From NCBI RefSeq assembly GCF_025602895.1, contig NW_026516218.1, positions 124,001 to 188,000 of the forward strand: 64,000 nucleotides of DNA. Direction: 5' to 3'. Of this stretch, positions 1 to 64,000 are shown piece by piece. The first letter of the stretch is position 1, and each line of letters begins with the position of its first letter. The stretch comes from Polychytrium aggregatum. Taxonomy: Eukaryota > Chytridiomycota > Chytridiomycetes > Polychytriales. The notes beneath the pieces were generated by a model. It was not told the origin of the DNA, searched no databases, and worked only from the letters and a program-made list of their open reading frames with translations. Made by a program: the position numbers and the translations under genes.

Positions 1-2958
1 GGAGATTTGGTTTCGAGATTCGCTCGGAAGCTCGCATCCCAGGCTTCTTTGATGCCGCATTCAGTCCTTTGAACGAACGCCGGGTGAGTAGCGCCGGAGA
101 CAGGCCACACGAAAGCAGTCACGCTGCAAAGACTATCCGCCCTGCCGACTCACGAGGTTCTCGATGCGGGCGCGTCGTTGAAGCGTCTGATGTCGGAGTG
201 ATGGCGCTCAGGTCCTTTCTGGATCGGAGTTCGCGCCGCAGTTCTACAGAGTCTTCGCCAGTCTGTTTCGATGGAGTCCGATCAGCCCGGTATTTCGGTA
301 CCTCTCCGTCCACGATCACACGACGTCTAATGGATAAGTCTTACTTCCTTGTCACCGAAAAAGCTTCTCGCCGAGCTAACACTACGATCCTTGTCGAGCA
401 AGTGTGTATAGTGTGATAATGATACCTGATTTCCGCGGCTGTCGTCGGATGAACTCGAAGTCTCGTTCGAGGCATTCGCATTTGTGCCACGCTGTCATCG
501 AAGAGGCCCAAAACAGCGAGATTCCGTCAGATATGAAGCGTCGATACTACCAGGGGAGGGGCAAACGATCGACAGGGAAAGTAGTATACGCCAGCGTAGA
601 CAGTCTTATTGCGCCGACAAATATTCAGCGGCATCACGCCAAGGCAGATGATGTGTTTGAATGGGATGACGCACCTTGGCCTGAGCGGTGCGTGGAGGCG
701 TCGTATAGTACGACATAGACTCGTTGGAGGGTGTGGCGGTTTGCCTTTGTTTGCTGGCGAGCCTATCTGATCCTCGTCGGGACGCTGGCATATCATCATG
801 ACCAAACCCTGGTGCCCTTTCTGTTCTGTCTTCGGAGACACCTTTTGTGGCCTGGCCCTTCATTGAGCGTCTGGAATCTAGAGTATGCATTCAATAAGGC
901 GAAAGATGGATGAGACAACAGCGTTCACTCTCAGCTGCGTAACAACTCGTTTTGGGTCTCGTAGATGCCCATTTCGTGGTGACTAATTTACCTCTACTCG
1001 TATCATTCTTGGGCGGCGGCTCGAGTCCACGGCGCCTACGAGAGGATGAATTTGTCTCGTGTTCTGACTCGCTGATTTCACCAGTCTTCGCAGAGCGGGG
1101 TCCTCTGGGATCATCGGCTATAATCAAAGCAAAATGTATCGCCAATCAGCACACGAACCAACTCCCAGGCAGCAGACATCCTGCCGACAAATCACGGTAC
1201 CTGGTGCGAGGGATTCAGCGTGTGCCTGAGGCGGAGCCTTTGCGCTTCGTGTGCCGTTGTGCTGAATGTCGGCGGTGGTCAGTGAGGATGAAGTTAGGAG
1301 GGGTGGGCAACGGCATTCGTGAGTCGGTTGATGGCAGCTCTGAAGCGATCAGCTTACCTTTCGACGCGGATTGTAGCAAATAGACTTGGGTCGACGCCTG
1401 GCTTTGGGCTTTGCCGGCTGCGTCCTCGACTTTGTCGGTCGACTGCCTTCTTCCTCATCAGGGCTCTCATCCCGACCATCGCCGTCGATGCGTCTGTCCT
1501 CTTCGGCAAAATTATGCCGACTTCCGCCCTGGTGGTCCTCGTCTGTGGGGTCTGCGCCATCTGCAGAGTTCTCATGGTCGCTCAAACTCTCCTGACGACT
1601 GAGATCGCCCTGCAATCGCAACGAAGGTACATTACTGGTTCAGTTACAAAACACGCTGGTGGCCATCGCTGAGGATATCCATCATCGAACGAGGATAGAG
1701 AACTCGATCAAATAACGCACATTTTCACGATCGATTACCGCGCTATCAAGTTCGGATTCGTCGTCTTGGTCCGATGATGCTGGGACAAACTCACTCGATT
1801 GAGCCGTCGGCGCTTTCGAGTTGCTCAAAAACGCGGAGCGCCGTCTGGAGGGATGCTGAAATATGAGTTAGTTCGATATATGTTCGTGTGATTTGGTTGT
1901 GCGCGTGCATGCGAGTAAGCAGTGCAAAACAGTGAATCAGCAGGTTAGTGGACGAAAGCGCATCAATCATGCAGTGGTTGGATAGGCAAACTCAGACCAC
2001 GGGCCGACTACCCATGCGTGAAAGCACATTAGGCTCCGCCCTCTGAGCCAGCCGTAGCAACGGATCTCTTTCGACAGCGAGCGACTCACTTTAGGAATGA
2101 GGGGCTGTGGATGTACGGGATCAGAGGGCTTGAGATCGAGAAGTATTTCAAGCCGCTCCGATCGCTTCCGTGGCGTGATGGCGAAGTCGGCTTGGTACAG
2201 AGTCCACGCCAGTGAGAAGTGATCGTTGGGGATACGTTTAGTGTCGAGAGGCTATCCTACAGCACGAGATCTGCACGAACTGCCCTGTGCAGAGTCTCTC
2301 CCCTGCCACAGTTGGATGTGATGATTTGAGGGCCAGCTTGTCGAGGAAGGCGGCAACGGCAATGCCCATGACTAGACATCTACAGAACATACATATCAGG
2401 GACTTTGGCCTCAGGCTTCCAGAACCGATCGGGATCGAGGAGCTGTCCTGATCTTCGTCACTGTCGCCATCGTCTGGATCGTTTCTGCTGCCATCAACGC
2501 AGTCATCGCGAGGTTCAGAGACGGATATGGCTGTCGAGGGTTGCTTGTTTTGAAGAGGTGCTGACCGTTTTGCCATTGGCGTCGGGATTCGGTTCTCCTG
2601 CTCAGGCAGCTGCTCAGCCCGCGAGCGCTCAGGAGCATGGGCCGATGCCACGGGTGTTGTGGAGCGTAAGGTACGCCTCCTAGTCGATGTGGAGAACGGA
2701 AACTCGGGCGATTTGGGTCCATGAGAGGGTTTTGCGGACGCTGGAGTCTTGGATTTGATCGTTGAGCTTGTTGGCAGTGGATTGTGGCCCGTATCGTCGT
2801 CGGACACTGGATGGGCGGGATCGGATCAGCAGATTGCCGCAAGCTGTTCTCAAACTGCCGCACACGCTTGCGTCCGTCTGGTTGTTGCGATGGAAGGCGT
2901 CCTGACACAACAACCAACCTCGGTCCGGTAGGTCCGTTTCCGAGTCGTAGTCTGCCAT
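1..2958 (-). CDS. Disordered charged nuclear-like protein, 3' end outside window
   Basis: I do not recognise this gene. A chain of about ten exons can be followed on the minus strand with compatible phases. It starts at the ATG at 2958 (MADYDSETDLPDR). A second exon at about 2808-2383 is rich in S/T/P/R. Further exons lie near 2200-2090, 1844-1725 (starting HPSRRRSAFLS), 1600-1354 (GDLSRQESLSDHENSADG), 1251-1200, 1109-960, 862-690 and 490-440, then 300-130, and the frame appears open to the window edge. Most junctions have good sites, for example AAAG/GTAAGC at about 1354 and TTATAG at about 1110. The product is low-complexity, alternating acidic and basic patches with TPRKR and RRRRG clusters, and no folded domain is visible except perhaps one short helical exon (SERLEILLDLKPSD) near 2150. 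Individual exon borders are inferred. It is divergent from FIP1. Confidence 0.5.
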
Positions 2959-3300
2959 TGGGGGGAGGACGGGGTTCGAAGCAAATGCAATGACGAATCA
3001 GTAACGTTTGCCCGCCAGGGAACCAACATGGGAGTCAAAGGCCGCCGTGGCTTGGATTGCCCTTGAATCGTGCCAAAGCTGGTTGTATAAGCAAGCGTTC
3101 GGCGCCATGCCTCTAGGAGCGGCTGGTGCAACTGACCCGAGTCATCAACCAGAGGGGTTGCATGCGTCGATGCAAGCGTGTTGGGCATGACGACTTTGGC
3201 CTTGAAGTCAACAAAGTCCATTACGCCTCTGGCATCGGTCTTGATTGGCTCGACAGTGCGGAGGCCCGTTTTTCTGATCGATCGGCCGGAGCCGTAGCGG

Positions 3301-3333
3301 AGCGATTGCAGAGCGATTGCAGAGCGATTGCAG
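3301..3333. repeat. 11-bp tandem repeat, 3 copies
   Basis: AGCGATTGCAG is repeated three times head to tail between the divergent disordered-protein and FIP1 genes. The rest of 2959-3826 shows only more simple C/A-rich repeats (around 3754-3808, CAACACCCAG-like units) just upstream of the FIP1 start and no convincing gene. Confidence 0.85.
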
Positions 3334-3826
3334 AGCGGTGCGTCAGCCACTGGCGATGCCATGAAGAGCCGGCGACTGTTGGCCGGGCCTGCTCACAGCC
3401 GGTCCGCCCGCGAGCGAACGGGGTGCTGCGTGACATGTCTGCACACCTGCCGACATTCGGCTCAAAATATCGATCTGGCCGGGGCTGGTACCGCTTGCTG
3501 TCCATGATGCCACCGGGAGGCTGGGTGCTATTGGGACGATGAGGGGGGGGGTCAGAGAGGCTTGAGCAGAAACCGACAGAGAGTCGCGGCTGATCGACAG
3601 GAATGCCTGGCGAGGCCGGTCCCAACCACCCGCGGCATGCATTTGCCCAAAGGCGGAGGGCGGCTCGATCCGGCAGCAGCGGCTCGATCCAGGCGCCTGG
3701 CTGGCCTGGCTGCGTCCAGCTGCACTTGCGTTCGCGGCTGCGGGCATCCCACAGCCAGCACCCAACACCCAGCAACACCAACACCCAGCAACACCAGCAC
3801 CCAGGCAGGCGGCGCGACGATCGAGG

Positions 3827-6800
3827 ATGGACGACATCGACAACGACGACGAGTTTCTCTACGGACCCGCCACGACAAGCGACCTGCAGTGTAAGCTGGG
3901 CTCGCTGCCCGCGTCTGCGCTGCCGCAAGGGATGGACGGATATCTGCGATCTTGATGCTGTGGGCTGATCTACCTCCTCCTGGCTCCCTGCCGACATCCG
4001 TGCAATCCGACGATCGCATCGCCAGCCCTGAGGTAAAAGCGTCACGACAAGCACTTGCGCGGAAACAACAGGACTATTCGGTGGCACTGCTGACTCGGGC
4101 CGTGCTGGCTCTGCGACGATGTCGTCGGCGATCTCGGATCTCCCACACGATCCAGAGCGTGCCTTCGGGCCGACCGATTTCACCTCTCTCTGACACCATC
4201 CGACTCGCCCTCGTGCCCGACAGAGATCCAGGCCTCGCTGCCCTTGAATCCGACTCCGACTTCCTGGCGGGTCTCTCCAGTGGGACAGGGTAAGTGGTTT
4301 GTGATCCAGCTCAGGCTGCCGATATCTTCGACCGCCATTCGCATATTGCTTCATACCCGGCCCGGCTGGCTGCGCTCATGCGCATATCTGTTACCGCATA
4401 TCCAAAGATTTAATTTGTTTCCCTGGCTCCATTGATCTCCCCCCCCTGGATGTGCATTTGCAACAGGGCTGGGCCGATATCGGACGCCCGAGCAGCCCAC
4501 GAGCACGACGATGACGATGGCAGCGACGACGCCGATGCCGATGAGGATGAGGATGTAAGACAATTGGTTCCTGTTCTGCTCTATATGACGCACATGCCAT
4601 CATCGGCTGTAGTTAACGCGGGAAGAATCGAACGAGTTATCGCCAGTGAAACTCACCGCGACACTTTGTCATTCACTGCCATTTGTGTAGGATGTCGAGA
4701 TTCTGCTGGAGCCAACCGATGGCGATGCTGAAGGAGGCTCGCCTGGACGTCGAGGGTCTATCGTCAGTGCAGCGGTTCCCGCCTTGGCAGCCAGCCAGGC
4801 TGCATCCGGATCAACTTCGGCAATCAAAGTCGTAGGCGGAACCAAGGCTGCAGGTACAATGGGTCGATTGCTGATCGTGATGCATACCAAACGACATCGA
4901 GCAGTCAACAGAATTGCATGTGGCTGATCGAAACAGGAGCAAGGTGACCCACAGAAAATGCCCTGCCCTGACGACCCGCACCGAACTTCTTTGGCCAGAC
5001 ACCGCATCGAAGGCAGTTGCAGTAGTCACCAAGTCTGCGGTCGATCTCGATGCCGTTGGACAGATCGATGGCCAAGATGTCTTTGATGCCGATCTCGAGT
5101 CATTCGAGGATAAGCCCTGGCGGAAGCCTGGCGCAGACATTACCGATTACTTCAACTTTGGGTTCAACGAGGCAACCTGGAAGGCGTACTGCGCCAAGCA
5201 AAAGCAGCTCCGCGAGGATCGCATTCACCCAAAACACATCAACAGGCCGATTGTGACCTATGAGTCCGGCATGGAAATGATGTCTTTTGACGGCGACCGC
5301 TTTGGTGGACCCCACATCATCGATCCCATGGGCATGGGCCAGTTTACACGGCCACCCATGATGCCGCGACCGATGCCGCGGGACGATTTCCCGCCTTCCT
5401 TCCTTGGTCAGTAACCAACGAGCTGTAGCTGAATGAAGCCCATGGTGTATTGAAATATGCCCAGTATCATCACAATTATCCAAGTATTGACTTTTGATCT
5501 ACGTTTCCCAGGAAAGCGAGCACGAGAGCAAGACGAGTCCGTTATTCAAATTCTCTCCTCAGCTGATGATGATTCCGGCCGGTAAAAATTGGGCTATCGC
5601 ACGGGTTGACAAAGGAAATCTGCTGTGTGTCTTCCTTAACTGACAGTATTGGCTCGGCGACTGCTCTCGATACCCAACAGCGCGTCCAAGGGGCCTGATG
5701 CGAATGATGAGTTCCACCTGCGGCCAGATGAGTCCGGTAAGCCCAAAGCGAGACCGCCACACCAAAATCGCTGCAATAGCGATGTTCAAGCAAAGAACTT
5801 ACGTCTTGAATTGCAACATGCCGTTATGGATAGGTCCGCCCTTACATATGTTCCAAAACAGGGTGAGTGATATTGGAACCAAGTGTCGGCGACTGGGTGC
5901 TGGTGAAGCACAGATCGGCTCAACGTGCTCGTGGCAAACCGTCGATATCGCCTTCAGTCTTGACAATACTCCCGCGATACTGCGGCAGCTGCGTAAGACC
6001 ATTCATTAACTCTCCACCTGGCATCGCCTGCAGGAGCCGTTCGCGCCTTTCCCACCCGGATTCAACGAGATGGGAGGCGGTCCAGGCGACCCGTTCCGCC
6101 GAGGGCCAATGCCAGTCGGACCCATGAGCGGGCCGCCGATGCCTGTTCCTCCTCGTGGCATGCGAGGACCCATTCCACAGCCTCTGCATCCTCAGGCCCC
6201 TGCTGTACTTCCGAGAGATAGGTGCGTTGCGGCAACATGCTGGACTACATGCTGGCTCCGCTCTTAAGGAGCCGAAATTGCTTGTTCCGACCAAGACTAC
6301 TGTCTCGGATCGATATTGACTTTGGTGTGCTGCATATGTATCCAGAATGATATTCCCTGGAGAGGACCACGGCACTGGTAAGAGTCATCCGATGCAGAGC
6401 TGCAGCCGAGATATGTCGATCGACAACTAGGTCCGGCCCAGACCCTGGCCATAAACAGTGACTCGAAAATATGGCTTACAAGCCGCAGGCCGCCGAGCGA
6501 CGCGGCTTCATCTGCTCGAATGGCCTGCGTTTGGTTTTGCTTCGCAACCCACGGATTCTCACCAGCGCTTTGGGACGCAGGACAACCCCGATTCCCCGAC
6601 TCACGAGGCCAGTTCCAGCCACACCGAGATGGCGGCTACCATGGACCATATCCTGGCCGAGACGAGGCCGACCGGGTCAGCCATGATAGCTATGGTTCGG
6701 CAGGCCGCTTTCACGATCGAGACCGAGATAGAGACCGTGATCGAGATCGAGAACGAGACCGGGATCGCGAACGCGACAGGGACCGGGACCGAGACCGGGA

Positions 6801-7268
6801 TCGAGACCGCGAGCGACACTCGGAGACAGTAAGTTAGAAGGACGATGTATTTCGCTCGTCCGCCGGTTCAACTTGGGTATGCGCCACACGATCCGTGTCC
6901 TCCCTTGCTCACACAGCACTTTGATCTTCGTATTGTGATATTCCGGCCTTCAGCGCGAGCCGCGCCGTGACAGCGGCAGGTGAGTTTCCTCCATAATGCC
7001 AAGGGCACCAGCTCACTAACCGCACCGCATGCGAGCCATTGCCAGAGGAGATGATTGGTTGCGGTCATCTTGATCTCGATATGAGCTTCTTTCGATGTGG
7101 CACGAATACGGTACTGACACTAACCTTAACCGTGCTCTCTGGGATACTCCTCGTTTCGACGGTATTAAACGTGCTGGATGTGCCGTGTTTGTACCGCCGT
7201 GTCCCGTCCTGCTACCAAGCCGCTCACGAAAGGACGACGAGGAAGCATACCCGAAGCGCCAGAAATAA
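3827..7268 (+). CDS. FIP1: Pre-mRNA polyadenylation factor Fip1
   Basis: Fip1 is a subunit of the nuclear cleavage and polyadenylation factor; it tethers poly(A) polymerase to the complex. Exon 1 (3827-3890) begins [14 protein letters not shown], the usual Fip1 N-terminus. An acidic exon near 4471-4554 follows, then 4691-4850, then the diagnostic Fip1 motif at about 5110-5220 ([19 protein letters not shown]). Downstream are a [13 protein letters not shown] exon (about 5513), a proline/glycine-rich exon (about 6034-6222, [10 protein letters not shown]), and an exon of Arg-Asp dipeptide repeats (about 6700-6825). The end is a short basic/acidic tail, [11 protein letters not shown], with TAA at 7266-7268. 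Phases agree across the junctions checked in the first half (ACAGG/GTAAGT to G-GCT, GAT/GTAAGA to GAT, TTG/GTCAGT to GAAAG). The RD-repeat tail resembles that of animal FIP1L1 more than yeast Fip1. Borders after 5600, and a small exon near 7050, are less certain. Confidence 0.88.
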
Positions 7269-7595
7269 ACTTGGTCCACAATGTAGGGCATCCGTCCAGC
7301 AAACAAAAGCGCTGTCTCGGCTGCTCGAGGGCGAGTTCTGTCGGGGCCCAGAGTTCTGTCTGCGGTCTCCATTTGGGTCGGCCATCGCTGCGGTCGGTGA
7401 TCGGCCATCGAAGGATCGCTTGCGGGCGAGAGGTCTGGGTCAAAGTTCATGGGCAACGACTGGTGATGGCCCTGGACTGGCTGTGGCGCAGACTGGGTGA
7501 GTTCACATGATTGGGGTGTTCGGCACCTTCTGGTCCAAGCGAACTGTTCCTGGCGACAATCTCACATTCAAGCTCAGAACCACCGCCCGAGCGAT

Positions 7596-9363
7596 ATGGA
7601 CAATCTTGCCGGATACGGATCGTCGTCAGACGACGAGGCAGTCGATCAGACCAGCCCGGTGGCCTCCGCCAACCAGCGCATATTGCCGTCGCCACCATCG
7701 ACAAAGTCCCTCGGCGGTCTTGCATTGGCGCTCCCTCCGCCCAAGCACACACCTACCCCGGCCTTGATCCAGCCGACTGGAGCGGATGCATCTGGAGCCC
7801 AAAAGAGAAAGCGAGTTCAGATCTTTCTGGATGTGCCTCAGGATCTAAACGAGGACGGCGACGAGATTCCCGGAGCTGCTGCAGAAAAGAAGCCCAAATC
7901 CGCAGGAGCAGGGTCGGGATCTGGGTCTGGGTCTGGGTTGTTTGCGCTGCTTCCGCCCCCGAAGCAGTCCAGCGCAAGCCTGCCGAAGCGTGCTGGAGGC
8001 AACGATACATCTCTGTTGGGATCGAGTTCATTGCTGGTTCCTGGCTCCGTCAAGAAGGCAACAGGGCAAGTTGCCCAGACGGCTGGTTCATCCAAAGCCC
8101 CGAAAACCGCGCCGTCCAAAGATCCGTCAGGCCCCTTATCATTCTTTACTCTCGGTATGACGGCTTCCGTTCGCTTCGATGCAGTGTGCATCCGTGGTCG
8201 AACTTTGGGCGATAGACATTCTGTGTACGTCGACGACGGTCGGCGACAGTCGCCATATGTTCGGGGCTGGTTTTGGCCACAGCGGATCGTGATGCGCTGC
8301 ATCAAGTACTGATCTCTTTCTGGACGAACAACACCTATTTCGCAGAATCAGCAGAGCCCAAACCTGACGCGGATCTAAATGTATCGCCAATGGTCAAGGC
8401 TCCGTCGTTCGTGTATCATGAGCCCGATCCTGCACCAAAGCCAGCGTACGCCTCGGCAGCGTCAATGTATGCCTATCCGTCCAGTACACAGATGCACGCA
8501 AATACGTACCAACCGGCCGAGGATACGGGTTTCTCTGGAGCTGTTGGAGGAAGCATGTCACAAGGACAGTCCGAGTTATCTGGAATCGACGATGACAAGA
8601 TGGTGCGTGGTTTTGATGAGGCATTGATTCGTTTCTGCGTTGCATGGCCGCGGTCTCGCTCGACGCAGCGAATATTGGCTCCGAATCCAGATGCATCGGA
8701 TGCTCAGTGCCGCTTATGCTTGGTGCTGTTACCGGTCGTCCTCCTTCACGACCCCAGCCGCGAATGATAACCATGATGAATGTCCGCTGCTCACAGATCA
8801 TGCGACTTGGCGGGCGGCATGCTCGGGGACCGCCAATGGAAATCAAAGAAATCCGCCAGCAAGATATTATCGGAGAAGGTTACGAGCGCGAAATCCAGAA
8901 AACCATGTCACTACCCGCAGCTGGATCCACCGCCTTTGCCGTTGAGTATCCGTGCTTCTGCGTGCCCTCGCAGCGAGAGAGCTGTGTTTCGCTCGACCCT
9001 TCTTCGCAGTAGCGCTGAATGAAACCCTTCCACTGTCACCAACCCATAGGGCATCCAATCGGTCTCAAAGCGAGTTAAATCCAAGCACGGCATCATGTCG
9101 CTTGCGTTCGAAGCCAAGCAGCGAGAGCAGGCTCTGCAGGAGCAGTATGCGACGGCCAAGGCCACCCGCAAACTCACCCAGGCAAAGTATGGTAAGACCC
9201 CCCGATCGCTTTCTACCGCTGCGCCGGTACACTAAGGGATCCGCAATCACCCGGCACTGCGAGGGAGGCCAAAATGAGCTTATGGAGTGGTATAGCCGCT
9301 CTATTTTCATCGAAATCACTCCCGGACTGACTCTTCACTCCGCCCTCCCCTTCAGGATTCTGA
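7596..9363 (+). CDS. PRCC-family protein
   Basis: Homologue of PRCC, a proline-rich nuclear protein associated with the spliceosome and, in animals, with mitotic checkpoint factors. Exons are 7596-8154, 8346-8602, one starting at 8797 (end not fixed), 9051-9191 and 9356-9363. The N-terminus reads MDNLAGYGSSSDDEA, followed by repeated LPPPK segments and a GSGSGSGLFALLPPPK stretch typical of the family. The conserved C-terminal region appears as GGRHARGPPMEIKEIRQQD and then TRKLTQAKYGF, matching the SRRQTQAKYGF ending I know for human PRCC. The last exon holds only the end of a Gly codon, one Phe codon and the TGA stop. It faces the unknown gene at 9540-10409 tail to tail. Confidence 0.85.
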
Positions 9364-9539
9364 ATCCCGAGCCACCCGCTCCAGGCGTTGATGACAAGCT
9401 CGTCTTGGAAACCATAGTCTTGAATACAGGGTCGATGCATATCTTTGCCCGCTTCCAAAATGGGAGGGGGTGGCATGCGAGCGCCGGTATTCATGATCCA
9501 GAGCAAGCCGGTCCTAATCGCAAATGTAGAGAGCCAAGT

Positions 9540-10409
9540 TCATGTTGCGAGCGCCGCAATCATGCTCTGGCCGGGTGCCACCCGCAATTTGGTTGTCAGC
9601 CACGACCGGATGTTCTGGGCAAGGGCCCCGAAGGAGTCAGAGGCATTGATCCGAGCCAGCTCTCTCTGGCAAGCAACCGATGCACGTTGGAGGATGGAGG
9701 CGCACTCGCTTGGTCGAGCCGGGACAAATACGAGGACCAGCCATTCGGCGAGCAGGATCGTCAGCACAACCGAGTCGCGGCGGACAGGGTCCGGGTGGTT
9801 CAGGAGAGCCAGCGGGAGTTCGATGTTGGAGACAAGCCGGAGCCAGTCCAGGAAGCCACCGACAAAGAGGATTGGCACATCGACCGACTCACTGAACAGC
9901 TGGGTCAGGTCCGAGTTGAAGCTCTCAAAGAGGCCCGAAAAAGCCTGATGGCTCTGGATGATCCGCACCGGGTCATGGGTATCGTATCGAATAGGCGAGC
10001 CACAGGCTCCGCTGCTTTCGAGAAAAGCCGATGCTCGCTGGGCGACAGAGTCGCTGCTGGGCGAGTCCCATAATGACCCTGGGCGGGTTGGCAACGGTGA
10101 GCGGGTCGCTTGGGGTTCGGGCGGTGGCACGGCCGGTCCCTGGCGAAAGGCAAACAGCGACCCAGATGGGACAATGGGACCTTCAAGAAGCGACGAGAAC
10201 GGAGAGTTTGAAGGCCCAAAAGCCAAGTCGGTGTGCTCGGCCAACAGCCCCAGGTCCCCTGGGCCGCTTGCAAGACTTTGCTGGGGCAGGGTGTCTTGAA
10301 AGACAAGCTTGCGGCGTGGCGGATGCTGGGGAGCCGATGCAGCGAATGTGAACGACCGAGACGCTGTGTCTTGGCCAAATACGAAGAGGGCATCGGCAGG
10401 GATGTCCAT
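9540..10409 (-). CDS. Unknown protein, 289 residues
   Basis: An uninterrupted reading frame from the ATG at 10409 (MDIPADALFVFGQD) to a stop at 9540; the frame stays open further upstream, but no better start is seen. The first ~150 residues are low-complexity and rich in P, S and F, with FVFG and SFTF motifs loosely like nucleoporin FG repeats. The last ~130 residues look helical, with two hydrophobic segments (around ILFVGGFLDWL and VVLTILLAEWLVLVFV) that could be membrane helices or buried core. I do not recognise a family. Coding use is supported by length and by divergent placement 381 bp from the RBR ligase start. Additional exons on the 3' side cannot be excluded. Confidence 0.5.
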   Translation of the reverse strand: MDIPADALFVFGQDTASRSFTFAASAPQHPPRRKLVFQDTLPQQSLASGPGDLGLLAEHTDLAFGPSNSPFSSLLEGPIVPSGSLFAFRQGPAVPPPEPQATRSPLPTRPGSLWDSPSSDSVAQRASAFLESSGACGSPIRYDTHDPVRIIQSHQAFSGLFESFNSDLTQLFSESVDVPILFVGGFLDWLRLVSNIELPLALLNHPDPVRRDSVVLTILLAEWLVLVFVPARPSECASILQRASVACQRELARINASDSFGALAQNIRSWLTTKLRVAPGQSMIAALAT

Positions 10410-10790
10410 GCTGGTATCTCGGGGGTTGTTGGGCGTGATGCAGGGACGTCGCGGAGGGGCAGCCGGAGATCTTGATGCGACGAGACTCGGACGGAGAACC
10501 GAGCGACGGCCGAAGCGGTTAGATGCGAAATGCAGCCGAGACGCAGCGATGGTGGGTGCGGTGGCTGCGATGCGATACGATGCGATGTGGCAGTTGCGGT
10601 CCCAGAGGCAGGCCAGAGCGACAATGTCGTCCAAGGCCAAGCGCAGCCCCGAGACGAGACAGGTCGGGCATGCGGCTGGCTTGGGGCGTTGTTCGCCGAA
10701 AGGTCCTCTCTTTGCCCATCGCAGCCGCCGGCCGATCCGCCAGCCTATCCACAGCCGCACTCCGATCCGGCAGCCTCTTTCGCAGCCTCG

Positions 10791-12755
10791 ATGAACTTTG
10801 AGGATCGCAGCGAGTCCCAGCAGAACGAAATCCTGGCCCTGGAGGTGGGTGCATTGGGTCGGCACCGGCGTCTATCGCTGATGCCTTCGCTGTGGCCGTC
10901 CTTGAATTCCGCAATTGCCCGTCCTTCGCCGCATGCCTGTGACTGCATGCTTGGCCATGGCTTCGTTCGTCCCTGCCATGTACATCTTCGCACACCCAAA
11001 GTGTGTCCTGCAACTTGTCTCCTTGATGGCATCGTGCAGCAATGCCGTCGGCTCCTGCGTATCTGCTCGGACATTGACACAGCTCTTGGGCGATAAAGGC
11101 CATATATGACCAGGACCTCAAGCGATCACTGGATGGCACCAAGGAAATCTTCACCGTCATTGTCCGCCCTGACTTGCCCGAGTCCGTGCTGCTCTGTCCG
11201 GCTCCCGAATCCTCCCCCAGCCCCGACGTCAGCGTTGGCCCCACGGTCGCGCATCTGCCGCCCATCCGCCTCCAGTTTAGCTTCCCGCATGGATATCCAG
11301 AGAGTGACCCGCCAGAGCTGAAGATCTCCTGCTTTTGGATGACAGAGTCGCAAATTGATGGCTTGAAAAAATCTCTGCTGGAGCTCTGGAGCCATGAGCG
11401 AGACTCGGTAAGTCTGCCGCGATGGCCCTGGCATCGCCTGCTGGTCGTGCTGTGCTCTGACACCCGAAGCATCCCCAGGACTCTGTCTGATTCCTTTCGC
11501 CGATCTACTTCCGCACCGCCTCACCAAGATCATATACACGATCGTCGAGTATATTCGGTTCAATGCTCTCTCTTTTGTTGCGTTCGATCCAGAGTCAAAC
11601 CCGGCCAGGCTGTTTCTTCCTCTGCAGCAAAGTCAAGGTGCTCGCTCTCGATTGAGCGACCACCAGGACGACCCTGCTAACTCCAACGACGCCAGCGTCG
11701 ATAGGACTCGAGTCGATATCAGCCAGCCCGCGGCCGACCAGCTGGATCGCGACATGCTCGGGGAGCTGATGCAGTTTGATCTCATCGAAAGGCGGCGTGT
11801 TTTCGATAACACCACCTTCAAATGCGGCATATGCCTCGACTACTTCTCTGGGTCAAGCTGTCAACAGTTTCGAGCCTGCCAGCACGTTTTTTGCATCGAG
11901 TGCCTGCATGGCTACATGATGGCGATTATGAAGCAGTCTGCCGAAACTTGCCAGCGCATCAACTGCCCGGATCCTGACTGCTTCAAATCAAGGTCCCGCG
12001 ACGAGCCCGAGGACTACGAAACGATCGGGGCTGTCGTTGGTCCGATTCGACTACGGTGGCTCAAGACCATTCGCGAGAAGGAGACCGCCATCAAGACCGG
12101 ACTGGTTCCGAGAGCATGTCCTCGACGAGGATGCGGGACCGTCAACTACCAGGCCAAAACAACCAAGCTCGTTGAGTGCAGCCGCTGCAGATTTCCGTTT
12201 TGTGGATACTGCGGACTGACCTATCACGGCATCGCCAACTACTGCCCTTCGGATCCCGAGTATCTGTTACATATGAGCCAAGTGCAGGAAGCTGTCGAGC
12301 TCAAGGCCGCCGTGAGAGACCTTGGCAAGAGCGCCGAAGAGTACCTCGAGTTTCTGGAGCAGGCCCGCAAATTCAAACCTGCGTCGCGGGGTCCGAAACC
12401 AGCAAGCGAAAGTAACCCGAATCCCGATCCAGATGATGCCGATGTCCGAATTGCCGAGGTTCGAGAGCTTTTGGAACCCTGGAACGCTGCTTCAGAGAAA
12501 GAAAAGGTCGGGCTGATGAAGCAACAGCGTTTCATTGATCTCCGAGCGAAGATTCGCGAAGTTATGGAGGACAGGCTGTCGATGACGATTGTGTTGGCGT
12601 CAAGTCGGCAGTGCCCGGGCTGTGGAGCCCGGATTCAAAGGACAGAGGGCTGCCCACATATGACCTGTACAATGTGCTTCAGCGAATTCTGCTACGTTTG
12701 CGAGGCCCCGTACGGCAAGTGCCGGGGAACATGTCGAGACAAAGGAATGCCCTAG
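10791..12755 (+). CDS. RWD-domain RBR E3 ubiquitin ligase, RNF14-like
   Basis: Predicted RING-between-RING ubiquitin ligase that accepts ubiquitin on a RING2 cysteine. Exon 1 (10791-10844, MNFEDRSESQQNEILALE) and exon 2 (11099-11407) make an N-terminal RWD domain (YDQDLKRSL, then PPIRLQFSFPHGYP). A long last exon carries RING1 (CGICLDYF with FRACQHVFCIEC), an in-between-RING domain (CPRRGCGTVNY with CSRCRFPFCGYC), a charged helical spacer, and RING2 (CPGCGARIQRTEGCPHMTC), where the last Cys is the expected catalytic residue. The order RWD-RING1-IBR-RING2 is that of RNF14/ARA54. The junction of exon 2 with exon 3 does not close in frame: the donor at 11408 is phase 0, but the CAG acceptor at 11478 enters one nucleotide out for the conserved CLIPFADLL frame. 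A downstream AAG acceptor at 11528 would keep frame but drop about 16 residues. Confidence 0.88.
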
Positions 12756-12856
12756 TCCGCACACTGGGCCCTGATGAAACGTGGCCTGCCGTGACGGCTA
12801 GGGCTGATCATGGCCGCAGCTCCTGAACAGCGCTCGTTGATAGTCCCTTTTTGATT

Positions 12857-12903
12857 CGCCATCGTCATATCGATCGCCATCGTCATATCGATCGCCATCA
12901 TCA
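12857..12903. repeat. 18-bp tandem repeat between genes
   Basis: CGCCATCGTCATATCGAT occurs 2.6 times in the 342-bp gap between the RBR ligase stop and the phosducin-like start. I see nothing else in this gap. Confidence 0.8.
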
Positions 12904-13097
12904 TCTTGCTGCCCCAGCCGTTGTTGCAGTGTGGCCCACAACAGCCCGTCGTCACGTGTCGTCATGGGGCCGGACAACCAGACACCCTCCTGGCTTCGGT
13001 CGCATCGCTCCGTCATCCGCGAGTTGCTGTCTCGATTGTTCATCACCGTCGCCGTCGCTCCTGCTGCTCTGCTCCAAAGCCATCAAGCCCATCCACC

Positions 13098-14030
13098 ATG
13101 TCCCTGTCCCAGCAGGATCAAGCCATCATTCGCGCGCTGCAAGCCATCTCTGATCCAGACGCAGAGCCCTATCGCCCCGGAGAGGATGGCGACGCCGACA
13201 GCGAGAGCGAGAACACGGGCCCTTCCGATGAGTCCGCTGCGTCGGCTCTCTCGGCAGCTCTACCTCCAGATATGGCTCGGATCGTTCAAAGCAACGACCG
13301 TCGACAGGCACTCGGTGTTGGTGGCTCGTTCACTGGACCAAAAGGCGTGGTCGCCGACCACCGATTCTTCCAGGCGCAGGAGCGCTCGCGTCGACTCGAG
13401 GAGCGACAGAGACTGGAGCAGAAAATTGCCGGCGGTAGTCTGTCCTCTGGCTGGCTCCAAAGACAAATCGCAAGCGAGTCCGGAGTTGCAGCCATAGGCG
13501 AAACCCAACTGGATGAAAATGACCGCCGTGAAGACGATCGCGAGCTGGACGAGTTACTGGAGGATTTCGAAGACGACCCCTACGTCCAGCAGTATCGATC
13601 CAAGAGACTGGTCGAAATGAAGCTGCTCTCGACCAAGACGCGCTACGGCTCCGTTCGCGAGATTCAAACCGACGATGAATTCGTTGCGCAAGTCGAGCAG
13701 AGCGAGCCCGACACCGTCGTTGTGATTCATCTCTATCAAGCAGCGAACACGGCGTGTCGTCTTGTCAATGGGCTGCTCGACGAGCTTGCCAAGAAATATC
13801 CATATGCAAAGTTCATGAGGATGGTCTCGACCGTGGCGCAGACCCATTTTGATGAGATCACCCTGCCGATTCTGCTTGGGTACCGAGGAGGCAGCTTGAT
13901 CAAGTCGCTCGTCCGTGTCACAGACGAATTTCCTTCATGGAATCGAACCAACAGACTCGATCCCGAGGAGTTTGAGGAGCTGATGATCCAGAGCTTTGGG
14001 GTGGACCAGATATACAACATGCATGAGTGA
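13098..14030 (+). CDS. Phosducin-like protein
   Basis: Single-exon gene, 310 residues. Phosducin-like proteins are co-chaperones of the CCT chaperonin that help assemble G-protein beta-gamma dimers. The start was chosen at MSLSQQDQAIIRALQAI because upstream sequence in frame is not protein-like. The family signature TGPKGVVADHRFF lies near residue 78, followed by a basic helical region (RSRRLEERQRLEQK) and an acidic helix (DDRELDELLEDFEDDPYV). From about residue 180 a thioredoxin-like domain follows (YGSVREIQTDDEFV, VVVIHLYQ, LPILLGYRGG), lacking redox cysteines as expected. The end is an acidic tail with MHE. The length matches animal PDCL/PhLP1. Confidence 0.87.
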   Translation: MSLSQQDQAIIRALQAISDPDAEPYRPGEDGDADSESENTGPSDESAASALSAALPPDMARIVQSNDRRQALGVGGSFTGPKGVVADHRFFQAQERSRRLEERQRLEQKIAGGSLSSGWLQRQIASESGVAAIGETQLDENDRREDDRELDELLEDFEDDPYVQQYRSKRLVEMKLLSTKTRYGSVREIQTDDEFVAQVEQSEPDTVVVIHLYQAANTACRLVNGLLDELAKKYPYAKFMRMVSTVAQTHFDEITLPILLGYRGGSLIKSLVRVTDEFPSWNRTNRLDPEEFEELMIQSFGVDQIYNMHE

Positions 14031-14328
14031 AACGGATGCGGCGATTGTGAAATGAAACCGTCCGCTAGCCTTCAATGCCGAACGGCGAATCTGCTCTGAA
14101 TCTGGTATACTGAATACACACCCAGCTGCCACCGGGAATGGCCAACCCTGGACTCGAGATCGTCGGGCCAGGCCTTCTCGTCCACGACCAAGTGCCGCAC
14201 CCCATCCATGGTCCAGCCCGCAACGCCGCACATGACCGCTGTCCAGTCACGTGGCAAATCAATATCGGCCGAATTCGGCAGGTGCCCTGAGCACGGAGCC
14301 CAGCACCATTCGCTGCTGCCTGGTCCTG

Positions 14329-14364
14329 AGCGTCGTCCTGGGCGTCGTCCTGAGCATCGTCCTG
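14329..14364. repeat. 12-bp tandem repeat upstream of the kinesin gene
   Basis: Three imperfect copies of TGAGCGTCGTCC lie in the 380-bp gap between the phosducin-like stop and the kinesin start. No other feature is visible in that gap. Confidence 0.75.
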
Positions 14365-14412
14365 TCTCAACCACGCAGCCGCTGGAATCGAGCACCAAGC
14401 TGCACCCACAAG

Positions 14413-17400
14413 ATGTCGAAAGGCGATGAGTCCGAGGTTGGAGTAAAAGTGGTCATCCGAGTCCGCCCACTATCGGAGAAGGAAAGGTCGCTGGGCTCGC
14501 AGCCGGCCTGGGACGTCAACGGCAACACCATCACCCAGACGTTCCCGCCGGGAGTCGATCGCCTTGGTGGAGCATATGCCTTCGGTAGGTCGTCCTGCAG
14601 TGGCAATGCTCTTCAAGAAAGCGACAGCAGTCGTTTGTGTGTCCATTATGGCTCTCATCGTGCCCACTCATCCTTCGTGTTGGCTTTAGATGCTGTCTAC
14701 GGCATGTCTTCGTCCACCGAAGATCTGTACCGGGGCTGTGCCCAGGAAGTCGTGGCAGCCTGCATGAACGGTGTCAATGGTGAATATCGATCGCATGAAG
14801 CATTGGCGAATTGGGATTGGCCGTCGACTATCGGCTATCGCTTAAGCAGGATCGGCGATCCGGTCAAGTCTCCTAGCCAACGAGCCCGATCGTCCATGAA
14901 AGTCGCATAGGGGCTCCCCCGTTTGATCCGATGGCATATGTTGCTCACATGCATACACACTCTCGTATCGGTCTCCTTGCACGGACGCCTGGGTGCACTG
15001 CAGGCACTATTTTCGCATATGGACAAACGTCATCTGGCAAGACCTACACGATGAAGGGCTCTGAAAACAGCGACGGAATCATTTCGATGGCGATCATGCA
15101 GATTTTCCAGACTGTCATTGCGGTACGCTCTCTGACTTGCGTCGCACTCAATGCAGCTGGACCAGGGGATCACACACCTGTAGCTGGACAGGTGGTCGAT
15201 GGGATGTCGCCTTTCCCCGTGCCCCATAAAAGCGGCAACGGCCGCAATCGACCCTGACCATGGAAATCATGTCGACAGTCGTCCAATCGCGATTTTTTGC
15301 TTCGTGTGAGCTACTTGGAGATTTACAACGAGGTCATCAAGGACTTGCTCAATCCAGAAAACAGCGTCAATCTCAAGATCCAAGAAAACCCGCAGGTGCG
15401 GCATTGACACTTCATCTCGCAGCGACTGCTTCACCCAGATCGGTATGAATAACACAGCCTGCTACTTGTCACGTTTCTCTCGCACATAGAGCCGTGAGAT
15501 GTTCATCAAAGGGCTGACGGAGCTGTCCGTGGGATCACTCGATGAAATCGATCAGTGTCTGAGAATTGGCGAAGGTAAGTCCCAGTCAGTTTGGCACACA
15601 TAACCGCTTTGGACTTTGGTACAACGAGCCGCGTGAATGTTTCCTTCCCTGGGCAGTGAGTGGCATCGGAGTGTTGCGGTCTGTTGATTGCGCCCTACTG
15701 AGATAACATTCCTGCATTCGACATTAGCGAACCGACATGTGGGTGAAACCAACATCAACGAGTTCAGCAGTCGCTCACATACTATATTTCGGATTGTAAG
15801 TGTACATCTTGCGTTCAAAAAACGGCGACAGTCGAGGGCTGCTGTAGGTGTGGGACTAACACTGTATGGCTCTATTCACCAGACAATCGAGAGCGCGCCG
15901 AACCAGTCTGGTGCCTCGCTTGAAGACGTGCCTTCAGCGGCAGTGAAGGTCTCCACCCTGGTAGGCTTGGCAATATTGGAGTTTCGATATCAGTTGGCGT
16001 CAGTTCGTGGGGTTTGTCTCGCCGACCTGGGTACTGCTCAGTTTCTCGAGCCCCAGTTGGCTTACTGCTAACTCGAGTCGATAGAATCTTGTTGATCTTG
16101 CTGGCTCCGAAAGAGTCGGCCACACAGGCGCTGAGGGAGTTCGCCTCAAAGAGGGCGGTCACATCAACAAGAGTTTGCTGGCGCTTGGAAACGTCATCAA
16201 GAAGCTAACCGAAGAGGGCTCCGCGTAAGAAAATACGATCGCCTACCCACCCAATCTGCACCTGCCCAGCATTTGGCCAAGGCTAACACAAAAGACCTGT
16301 CGGTCGGCCCGTCTAACACACGATGAATCTGCAGTGCTTCGCATGTTCCTTACCGAGACTCCAAGCTGACTCGGATCCTGCAGTCGTCTCTGGGTGGAAA
16401 TGCCCGAACCAGCATCATCTGCACGGTAACGCCTGCGGCGGCATATATCGACGAAACCCACAGCACTCTGAAGTTTGCGGGAAAGGCCAAACAAGTCAAG
16501 AATAAGCCTGAAGTAAATGAGGTACGGTAATCTGCACAGCCTATGAACGCAAGCCGGTTGCTGTGGTGTCGCCGTCGAATGGTTTCTTGGCGCTCCCTAC
16601 CGGCGAGCCCTTTCCCCTAATGCCGACGCCTCTTCTTTCTGTGTCGTGACAGATCATCACAAAGCATGACATTCAGAACACGCTTATCAAAAAGCAGCAA
16701 AACCACATCGCGGAGCTCACCAAGCAGCTTGAAGAGGTGAGCACAGCGAAAGCCAAGGCCGAGGTCAGGCCTATATTGTTGATTTGGGCCAAAGCCGTGG
16801 CTCGTCTCCATCTTTGCAAGGAGATATTTTGCGTGTACAGTCGACAACGAGCTCATCCAAGCTCTCGGATTACGTACTGCTAGGCCACGCGGGCCAGTGA
16901 CAAAATCGAGGCTGAGTTCAAGAAACGGATAGAAATGCAGATGAAGCAGCTTAAAATCATCCACGCTTCGTCGATTCAAGCGAGCGCATCCCGCATTCCG
17001 TCCAAGGTAAGTGGCGCCTTGTATCTGAAGCGCAGGGGCGTTCGCTTATCTTGCGCTGACTCACCGGCACGCTTGATTTCTCTGATATAGCGCAGTCGCG
17101 ATGGCCCGCGCCGACAGACGATTGCGTTTTTCAAGCCGAGTGAATTTCTGGTGAGAATATATGGGAGCAAGCGAGGAAGGAAGGAAGGAAGGAAGGAAGG
17201 AAGGAAGGAAGGAAGGAAGGAAGGAAGGAAGGAAGGAAGGAAGGAAGGAAGGAAGGAAGGAAGGAAGGAAGGAAGGAAGGAAGGAAGGAAGGAAGGAAGG
17301 AAGGAAGGAAGGAAGGAAGGAAGGAAGGAAGGAAGGAAGGAAGGAAGGAAAGATATGATCGAATATGCTCGATAGATTATGGGTTAACACGGGTTATAGC

Positions 17401-20400
17401 TTGAGGATACAGCTGATGATGAAAACGGCGGCACTGCCGAAGGCAACGTCGGTGAAATCGACGGAGAGCCTGTGCGCAAAAAACGACATGTAGGTTGTTC
17501 GATCGTGTACGCCATGATCGATGGCGTTCGTTTCATGCCGCCGCATACTCCTCGATGATGCCTTGTCGCTAACCGCCATGAACTCAATCCAAGGTTTCGT
17601 TTGGAACAAGTACGAAGGGTGAGCAAAGCCTTGTGGCCCCATCCTACGTCGAGTTTGCCGAGCTGTCCAAGGTAAGGAAAGATTGCGTCGTCGGCTCCGA
17701 TTCCGGAAGAGCGTTGTCTTGGATCAACCCCATATTCACCCTTTGAGTTCCGAATCTGTGCCACATCTAGAGTGCTTGGAAAGCTAAAACACTGCAAGTT
17801 GTCGACCATCTTGTCAACGAAGTCGATTGTCCCGATCCTCCGTCTGAGCTCAAAGTATGCTGCCCAACTATTTCGAGGCTACGCGCTTGTATGGTGCCTG
17901 GAGAGCGACGAGTACCTGTGTTATTTGGTTGACCCGATGCGATTTGCAGAGCCTGGTCGACTATGTGGAGAATCTTCGCGATTCAAATTTCGAGTTGGCC
18001 AAGATTCACCAACGTCACAGCCGGAGGCTGCAATCCGAACATGCATCAATCGAGTTTTTGGAGCTTGAAGCGACATGCAATAGCGCTGTACTCCTCGAAC
18101 GAGCCGAGAACGCCCAAAAGGTACTCATGCAGACTCACCATCGTAGTGTTTGAATACTTGCGAGGCGATCGTGGGCTCTGACAAACTCAGGCATGCACGA
18201 AGCTGTTACAGCAAGTACTAACACCGTTACCGCCTCCATTTTTCAACGGTGTATTTAGGTCATACGGCAGCTTGAAGCCGAGGTTGAGCGATACAAAGCA
18301 CAAATACTCGAGACTCAGCTAACCTCGATATCTCTGGAGGAGCAGTTGCGGGTTTCAATGGAGAGCGTTTCTCGCCTTGAATTTGCTGTACAGGGGTCAC
18401 AAAATGAGCTTGAACAGCTCCGCTCCCAGCGTTCCAATGCCGTAAACGAACTAGCGGCACTGGCGGAAAGCTCATCCAAGGCCGCTGCCGACCAAGGGCG
18501 GCAGATCAAAGCGCTTGAAGTTCAGTGCTCCGACTACACGCATCAAATCACGGCAATGACCCAGACCGTGGAGAGCCAAAATGCCGAGATCCTACAGCAA
18601 CAGGAGGCGCTGAAGCAGAGCCGACAAGAGTCATCCGAGCTTAGAGTCGCGAACGAGCGCTGGGCTGCCGAAGTTGCACACGCCCGGACGCTGCTGGACT
18701 CTCAGCAAACTGAGTCACAGTCGTTCTCCAGCTTCTATAGAGCCCTCAAGGACAGCATCCTCCAGCACGTGGGGACGTTGGCTGATTCGAAATCCATCTC
18801 CACGACTGGTGGCTCTGACGACGGGCTCGAACACATCCGTGTCCTGCTGAATCAGACTCTGGCCCCAGGCGACCTTGCTGCCGAGATGGGTCGGATGCTG
18901 GGACTCCTCGATGCAAACATCCGCCGTGCTTCTGTGGATAAGTCAAAGTCAGAGCTTTCTGAGATGCAACTAGCAAGTGAGCTGACTCAAGTAAAGGCTG
19001 AGCTTGAGAGCGTGGTTGACAAGTTGAGCCGCTCCCAGTCGGAACTCGAGAGCCAAAGCACCAAATTGCACCAACTCCAAGCACATTATGACCAGCAGGA
19101 GGCTACCAGCGGAGAGCTGCTTGTAAAGGTGAGCAAGCCACCGTCCCAGTAGCCGGATATACTTGTGTTTGGTGACGGAGGTGCTTGCTTCGGCTTCGTC
19201 CCAACTGATGGTCAATGCTTGGCTGGAACGTACAGATGGAAGATGAGCAAAAGCAAGAGAAAGATTTGCATCGAACCGAAATAGCTGAGCAAAAGAGCAT
19301 GCTGAGCTCATCCGAGGCCCAGGTTGCGGCCCTCAAAGCCGAGCTTCATGAGAAGGTTCGAGCTACACCTCACTTTCATCTGCGTTGCTCGACTCTCTGA
19401 CTCAAGACCACACAACTAACCAATTCGCTTTGCAGACTGCCAGACTGAGGGAGCTTGAGCCTCTCGAGGCCTTACGCCAAGCCCATACTACTCTAGAGCG
19501 CAGGCTTGTGGACCTCGAAACAGAGCTGAGAAACTGCACAAACGAGCGCGATCAACTCATCAACGAGCGGGTAAGCGACGATGGAGCCCGTGGGTGACTT
19601 TATAGCAGCAACATCCACTCATCGACTCTGCTCTACAGGAAGCCGAGGTTGCTGTAGCAAAGGGACTGACTGAGAGCTTCGAGGCTGTTGAGGCAGGCCT
19701 GAGAACCGTGGAGCAGCGGCTGGCACAAGCAAAGTCGAATCTCGCTGAAGTAAGTGATATTTGGGGCATTTTCGCTGGCAACAGGCCCTCGGCGCTGTCT
19801 AGCGATCGATACACGACAGTTTGAAGACCTGCAGCCTTCAAGGCACGAGGCACTACTAACCTGGACTGGCGGCGCCTGCAGTCCAATGCCCAAAACTCAG
19901 AACTGAAAGCCCAGAACACAAAAATGCTGAGTGAGATCAAGGCCAGTGCCGAATCGACTCAAGAGCTTCAGCGCGAGAACGCCCAGGTGCGTCGGTGCAC
20001 GATTTTTGCTCCAGTAGTGCTGTCCATTGGATCTGTACTCATTTCCACACCACTTTCAGCTCGAACAGCGTATTCAGACTCTTTCCCAGAGGCTCGTGGA
20101 GCTGGAGAGTCAACACCAATCCCAGACTGAAGCGCTGGCGCAAAGTAACCTGAGCCTTGAGGAGGTCGGTGCTCGAACTTTGTTTACGCCTCCACTGTCC
20201 TCTCCACTTTGCGGACTGCATATATCATATCTGTGGGAGGGGCTGCTGTTGATCCCTTGGATCGATACAGGTGGCTCACTTGCTCTGACTACTATCTCTG
20301 CGCTTCTCAATGGACACTGTTTTCAGATCAAGGCAGAGCGAGCTCAACTTTCGCTGCGTGTGTCGGAGCTGCAATCGTTCGAGCAGAGGTAAGATGTTTT

Positions 20401-23400
20401 GCGTCCAGCGGAGTGCAAATATGCAGGAGATGATACCTCTATGTTGAGTATTGATGAACAGCTGTGAAGGAGTGCTGACTGAAAGTGTATCAACTTGGTT
20501 CAGATACCTGAATGCGCAATCGGAAATGCAAAGTGCCCAGGAAAGCCTCCAAGAACATGTAGGTCTAGGCACAATTCCACGCCTGAGCGAACTTTGAGGA
20601 TGCTGATTCATGCGTTTCTGTCAACCGATCTCAGAGTGACAGCATCGTGGTCCTCTCCGGTCAAGTAGAAGCCACGAACCAAGCCTACGAGGTAGATACC
20701 GATAGCATCTCCTTTGGAACGCCGAGTACCGACGGCTCTTGTCGCGCGTGCCACCTGCTGATTCCCAAATTTCGGTACTATACCACATCGAACGTCCCAC
20801 AGGCGCAAAAAGTCGAAAACCACTCTCTGAAAGATGCGCTTTCCAAAACGGCCGCTCAGAGCATGCTGTTGGAAGGGCAAGTTGCCGATCTGCAGCGACA
20901 GCTCGATGAGAACGTGAGCAGCTTGGCTGCTCTCGGGACCGCCCAGGCCAAAAATGGCGATTTTGAGTTGGTTATCGCCCAGCTCGAGGCCAAGATTCAG
21001 GTAAGGCCGTGACGGCGCAAAAGTAAATTTGCGTACATGGCAGCTCGACAGCTGATATTTTGCGGCAACAGACACAGCGAGATCAGTTGGAAGCCGACTC
21101 GACACGAAACCAGCAGCTTGAAACTCAGATAAGCGAACTTTGCAAGAATCTCGACCGCCAAAGCGAAGAGCGCGAGAGCATGCTGCGGGATCACTCGGAT
21201 GCGTCCGATGCCTGTTTGAAGAAGATTTGCGCTCTTGAAGCACGGGTCCAGGTGCGATAGCCATAGCACGGAGGCCCAACACTGCGGGTGCGTGGCGTAG
21301 TGGCTGCTTCGAGGCGAGTGTCTGATATGGCCTTTGGTATGCGTTAGGAGCTGCAAGCCGCCGTCGATGTTGCCTCGGAAAACTTGACCTCCAAAGCCAC
21401 CGAGTCCGAGTCGCTACAACGCCAGCTGGACGAGCTCAACCGAGCCTTCGAAGCACAAAAGACTTGCGCAGAGAATGGTGTTGTGGCAGAGTCGCGAAAC
21501 CAAGACCTGCAAGAGAAGGTGAAGCGTCTCGAGGTGGATCTAGAGGTAAGGCTCTAGGGTTCGAAAGCAGCCTTCGAGTGGGTCCCAAAATGCGCCTCTT
21601 ATTCCCGATGCGAACATTTTTGATAGGCTGAGAGATGCAAAGCTGAGGAGCTACTCGTCGAGATCGAGCAAGTCACAGTAGCTCGAAACGAATTGGAGGC
21701 TCAGCTCTGCAGCTCACGTTCGCTCGCTGAGCAATTTGAAGCCGATCTGGCGAATCAAAAATGCGCTTCCGAAAGTCTACGTAGTCAGCTGCAATCGGTT
21801 CAAGAGGACTTGCGGGTAAGCGATGTATTTCACCCTGCTGAGAACGTGCACACTCATCATCAGGCGCGCTAACATGGTCTTGGTGATGTACTAGATGCAA
21901 GCACAACAGCTTGCCTTGGTGGCAGCTGAGAAAGAGGAATGCTCCCAAGTAGTGAGGCGGCTTGAAGAGCACCTGGAGACCCAGAAGACCACTGCTGCTG
22001 TGGAGGCTGCACGCGCTTCGGAAGAATACCGCAAGCTGTCACTGCAGCTGGAGCAGGCCGAGGCTGAACATCTGGTACGACCCTAACTCAGTCGGTCGCG
22101 CTCGAAGCGGCATGGGGTACTTGATGCTTCGAGGAATCTGATGATCGGTTCATTTGCATGATTGATTGTAGATCCAGAATACGCGAATTGCTGAGCTCCA
22201 AGACAGACAACAAGAGAGGGACGCCCAGACACAAGAGCACCAACGTCAGTATAGCAACATGCAGGAGCGGTGCCAAAAAATGGAGCACGAGGTTATTTCG
22301 ACCCACAAGGACTTGCAAACCTTATCCGAGATGCACAAGAGTGTCAAAGAAGCCTCCGATACCCTTGAACAGCAACTAAATAGCGTCCGTTCGGGTAAGC
22401 TGTCGCTCGCGTTTGCAAAGCTCAAGCGGTGTCTCATCCCGAATCATAACACGCATCCATCATGCCCACAACATGCGATCTCCAGAAAAAGAGGCCCACG
22501 CCAAATCTATCCAAGATCTTGAGCTGCGACTGGAAAATATGACTACAGTCATCAAGGTATGCTCTTGCTGTGTCTATCGGAGCGACCGGATGGAGACTAA
22601 CACTGTGGCATGTCACAGACCCGCGATGACCGCATTCAAAGTCTACAGAGCGAACTTGAGGAGCGCACCGAAAACATGCACCGAGCACACCAGGTAGCGC
22701 TGAGCGTGATCGATTGCAATGACACGGGCTGTGGCTCAGGGGCTCACTGTGGCTATCCTTACCATCAATCAATGGCACCAGGAGCTGTGCGCTCATCGAG
22801 AAGATCTCCAAGCTCAGCTCGAGTCCTGCCTGAATGATCTCAATGCCGCTCGTCACGGTCAGTATCTTTTCCAAAGGATGTAGCTGGACAAAATCATTTG
22901 TTTGTTTCTTTGCTAACATTGCGCCTGACCCGCTGTAGACCTCTCGTTGGAGAAAAAGTCTGTCCTGACGGCCAAGAATGAGCTCTCTGTCCAAGTCCAG
23001 GCTGCCCGATCGCAAATCGAAGAGCTTTCGACCAGAAACGAAGTGAGTCTCCATTTGTTTCCCTTGGAATGGCGCAGTAGAGCATCGGCGACATTGTATG
23101 TGCAGCGCTATATAATAACCACAGTCATTCCACCAGGGGCTGCTGATACAAGTCCAGGATCTATCTGAGGAGCTGAAGCACAAGCAGCAGTCGCTCGATG
23201 AGATAAAGGCTCGCCAAAGTCAGCTTCTTGAGGTTAGTCGTGACTGGTAATTGGTTTTGCAGTTGGACCCGAGCTAAAACCAATTGGCCATCCAGAACAT
23301 GCAACAAAAATCCAACGAATATGAGATTTTGGAGCAACGATCGATCGGACAGGAGAAGCAACTCCAGCAACAGTCTGAAGAAATCGAGCGTCTTGGCACC

Positions 23401-23848
23401 GAACTGCATGATGTGGTAAGCTCGACAGCGATTTCGAATACCGTAGCTAGCATTGCTTCACAGCTGCAAGCGCGCTCGCGTACTAATATTGCTAATCGAC
23501 GCCATCAAATCAAAACACTGTGGACACACAGGAATCCAAGATCTCCGCCAAGGAAAAAGAGCTGCATAGTGCCATGCGGTGCCGCGAAGAAGAGCTGCAG
23601 GCCAAGCTGGAGCAGTCCCACGCCGAAAAAATACGGGCCATAGAAAAGGAACGGAGATCGCTTCAAGAGCTCATCAATGAGGCCACCAAAGGCGTGCAGC
23701 TGTCGAACGATGAAAAGTATGCGAAGCTCATGCAAACACAGACCGCAAAATATTCTCTGGACATCCAAGCACTCAAGGTACTATTGTAACTGGCTGGGCG
23801 CTGCCGGCTCGAAGCGATGGTGCAACTGCAATACTGATGCGTTCTCTC

Positions 23849-23882
<34 letters not shown>

Positions 23883-25092
23883 CCTCTCTCTCCAGGAAAA
23901 GTACACCAAACTCCAGACGACGCATGAGAAAGAGTGCCAGCATTTCCGAAAACTTATCGAAGAGCAAGACGAGCGGATTCGGCTGCTCCAGTAAGCCAAG
24001 CCGGACGAGATCTACCTTCTGACTTCGGTGGTGCTCTGCTCGTCGTTCGGCTCCGTAACTCGTACACTATGCTCATCAACCTATCCTCTCGCCCATACAC
24101 GCGCGTCCCCTTGCCCACCAAACACAGGTCCGCGGCCCACGAAAGCGCCGCAACGGTAAGTTTCGTCATGTGCTACTGAGCCGAGGCGGAGAGACAGCCA
24201 CGCCACTGACAACATTCCGGCTGATGTTTATTATTGTCCCACTGCATAGGCGAGCGATGATCAGGTAAGCCCCACTATTCCCGTTCACGTGCTGGTCTGT
24301 ACAAATATGGCGCCAGCCTCTGTGGCTGAGTGCTGGATGACTGGCCCGTGTGTATTCATGCCATAAACTCTCCTGGACAGACCATCAACATCGACAAGTT
24401 TGGCGATGAGTCACAGCGTCTCCGAGACGAAGTCGAGATTCTTAAGCGCGAGCGCAAGCAAGCATCCTTGGCATTCAAAGAGAGTGAGTCTGGCAGCGCA
24501 GTACTGCATCGCGGCTCTGCTCAGCAATCACAATGGGATGGCTGAGACGTACTCGTTCCCACAGCTGAAAGCAAGCTCGTGAAGGCCGAAAGTCGTATCA
24601 TCAAGCTTGAAGCGGCGCTTTTGTCTCAGGTTTGTTTCGCGTGTCCACTTTGCTCCATGTGCTGATCGATGCTGGGCTGACAGTCGGTGACTCTCCTCCA
24701 GCCCAAGGAGTCTGGCACCTTGGATTCATCTGCCCCAAGCGAAAGCCAAGTCCCACCAGAGCCTGCGAGCGATGCTCCCCCAATGCGCGAGCTTCCGATG
24801 CGGCGCACTCGCCAGCAACAACGGGCACAGCTGGCCGAGGCAGAAAAGACTGCTGCAGCAGCGACGGTGGCATGCGAGAATGCGCCACCCAATCCAAGTA
24901 ATGCGAGCTCCGCCGGATCACGGGTAAGGATCGCTGACTATCCTCAGTGCATTCAGTGTCCCTGACTGGCTGGCCGACTGGCTGCTCACCACGCTGCGTC
25001 TCAATCTACAGAAATTTGCCAGAGGACGTGTGGGCGCCAAGCCCAAGACCGATTCCAAAGAAGAGAATGTCCCTGAGTGCAAAACGCAATAA
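14413..25092 (+). CDS. Kinesin-7 (CENP-E-like) motor with very long coiled coil
   Basis: N-terminal kinesin motor spread over about ten exons. It begins [20 protein letters not shown], then has the P-loop GQTSSGKT (exon from about 15004), switch I NEFSSRSH (about 15760) and switch II DLAGSE with [18 protein letters not shown] (about 16090-16200). The motor closes with [18 protein letters not shown] and the neck [17 protein letters not shown] coiled coil of well over 1,500 residues follows, encoded by many 100-300-nt exons rich in E, Q, L and S heptads. It ends in a basic/proline tail ([15 protein letters not shown], about 24790) and [12 protein letters not shown], with TAA at 25090-25092. An N-terminal motor with this neck and a giant coiled coil fits CENP-E, a plus-end motor at kinetochores. 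Two introns carry microsatellites. Individual coiled-coil exon borders were not all checked, and the family call could be another long N-kinesin. Confidence 0.85.
17175..17350. repeat. (GGAA)44 microsatellite inside a kinesin intron
   Basis: A pure tetranucleotide run of about 44 units without interruption lies between the exon ending [11 protein letters not shown] and the exon beginning [11 protein letters not shown]. Reading frames across it (GRKE and PSFL repeats) are artefacts of the repeat. Confidence 0.97.
23842..23893. repeat. (CT)n tract forming an intron's polypyrimidine tract
   Basis: A nearly pure CT run ends directly at the TCTCCAG acceptor that opens the exon beginning [15 protein letters not shown] at 23896. 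It therefore serves as an exaggerated polypyrimidine tract in the kinesin gene. Confidence 0.9.
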
Positions 25093-25323
25093 ACGATATT
25101 CATAATGAGCGATACGTCCCACGAGATTGACCTGCCGGCGATGTTGGTGAGCTTGCGCTATTCTCTCACCGGGTCTTGGCTGCGGATGGCCCATCAGCGG
25201 TATCGTCTTGGAGCGGTGTGCAGGACTCGCTGGCTCCAACACTCCAAACTCCGACGTGGCGCAGGCAGGGCCGTGCCACGTGAGCCCAAGCCAAATTTTG
25301 TTTGCCAGGCGATCTGCAAAACA

Positions 25324-25383
25324 GCGACGATCGACAGACGAGAGCGACGATCGACAGGCGAAAGCGACGATCGACAGACGAGA
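25324..25383. repeat. 20-bp tandem repeat upstream of RIX1
   Basis: Three copies of GCGACGATCGACAGACGAGA (the middle one has two changes) lie in the 376-bp gap between the kinesin stop and the RIX1 start, probably in the promoter or 5' leader. Confidence 0.9.
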
Positions 25384-25468
25384 GCGCTTCTGGACGCTGA
25401 AAAGTCCACTCGACAAGCTCAAGTACGCAACGCTAGCCACCCCAGTCGCGCCTCTCCTTCATTTTACC

Positions 25469-28400
25469 ATGGATGCCGCAAAGGCTCTCTCAACGCTCAT
25501 CTCCAAGTTCCTTTTGGACGACTCCGAGGCGCCGTCGCATCTGGCATTCATCTCCGATATCCTCCGGAGCAATCGATACATCGAAGTTGTCGACCAGGCC
25601 ATCGCTCGTCCCGAATATTCTGGCAGTGTCCCGGCCTTGAGCAGTGCTCTCCAAAAATGGGCAACGAGAATTAGCTCCCTCCTGCAAAGCAAGGACGAGG
25701 CGGTGCGATGGGTCGCCATCGGCTTGATCCGGCTTTCGATTGCCCAGTCCCCTTCGCTCTTCAAGCAGTCGGTCGCGTCGTGGTGCAATATCATCATGTC
25801 CCATATCTCTGTAAGTGCCACTGTGCTTGGATGTGTTTGCCTTTCGCCTGTCAGTGGAGCTGTTCATCAACTTCGCGATCGTCCGTGTTTCAGAGACCTC
25901 AAAAGGATGTCATACTATTTGAGTCGCTCGCCCTGCTGCTTGATCTTGTGGAGCGAACCTGGAGATTCCCCGATCTGGTCCGCGACACCTCAGCGCCATA
26001 TCTTCACAAACTCATCCCGGTCGTCATTGCGAATTTGGACAAGAGTAGCGAGTGCTTCGTAAGTGATCTGGCCATCGAGTGTCGCATCACGACCGTCGCT
26101 GACCCGGGCACCCAGAGATGCTCGATTATCCTATTGCCGCACATGCTTGGGGAGGACTCTCGTCCCACCGAGCCGCTGGGCGGTTGTATTGTGCTATTGT
26201 CGCTTGCTGACCTGCCAACGCCCCGTTAGACTGCGATTTCCAAGAATCTCACCCGCGCAATCGATGCCTTTCCAACGGCATTCCGCGGACACATTGAAAA
26301 GCTCGAGTCGGCTTGCCTTCGAGTGCTGCTTCCTACAGAACAAGTGACGCTGCCGAGCGATTTTGTCGAGGCCGCATCGAATATTCTGCTCGCTGTTGGA
26401 TCGCTCGGGTTACAGAAGGGTGACCACGAAGATGCACACATGCGCTTGCAAATGAAACTCATCGGCACGACGCATTCCCTGTTGGACCGCGCCTTTAGCT
26501 GCATCGACGAAGGTAAGCTTGATGCAGCGCAAACATCCCTAATCTGCCCGCGAAGCATCAATCTGACTGGCTGGGATGTTTGTGACCATGTGAATGGCTC
26601 CTTCAGAGGAATACGCCAAGATTTCGTATCCATCCTTCCATATCCCCGCACTCGAGACAGCACGGGATGAATCTCGACTGCTCATTTTGACCGCATGGGT
26701 CCGCACGATTCTGGAATGTCTATCCAGAAGCCTATGGTAGTGCCTCCTGACGAGCATGCGGCTCGAGTTGTCTGTTTCCGGCATCGCTCTGGTCCGATAT
26801 GCACTGGATATGCTGTTCCCCTGCCTTGGCCATGACAATGCTGCTGGTCTGCGGCGCTAAAAGCGCACCTGTCGTATTCCATCTCCAGCATGGCACGGTC
26901 TGGTGTCCAGTCGCTTCAGTCCCGCCCGTATCTGAATCTCATTTCGCGAATCATGAATGTGTCGCGCGGCGCTTTGGTAAGCTCAGCAAGTGCTCAATCG
27001 AGCGACCACTGCCACACCGTGGAGGCTTGCTGGCTATGAATATGCGGCACTGATATGATTGCCTGCCACAGCCATCGCAGGGCAGTTTGACCATCGAGTT
27101 TGAGTCACTTCTCATGGCTATGGCTTCAATTCATGAGGTCACCATGGATCTACTCGTGAATCTCGTGACGAGGTGACTGGCATTAGAGCAGATGCATTCA
27201 AGTTCACGATATGGAATCGCATCCGGTTGACCCCCATCTTGGACCAGCATCGTCTCGTCTGTGTTCTCGGATGTGCTTATTTATGCTTGTCAAAATCTCC
27301 ATAACTCGCTGCAGGTTCCGTGCTCACTTGCTGCGCGATGCAGCCTCGATCTGGTCGGCCTGTGCCAAGTGCCTCTCAATTTCCGAGCACTCGACGTATG
27401 TAGTTGGCTGTGCTTTATGCGAGCGTTTCTGTCACTGTCCCAGTAATCCGAGTGCCAGGGTATGTCGATCGTAAACATGCAACCAACGTTTGTCTCCCAA
27501 CTCTTAGCACGCTCCGCATTCGAGCCTTCCACGCGGTTCGAAGGTGTGCCCAGATCCTCGGGCCCCATTTTGTGTCGCTGAGTATCGATCACACTATAGT
27601 TGAAGCATTGAAGTCTCTTGAGCAACGTGGTGCATCGCAAACAGTCAATCTTGAAGTTCAGCAGGTCCCTGGCCGCCCTCTGTTCGATTGAGCTTGCTGG
27701 GTCGATACGTGCGTCGCTGTTTGGATTGCTGTGCCTTTGTGCCGATATTGATACCCTGTTCAATTACCAGTCCAAAAAGTCCAAGGGCCACGACTCTCAA
27801 AACCACGGCCTCCCAAGCGACAATAGGCCGTGGGAACTAAAGACCGCTGCTGTCCAGGGTACGAGTGCGAGCCTGTTAGAGCCACTATATTTGAATCGTG
27901 TCGATCCTTATCCGTATTCGTAATCCATACAGCCATCGATGCGATTGTCAGCTCATCGCGTACCGTCGAGCCAAAGTTCCAGTATCGTATAACTCGCGCT
28001 CTACTTTCGACGCTCATGACCTCGAGTGTCCCTACCTATCACTGCGATTCCTACGACACCTTCAAGCTATCGTTGTATACGTGTCTGCTGGATACGCTGC
28101 TCAGCAGCTCTGCTACACACTCCGTCGCCCTGGCTCCGGCCATCCAGCTGTTCTCGCTCGGACTGTCCGACATCAATCCTGAGGTAAAAGCCCTCTCCCG
28201 ATCGCGCGTATTTGATCAGCAAAACGCTTACCTTTCCAAACTGCTTCTACAGATCCGGGAGCTCTGCATTCGTGCCTTGAATATCACCGACTTGATTCAG
28301 CACGCGCGTCTGCCCCCCATCCAACGACAGACTCATGCCAAAGATGCGCACCTCCCACTCGACGAAAGCGCCAAAGATGCGCTGCATCTGGAGCAGTCCA

Positions 28401-29032
28401 CGAATAAAGCTGGCACCTCGGCTCCGCTCGCGAGCTCGGGTCCCGAGGGCCGCTTTGAAGCGCCATCGAAGCGACCCAATGAGAGCTTGATCTCTGTACA
28501 CGAGCCCAAGAAAATCAAGGTGTGTACATCATAAAATGGCAAGCCGTGCTGACTCTGAATCCCATATTGAACAGCTGTATGTTTTCTAGCCATCCTTCAC
28601 GGAGTCGATGCGCACTCAAATCGCAGCTCATTCGGAGGTAAGCGCAGCTGCAGCACTGAGACCTCCTCCACATGATCGACACAGTCGGTTCTCGCTCTAT
28701 TTACGCATCCGTCGCTTCCATCCGCATCAATGCAGTCGAAGGTGACTTACAGCCCGGCATTGCCCCTGGAGGCCAAAGAACCCGTACCTGCCCAGTCAGT
28801 TGATAGACCGCAAGTCGCTATCCACAACTCTGCTCCCCCGCAGCCATCTGCTGATCCCTCTCCGCTCGGAGGGGCCGCCAGCACTGAGGGCAGCCATTTC
28901 ACAAGCAGCCGTACGATCGAGGCCGAAGGTGATGGTAATGATGAAGATGAGTACGACTTTCCCTCCATCAACATGGATGGGGACGATGAGAGCGACGAGG
29001 AAGAAAGCGAAGAGAACGAGGAAGACGAGTAA
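25469..29032 (+). CDS. RIX1: RIX1/PELP1-like pre-rRNA processing protein
   Basis: Rix1 (PELP1 in animals) is part of the nucleolar complex that processes ITS2 and matures pre-60S ribosomal particles. The start MDAAKALSTLISKFLLDD opens a helical-repeat N-terminal domain (ISDILRSNRYIEVVDQ, then WVAIGLIRLSIAQSPSLF). It continues in exons at about 25893-26058 (VILFESLALLLDLVERTW), 26230-26512 (NLTRAIDAFPTAFRGHIEKL) and further exons through about 28200. The C-terminal part is disordered, with a long acidic tail (EDEYDFPSINMDGDDESDEE) ending at 29032, as in PELP1/Rix1. An LFNYQSKKSKG segment near 27760 resembles the basic linker of the family. Exon borders between 26700 and 28000 are uncertain. 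Confidence 0.8.
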
Positions 29033-29075
29033 CATACCAACACCCGTGAGGAAATGGGTTGCTTACAAGTATCCA

Positions 29076-29448
29076 CAGCTCGCCCAAGCCAAAGAACATG
29101 CGCCTGGACCCTCAACATCGACGCTGTCATCGACGCTGTCGCCGGTGATCGGGACGAGTTGTTCGGGGCGATCAGGTCTTGACAATACACGACGATGACG
29201 ATGGCTGATTTGCACAGTGATCACACTCCGCTGCGTTGATTTGATGCTGCGACGGCGGACTGTGATCCATCGAGCACCGGGCTGGACATGGGATCGATGG
29301 GCAGGGGCGATCACGAGTGCATCGACAGTGATGGCCCTCTTGTAGTGGGTGTGAATCGGCACTTTGCAGTGCGCCGATCCATGAGGCGAAGGTATTGCAT
29401 GTGGAGCATTTGGATTTCCGCTCGCACTGGCGGCACTCGCTGGTGAAC
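29076..29448. repeat. Left copy of ~370-bp inverted repeat
   Basis: This stretch is repeated in reverse orientation at 31393-31763 with only scattered substitutions and one 3-bp indel over about 370 bp. Both copies share a short reading frame ending in NIDAVIDAV then DELFGAIRS and a TGA, with one conservative-looking change, so the unit may derive from the 3' end of a coding gene. It lies just after the RIX1 stop. No terminal motif, target duplication or transposase is visible. Confidence 0.9.
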
Positions 29449-29595
29449 AGATGTGCATCGAGTCTCAGTGCCCAGACCCAGTCCCAGACCCGGTGTCCAT
29501 CGTCTATCGTCCAGGAAGAAGAGCAGCGCCTCGGAATGGATGCCAGGCGATCTTTGTATTTTGTTTTGGAAAGTATATGAGGAAAGGTGACCCGA

Positions 29596-30450
29596 TCAGC
29601 CCAGTAAGCCCATGCCAGCACTGTGAACCATATCCTCCTGCATTTCCTTCCAGATTGGAGCCTTCGTCATATCAATAGGATACAAAAATCCAGAGAGGGC
29701 AAGGCTCGTGAGGGTCATGACGGCAAGCGAGCCATAGCCAACCCACGTCATGACTCCCCGCTTCGTTTTCAGCTTCAAGACCCTAGCTGTTCCATAGAGT
29801 GCGTGATAGAGGCCGGCGGTGCCAAGGACGGCATAGTAGATAGGGAAAAAGTAGGGGTAGGTCATGGCCGAATAGGTGACCATGGACAGGTCCATCACAG
29901 ACGGATCGACGAGATCTGTGGTTCAATAATCCAGATTTAGCCTTCGCATCTGCCAAGCCAAAGGGCCAAGCAACGTGTTCATTCACAGGCCACCGAGCAT
30001 GCCCAGATCATCTTCTGTAGATTCTCCAGCCAGACCGGGGTCAAACTTACGATAGAGAGGAAACAGTCTAACGGCAAAGATGTGGCCGCTAATGAAAAAC
30101 GCCAGAGTGTAGCCTGCTTTTCGATGCCAGTCGATCTCCCGCTGTGCAGCAACGATTGCAGGCGTTCCCTTGACGGCGGACTGTCCCTGAGAGGCCGACT
30201 TGTCCTTGGACTTGCTCTTGCTCTTGCGGAGCCAAACTCGTGCCAGACTGGCCAAGCCGTGAGTGGCCAGAGTCACGGCAAAGATTGGCTCGAGCAAAGG
30301 ATGCTGGTAGATGGGCCGGACGAGCAAAAGAGCTCTGTTGGCCCACTCGTAGGAGACAATCGACAAGGCATGCCCGCTAAGATGGGCAAGAAGGACGCCG
30401 GAGAGCGTGGCGCCGCTGATGGCCTGTATCCTGGCGAGGCTGGAGTCCAT
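29596..30450 (-). CDS. MCP1: MCP1-like mitochondrial membrane protein
   Basis: Two exons, 30450-29994 and 29915-29596, with a 78-nt intron whose junction closes in frame (CTCG/GTGGCC to CCACAG/AT), giving 258 residues. The product has about five hydrophobic helices, with histidines at helix ends (ISGATLSGVLLAHLSGHALS, FAVTLATHGLASLARVW, AGYTLAFFISGHIFAVRLFP, FPIYYAVLGTAGLYHALYG, YGSLAVMTLTSLALSGFLYP). This is the layout of the fungal Mcp1/DUF1691 family, outer mitochondrial membrane proteins genetically linked to Mdm10 and Vps13 lipid transport. The helix-His pattern resembles succinate dehydrogenase cytochrome b subunits. The frame is open upstream to another ATG at 30642, so a longer N-terminus with a basic, presequence-like segment is possible. 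Confidence 0.75.
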
Positions 30451-30716
30451 GGTGAGAAGCAGATCGTGGCTGCGAGATGGAAAGGGCCGCGCGGACTGCG
30501 TTATATGGGGCAGGCGAGTCTGGAAAATCGGCTGGCGGGCCTCGACGCCGATTCGCTCGTTGGGCGGGATGCCGGGCTTGGCAGCGAACAACCTCCGGGT
30601 ATTCGGGAGCATCAGTGCGCTGCTCCAGCGGTTCGCGGGCATCCGTAACGCCTGCGGCCGAGCCGGCGCACAGCACAAGCGGCCCAAACATTGCAGCAAT
30701 CGCAACCCCAAGCACG

Positions 30717-30956
30717 ATGCTGCCCGAGGTCGATCTCAACGATCCTGCGTCGGGGGGGGGCAATTACAAATGCGGGACACACTCGCTTCCGCTGTCAAAG
30801 AGGAGTCTCCAATCGACTGCGTCCATTTACAATCGAAAGAACAACTTTGACCATCTCCGGGTGAAGATCGTAGGCGGCCCTGCAGTCCCCACAATCACCC
30901 TGCACACGGCGGTCGTGCTGTGTGCTGCATTGATGTTGGGGCTCTGTCCAGGATGA
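30717..30956 (+). CDS. Possible small tail-anchored protein, 79 residues
   Basis: Unrecognised short reading frame divergent from the MCP1-like gene. It starts MLPEVDLNDPASGGG and has a basic middle (KRSLQSTASIYNRKNN). It ends with a hydrophobic segment (TITLHTAVVLCAALMLGL) followed by CPG and a stop, as in a tail-anchored membrane protein. The GGG codons come from an eight-G run, so the frame depends on that count being right. It could be chance. Confidence 0.3.
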   Translation: MLPEVDLNDPASGGGNYKCGTHSLPLSKRSLQSTASIYNRKNNFDHLRVKIVGGPAVPTITLHTAVVLCAALMLGLCPG

Positions 30957-31060
30957 CAGCCGTGATTGCAGCATCGCAGTGCAGCGACACATGAATCAAT
31001 GTATTCAGAACCCCGACGGACGTGCGGGCTCGGGAAGCAGTGTCCCGTTTCGCTGGCGAC

Positions 31061-31068
31061 TAAAAATA
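31061..31068 (+). promoter_or_regulatory. TATA-like element of the selenocysteine tRNA gene
   Basis: TAAAAATA lies at -30 to -23 from the first base of the tRNA in otherwise GC-rich sequence. Eukaryotic selenocysteine tRNA genes are known to use an upstream TATA box near -30 together with the internal B box, so position and context fit. Function is inferred. Confidence 0.55.
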
Positions 31069-31090
31069 CGCAACAGCACCAGGAATCGGT

Positions 31091-31177
31091 GGTGATTTGA
31101 GCCCGGGTGGCCCCGGGAGTGGACTTCAAATCCACTGGTCGCGAAAGCGGCAGGGGTTCGATTCCTCCTTATCGCCG
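31091..31177 (+). tRNA. Selenocysteine tRNA, anticodon UCA
   Basis: The 87-nt sequence folds as a eukaryotic tRNA-Sec. A 9-nt acceptor strand (31091-31099) pairs with 31168-31176, including a U-U mismatch at the position where vertebrate tRNA-Sec also has one (U6-U67) plus one further U-U. A two-base linker leads to a six-pair D stem CCCGGG/CCCGGG with loop TGGC. The anticodon stem GTGGA/TCCAC closes the loop CTTCAAA, identical to the human loop. The long variable arm has a GAAA tetraloop (31138-31151). The T stem is four pairs with TTCGATT, and base 73 is G (31177). The 9+4 geometry, 6-bp D stem, long variable arm and G73 are the features that distinguish tRNA-Sec from serine or suppressor tRNAs. 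The B box GGTTCGATTCC is intact. CCA is not encoded, as expected in eukaryotes. Confidence 0.92.
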
Positions 31178-31192
31178 CACAGCCAACAATTG

Positions 31193-31196
31193 TTTT
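31193..31196 (+). terminator. RNA polymerase III T4 terminator
   Basis: A TTTT run 16 nt after the tRNA 3' base is the first such run downstream and fits a pol III stop. Confidence 0.6.
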
Positions 31197-31392
31197 CAAT
31201 CAGGGCTACCGTTTTGCTGGCCGCATACTCACACCGCCCAATCCCATGATCTTGGCTAGATTCATCAATCTCTGTCTGGAGTGCACCACCATCACACAGG
31301 CTCCCATCCAACTCAATATACTTTGCATGCACTACAACGCCCACAAAGCGGAACGGGCCGTTGTGTGAGAGAAGACACAGTCATCTTCCCCT

Positions 31393-31763
31393 GTTCGTCC
31401 AGCGAGTGCCAGTGCGAGCGGAAATCCAAATGCTCCCCATGCAATACCCTCGCCTCATGGATCGGCGCACTGCAGAGTGCCGATTCACACCCACCACAAG
31501 AGGGCCATCACCGTCGATGTACTCGTGATCGCCCCTGCCCATTGATCCCATGTCCAACCCTGTGCTCGATGGATCACAGTCCGCCGTCGCAGCATCAAAT
31601 CAACGCAGCGGAGTGTGATCGCTGTGCAAATCAGCCATCGTCATCGTCGTGTATTGTCAAGACCTGATCGCCCCGAACAGCTCGTCCCGATCACTGGCGA
31701 CAGCGTCGATGACAGCGTCGATGTTGAGGGTCCAGGCGCATGTTCTTTGGCTTGGGCGAGCTG
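31393..31763. repeat. Right copy of ~370-bp inverted repeat
   Basis: Reverse-complement copy of 29076-29448. The 1.94-kb interior holds the MCP1-like gene, the small reading frame and the selenocysteine tRNA. The copy stops 54 bp before the XPB stop codon. Open frames across it on both strands mirror those of the left copy and are not supported as genes. Confidence 0.9.
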
Positions 31764-31817
31764 TTTCAGTAAAGCTTTACTCGTCTGCTATCGCAGCGGC
31801 GGATTGTATCAGGCAGA

Positions 31818-34800
31818 CTACACCCCACTGCGCCGCCAGGCCCGGAAAAGAGGATTTTGGCGCTTCTCCCGTTCATCTGCCTCTCGTTTCAGACGCTTCC
31901 GTTCTTCGGCTTGGGCCAAGGCAGTGCTCTTGGCGCGTGCGCTACTTCCCCACATGCGCTTGCGTTGTATCTGCTGATGCTGGAAAACGCCGGCCAAGTC
32001 ATCCTCCTTGATGTCGCGCACAAACTCATCGTCGCCATCGGCGTCGCCAGCATCCTGTACATAGCACAGCAGCTCGTCCGACTCTCGCTGGACCGAGTAG
32101 TGGAGCGGCGGGTCGAGGTTGGGCGGAATAAGTTGATCGGCGCTTGGAATGATCTACACAACCAAACACGAAGCATCCGGACTTAGTGGTATGGCGCATC
32201 TGGCGACATCCCTATGGTGGACATGTGAGGTGCGGGAATAGTCGATGCATCGGCTTTGCGTCCATGACAAGCTCCGTTGTCATTCGAAGCTGGGGCAGCT
32301 GATCCGCCGCACCGGCAGCACACTCCTCGCGACATGGTGCAAGTTAGCATTACATGAAATTCGTAGCCTTGGTCAACCAGAAACCTTCTACGTTTTGCGC
32401 TGAATGCCACTTCGTCTGTGTCTTTGCAAACGAGCGTGTAGAACCGACTTTTGAAGCCCTCTTCATTTCTGCGCTTTGCTCGGAGAATACGACCCATGCG
32501 CTGGGCTTCTTGACGCCGACTGCCGAACTGCGACGATATCTGTATCAAGCACGTGGCTTCGGGTAAGTCCAGCGATGTGTCGCCGACCTTGGACAAAAAG
32601 ATCGTGCGAAACCGCGGGTCGTTTTGCCGGAATCGGTTGAGGATCGACTTTCGCTCCTCGATATGAGTCTCGCCAAAGATATATGGCCTGCCGAGTTTGG
32701 TTGCGTAGTGCTGTTGGAGGGGCCGACAGCGATCCGATTTAGGACAAGAGAAAGGGAAGCGAGTCGGACGAGAGAGAGAAAGAAAAAAAGATCGGTCGTG
32801 GGGTGAGCGAGGCGATCACCGCAGTCACGAAACACTCCAAGAACGATCAACTCGTAGCACAATCATCCGTGTCCGCTCGATTCTCACAACTTGCCTTGAG
32901 GGCGCAGACATTGTCTGAGAACACAATGATCTTGTCGCCTTCGCGCTCCCGCCATCGAATCAAGTATTCGCAGGCTCGGAACTTTGTTGGATTCATTGCA
33001 CAAAGTAGTCTTCTCTTGCTGAAGGATCGATCGGGAATACAAGGCGAACTTTAGCACCTGCCCTGCTGTATACAAGGCCGCCGAGCTACCTGCCCGTTTC
33101 AGGCCGTCCAGACAGGGATCCAGCTGTGTTGTTGCAAACATACCCAGGTGTAGATTCAAGATAATGCTTGTAAAACTTGCCATCCATTCCACACCATATT
33201 TCGGTGGCCTGGAATTGGCTCCGGCAATGGAGGGATTGAGTGAGCTTCCCGAGTCTGCGGGAGCTATCGGCGCCCGATCGGTGGAATGCACTCCCTCGCC
33301 ACAACGTCATCGCTGGCTGAAGAGTAATCAGGATCAATCCTGCCGCGCCCGCCGACATCTATGACCCTACCTCGACCTTGGCAATGTGACCCCTGCCAGC
33401 AAGATCCATCCAATTCGCTTCAAAGAGCTTTGGGCCAATCAGAAAGTTCAGGTCTTCGATCTTATCGTCTTCACGGACCAGCGTCGCCGTCAAGCCAAGC
33501 TTGGTGTGGGCTGCCACCGTTGTCAGGACTCTACGGAAAACGTTGGCGGGCACGACGTGCACTTCGTCGAGGATGAGCAGACCCCACTCGCGGGAGTTGA
33601 TGAATTCCAACATGCGCTGGGTATCCCAGGCTCGCTTGCCCGAGTGCGAGATCATGGTGTATGTCGAGATAACGATGCCGGCATCTCCTGCAAACTAGAG
33701 CACAGACAGGATCAGGGCAGGCATCGATTTGGGTGCTGTGATATGTGTGTATATGGATGGGGTGGCTCTACGGATGGATAGGCGGAGCAATACCAGTCAC
33801 ACAAGCATAGGGGGCACGATACCTTGGCTTTCTGATCTGCAGTAAATTTAGCAATCTTCCCCTCTTGGATCGTGGTCCAATTCTTGAATTCGTTTGACCA
33901 CTGCTCGACTGAGATGCTGGATGGATGTGCAGAGCCCGTCAATATGCCGCCAGTCAATATGCCGCCAGTCGATACGCCGTCCATCGATACGCCGCCATCG
34001 TCGACCCGGAGACACTCGACTCATTTGCTCCAAGATTTGGAATCAAACTCATCGGAACCTTGGACTCTCATCCATATGCACTTCATCTTTCCCCAGACTG
34101 CGTCGTGGCTGCGATTGGTCGTGTGCTGAACCCTTGTATCAGTACGGCCTGCCACTGAACAAAGCTAACTTACGCATTCGTACAGAGAACCAAGGTACTC
34201 TTCTTGACTGTGCAGGCAGCAGTGATGCCTACGAGGGTTTTGCCGGCGCCAGTGGGCAGGACAATGATACCGCTTCGCGCCCGTCCGCCGCCGCCACCAA
34301 ACATCTTGCTCAGACTCTTCTCCTGATAGTCTCGGATGATGGTTTTTGGACTCAGATCCATGTCCAGATTGGGGTTGACATCGTCGTTGCGAAAGTCGTA
34401 TTCCTCCATCAAGGGATAGTCCAGGTCACGGCACTGTTTCTTGACGTCCTCGACTGCCTCCTTGGCGATCTCGAAGCTGTGCGAAAAATCCGACTCCTCC
34501 ATGCCATCGTCTTCCTGATCGTCTTCCCGATCAAGGGTGATAACAGCGCCAAAGTCGTCCGAGTCCTGTCGCGCGGAGCCGTCGCCCATCTTTCCGGCCC
34601 CGGAATTGAGCTTTGACTCGCCGACTCCTTTGTGGGTCTTCTTGAGGAGGCTGTTGAGATCGTCTTCGTCGCCCTCGTCGCGTACCACCCGAGCCCTCTT
34701 GATCGTTTCATCCCGCAGAAGCAGCCGCAGGGTTTCTGGGTAACTTGACTCGATAAAATACCTTGGGATGCGATCGGCTGGGTTAATTCGGCCCCTGGTC

Positions 34801-35483
34801 GGCCTCCGTCAGAACAGCCAGCGCATATGGTCCTCTTGCACACTCGGTGAGGCAATCCCGACTCGATCACGGACACGGATTCGCTACCTGTTGTGCTTGA
34901 GGACAAGCTTGACCTTTCCATAGGACACCGTGCAGTCTTTGATGAATCGGACAACCCGATCCGGCACCTTCACCTTGGAGAATCGCTCGAGGACCTCGAT
35001 GATGGTGGAGGTTTCCATGCCCACCGAGACGGCCGCATACAGAGAGTAGGCCGTGAGCTTGTATTCGTGGACTCGCGAAGGACGAGTGACCGGCTCGGAT
35101 ATGGTGGTCAGAAAGTCCTGCGCCTGCGAAGAGAGCGACGAAAAGGCCTCGAGGATGATCTTGCCATCGTCGCAGACCCAGATGGGCCGGGCTTGGTGGT
35201 CGGGTTTGAGGGTAAGGTAGGTGTAGTCGGACTTTGGCGGGGCAAAGAGCGGGGTCACGGTATCGACGAGGATGCGTTCGCTGTTCCGATAGAGATCGTC
35301 CTGGTCATCGACCCGCAGCGAGGCCTTCTTGGGCAGCAGCAGGGCATGCTCGGAGGCTGCTGGGTTCGGGTTGTTGTCGTAGTCGAAGGACGAGATCGCC
35401 GACTGGCTCTGGTCGAGCGCATCCGACGGCACAGGGCTGCTAGCCGAGATGTCTTTCCGCTTCAGCGAAATGGCGATGCTCAT
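31818..35483 (-). CDS. SSL2: TFIIH 3'-5' DNA helicase XPB/Ssl2
   Basis: XPB is the ATPase/translocase of general transcription factor TFIIH, acting in promoter opening and nucleotide excision repair. Exon 1 (35483-34888) encodes the N-terminal domain ([19 protein letters not shown]). Exon 2 (ending 34174) has [19 protein letters not shown], then [15 protein letters not shown] and Walker [12 protein letters not shown]. Exon 3 starts at 33916 ([12 protein letters not shown]). An exon at about 33700-33367 carries the DEVH box ([11 protein letters not shown]) and the XPB-specific RED motif ([12 protein letters not shown]). Later exons give FCDNV-type helicase motif sequence ([13 protein letters not shown]), [20 protein letters not shown] and the arginine-finger motif [14 protein letters not shown]-terminal tail ([10 protein letters not shown]) ends at 31818. 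All helicase motifs look intact. It shares a 342-bp divergent promoter region with KIFBP. Confidence 0.95.
33938..33997. repeat. 15-bp tandem repeat in an XPB intron
   Basis: Four head-to-tail copies of a GTCAATATGCCGCCA-type unit (two exact, two diverged) lie in the intron between the Walker A exon and the SVEQW exon. Confidence 0.9.
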
Positions 35484-35825
35484 GGCTCAGGTCCCGATAC
35501 TGGCACCGCTCGTTCGAACGGCAAACGCTGCTGATCCCGCTGCACTCTGGCCAGGGCTCTGCTCTGACGCCGAGCAGCCCAGCGGCTTCATCTGCCCAAC
35601 GAGCACCGATCGGCGCGGCATCAGGGGGAAGGGCAAGGGCGTGGCTATATTTGGTGCTGGGTGCAAGCCCGCCGCGCTGCCTGGCGGATCGCCAAACAAC
35701 AACCAATCGCCCAACCGACCATCCAGCCGATCACTCTGCCAATCGCTCTGCCGATCGCTCTGCCAGCTGCCCGGTGTGCTGCCTCCTCATTCAGCAACGA
35801 CGTCTCGCACAGCCCGACGACCGAC

Positions 35826-38800
35826 ATGAACGACCTGCTCGCATCGCCCGCATTCGCCTCGACATACCAAAAGTATGTCGACGCCAAGCTCCTCCATCAG
35901 AAGCACCACAGCGCCAACAGCCCCTTCGAGCATCTGTATGAGGCCCGACAGCACCTGGTGAGCAGCCCGTGTTGCTGCGGCAGCCAGCGAGCTGGCTTCG
36001 TGCATTCCTATGGTCGTCCGCACCCCCGTATCAATGCTGACGTCCTCCCGAACCATATCCATTCCGTTTGTGGCTGTTGTCTCTTGGCGACGATCTGCAG
36101 CTTGAACTGAAATCCATTGTCGAAGACTTCTCCGGGGCTGAGAAGCACCAGGTTGATTCGGAGCTCCACCGTTCGCCCAGGCAGCGCAGTGACCGGATGA
36201 GTTGCTCGAGAAGCACATCCTTTGCCGCGATTAACGCCGGACAACATGATATCTAGATCCTGGCTGTCCTGGACTATCATCTCGGATGCAACTATGCAAA
36301 CACCGAGGAGGGCTCCCAGGGCGAAAAGCTCTTGACGAAGAGGTTGGTTGTGCTATTTTGGTCCAACAGATGTCGAGCACGAACAGCCGCCGCCGTCCCG
36401 GAACCCGTACTCGAGCGGCAACATGATTAACGAGTCATGTTTCTTGCCAGTCTGGAAGTGCTGCGGCCTTTGGCATCACAGCCCTCATTCGTCGTCATCG
36501 TCATCGACGCCCTTAACCAGCTTGGAACACTTTGGGCTGGCTGGGACCAGGACAAGAAGGCGTCGGCCTTGCTCGAGGAAGCCGAGCAGCTCTATACGCA
36601 ATTCACCTCTGGTGAACGGCAGCTGCCCCAAGAGTAAGCGACCATTCGAGAGCGGGACCAACGTACCGTGGATTGACCGAGTCCCTGCGTTGCGGCTCAC
36701 ATTGCTACGCTGTCATATCTTTCTGCAACGACCCAGCCCTTTGGTCTTCCCTGTGGTCGCCCATGAAGATGCAGTCACCAGTCTGGAGGATGCACACACC
36801 TACACCATTTACTATCTTGCCCAAATATACGGGGCCCGCCAGCTGACGGACAAATCGGCCGAATACTGTCGCCGAACCCTGGATCGGCAGCTCAAGAGAT
36901 CCGACTTGAACAAGCTGGTAAAGTGACAGTGGGCGCTATCGTGCAAGTCCACGGCCTCAAAGAACGCCAGGTGCTGCAGGTCGGGCGAGGGTTGAGCTGA
37001 TATTGAGCATATCTCTACCTCCAAGACATGGGCCCTCGACTGCATGACACTCTCGAACTACTACACCGATATCAATGCCTATCCAATGGCCTACCACTGT
37101 CTGGGTAAGCTGGCGATCCCCTGCCTCCTATCTGGACATAACGGGACAGTGCCGATAGCTTCCAGAGCCTCCGAGGACCAGGGGCGTGCCACCGGATGAT
37201 CCCACCCTTGATTCACCCAGCCCGGCTCGGCCTTCATACGTTTGTTTCACAGCGGCTTCTGAGCAAATGCTGGGGGCTGTCGACCCGAAGCAATATTCTG
37301 GCGACGGCGACGACGACGACGAGAATCCTATTGAGCGAGCAAAAGCCGATTTGTCCTGGATTTGGGGAAAGTTTTATCTGGCCGCTTTGGACTTTGGCGG
37401 GTATGAGTCGAGCCAACATCCCCAGGGCCACATCCAGTGTTGCAAGTGGTTAGAGCCGCGGGAGCTCTGACCGAGTCAGCGCCTTTTCACCTTTCCATCA
37501 GTCAAATGAAACAAGAGAGTGATTTCGATCGAACCGTCGCTGCATCGACTTTAGATTCGCCCGAGGCATAGTAAGTGCATGCAAGTCGATTTCCGGTTCA
37601 TCAGTTGGTATATTGATGCAGCGCTCGTACGCATCACATCATCCATAGCGATCAAGCCGGCGTGTCTCTCTTCAAGGACTTTGAGGTCTCGTACAAGCGT
37701 CCCAAGATTCCCTCGTCCAACATTCTTACATATCAGCAGGTCAGTGTTAAGCTTCCGGGCATAGGCCGTTCGTTCATTGGCTCCCAAATACTGAGCTATC
37801 ACTAACACCTGTCCGTCAATGGCCTCTGCAGGCGCGCGACCCCTTCTTGGAGGGACTCAAGTGTGTCTCCGATGCGCAAAAGTTCTTTGCGTTCGACGGC
37901 CACGTCACAGACTATGTGTCCCTGGTGCAGGTATGGCTTGTCTGTCTCGGTGCTCCGTGATACGGCCAAATGGCATCACAGGCAGCAAGCTCTTCCCCTG
38001 TCTTTGAAATGCCCAGCCGCTACATCTTGAGAGTTGATGCACAATCACGGCAGCTCGCTGCACCGACAGCAGTACAGCGTACCTCTGCCTACTCGTTCAG
38101 TGGTCGATCGTGAAGTCGTGTGCTGCATCTGACTAAGCGCTGTGCCCCACCCAGGATATGAGCCAGCTGTACAAAGCCTTGTCCGTCTTTGAGGAAGATC
38201 CGGCACGGCGATTGTGAGTGCGGACGTCGATGCGCCTGGATTGGAGTCAAGAAAGACTCTGGGATACTTGTTGTTTGCGCAGACTCGACCCTATGGCTCA
38301 CATGCACATTGCCTTGCCGGAACTATGCCTCAACCTGCACCTTCAGGAAGCTCCACAAGCGCCGGGCCGAGCTGGTCGCTCCAGTTCTTGTGGAAGTCAG
38401 CCCGGTTCACTACCTCCCTCAGACTCAGCAGCTTCAGTTTGAATTGGCTGCAGCCAATGAAGCCATGGTCGACTGTCGTTTGGTCATGTGGGAAGCTGAG
38501 CACAAGTCTATGGTTCCTGCCGATCGCGCAGTGGCGGCCGACCTGATTAACGAACTGTAAGCGCACACATATGCTTGCTGGTGCATTAGCGTACAGCTCA
38601 ATCCCAGACGTAGCCGGTGCAACCTGGTGCTTACGAGGCGATACAAGGGCTTCCATCATCGTCGACCCACACTGTGGACTAACTCGATCGGGCTTCGATG
38701 TCCTTGGCTTGGCTGGATTGTCTCAGGGCGCTGGCATCCGTCCGACTCTACAGCGACTTTATCACGAGCTTTGCGGATGCCCAGACTCGGCAGCTTCCTG

Positions 38801-39297
38801 ATCCTATTCCGGATGAGGACAACCTGGTACATATCCCGGATTTGAAGGATTGCCCGCGTCTGCCGGCCAGGATTCGTGGATTGCGGAACATAGCAACTGA
38901 CACCGCGGTTGTGTTTCAGAAATCGGTTATGATGGCCCGCTGGAAAATCGCCCGTCTGTGGTCCCGAATGATACCTGTTCCGAGTAACAAGGCCGTCTTT
39001 GATCATGTCCAGCTGCGCGAACAAAAAGTCGAGTGGCTGCAGAGAAGGTAGGAGAACCGTGGTGCTTTGGGTGCCGGCCGCGGATGGCGTGCAATCGGCG
39101 GATGGCTCCAGGAAGGTGCTTGGTCTGATTCAGGATGTAATTGCTGGCCCTCAAGCCTGACTCAGTACGAGCGCATCAAGTCGTACAACAGTCGACACAA
39201 GATTCCTGGATTTGATATCGAAATGCAGATCATCGAGGAAATGTGCCGGCTGCTTCCCCAGCAAATCAAAGAAACTCGCCTGGGCATGGATATTTAG
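35826..39297 (+). CDS. KIFBP: KIF-binding protein homologue
   Basis: KIF-binding protein is a helical-repeat (TPR-like) cytosolic protein that binds and inhibits several kinesin motor domains. Exon 1 (35826-35957) reads MNDLLASPAFASTYQKYVDA to FEHLYEARQHL. Further exons give ELKSIVEDFSGAEKH (about 36100), LDYHLGCNYANTEEG, ALNQLGTLWAGWDQDKKASA with LEEAEQLY (about 36500-36600), HTYTIYYLAQIYGARQL (about 36800), TWALDCMTLSNYYTDINAYP, ERAKADLSWIWGKFYLAALD, and PFLEGLKCVSDAQKFF. The C-terminal exon YERIKSYNSRHKIPGFDIEM ends at the TAG after LGMDI. The order and sequence of these blocks match the family across its length. Many short introns are inferred. Confidence 0.87.
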
Positions 39298-39657
39298 CAC
39301 CTGCCCAAAACAGAACGGACATGCTGTCGTTTCTGGGTTGATTGTCCATTTGTTTTGGATGCGAAATACACACAGGCTCGTGATTTGTCCGAGAACGAAC
39401 ACCGCTACTGTCATTCGTCCCGCTGGGACGGGGCAAAGGGATGTCTCCCGTCCCTGTCGTGAGGTTCCCCAGCTACCTTGAGCCTCACCACCAGAGATAT
39501 GTTTCCCAGGACGGCCCTCCCAACATCGGCTGACGGCAACAGCGGCAGTGACGAGCCAATTGCGTCTCATCAGTGAACCGCTCAAGTATGTGCGATATAT
39601 TCCGAATCAAGCGAGGTGACCCATGTCGTCATATATGAGCCGCTGCATGCCTTGCAG

Positions 39658-40931
39658 CTACAGACGGGCAGATTCCAATGGATACGCCACCAAGGCCTCC
39701 AAGAGAGCGAGGCCGCCCTCGCGCTCAAGAACCTCGATTCTGGGCGCTGGGATGACCGAGTTGTCCATACGGTTCATGAAAACCATTGTGCAGGCCGAGG
39801 CCCGGATCGTCGCCGGGCTTGAGGGAGCCGAGCGAGAGCAGTGGGCCAGATGAAGGAGGGTGAAGCTCTCCATCTCCAGGGTCTGCACGTCGGGCTGCTT
39901 CTGAAGGATATGCGGGATCAGATCCTCGTTCCGGTCGGTAAATTGTGGATCGATGCGCCCCTGCGACGAGTAGAACGAGTCGGCGGTTGCGTTCATGCAC
40001 TCGACCACGTTTTGGCTGCCGATCCGCTTCCTCATGCTATTGGCGACCTGCCGCGTGGAGGGGTGAGGGCGTGCCAAGCAGATTAGCTGATGCGGTGCCG
40101 GACACCAATCGGCAACATGCGCAGATGCCAAATGCAAATGCCACCGTCCACGGGCTGTGGTTCGTTGGCGGAGGACAGCCAGCGCGCTCATGGGCAGCAC
40201 ATGCAACTTCCTGGGACGCCCGTGCAACATTGCACCCACCAGCTGCGACAGTAAGGGGTCCGCAGGGACGGGCTTGGAGATGCGATAGGGGACATCGGCT
40301 TGGGCTCCGGAGAAAGCATCGACGTCGCGCTGGATGAGCACCGAGCCCTTGGTGGCGACTGCGATTTGCCCGGCGCTGATGCCGCGGATGCCGCCGCAGC
40401 TCCCGAAGCGTACAATCGCCATGGGTCCCCGGACGACGAAGCGAGCCTCACGCACGAAAAAGTCCATCATGGACGTGCCCATCCCGATGGCGACGATGCT
40501 GACCGGGACCGACTTGAACGAGCCCGTGATGGTCAAGAACCCACGGGAGGAGCAGTACTCAAACTCTGGGGCAGCATCGAGGAGCGCCGAGATTCTGCGG
40601 GCGCGCTCGAGGTCCCCGACTGTTATGATGCGATTAGCGACTGCAGAGACAGAGATGTTGGTTAGGGTCACAATCCCGGCCGGTGCGCTGTCAGTGGAAT
40701 GGGATTGAGCGGAATGGGATTGAGTGGAATGGAGTGGTATGGAGCGGTATGGAGTGGAGGACGGCGCCGGGCCGAACCAGTGCGCAGATGTGTCGGTGGT
40801 GGTGGTGGTGGTGGTGGTTCGCCGGCCACCGAACGGAGACGACGAAACGTACTGTCTCCTGGCTTTGTGCCGAGATGATAAGTCCTGCCGTCCTCATAGA
40901 CGGGGAAGTTGGCGTTCTGCAGTTGGGGCAT
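39658..40931 (-). CDS. Uridine phosphorylase-family enzyme
   Basis: Nucleoside phosphorylase of the PNP/UDP family, expected to split uridine (or a related nucleoside) with phosphate to give the base and ribose-1-phosphate for salvage. Exons are 40931-40853, 40640-40240 and 40047-39658, total 289 residues. It starts MPQLQNANFPVYEDGRTYHL, then IANRIITVGDLERARR, GMGTSMMDFFVREARF, VRFGSCGGI, NATADSFYSSQGR and the substrate-loop motif LEMES, and ends in ATIRASACTMVFMNR. The second intron is 192 nt, a multiple of three, and free of stops, so a retained form would insert 64 residues. The first intron holds GGAAT-rich repeats and a GGT run. Confidence 0.9.
40695..40756. repeat. GGAATG-rich short repeats in a uridine phosphorylase intron
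   Basis: Degenerate 15-bp and 10-bp units (TGGAATGGGATTGAG, then GGTATGGAGT) lie between exon 1 and exon 2. A (GGT)n run follows at about 40796-40818 in the same intron. Confidence 0.85.
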
Positions 40932-41253
40932 TGGTGCGCGCCAGAGGGATTGGATTTGCGGGGGATGCTGGCGCCCGCAGCGGTCACGGAGGAGCGGTCG
41001 ATGAGGACACCGGCACGTTGCTCGGCGAGAAGAGGAGCGCTTCTCGGCGAGGACGAGGGCTTCTCGCCGGGCCGGGGCCATGGAGAGTGGATGCGCAGCA
41101 CGCCGCCGCCGCCGCCACCGCGCCGCCACCCGCGCCCATATATGCCATCCATCCCACATCGCCATCGCCATCCCACATCTCGGCCAGCCAGCCAGCCAGC
41201 ACCGCATTGCGACCACCTCCCCGCCGTCGTTCTCCGCTGTTCGCTCACTCAGG

Positions 41254-42962
41254 ATGGACTTTGTTAACTTTGGTAGGTTGCGGGCTGTCGCCGATGAGTG
41301 CAGGGCACTTCCTGCCTCCCAGTCCAGAGCGGTGGCGACAGAGCGGAGCGCTCACCGGCGACGGGCGGCTGGGTGCGTCTCTCTCCCTCTTGCAGCAAGT
41401 CGCTCTGTTGCTGACCGTCCTGCTCTCTGTTGTCAACAGCTCAAGCCGCTGTCGAGTCGCAAGTGCACCACCGCCAGGAAGGTGGCACACGAGACGGCTC
41501 GCAGAACCCTGACGGGCTGAACCTCCAGCTGCCCCACTTCATCACTTCGGCCATTGACAAGTTTTTGGACGGTATGTCTCCCAGCAGTGCGGGGCAGCGA
41601 CTCGAGCAGGGAATCTCTCAGAACAGAGAACTCGACAAGTTTAGCCTTCTCGAGACTCGCGGTGGCAATGCTCTGCAATCTCTGGGCCAGTCTTGGATTC
41701 TGTGTGCACCAGGCGCTAACGCTTGCCACTGATCGTTATGCAGGACTCAAGCCCGACCTTCACCCCAGGGTGGTTACCGAGATTCAAGTTGCCCAAGACT
41801 GGGTCCTGCAGACCTTTGAGGATAAATGCCGTGAAGTCTTCCAGGATGTAAGTTGGAGGGGCAGAGGCTCTCTCGGGCGAGGCTGCTGTAGCTCAACAGG
41901 CCCACACAGCTTGCATCCACTGCTGCCATACCAACATGTGTCGCCGCTCACTGTGCTTGATAGATTGCCAATGGGGATTTCAAGGAGGCCGCTCTCGACT
42001 TGATCGGAGAAGGTGAGAAGCCTTACAACGCCGGCCAGAACCAAGGCCAACAGTATCAGCAGAACCAAGGTCAACAGTACCAGCAGAACCAAGGTCAACA
42101 GTACCAGCAGAACCAGGGCCAACAGTACCAGCAGTACCAGGGCCAGCAGAACCAGCAGTACCAGCAATATCAGGGCTCCAGGGCTGTTGCTGGTGAGCGT
42201 GGAATCGGCGGCGACCGCGGCATCTTGCAGGAAATCGGACAGGTTGCTTCGGAAGTCATTGGCAGTGCCGCTGTCGGTGGCTTCATTGGCTCCGCCACCA
42301 AGGGTCGCTTCAACCGAGACAACGCCAGAGATATCGCCGATCAGATGCTTCCTCTCCTCAAGAACGAGATTGGCCAAATGCTCGCCAGCGGCCACCAGAC
42401 GCTCGCCACCCAGTTCACCGAAGCATCGATCAACCATATCAAGCTGTATCTCCATGGCAACATCACCACCCATGAGGTCGCCCAAGCCTCGGCCCGCGAT
42501 CTTGGCGGCTTTGCCTCCAACATTTTCGGTGGCCAGCATCAGGCTGCCTCTCGCGATGTCGAGTCGGATGAGCACCACGGTGGTCTGTTCGAGATGTTCA
42601 ACCGCAAGGTGAGCGAAGGTGTTCACCACATCCGCGACAAGGTTCGCCTTTCGCTCCACCAGATCGTCCTTCAAATCGAAGACCACCTCTGGTCTCTCCT
42701 CCCCGACGGTATTCGCCGCCCGCTTTCCGCCATTTTCGGCAACAACGGCCAGCGCGGCATCCCGAACGACCGCGGCATCATCGAAGAGATCGAGCAAGTC
42801 TTTGAGGAGGAGGTGCAGAAGCTGGAAAACGGTCTTCACCAGCACGTCCGCGGCCTCGTCTCCCAGGCGCACACTACCCTGGAGACCAAGGCGGTCATGC
42901 ATTTCCAGGATGTGATCATGATCCAGGTTCACAAGGTTTTGCCCAACGCTCGCGTCGATTGA
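41254..42962 (+). CDS. Q/N-repeat protein with helical flanks, unknown function
   Basis: Four exons with consistent phases: 41254-41272 (MDFVNF), about 41441-41571, about 41744-41847 and about 41965-42962. After an N-terminal helical part (LPHFITSAIDKFLDG, DWVLQTFEDKCREVFQD, ANGDFKEAALDLIGEG) comes a low-complexity stretch of repeated QNQGQQYQ units at 42027-42180. Then follow two related glycine-rich openings (ERGIGGDRGILQEIGQV and NDRGIIEEIEQVFEEE), each heading long amphipathic helices. Codon use is strongly C-ending, hinting at high expression. No signal peptide or clear membrane helix is seen, apart from a short GSAAVGGFIGSA stretch. I do not recognise the family; the Q/N block is prion-like in composition. 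Confidence 0.8.
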
Positions 42963-43661
42963 AAAACCAAACGCTCCTCACAGCGTTGGCAGCCAATGAG
43001 CATCAGCTTCGTCTTGAAGGTCAGCACTAGCGCTTGCGCTAGATGGCCCGGTCGATGTGACTGTAGTTCGTGATGTACTTGCATCACGAGGCACTCCTTG
43101 TAAATGTGTGACCCGCTCGGTGTGCTTGTACACTGTATTCAGGGGAAAATGGGACACCTGCCCACAACCCATTTGTCAGCGTAGTATGCGATGGCATGTG
43201 TCTAGCTAAGCCATAAGAAATATAACAGATCACTTTGGCAGCCTCCGAGTCAACACCACCGGTCGCACTGCAGCGATGCGGAAATCGAGGGTGCTGTGTT
43301 TGGCCATGATTACGATGAGTGGGTGGGTGTATTCAGGTTCCAGAGAAAAACCCCTGTCATGACTCAAAACGGGGTGTCCCATTTCATTTTGGAATCGCTG
43401 TATCAGCACAGGCAGAAGTGTGGCTACGGCGTGCTAGTTGACTGTTGCTCACGAATATTGGTCAGGGGCACAAATGGTATGCGGATGGTGCTCTTGAAAC
43501 GGCAAGCACAGTGTATTGAAGGAACCAGCGTCGGACAAACAATCGTCTTGGAGACAGGATACTACATTTGCGAGTGATGTGCAACAACACATGCCTGGTT
43601 CAGGCCGCAGTCCACGATGAGCATCTGGTAAACTTGAGCACATCAGAGACACGGCCGGCGA
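42963..43661. other. Intergenic gap without a supported gene
   Basis: About 700 bp between convergent genes. A 93-codon plus-strand frame at 43296-43577 has no recognisable features and I do not support it. Confidence 0.6.
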
Positions 43662-45305
43662 TCAGGTTGAAATGTCTGCAATCAATGCCGACGTGGCTTG
43701 GATGAACGACTGGACGGGAATGGCCACTTTCCAGTCGATGTGGCCAGCGCCCAAATACATCAAAGCAGGCTGGATAGATGAGGAGTCAGCAATGTCAGAG
43801 CATCGCTTTACTGTCCAAAGGACTCCAGGACAAGCCACAGCAACGGCCTGCCTCGGAAGTCTACGCTCTATTTCACCACTACACCAGAGTCGATGACCGC
43901 TTCAATCCCCACACTTACTTCCAGGGATAGGATGCTCTCGGTGACAATGATGGGCAGATTGGCTTGCATTCCTGTGAGTTGGAGGTATACCGTTCAATGA
44001 GTCCGACGCTCGCTTGCTGCAAGGACATGGGCCTGATGGAGCCAGCAGTCGCACCACAAACGATAACCTACCAAAGGGACTGACGGCGTTGTTTTCATAC
44101 CCGGTAAGCTCAAGCGAAATGTCTTCCGGAGCCACCCGGAGATTGTAGTTCTTCTTGCTGACTGTCTTTTGCTTGAGATCGCGCACAAAGTTCATGAGCT
44201 TCTGGGTGTTGAGTTTATCGACATACTGCTCAAAACGGCAAGAGAGTTAGGCAACTGCCCTTCAAGGTATATTCTGCTATCTGCTCGATGCCCACCTGGA
44301 CAATAACACAGTAGTACTTGGAGTTGGACGGGTCTGCGTGCAACAAAGAAGCGTTACTATCCGGTGCGTCGAGGCGGCGAGAGGGCTACGTGCAACCGCA
44401 GCATGACAGATGACTGACCCAGCAAGTCTCCGGTTGGCAAGTGCCGGGTGTTTTCAAACACAATCGATTTGCAGAGATGCGCCTGGCTGGGAGCAGCCAA
44501 GCGGAGTCTGTGGCCCCGAGAAAGCGATAAAAATGAGACGGCTTCCTGGACAGTGGTGCTGGGATTCCTGTTGCGGGCGGTGCTGGGATTACTGCGACGG
44601 GCGGTGATACTCTTCAAGAAACTTACGCCCGTTTCTGGAGAGGCCAGTCGTAATAGTCTGTTTACAGATGAGGATTGGGTCAGTACACAGAAGATCCAAG
44701 TCAGCACCGAGGGGATTCTTACCGGATTCAACTGAGTAGAAGCGACCAAGTCGATCGAGATTCAGACGCCTGAGTCCCTCCAGAACCTTGACAAGGGAGC
44801 AGGTCAGCATCGGTGCCGCCATACAGTGCCATTCCAGACCACTCTCATCCGGACCAATGACGCACCAAGGTGCAGCCCTGCAGAACATCTCTGTTTCTAC
44901 AGACACAATCCCGCTGACAGCCACGGGAACGTTGTTTGATTCCCGCCGACCAAGTATGGCTCTAAAAGGAGTTACCTTCTTGACGCCGCTGGGTGCCTCC
45001 GAGCACAGCTCCTCGGCCTCTGCCGTTCTTCTCCACCAATTCCAGAAGCGAGCTTCGAGAGCAGGATCGGCATAGAGCTCCGAAACTTGCGAGATCAAGC
45101 CGGATATCTGGTCATTCAGCGACGCCCATTCGGCAGAGCGATCCACAGCGGCTTTGGCTGGAGATTCGAGCTTTGGTGCAGCGCACGCCGTTACAGTGCG
45201 AGCAACGGGGCCCTTGGGCTGCTCGAACCATGGGGCTCCGAGCCGTTCGAACATGGCGGGCGATGGCGATGCATCAAGCAAACGCTGCCAATCTGCAAAA
45301 GCCAT
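43662..45305 (-). CDS. YbaK/ProX-type aminoacyl-tRNA deacylase-like protein
   Basis: The C-terminal half is a YbaK/aminoacyl-tRNA editing domain, the fold that hydrolyses mischarged tRNAs. The exon chain closes in phase. VLEGLRRLNLDRLGRFYSVES is followed by DYYDWPLQKRA (about 44670-44640), then LRLAAPSQAHLCKSIVFENT (about 44500-44430), DPSNSKYYCVIVQ (about 44333-44295) and YVDKLNTQKLMNFVRDL to LTGYENNAVSPFG (about 44228-44072). The end is GMQANLPIIVTESILSLE and PALMYLGAGHIDWKVAIPVQ, with TGA at 43662. The KSIVFENT and NAVSPFG blocks match a family found in plants and fungi. The N-terminal ~200 residues (MAFADWQRLLDAS) are helical and less conserved, and may hide an additional in-frame intron after GVKK. 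Substrate cannot be inferred. Confidence 0.82.
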
Positions 45306-45508
45306 CAAGACACCAGAGATGCTCTCACACACACACCGAGGCACATGGATCCACGTGACCTGTACCCTTGCCATGGCGACGGCAGCCAGCGATCGGGGGC
45401 GCAACCGCATCCCCGCTGCTGGCCGTCGTCTCGTCTCGTCTCATCGCTCCAGCATCCAGCCCGCCAGCCCACCAGAAGGAAAAGCAGCCGCAGAGCATCG
45501 CAGCCGAT

Positions 45509-47146
45509 ATGGTCTCGACGACAGCCGTCCCCAGTGGGGGCTTCAACTTTGAAAACTTCACCAGGTAAGCTGCCTGTGAGGATCGCTCCCACTGCTCATC
45601 GAAACGGCCCCCGATGCCTGTTCGCTTTGGCACTGGGTGCTGTCGATGCGCTCGCTCTTGTCTCTGGTTGAATCACCCAAGCCGGAGCCTAGGCCGATGA
45701 CTCGCCTGATAAAGCGAAAGAGGTTTCAGAAATCTCTCTGGGGCCTCCGCCGCTCGCTGGGCCGTCAGTCCAGGGATTGGCTCTCGAAGGCAGTGTGTGC
45801 GTTCCGGATTCTGAGATCCGCTCGCTTGCTCTTGGCACATCGATCCAGAAATGCAATGATGCTCAACAATGGAACAGCCATCCCCAAGGCCACCAAGACC
45901 GGCACCACAATTGTGGGACTGATCTTCAAGGTACTTTCTCCGTGCCAAAGCGACGTGTTTGGTCTGGTCCCTGCCTCACCGTCTCGATGGAAGCGGCTCT
46001 GTCCATGGCTTCCCATCGGACCCAGGCCGGAGTGATTCACACCCATGCTCGTTTTTCTCGTCGCTACTCATCGATACGAAGGACGGTGTCGTTCTGGGCG
46101 CCGATACTCGAGCCACAGAGGGCCCGATTGTCGCCGACAAGAACTGCGAGAAGATTCACTATCTTGCGCCAAACATGTACTGCTGTGGCGCTGGTACCGC
46201 TGCCGACACCGAGATGACGACCAACTTGATTTCCTCCAAGCTTGAGCTGCATGCCTTGTCGACTGGTCGTGAAGCTCGGGTTGTGACGGCCATGACCATG
46301 CTGAAGCAGATGCTCTTCAAGTAAGCGCATTCCCACTTGCCACTCGACGCTCGCCTGGGTGGCACTGCTGCCGAGTGAGAAAGCATACGGAGCTCTCTCC
46401 ATCACACACCGGCCTAAATTAATGCGGGCCCGAACCTCACACCAAAGGTACCAAGGACATATCGGTGCAGCTCTTGTCCTGGGCGGCTACGACATCAGTG
46501 GCCCGCAGCTGTACACCATCGCGCCCCATGGCAGTACCGATAAGCTTCCATACGTCACCATGGGTAGTGGATCACTCGCGGCCATGGCCATTTTTGAAGC
46601 CAGATGGAGAAGAGACATGACGGTGAGTCGGTGTGGAATCTGGCTCCCAAGATATCCTCCTCACCCTGCCGCCGATGAGTCCATTATCCATCAGAGCCAG
46701 AGCCGGTCGTGTCCAGAGTCTCACCTCTGGTTTCCCAACACAGCGCGAAGAAGGAATCCAGCTGGTCAACGACGCTATTGAGGCCGGTATTTTCAATGAC
46801 CTTGGATCCGGCAGTAATGTGGATGTATGTGTGATCACCAAAGGAAACGTGGAGTATCTGCGAAACTACAATCGGCCCAACGAGCGCGGTGCAAAGGAGC
46901 AAAGCTACGCACGACTGCTTCCCCCGGGAACAACAGGTTCGTTGACAAGCACCAACATCCATCCATCGCACTTATCGACCCATGCCCACCACAGGAGGCG
47001 TAGCGCATACCCCGTCCGGTCATGAATCTGTGTTAACCGACTATCTTGCTCATCCATGGCTGTACTCCTTCTCTCCAGCCATTCGCTCGACCGATATCCG
47101 TCAATTCGTCACCGTCGCTGAGGCCGATGCCATGGATACAAGCTAA
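45509..47146 (+). CDS. PUP1: 20S proteasome subunit beta-2 (trypsin-like)
   Basis: Catalytic beta-2 subunit of the proteasome. Exon 1 (45509-45564, [18 protein letters not shown]) and an exon at about 45853-45928 encode the propeptide and the maturation site TKTGTTIVG, where cleavage before Thr exposes the nucleophile. Conserved residues follow: [20 protein letters not shown] (catalytic Asp and Lys), [42 protein letters not shown] and [15 protein letters not shown]. The last exon, using the TCTCCAG acceptor at 47084, gives [20 protein letters not shown] and a TS end, matching the TMDTS end of human PSMB7. Start codons of this gene and the YbaK gene are 203 bp apart, divergent. Confidence 0.95.
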
Positions 47147-47845
47147 AGGGGCTGATAAGGAGAATCGGGCCACTCGGTCTTGTGTTAACCCGTCTAAGCC
47201 CGGTACCCTTGACGGCCAAATACATCCAATAAACAGCCATTTATCCGCGACAACCGTGCCAGCACTCATAGTATGAAGCGGGACACTACGAAATCATCAA
47301 GCGTTTAGCGATCGCTGTGGGCGCGCTCGGGTGCTCATTGTGGATCCATCTCGATTACGGCTAGTGCGATTGCGAGGCGCAGCATTATCGACAGCGAATG
47401 CTGTGGTGGCTCTGCTCTCGAGTCGATAAGCACTGCTTTGAAGATCAGTCGCCGATTCTCGGCAAACGCCCGCCTGGCTCGCATCATCATGAGCGGCCCG
47501 CGTTGTATCGCGCAGTAAATGCAATGCATCCAGAGTTTCGACCAACAACCACATCTTTTGTTGCCCCAAAACATCGTGCCCTGGCTGTGACACCCACTCA
47601 GAGGCCGCCGAAGTGATCAACTTCCACTGCATATGGCATTATGTACACAATCTATCTCATTCAACGCGTTCATTTCGAATGAGGCCAGCGCTCCGTTTTC
47701 CCATGTGCTGAGTGCAGCAAGCAGCCGTGATTGATGCCCAGGCTCGCTCATCCGAGCAAAGCATCCTCCTTGGCGGCTTCTTGGCCTTGATCTCGCCCGT
47801 TGGCCACACGATTGAGAGCAATTGGCATAAGCCGCATTGGGCGCA
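47147..47845. other. Intergenic gap without a supported gene
   Basis: About 700 bp between PUP1 and the IQ-motif gene. Only short unsupported frames are seen. Confidence 0.6.
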
Positions 47846-50800
47846 ATGGAGACAGTTGTGGATTCGGTCCTGGCCGGGGCAGATGCTCACGGAAGAAAGC
47901 CCAAGTAAGCCCTGAACACGATCGAGGATCTCTATCGATCGAGCAGCTTCTCGCCGTGGCATCGGCGCCGCTCCGAGGCCCTAATGTGGGTTCATCACAC
48001 GCTCGCAGACCCATGGACAAGCGGCAGAGGATGCCGAATCTTGCAAATCCACGCGATGTTCAAATCATGAGCGACATTTGCGCGCACATTCAGCAATTTT
48101 CGATGCTGCAGAAGCGAGAGAGCGCGATGAAAGGCTACCGGGATTTATTGAACTTGCAGGTATGACCGAGGCAAAGAAAGGGCAGCGACTGAACAACGGG
48201 TCGAGGACCGAGGGGCAATCGCATCGTCCTTGGATCGTCTTCGTTATCGTCTCGCCGGTTAGCGTGCCGCTGCGGAGAACTCCAATGTAACCATTCTCTC
48301 TTTTTCGAGAGATTTATCACCATGTCGATTGTGCTTTGACTCCGACTTGATTGTTTCTCTATTGCAGGAGATGACAGAGTCCTCCAAGCGCGAAGACGAG
48401 CTCTCGCTTGTTACAATGGAATGCATCATTGCCGTTCCCAACATTGCGAAGCGAAAGGAGCTGCTGCACGAGCGACTGATGTCAAGAATCACTGACGAGC
48501 GAGGCAAGTCCGACTCGGCAGCCCTTGCCACACACATCGTTATAATGCTCGATCTATCGATGGCTCACGCAGTATCTTGTGGTCAGAGCTGGCAAACTCG
48601 CTACAGAACCATCGCGATGAGTTTTCCCAGTTTATTTGGAAGCGACGGATGGTGGCACGTAAAGAACTTCGGGGTCTCTTCCGAACTGGGTCAGTTGAGC
48701 CAATTTGGTGTCATGGCGAACTCACCGAGACTTCCCAGAGTGAGGCGCTGCGGATGACTGAGTGCCGGCGAAGGTGGGCGGGGATGTCGGTTGCATATCC
48801 CTGGCAGAGACGTTGATCAGTGGCACTGTGAATTCGATTTCCTTTCTTCCGAGTTGCGGCCTCCCTCACGCTTGCTGATGATGCGCTTTGTTTCTCGCCG
48901 CGTAGTCCTGAAGTCATTGGGCGGTTCGGTGATATGATATCCAATGCCACCATCGAGGCCATCCAAGGATTTGAAAAAACTAACTTGTCGCGCCTGTGCA
49001 AGAACGCCATATCCACAGGAATCTGTGATGCCGACGACGTTGGTGGATACCTTCAGCGCAAGGCAGGTATCGCAGTGATTGCAATGCAGGCCGTAGTATC
49101 GGCATATCTATGCGGCTCAACCTTGGCGGTGGGCATCGCCGCGATCGCAGTTGATTCGAGTCACTCCAGTTTAGTAACTGTAGGACGACCCTCAGTTTTT
49201 TCTGGAGGCACCCAGAGATCCGACTCTTGGATCTATGAGCCAAGATCGTCTCTTTTTTCAAGTAACCCCGAACCCGTTCAACCTCGAAGCCCCAGATCAT
49301 TCCAAGGCACGAGAGTGGATATGCATCTATGCGACGAATGGCATCTGGAAACACAGACTACTGGCCCAGCCGTCCATCAAGAGGTTGGTCCAAGACATAA
49401 CTGAGAAGATTCGGCAGAACCCCGGGGCTTCTGGCAGCAACTCGTACAATCAGGCCATTGCCCGCGTTCTCGACGCAGTGCACCCATCTCACCGGCTGCT
49501 AGCCTCGACATTGGCCTATCCGATGTCAGCACCGAGCTTGATCAAGAAGCGGCTATCCTTTCTTGGCTACGCGCCGCCTAATCCTAGCGACGAGATATCC
49601 AACATTAGTCAGATGGACTGCTTGACGACGCTGAGACAGCTCAACAAAAGGCTTGATGAAGATCACCGGTTCTATTTCGAGTTCACCGTCCTTGACAAGA
49701 GCGACTGGAGATGCGGTGAGTATCATGCATCTTGTCCTCAGGGACCTTCACAAGCCTTCGGGGGGGGGTTGTCGAGTCAGTATTCAAGGGTACTGAGTTT
49801 ATCAACACTGATGGACATACCTCAGGCTTCATCTGTGGCAAGCACATCAGCCCAAGAAACCACCTCACATTTCCGGGGAAAGACCCGCAAAGCCTCGGGT
49901 TCTCCTCGGACGGAAGTGTATATTACAACGGAGAAGCACGACCGTAAGTCGCAAGTGAATGGATCAAATATGATGGCAGTGGACCCAAATCGAGCTGCAT
50001 AAGCTTGCCATTTGAATTATCGGGCAGAGGCTAACGTCCAGTGCACAGGTTTGACTCCTTCGCTGAAATCAAGGACATGATGGTCTTTGCAGCAATACGC
50101 ACGTACGGGATTCTGGTTGATCTGGGCAAGAATCAAATATGCCTGGTGGTTGATAACAAGATCTTACCTCCCGGATTTGGGACCGACGCGGCGGAATATT
50201 CCTTAGAGGAGCAGATCGAGCAGAGGTGAGGAATCAAAGCCACGAACCCGCTCTCGATCGTGGTGGCTATGCAGCACCGTAGCCAGAACATGGATTCCTA
50301 CGAACTTCCATGAGGCTAACAATATTCGCTTGGATGCAGCGAGTTGATATCTACTTGCCAATTGACTCCAATGCTGTCATTGAGTGGTACGTCTCGTAGC
50401 CCGGAAGCATTGCTGTGCCATTGTCGATCGTTACTTTGACGAAACTCCTGAGGGTCGATGCTTGCAGAATTGCACCGAGCGGGCTCGATAGGTGTGATTT
50501 CGTTTGCAGAGTACTTTGCGCACTCACTAGTGTTCTCCCTTACTCACCCTCACTCACTCGCTCGATCCTTGCATCGGTCAAACGCAGCCAACTTATCCTC
50601 GGCATACGCCGACCCGCCGCAATTGAAGGCCAACTTTGGCAGCGCTCCATTTTCTTTCAGCGTCCTGGGTCGTTCCTTCGACAGCATTTTGGCTCATCGC
50701 CCAGCAAAGCGTGCGTGCTGTTGCCTAAATTGGTATCTGACGCGACGGCGATTTGCCGGCACATCTGCGCTGTAGAGCTCAGGAAGTAAAGCTGGGGTTC

Positions 50801-52844
50801 ATGTGCAATCACTCTTTCATCCTGTGCAACACTTGCCCGACATGATCTCACATCTTTCTCGTCCCTCCTGATTGAAGACTTTGACTCGGACGGGATATTT
50901 GATCCTGCCTCTGTCGAGCACCATAGAGCAAGCCAGGAAGAGGAGGAGCGCCTGCAATTGGTATAGTCTCTGTTACCTCACAAGTTAGATGCGGCACCCA
51001 TAAGCAACATTGGTGGACGGCTCTCTGTAACAGTGGTCTCACTGACAAGATGTGGTTTTACAGACTCTGGAGAAAACACAATTCAAGGCGTCGATGCTTG
51101 CGGACACGCTCAAGAGCTTTTCGCAGTTCCCGCCTTCGATCTATCGGCGGTCGCTGGCTTGTATGAGGATTCAACGAGGTATGCGTCCGTTGTGTTGGTG
51201 CGTAAAACCTGCGAGACAGTGAGTCTCTCCGTCGGACTTACTGTCGTCTTTGCATATTAGTATGGAGACGCCACAGAGGTAGAATGGAGCGCAAGCGTAT
51301 TCGTGAGGAGCAATACGCCGCAGCTACGATCATCCAGCGCATGGCACGAAACAAGCTCAAGAAGCTCCGAGCGCGGAAGAACGAGGCTGCTGCGATAATT
51401 CAGCGAAACTGGAGAAAGCTCATGTACATCCGGCTGGCCCTTCTCCGTATGTATCAGTCGCCACAACATGCTTCCATAGGCCCCGACGGTGATTCTGTAC
51501 GTTGACTTTTTTTGTTGCCGCAGGGTGCATATACCAGCAGCCCATTCCTGAGCTGCACCGATGTGCCGAAGTCATACAAAGAAAATGGAGGCATTGGTTC
51601 ATGTTCCGCAACTCGCCCATTGCGACGAGATACAATGCTCGGATCGAGGGTGAGATCCAGCATCGGTCACTCTGGAGGAGACCATCTCGCTCGTTTGGCG
51701 GCTCGTTTCTGCTATATTGCGAGCTTCATATTCTCGTACTCATGCCGTGCTCACGCCGTGCTCATGCCGTGCTCACGCCGTGCTCATGCCGTGCTCACGC
51801 TGTGCTCGTTCGAAAACCATAGTTCTCAATGTTGCTGCAAACAAAATTATCAATTGGTGGCGACCGCTTTTCAAGAAAATCAACGAAACGAAGAAGATAC
51901 GAGAGGTGCGTGTCCTCTGCAGCGCCGACAGATCGATGGCGTACAGTTGTGAATGTGGGCACGAATTTCGTAAGCGAGGCGATGCTGACAGCGGCGCTTT
52001 GAGCCAACAGAGACACAAGGCCGCCACGGATATTCAAAGAGTGTACCGAGGTGTGGAACTACGCAAGGTTCATTGGCCGACGAGTTTTGCGGGGTCCGTT
52101 GGGTCTAACCATGCTGTTGACCTACAGGATACTACTTGCGGCAGCTCCTTCGCCCAGATTTGCGAGAAAGGCTGCGCAGACTTGGTGAATCCGTGGCATC
52201 CCATCGGTGGGTTTTGGACCGGCTGTCACGGTGCCGATGGCAATGCCACATGCTGGCACTCCGACACAGCGAGGCGGTGATGGGGATGTGATGCGAGAAG
52301 CAGACATCGATACTGTTTCCGGGACACTAACTCAGCATTCGCTGATACTCGGTCCTCACCAGGGAAGAGCTTTTCCGCATCCGTGGTGCATACATCTTGC
52401 AGAACGCTTGGAGAGCTTTCCTCGTCAAACGCGTCCGCTCCGATAAGATCAAAACAAGAAATAGGGCCGCCGCACGCATCCAGGCTTTCTGGAAGGGCTA
52501 CTGGGTTCGCTCGCGTATGTCGCTGATCATGCCGGCGGTTTGGGCGGCAGCGAAGGTGTATATTGACTTGCACATGTCTGCGTTGTGCCTCTCACCGAGA
52601 TATATCTTGTTGTCTCAGATATCCATCTGCGCTTCAGCTATGGCGAGTCCGTGTTCCTGAATGCGGTGCAGCGGGCCATGAAAAACTGCCACTTTATCAT
52701 CAAGATGTACAAGCCGTGTGGAATCGTCTGCCCACGACGAGATTTATCGTCGCTGCACACCTGACCGACTGGGTGGATCCAAGGCGGCGACCACAAAGAT
52801 GCGTGCGATGTATTTGGAAACAGATGCAGTTCAGTTTATCGTAA
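47846..52844 (+). CDS. Multi-IQ-motif protein with SPRY-like segment
   Basis: Unnamed large protein. Exon 1 (47846-47904, METVVDSVLAGADAHGRKP) joins in phase to 48009 (MDKRQRMPNLANPRDVQIMS). Helical exons follow to about 49050, then a large exon from 49184 to about 49716 (RLFFQVTPNPFNLEAPDHSK). A SPRY-like piece lies at about 49890-50225 (FSSDGSVYYNGEARP, FAAIRTYGILVDLGKNQICL, ILPPGFG), possibly closed by PPQLKANFGSAPFSF near 50620. From about 51290 there are seven IQ-like motifs (AATIIQRMARNKLKKLRA, AAAIIQRNWRKLMY, AEVIQRKWRHWFMF, ANKIINWWRPLF, ATDIQRVYRGVELRK, AYILQNAWRAFLVKR, ARIQAFWKGYWVRS), expected to bind calmodulin or light chains. The 3' end is uncertain: stops in alternative frames fall at about 52764 and 52844. 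Confidence 0.6.
51741..51806. repeat. 11-bp tandem repeat in an intron of the IQ-motif gene
   Basis: Six copies alternate CATGCCGTGCT and CACGCCGTGCT, with one change near the end, between the third and fourth IQ-motif exons. Confidence 0.9.
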
Positions 52845-52919
52845 AGGAGGAATGATGGTCATGCGTGTGCTTCTCAAAGACAGAAGCGAGCAGTGCACTT
52901 GGGCATTGTATCCGTTGGA

Positions 52920-54670
52920 TCACTTTGTGAGCGCCGCAACCTGCAACTGCGACTGATCCCACATCCGCGATAGTTTTTTGAGCTGCTCCAGAAACACGAA
53001 TGTGAAGACTATGTGCGGCCTGGGCATCGAGAAGCGCAGTTGTGTCAATAGACTTGTGAGTGTTCCGAGGGCCACACTCAGCACACTACACTTACCCGAT
53101 GCGCATGTAATGTGCCGTGAAGCCTTTGTAGAGCGCAGCCACGCCCTCGGCCCGAACAGTCTTCATGATGCAGTCGAGTGTGCCCGAATACAGGACTCCA
53201 TGTCCGCCAGTTGCTTTTTGGTTGTACTAGATGTCGTCGGCATGGGGAATCGGTGAGAAGGTGCACTTTCGGACATTTCTCTCTCTCCAAACTCAAGAAC
53301 GAATCGATTATACTAGGGGCACCGCCGTCACGTCGACGATCAGCGACAGCACAAGCAAGTGCAGCCACAGCATCGAGCCCATCGGCGGTTGGCTCCCGTT
53401 ACATTGCGGCCGATCAAGCGTACAGCAAGCAGCGAGCTCGCCGCACACTTGGTTAAACTTGTCACCCACCATTCTTGTCATGGTCACGTCAAAAGGATTC
53501 ATGGCTATGCACATCAACAAGCCCGTGATACTGCTTGCGGCCAGATGCAGGTCGAGGTTGCCATCGCCATACGGGCCGAGATGGAACCATCCTGTGCCCT
53601 TCAAGAGCTGCTTGGACTTGTCGTAGCTCGCCAGCTGGACAGCCGAGGCAACACCGGACCGGAACATGGCGGCATCCACACCTCTCCACAATCCGCGGAG
53701 GCCTTCGTTTCGGTAGATGATCTGCAGTGACCGGAGGGTGCCTTGCGTGACGTAGGCATGCTGGTGTCCGACCGACGACAGCTCAGGAGAATAGGACTGC
53801 ATTCGCTATAAACCGAGCGATGTGGGATCGATTGAAGCGGTACGGATGGAGACGATGTCAGAGGGCTTCAACACTGGAAATGCCACCAGCACAGGCTCCA
53901 ACACCAAGTGGCCTCCGCTTCGTTGGCCGGGCATTCCCGGTCGGTCCAGGCCGCGCCGTCAGGTGCTCACCGTTTTGACGAGGAACAGCGGACTGGCTGT
54001 CAGGGCACCAAGAATGCCGCTCGTTGCGCCGGCAGCCAGCATCACTGGAAGCGAATTGTGCTGGCTGTTTGACGACCACAGCTGGCCAATGACTTGCTGG
54101 TAGAACTGCTTGATGGGCTCGTACAGGCCGATACGACAGCCGTTATTGAATAACTGGTAGCCATAGGCAGGAATCAGACCCTTCTGGAGGCCGCGGATTC
54201 CCTCGTTCCTCCCGATGGTGATCAGCGCAGAGAAGGCATTTCCATAGAGCTTGCCACCGTTGGAGGTCTTTGAGAGCTCGCCCTGGAGCTGCAGCCGGGT
54301 CTTGATCACTTCCATTGGATTGGTGAGGGTGGCTGAGGCTGGGTTCCGTGAATAGACAGATGTGGTGAGAGCCCTGCACATGTTAAGCTTGCAGAATCAA
54401 CCGGTGAAAGTGATGGCGAATGCCGTGGGCGGCCACCCGAATGGAGCTGCATCACGCTGATCCACGATAGCGACGAGCCGGATATCGAGCGCTCAGAGAC
54501 GGAAGCGCCAGAGGCCCAGCCAGTGGGTCTTGTGTGGAATTCAGCATGTCATCGGTGCTAGGGGCGGACGATCGGGGCCAGAGTCGCAAATAGACATTAC
54601 CACATGCGGCGATGGAGGCCATAGCGAATCCTCGGGCATGGCCGAGGAAGGTGACGTTATCGGAGGACAT
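52920..54670 (-). CDS. Mitochondrial carrier, OAC1/SLC25A34-35 type
   Basis: Six-helix inner-membrane metabolite carrier. Exon 1 (54670-54599) reads MSSDNVTFLGHARGFAMASI. It joins to ASATLTNPMEVIKTRLQLQG, the first carrier signature. The second repeat has the variant GALTASPLFLVKTRMQS, typical of the oxaloacetate carrier subgroup, and then a YRNEGLRGLWRGVDAAMFRS segment. The third repeat has CIAMNPFDVTMTRM and a YSGTLDCIMKTVRAEGVAAL segment with YKGFTAHYMRIGPH. The final exon gives HIVFTFVFLEQLKKLSRMW and ends at 52920. The SPxxLVKT variant in repeat 2 points to OAC1 or SLC25A34/35, suggesting dicarboxylate or oxaloacetate exchange; substrate is inference. The gene runs tail to tail with the IQ-motif gene. 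Confidence 0.88.
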
Positions 54671-54800
54671 CTTGGCTGGCAACGCTGTGCAGACACTGTG
54701 CAGAAATGTAGAAATGCAGATGATGTGCACCCAATCTTGGAATGCAGCCCGCAGACGATCAGCCTCCTTCAGCCCGACCGATCCAGAGGAGCAGAGGCCG

Positions 54801-54831
<31 letters not shown>

Positions 54832-54841
54832 GGTGGTGGGG
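54801..54841. repeat. ATG/GGT trinucleotide repeat
   Basis: A (GAT)n run passes into a (GGT)n run in the 526-bp gap between the carrier start and the MMS19 stop. Nothing else is recognised in the gap. Confidence 0.9.
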
Positions 54842-55196
54842 GCAGCGGACGCATTTGCTCTGGGTTGTGCCTGACAGCTCAGCCGGTCGCACACAAAAAC
54901 GCCATCGAAAAATAGCCGCCGTCGCGATTGGCCCAGCGGCCGTGCCGGTCACGCCAGCGCTGCGCACAGCAAGGACCGCGAGACACGCCCCACGACACGC
55001 ATCAGACCCGTTTGCAACCCGAATCGATGGCCCTGGGATGGCTCCGAGCATGCCAGCTCCATGTGTATTCATCAGAAGACCCCGTCGATGGCTGTGGTCT
55101 GCGGGAAGCAGCTGGGGCCAGGCCGTGTGTCTTGGCCGCGATATATCGGCGATGGCACAGCATCCATGGTCGGTGGCAATGCACCCACACGCACAG

Positions 55197-58100
55197 CTAG
55201 TTGCTCTTCTTGGGACCGGTGAGCAAATACCACTTGTTCCGGCTGTTGGCAGCCTCCTTGCGAACGGCTCGCTTAGTGTCGTCCAAGGCGGGGGCAAGGC
55301 CGCTCAGAACGACGGGCTTGAAGGGATGGAGATCAGAGTAGGCCAGCGCAGAGGGAAGCATGCCAATACAACGTATGGCGCCAACTCGGACGGGCTAATG
55401 GGGTTCACGGAACGGAAGCACATTGGTCAGCACTGGCGCCGCTTTCCATGGCTCTGCCCAGGATCTCTTCGCTGCTAAGCGCCATCGCGAGTAGCCCAAT
55501 GACGTATCAACTCACGATTTTGTTTGTCTGCTCGGCATCCACTTGCGTGAGCTTCAAGAGGAGGGGCACGAAGGTCGACAGGTGTGTCGTCACCAGGTCT
55601 GGCACATCCTTGAGCATAGACTGCAGCGTGGCCAGCGTGCTGAGCTTGAGCGTTGAATCAGCCGATTCCAACGACGGTATGATCAACGGAACCAGCTACA
55701 TAGGAGCGACAGGCCGCCGAGAAAACAATGCCACGATAGCGTGAGTCAAGGCAGCCGGATGACGGGCGAGTCGCTGGTGGAGCAAGCCGTATCTATGGCA
55801 TCGATACCCAAGGACCAGTGATACACACCGAAGGCAGAGCGCCCAACAGGACTTGTTTCGGCGCGTTGCTGAGGAAGTACGACAGAGCCACAAGGTAGTT
55901 CGATTTGGCACCCGGGCCGGACGCATTGAATCCAGACGAAATCTTGGGGACAGCTTCAGCGAACAGACGCTGCTTGTACAAAGGCTGTCGAGCGAGACAA
56001 TGAACGAACGATGGAAATCAGCACGACCGTCCGCTGCAGTCACTGTGCGGTGCTGAGACACATACCTTGACTGTGCAAAATGCCTTCTTGGTCAGGATCG
56101 AATCGTCAGACTCCTTTACGACGATGCTCAAGGCCCGAGCAGCATCGAGGCCCAGAGTCTGGTTTTCGATGAGAGCGAGCAGATCGCGGGCCATCTCGTA
56201 GCCAAGCTTGCTGGATTTAATCACCAGGCCTTTGGTGAGCTGCAAACGCAGGAAAAGGGGGGGTTAACAGCCGTACTCTTGTGGTGCGTTCGGTCGTGTC
56301 AAAACTCTGTCCGAGTCAGTATACTCAAGCTGGCTGCTTGCGTTTCCTACCCATCCATAAACGAGAATCAAATGCTGCCTCTGGGGCATGCTGCCCGTCC
56401 CGGCGGAGATGAGGGCCCACAGCTGCTGTTTGACGTCAGCGCAAAGTGTCTCCGAGGCTTTCTCTGTGCGGTGGGCCAAAGGAGAAGGGTCAGTGGGCTT
56501 TTGGATGCTTCCTTCCACGATGAACTGCTGGGTGGCTTCGGCATACCATCGGCCCCTTTGTTAATGATCGTTGCTGCAATCTGGGCCAGCGAACCAAACC
56601 AGATTGCCGTGGCTTCATCTACTGTCGCCTCCGACGCATCTAGCATTGGTTGCACGAGGGTCTTGACAAACTGGACCTCTGATCCGCCTGGCAGAGGCAC
56701 TGTGGAGCGAAGGCAGCAGGCAACCGAGGCAAGAGGCTGGACGAGCACACGCTGCGAGGGCGATGCGAGAGGCTGCGAGTGTCGAGAAGGATGAATGAGC
56801 AGCTGAGCATAGCCAAAGAGACACATCGTACGGAGCAATATGCCGCCCATTCAACCCACCGAGAGCGGCCTCCAGGTGGCACGAAGGGCTTGGTCAGAAA
56901 CGACGGCCTCGATGTCGCTCTCGATGAAAATCCGATAAACAAAGCTGGCGACTTCAGACTGCTCGCTGGAGACACAGAGACTGCGGGTCAGCAACAAACA
57001 TGGCTCGTGCGGGATGACTGCGGCCATGGCAAGTGGTCAAGCATGAAGAGATGTGACCTACGTGAGAGGAAGCTCGCGCACAACGAGACCAAGAATGCTG
57101 GACAGCTTGTGCACCAGGCTTGCTGCGAGGGTCTGCTTGGACACGAGGCTGTTCACAACGAGCATCCGGAACATGGGTTTGACGACGCTGTCGACGCATT
57201 GCTTCAGCACATCGGCCTTATTGTCTGCCGTCTCGTCTTCGGCGTGGGTCCGCAGAACTGCAGCGATGGCATCGATCACATCCTCTGTGAACGGGAGACC
57301 GCTTTCCAGCTCCAAATGCTCTATAGGGCGGCGCGTTTCCAAAGACAAAATGTCAAAGAACCACCACAGAGCACTGCATGTTCGGCTGTGCTGATCTCTG
57401 CGTGTTTGAGTGATTGTGGCTCACTTGACAGCACAAAGTAGGGTACCAAGTCTAGCAATCGCAACGCGGATGGCTGTGATCAACATCCCGGGTGGTGGCC
57501 TTACCGTTCAAGATTCGAATCAGTCCAGGAACGATGACATCAAAGATATCGGGACGGATGCTCTCCTTTGTCAGGGCCTCGAGGTACAGCTTGGTGTTGT
57601 GTGTGTAATTTTGTGGATGGGTGTCTGAAAATAGCAGCATATTTCATCAGCTCTGGCCATTCGCCAGATAGGGCAGCGAGTGGCAGCAGACATGAACGCC
57701 ATACCCCGCAGGAGTGCCAGGAGCGGGGACACAGAAAGCTCCAAAACGATATCAGCCCGGCTGTCCGAAACGGCCACGATGGCTTGGACGGCTTCATTGT
57801 ATATCTCGACATCCACATCGCCCGTTATCAAGCTGTTCCAAAGCTGAACTACGGCCCGTATCTTGAGAGCATAGTGGCTGTTTAGTTGATACTCCACTCG
57901 AAGTGTTGTTGGCGTCGGCTGGACTGTAAGCACAAGACACCTACCTCAATTTCGGCAAGGCAACCAAGGTGAAGGGCCAACTCAAGAAGGGCCTTGATCG
58001 ACACCAGTCGAACAGGGGCGTACTCTGATGCCAAGATGGCAGACACCCGGAACACTTCCAAGAGTCGATCTTTGTAGGCCAGAACAGGGAATTCTACCTC

Positions 58101-60222
58101 CCCGTCAACTGTGAAGCAAAGGACAGCAGCTCCGTCAGCCCAGTGAGTGTCGCCAATGTCGCAGACTACCCCAATCTTTGATGCTATCGTGCCTACCCTG
58201 CCGAGTTGATCCGGATGTGCCGTAAAGCTCACGACTTGCCACCAGCAGCTGAAGGAGCACGTCCATGAGCACCTTTCGGCAAACCGGCCGCTCTTCGGTC
58301 TTGAGCCACTCGAGCAGGACAGGCATAGCCTGCGATACGATGAACTGGTTGGCGGGATCTGGAGAACGGCGATGCATCAGTGGCTGCAATTGGCTTCGCT
58401 CTGGCATACTTCATTGCAACAGCACCAGCCGACTCTCACCAGAGGTTGCCGAAATGCAAGCGATGATTCTGCCGCTGCCCTTGGCGAATTTGTGGTCAGG
58501 GTCCTTCAAATATCCAAGGCACTTGTCTGTAGCCTCTTTGAGCAGGCCGCCAAATGCATCTTGCTTGTTTGTAGTGGCCGCAAGCGAGAGTGTTTGGGAA
58601 ATGGCTTTGAGAGCATCCAAAGCAGCCGTCTGGAGCTCGTCGTTCGAGGCATGGAAGACTTCTTCGCTCAGGAGCTGCCATAGCCGATCGGTGTGGGGAA
58701 CTAGGCACTCGGATCCATATGTCGCTGCACCGCTGACCAAAGCCTCCATCGAGTCACGCTTTGCACTGATCGAACTCGACGACAGCTTCTCAAGCAAGAA
58801 CGGGACAGCAAGGGGGCCGAAGAGGAACGATCCGGTGATACATTCCCTAGCAGAGAGAGAGAGGGGCGGGTGAGATCCTCCGTGCGTGGTCGGGTGAGGT
58901 ATGGAGCGGGTGTCGGCGTCGATCCTACCTTAGGCCCAGCCGGAGATCATCGGCGGTGATTCCATAGATGTCATCCGGAGGCGGTCTGAAAGTGATTGGG
59001 AAGTAGCAGGACACGACTTCGAATAGATCCTGTTCCAAACCAAGGGGCCGCGGCGACAGGGTGAGATACAGCTGCGTTGCATGCTCTCACAGCCGTGATA
59101 TCACAAGCGACGACCTTAGAATCCCCGAGGACTCTGCGGTTACCTCGGTGTGTCCGGCAATGTCCATATGGCGCAAAATGCTCTTGATCGACCTGAATGA
59201 CAGCATGAGGTTTCGGGGATCCTTTTCGCCATCGATACACTGGATAAAGCCACCAACAAAGTCTTTGTGGGCCTTACTCAGACCTGTGTGTGCGATGGAT
59301 GTGAGTGCACTGGGGGAAGTCCTTCGCCAAGGAGTCGATACTTATCGACCCACTGACCCACTCGATCGATGCCGGACACACCATACCGTCGGCGTGGTTG
59401 CTGAGGAGATAATCAAATATGCGGAGGACGGAATGGCGAACGGTTTGCTGGAAATCCTGGACCGACAGCTCGTCAAAGATCCTGTTGGATAAGGTCAAGA
59501 GCCGGGTCAGACAAGGGATCCGCCCAGGACGTTCGGGTTTTGCAACTTGCGAGCACAGCAAGCGCTTGCTTGCAGACGCACCGCTTGGGGATTTCGAGGA
59601 CATCGAGCTTTGGAAGGCACTCGAGCGAGAGCAGCTGAAAGATACCCTTGAGGGCATCGCCGACGCTTGGAGTATCGTGCAGGCGGTCCAAGAAGAAGCT
59701 CAGAAGAACGGACGCTGATGGGAGCAAACCAGACACACGGGGGCAGTTAGGAAACGCCCGCCATGAATCGTGTCCGCATATACAGCGAGGCTGGCTCTGC
59801 TCAGAAGCAATAGTGGAGCGCCGCTTGATCGTACCAGCCTTGGTGCCGACGGACTCGGGCTTGAGCCGAGCCAGAGTGTCGGAGAGCAGCCCGACCCCTC
59901 TGGAGCGCACAAATGGATCCGAGTTGGTCAGCGTGGGCCCCAGCAGCTCGACCAGGACAAATAACTCGCCGGAAGACGCATCGATGCGGGCGGCGATGGA
60001 TTCGAGCGCATGGCGGTGGGCGGACGAGTCCGCGGTGGCCTTCAACGAGGCATCGATCTCTGTCTGCATTTCTGTTGCCGTGGGCTGTGCGATGGATTTG
60101 GCGTGCTGATGGATGCTTGTATGGGTCGACGGCAGCTCGGATGCGGTGTCGCCGTCGGTGCAGTCGCCCAGAACGAATGACAGGGATGCGATCGATCGAT
60201 CAACAGGACCGCCGTTTGTCAT
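55197..60222 (-). CDS. MMS19: MMS19, cytosolic Fe-S protein assembly targeting factor
   Basis: MMS19 is a HEAT-repeat protein of the cytosolic Fe-S targeting complex that delivers clusters to DNA-repair and replication enzymes, including the TFIIH helicase XPD. It starts at 60222 (MTNGGPVDRSIASLSFVLGD) and contains DPFVRSRGVGLLSDTLARL, VLLSFFLDRLHDTPSVGDAL and FVGGFIQCIDGEKDPRNLML. Next come the family-typical FEVVSCYFPITFRPPPDDIYGI (split by introns near 58990), SISAKRDSMEALVSG, and many further HEAT helices. The C-terminal MMS19_C region shows YKQRLFAEAVPKISSGFNAS, SNYLVALSYFLSNAPKQVLL and finally GLAPALDDTKRAVRKEAANS with RNKWYLL, ending at 55197. Numerous short introns are inferred. Divergent from MTD1 with 322 bp between starts. 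Confidence 0.9.
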
Positions 60223-60417
60223 CCGACATCGATAAGCGGCGGCTGCGCAGCCGCCCATATGGATTTAATAACTGCGCTGCGCTGTTTTCTGTCGGCCCAC
60301 CGGAGTTTCTGTTCGGAAGGACGATCGGCTGCACCCGAACGGCATAACAGCCAGGCGTGCGACTTGGCCCGCTCGTCTCTGTTCCTGCAAAGGTCGCTGT
60401 TGGCTGAGTCTCCCACA

Positions 60418-60463
60418 ACCCAACCAAGCCAAGCCAAGCCAACCCAAGCCAAAACCACCCAAG
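60418..60463. repeat. CCAAG short tandem repeat in the MMS19/MTD1 promoter gap
   Basis: Repeated AAGCC units are followed by CCCAAGCCAAAACCACC. The latter 17-bp block recurs at about 60520-60537, just before the MTD1 start. The gap 60223-60544 has no gene. Confidence 0.8.
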
Positions 60464-60544
60464 TCCCGCGGGATCGCCCACCGACGAGATCAACCCGCCA
60501 TATCAACGGCCGCAAGATTACCCAAGCCAAAACCACCTCCCGCC

Positions 60545-62400
60545 ATGTCATCTACCTGCCGAGTCGTCCAGGCATCCGAGGTCGCTGCCCGCTTCAGGTA
60601 ATGCCAGCCGACTGCAGGGATGCGTTCGCATTGAGCGGCATCCACGTTGAGCACTGGCATAGCCCGACCCAATATGCAGACGATTGCCACACGCAGCATA
60701 TTCTTGGTGAAAGGGCCGATGCCCAGATTGCGCGTGGCCTGGATCCGAATAGGAGAGTGACATCGGGCGCAGGGCCATCCGGGTGCTGCGGACGACGTTG
60801 GCAGTCGAACGGCCATGGGCTGCCATCAGACCGGATCGGTGCGGGCCTGTGACAGCCGCAGTGCGCCGGTACCGACGCTGGATTCGCACGGTCTGACGAA
60901 TGCGGCTGCTCCTCTCGATAAACGCAGCCAAGAAATCAAGGCGGGCATATCCGAAAAGCAGGTCTCCCCGCTGCTGGTGGGATTCCTTGCCAATGAGGAT
61001 CCTGCGGCCCATACCTACGCGCAATGGACCCAGAAGGCTTGCGAGGCTCTTGGCCTCCGATTTGAGCTGCGTGTCTGCTCGCGCACCGAGCTGGAAGACA
61101 AGGTCGTCGATGCCAACGTCGACGATAACGTCCATGGCATCATGGTCTACTACCCCGTCTTTGGCGGCTCCCAGGTAACGCCTGGCCACCAAGCATTCAA
61201 ATGCTGTCGACTCCCCCCCCCCGGCAGTCCAGCCATTTCCATCTTGCCACGGGGATTCAGCGCTCGCCGTATGATTCATCCGATCGAGATAGACGCCGAT
61301 CTAACAGCAACGGCTGTGCACCATGCAGGACCAGTACATTCAAAACATTGTCAGCGTCCAGAAGGATGTTGAGGTGAGGCTCCGCTGTCGTCGCCGACGT
61401 CGCTGCCGGTGCTTAAAGGCCGGCATGCTCACCCACCCGAAACACCAATCTCCCAGGGCCTTTCCCACACCTACCGATACAACATGTACCACAACATCCG
61501 CTACCTTGACAAAGAGGAGAAAGTCAAGTGCATCATTCCCTGTACTCCTCTGGCGGTGATCAAGGTAGGTGTTGGTACTTGTTTCCTGGTTCTCGTGCGA
61601 TGCGGGCTCCTTGTGATGATGTGTGGAGAGATCGATGGAGCTCCCAAGCTGCTAAGGCTGTACTCTCGGGTCCAGCGAAGTCTCCTCACCGAATGCCCTT
61701 TGGCCAACCACACAGATTCTGGAGTACGTCGGGGCGTACAACCCCATCATCCCATACGGCAACCGACTGTTTGGAAAAACCATCACCGTCATCAACCGCA
61801 GTGAAGTCGTTGGACGGCCGCTGGCCGCACTGATGGCCAACGATGGCGCGAGGGTATTCTCGGTGGACGAGTTTGGAATCCTCGAATTCACTCGAGGCCA
61901 AGGTATCAAGCTCAACAAGCACGAGGTTGGTCGTCGTCCGTGCCGTTTATCGGCTTGTGTTTGGATCGTGCAGTCCCCACTCTCCCCAAGCGATCGCTGC
62001 CTGCATGGAATGGATGGGGGAGTGTCCGTTGGCGGTCGGCGCGGCTCCAACGCCGCAGCGCTGCCAAGAAATGTTGCTGAACTGTATTGGTGGACATACC
62101 CCGCGGAATACTGCTGCTGGTGATAAAACCCGCTAGATCAAGGAGTCCAGCGTGAAGCTCGAGGAAGCTCTATCTATTTCGGACGTCGTGATCACGGGTG
62201 TGCCCTCTCCAAACTACAAGATGAAGACCGCTTCCCTCAAGGACGGCGTCATTGCCATCAACTTTTCGACCTTCAAGAACTACGATCAGGACATCCAAGA
62301 AAAGGCGTCGATCTTTGTGCCCTCTGTCGGCAAGGTCACGATTGCCATGCTTCAAAGGAATCTGCTGAGATGCTACGACTACATGCAATTGGCCAAGTAA
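60545..62400 (+). CDS. MTD1: NAD-dependent 5,10-methylene-THF dehydrogenase
   Basis: Cytosolic one-carbon enzyme oxidising methylene-tetrahydrofolate to methenyl-tetrahydrofolate with NAD. Exon 1 (60545-60597) is MSSTCRVVQASEVAARF. Exon 2 (from about 60863) gives DKRSQEIKAGISEKQVSPLL, VGFLANEDPAAHTYAQWTQK and GIMVYYPVFGGSQ. Small exons follow: DQYIQNIVSVQKDVE (about 61326) and GLSHTYRYNMYHNIRYLDKE with CIIPCTPLAVIK (about 61455-61564). The NAD domain is AYNPIIPYGNRLFGKTITVI with NRSEVVGRPLAALMANDGA. The last exon runs SSVKLEEALSISDVVITGVP to RCYDYMQLAK, stop at 62398-62400. YNPIIPYGNR and the lack of cyclohydrolase and synthetase domains identify the fungal monofunctional MTD1 type. Confidence 0.94.
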
Positions 62401-62735
62401 GCCTCTGTGCAGGACAGTCCGCGCAAGACACAAGAAGGAGAGGGAGAGGAGGCTCTTGGCCCCCCCCCGACCTTCTGAATACAGTGTCTGCGATCCCTAC
62501 CCGCTGTAATCGACGACAGCGACACACTCTGTTGTCCAGCCGGCGAGGCGGATTGTGTTCGGGACACTGGAGGGGATGAGTTTCGACCCAGGTAACAGCA
62601 TGCGGACTCTCTCGCAGAAGCAGGACTGTGCCACGAACGGTCAAAACATGTATTTGAATCATACGAGAACGAGTGACGACTCTGGGACTCGCATTGGGAT
62701 GCCGTTCCCTTGGGTGCACATCGCGGAGAGCCCTC
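62401..62735. other. Convergent gap between MTD1 and the HNH-like gene
   Basis: About 335 bp with a C9 run at about 62461 and no supported gene. It must hold both 3' untranslated regions. Confidence 0.6.
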
Positions 62736-63983
62736 CTACAGCCGACGTGCGGCCTGGCGATCGCCAATCGAGTTCAGGTAGCTTTTCAGAAAGACGCGCT
62801 GCTTCTTGGCCAGGTCCTTGATCTTGTCAATCTCGGAATCTGTCAGGAGGAAAAGCATGCGGTTGCCCTTGCTCCGGTTGACCTTGCTGTCGAGAATGAC
62901 GCCGTTCTCGGTGTCCCGGTTGTCGGTTCCGAACGAATTGGAGACAATGTGCTCGATGTCAAAGGCGTGCACGCAGCAATCGGGTGACGAAAAGGGTGCA
63001 TGCTTGGCATCGGTCGCAGAGACGGTCCACAGCCCGAGCACATCTAGAATGAGCTCAATGCCATTGGAGCACTGGATGAGATGGCCGGGGCGGGTCTTCC
63101 AGTGCTCAACGATGGTCTTCTTGACCGACTCGGGAAAGACCGGGGGGCGGTCGAGGCTCTGGATGTGGGCGTCGTTGGGCCGGTCTGGATCGAGATTGGC
63201 GCGGATGAGGAACTTGAGCACCTGGTAGGCCAGCTTGCCGCGGACCTGGGTGTCCTGCAGCCACGAGGCCATGAAGGCGGGGTCCTTGACGGACGTCAGA
63301 ATCTGCTCGATGTACTTTGCTCGCTTGTACGAGAAACTTGGGGCAACCTTGAGCGAGGCGGGAGCGGTAGGTTTCCCGTGGGTGCTGGGCGGCCGCGAGT
63401 GCGAGTGCGAGTGCGAGTGCGAGTGTGGGTGCGAGTGGGAGTCGGTGGGCGACGATGTGGGCGACGTCTTGGCCTTCTTGCGCTTGGGGCCGCTGGCATG
63501 GCGGTCGCTCGGGTCGGCATCGAGGGTGCTTGGTGGCGGACTGGGTGGCTCGGGCGAGAAGAGCGAGCTCCAAATCGGACCCAGGAAGGTCGAGAGTCCC
63601 AAAAACCCGAGGATACCAGAAGCCGCCGCATCGTCGCAGGCCGCAGTGTCGTAGAGCAGCTCGTGCAGATGATGTCCGTCAAAGACAAAGTAGCGGCGTC
63701 GGTGCGAGCTCGACGATGCCGACGACAGAAACTTGAAGCCCTGGTCGCGGGCATGGGTTTCGCTCACGCACGAGTAGGAGCGATAGAGCCCAAGGATGAC
63801 GGTCTTGTCGACGTGGACAAATTCGTAGGTATAGTTGCCGCGGCCCTTGCCAGGGTCCTTGGTGCCGGTCACGACGCTGACCCGCCGACGATCCTTCCAG
63901 ACGACGAAGAGGGTGTCCTCTCTCAGACGCTCGGAGACGAGCCCCAGGAGGGTCTGCATGGATGCGTCCATGGGTGCATCCAT
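62736..63983 (-). CDS. Protein with C-terminal HNH-nuclease-like motif
   Basis: Single reading frame of 415 residues from the first ATG at 63983; the frame is open to the window edge, so the true start may lie outside. The N-terminal ~130 residues are globular-looking (LREDTLFVVWKDRRRVSVVT, YTYEFVHVDKTVILGLYRSY). A disordered linker follows with a basic patch PKRKKAK, a likely nuclear signal, and a His-Ser dipeptide run near residues 180-195. A helical region follows (YKRAKYIEQILTSVKDPAFM). Residues 341-380 read AFDIEHIVSNSFG, then TENGVILDSKVNRSKGNRML. His345 after an acidic-hydrophobic strand, Asn360, Asn369 and Lys372 match the spacing of HNH beta-beta-alpha-metal nucleases (H then N, +9 N, +3 K, as in Cas9 HNH). 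Family not identified. Confidence 0.7.
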   Translation of the reverse strand: MDAPMDASMQTLLGLVSERLREDTLFVVWKDRRRVSVVTGTKDPGKGRGNYTYEFVHVDKTVILGLYRSYSCVSETHARDQGFKFLSSASSSSHRRRYFVFDGHHLHELLYDTAACDDAAASGILGFLGLSTFLGPIWSSLFSPEPPSPPPSTLDADPSDRHASGPKRKKAKTSPTSSPTDSHSHPHSHSHSHSHSRPPSTHGKPTAPASLKVAPSFSYKRAKYIEQILTSVKDPAFMASWLQDTQVRGKLAYQVLKFLIRANLDPDRPNDAHIQSLDRPPVFPESVKKTIVEHWKTRPGHLIQCSNGIELILDVLGLWTVSATDAKHAPFSSPDCCVHAFDIEHIVSNSFGTDNRDTENGVILDSKVNRSKGNRMLFLLTDSEIDKIKDLAKKQRVFLKSYLNSIGDRQAARRL

Positions 63984-64000
63984 GGGTGCGGGAGACGGTT

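Follow-up and report, generated by a model that had tools for sequence, protein, structure and literature searches.

The window, the whole 64-kb stretch of contig C68 analysed here, in all probability holds a working selenocysteine tRNA (tRNA-Sec) gene of a fungus that would decode a few UGA codons as selenocysteine (Sec) by the standard eukaryotic route. The gene itself, on the forward strand at positions 31091-31177, is confirmed as a genuine tRNA-Sec gene of eukaryotic type. The sequence also supports the presence of most of the other genes for Sec synthesis and UGA decoding elsewhere in the assembly, and two genes, encoding SPS2 and a protein of the SelT/W/H family, carry an in-frame UGA at the Sec site of their family. 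A preliminary description of the window had proposed that the organism reads some UGA codons as Sec, and this proposal is supported by the machinery together with the UGA codons at the SPS2 and SelT/W/H Sec sites.

Results

A eukaryotic-type tRNA-Sec gene

The tRNA-Sec gene spans 87 nt, including the discriminator base G73 at 31177, and lies exactly where the preliminary description had placed it. The covariance comparison suggested there yielded a full-length match to RF01852 at 31091-31176, with 68.3 bits against a gathering cut-off of 47 and an E-value of 7.8e-12, and this was the sole Rfam match at the gathering threshold in the whole 64 kb. ARAGORN also called tRNA-SeC(tca) for this gene, and the identification is further backed by a stem-by-stem check and by an identical copy on contig C363. 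Stem by stem, the gene has an acceptor of nine positions (GGTGATTTG with CTTATCGCC; 7/9 are standard or G-U pairs), an AG linker between acceptor and D arm, a D arm CCCGGG-TGGC-CCCGGG with a 6-bp stem and a 4-nt loop, an anticodon arm AGTGGA-CTTCAAA-TCCACT with a 6-bp stem and the UCA anticodon at 31126-31128, a variable arm GTCGC-GAAA-GCGGC with a 5-bp stem and a GAAA loop, and a T arm GGGG-TTCGATT-CCTC with a 4-bp stem. The 9/4 geometry of acceptor and T stem, the 6-bp D stem, the long variable arm, the UCA anticodon and G73 are shared with eukaryotic tRNA-Sec as represented by RF01852, and each of these features had been recognised beforehand. The gene differs from eukaryotic tRNA-Sec in that two neighbouring acceptor positions (31097/31170 and 31098/31169) are U-U mismatches; the preliminary description was right that a U-U mismatch is present there, but had counted one.

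The sequence TAAAAATA at 31061-31068 on the forward strand, found by eye 23-30 nt upstream of the gene, is a candidate external Pol III promoter element, a role that we presume from other tRNA-Sec genes; the literal string TATA is absent from the upstream interval 30901-31091. A TTTT run at 31193-31196 on the same strand, starting 16 nt downstream, is a candidate Pol III terminator.

The assembly searched comprises 64,678,306 bases (64.7 Mb) in 418 contigs. RF01852 gave seven matches across it at E <= 0.001, and the two over the cut-off are the window gene and its copy on C363; the other five, at 39.9-40.1 bits, are tRNA-Ser(tga) genes according to ARAGORN. Because all 14 control genomes also had a match at the E threshold (0.001), with 5/14 over the cut-off, the E-value alone says little and the cut-off is the test. 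In the portion of a published benchmark drawn on here, ARAGORN made about 1.7 SeC calls per Sec-lacking fungal genome and RF01852 made none in 42 such genomes (PMC5330540), so the Rfam score, and not the ARAGORN call, is what counts.

The copies on C68 and C363 are taken as haplotypes, since their flanks are 98.9% identical over 3 kb and C363 is collinear with the window over 20 kb at 99.4%. The genes for tRNA-Sec, SPS2, SepSecS, SelenoH, SBP2 and GPx were each found on two matching contigs, and eEFSec, PSTK, Lys2 and 5.8S in one copy each among the matches listed; the 64.7-Mb assembly may contain both haplotypes of a smaller genome.

Selenocysteine machinery elsewhere in the assembly

The earlier observation that the window itself shows no machinery gene was borne out: Pfam scans covered 36 of the 58 stop-to-stop ORFs in the window with at least 180 aa, and no machinery match fell on C68. 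A search of the assembly, which had likewise been suggested, located SepSecS, SPS2, eEFSec, a PSTK homologue and SBP2 exons. Exon boundaries of the spliced models were chosen by eye, with introns beginning GT or GC and ending AG, and the exon joins are predictions.

SepSecS lies on C1 and C406, and its spliced model of 475 aa in eight exons scored 602.7 bits with TIGR03531 (cut-off 224.85) and 545 bits with structure 3hl2, with the lysine motif kept (STDKNFMVPVGGAI on SLDKNFMVPVGGAI). Its haplotypes differ at 3 of 1428 coding and 1 of 1372 non-coding positions, coding differences being not fewer. SPS2, on C408 and C77, is predicted to have 378 aa in eight exons; the protein is identical in both copies, with 0/1137 coding and 3/1654 non-coding differences between haplotypes. 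A profile search by exon gave eight SPS2 matches, none over the cut-off singly, and SelD matches occurred in 14/14 control genomes; the spliced model reached 247.8 bits with TIGR00476 (cut-off 125) and 389.9 bits with 3fd5. Since the single-exon matches to SelD, as to Rdx below, fall under the cut-off, the claims for SPS2 and the SelT/W/H protein rest on spliced models.

eEFSec, on C223, has a spliced model of 614 aa in 11 exons, and none of the 14 control genomes has a match. Its third and fourth eukaryotic domains exceed the cut-off of 27 (PF21208, 93.5 bits; PF21131, 102.5 bits), and the model scored 485.9 bits with 5izk and 168.6 bits with TIGR00475 (selB), the latter under the cut-off of 242.25. 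The stops within the genome matches of SepSecS and eEFSec are located in introns. Each of these two models also includes one GC-AG intron.

The PSTK homologue on C24 is a partial 253-aa model in which the C-terminal exons are missing; it scored 73.9 bits with TIGR03575 (E 1.4e-20), far under the cut-off of 382.35. Among Pfam families it comes nearest to KTI12 (42.3 bits, cut-off 22), and its closest PDB chains are L-seryl-tRNA(Sec) kinase (best E 4.1e-15). An SBP2 exon pair was found on C190, with a matching place on C169; for the 55 aa from these two exons the sole PDB match at E <= 0.1 is SECIS Binding Protein 2 (E 3.3e-8), and the score with PF01248 is 27.8 bits (cut-off 22.1).

Two genes with UGA at the family Sec site

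Codon 32 of SPS2 is UGA, in the context MKG-U-GCKVPQ, on both contigs, and it aligns to the T of ELKGTGCKVPQ in 3fd5. The second gene, of the Rdx family, lies on C79 and C166, and its single-exon match was weak (E 0.023, under the cut-off). When a split Cys codon is joined across an intron, the predicted protein reads ...FTIEHCTS-U-GMFKAASDAFSQILREAFPKAIISVNPVPPRKGAFEVTLNV..., in a model of 194 aa that is alike in both copies and has CTS-U (CxxU) at codon 109. With U in place this model scored 52.1 bits with TIGR02174 CXXU_selWTH (cut-off 34.2) and 43.2 bits with PF10262 (cut-off 22.6); a PDB search with it returned nothing significant. From the family model and the motif IEHCTSU, which we take to be a likeness to human SELENOH, the protein is read as a putative SelenoH.

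The longest open frame of the SelenoH-like gene begins with the hydrophobic stretch MPTLRVGFRRVFWILVALVGVMSLIGFISL (C79:246000-253500, at about 3030-3347 therein), which by eye is likely to be a membrane anchor if the predicted start is used. Animal SELENOH is nuclear. The protein shares the IEHCTS-U motif and the Rdx domain with what we take to be the animal type, and differs in the N-terminal hydrophobic stretch that its longest frame adds. A possible membrane-anchored SelenoH would be the most unusual part of this case.

None of the six matched GPx stretches contains a UGA, and none of the six contains a stop of any kind. Among the families searched, namely SelD (SPS2), Rdx and GPx, UGA-bearing targets number two.

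SECIS-like elements

A likely SECIS-like element follows the stop codon of SPS2 by 224 nt on both contigs; it reads AUGA-UGCUCAUUGCUGG-AAAC...CAAUGAGCG-GA, with 58 nt from UGA to GA. When the 660-nt region was dinucleotide-shuffled 200 times, three of the shuffled sequences paired as well, and the first SECIS scan gave three hits in 2 kb at SPS2 versus nine across other loci totalling 16,249 bases; Rfam at E <= 10 reported no SECIS in the SPS2 region. The element assigned tentatively to SelenoH, GATGATGGTGTGCTCACTGGAAAA, lies 169 nt past the stop and came from a duplex scan that tolerated an extended apical portion; its partner arm is 151 nt away, an unusually long span. Its pairing was equalled in 2 of 200 shuffles, and in the shuffle tests of both genes the span limits were set after the candidates had been seen. 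As a measure of chance, the duplex scan found 15 sites that reached -14 or better when applied to other loci totalling 2 x 45,170 bases, and tighter SECIS scans of the likely SelenoH 3' UTR returned either no hit or one hit more than 1.1 kb past the stop.

Common to both elements is GATGATG-N-TGGAAA, a pattern chosen post hoc that arose in none of 200 shuffles of either region. This pattern is no specific SECIS detector, because it has 67 matches in the genome (three for the reversed control) and because, among the 30 of these 67 loci that were examined, the SPS2 and SelenoH genes ranked first and third with another place between them. The preliminary description had named selenoprotein genes with UGA and SECIS elements as the evidence to look for; two genes with UGA were found, and the SECIS part holds as likely for SPS2 and as tentative for SelenoH.

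UGA as a stop codon and the proposed decoding route

On both contigs the SepSecS frame is closed by UGA, and this stop, like the tRNA structure, the genes and the UGA codons at the Sec sites of their families, is read directly from the DNA. SPS2 and eEFSec end on UAG and SelenoH ends on UAA. Five Lys2-type stretches at C57:144604-149145 have no internal stop, and one of the other 19 Lys2-type matches holds a TGA and a TAA. Because SepSecS ends on UGA, and because GPx and the five Lys2-type stretches are free of stops, UGA looks like an ordinary stop codon that is recoded in a few genes.

From this gene content we infer tRNA charging, expression and Sec insertion along the following lines. SerRS would charge tRNA-Sec with serine, PSTK would phosphorylate the serine-charged tRNA, and SepSecS would swap the phosphate for selenium, using selenophosphate from SPS2, itself a predicted selenoprotein. 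eEFSec would then bring Sec-tRNA to a ribosome reading UGA in an mRNA that bears a SECIS, with SBP2 presumably bound to that element in the 3' UTR. The predicted targets are SPS2 and the SelenoH-like protein.

Fungal origin of the contig and assembly

TIGR03443 (alpha_am_amid, Lys2) matched five collinear stretches on C57 whose scores add up to 1581 bits (cut-off 1030), none passing singly; 12 of the 14 control genomes also had matches, none over the cut-off. Lys2-type aminoadipate reductase is a fungal marker. Within the window, a gene at about 29.6-30.7 kb on the reverse strand, beside tRNA-Sec, matched PF07950 MCP1_TM with 27.0 bits (cut-off 22) after manual joining of two exons whose splice sites were left unchecked; the first exon of this MCP1-type gene alone had no Pfam match. 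An exon at 32186-32815, also on the reverse strand, encodes XPB/RAD25, with RAD25/SSL2 closest at 170.1 bits and the chains named XPB from 142.4 bits down; we take the sources of these chains to be yeast and human, respectively. The rDNA was located through 5.8S, where the SSU stretch reads N and the ITS and the 5' part of the LSU are readable. The XPB/RAD25 exon, the MCP1_TM gene and Lys2 fit a fungus, and contamination of the contig by an animal or protist is unlikely; this test, which could have told against the earlier interpretation, did not.

Discussion

Four other explanations of these data were weighed against a working tRNA-Sec gene. The contig, or the Sec genes, could stem from animal or protist contamination of the sample. 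The best solved-structure matches of SPS2, eEFSec and SepSecS (3fd5, 5izk and 3hl2) are, as we assume, human enzymes, although few other eukaryotic ones appear in the PDB listings, and the SSU rRNA that could place the organism reads N. Against this, the XPB exon in the window is nearest to RAD25/SSL2, an MCP1_TM gene adjoins tRNA-Sec, Lys2-type exons are in the assembly, and tRNA-Sec, SPS2, SepSecS, SelenoH and SBP2 are all present twice, on matching contigs, just as the GPx genes are; contamination is therefore given only a very small chance. A serine-tRNA look-alike or false covariance match, in an organism without Sec, is scarcely conceivable. ARAGORN often miscalls SeC in fungi, according to the part of the benchmark cited above (PMC5330540), and RF01852 weakly matches tRNA-Ser here and reaches the E threshold in all 14 control genomes; however, the gene stands at 68.3 bits against a cut-off of 47 and tRNA-Ser genes at about 40, it has the 9/4 geometry, the 6-bp D stem and G73, and the presence of UGA-bearing genes and, strongly, of the Sec machinery speaks against a look-alike.

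A lineage that kept the tRNA and the genes and has lost Sec insertion would explain why one of the two UGA targets found, SPS2, serves the pathway itself and why the SECIS of SelenoH is tentative. Such a relic is nevertheless very improbable, given that frames are open across eight exons in SPS2 (the UGA apart), eight in SepSecS and 11 in eEFSec, and that the two haplotypes encode the same SPS2 protein; C. elegans retains the pathway for one selenoprotein (PMC4561486). The in-frame UGA codons in two genes could also reflect a general reassignment of UGA to sense, with no Sec involved. This reading has a negligible probability, as both haplotypes of SepSecS terminate in UGA, the six GPx stretches are free of any stop, as are the five of Lys2 type at C57:144604-149145 (a TGA and a TAA do occur in one of the remaining 19 Lys2-type matches), and both UGA codons fall at family Sec sites. 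A working tRNA-Sec gene in a fungus that would recode a few UGA codons remains the preferred reading.

The Sec trait is absent from most fungi and known in a handful of early-branching species, and the case here adds to that kind unless the organism is among the species already reported. The statement in the preliminary description that Sec occurs in only a few early-branching fungi agrees with secondary papers, which, in the passages that cite Mariotti et al. 2019 (Nat Microbiol 4:759), give Sec machinery for nine species spread over Chytridiomycota, Zoopagomycota and Mucoromycota, with seven belonging to Harpellales (PMC11378755, PMC10386755, PMC7988114). As far as the cited portion of a further paper goes, Harpellales share Sec machinery plus SelenoH, and Zancudomyces culisetae is credited with this set, with RNA-seq support (PMC12611240). 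No fungal Sec case beyond the nine species was recognised among the literature matches listed. With the early-branching fungal trait, as relayed by the papers citing Mariotti et al., the present case shares tRNA-Sec, the machinery and SelenoH; it differs from Z. culisetae, for which the source excerpt gives 27.2 Mb and 35.6% GC, in an assembly of 64.7 Mb, a GC content of 51-62% in 2-kb slices of the window, and loci that are often in two copies.

Published views differ on whether fungi use Sec. In 2021 an analysis covering 689 fungal proteomes judged fungi to be without Sec use (PMC7988114); a likely reason is that standard annotation cuts genes short at UGA. In the present assembly both the machinery and two genes with UGA are readable, mostly on pairs of matching contigs. 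This backs the 2019 report and adds a case that names concrete fungal Sec target genes, SPS2 and SelenoH; with the species placed, it would help to locate Sec loss within fungi. That a further fungal lineage, beyond those nine species, might keep the Sec system for a very small selenoproteome, namely SPS2 and one membrane-anchored SelenoH, is a tentative proposal, with the balance leaning somewhat against it.

Repeats in the window

An inverted repeat of 357 nt has its arms at 29075-29431 and 31408-31764, with 345/357 positions identical and 1976 nt between them. It encloses the MCP1_TM gene and tRNA-Sec, and both arms are also present on C363; no target-site duplication was seen by eye, and no copy was found in the other loci compared. 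Elsewhere in the window, at 17174-17350, lies a microsatellite in which AGGA is perfectly repeated about 44 times.
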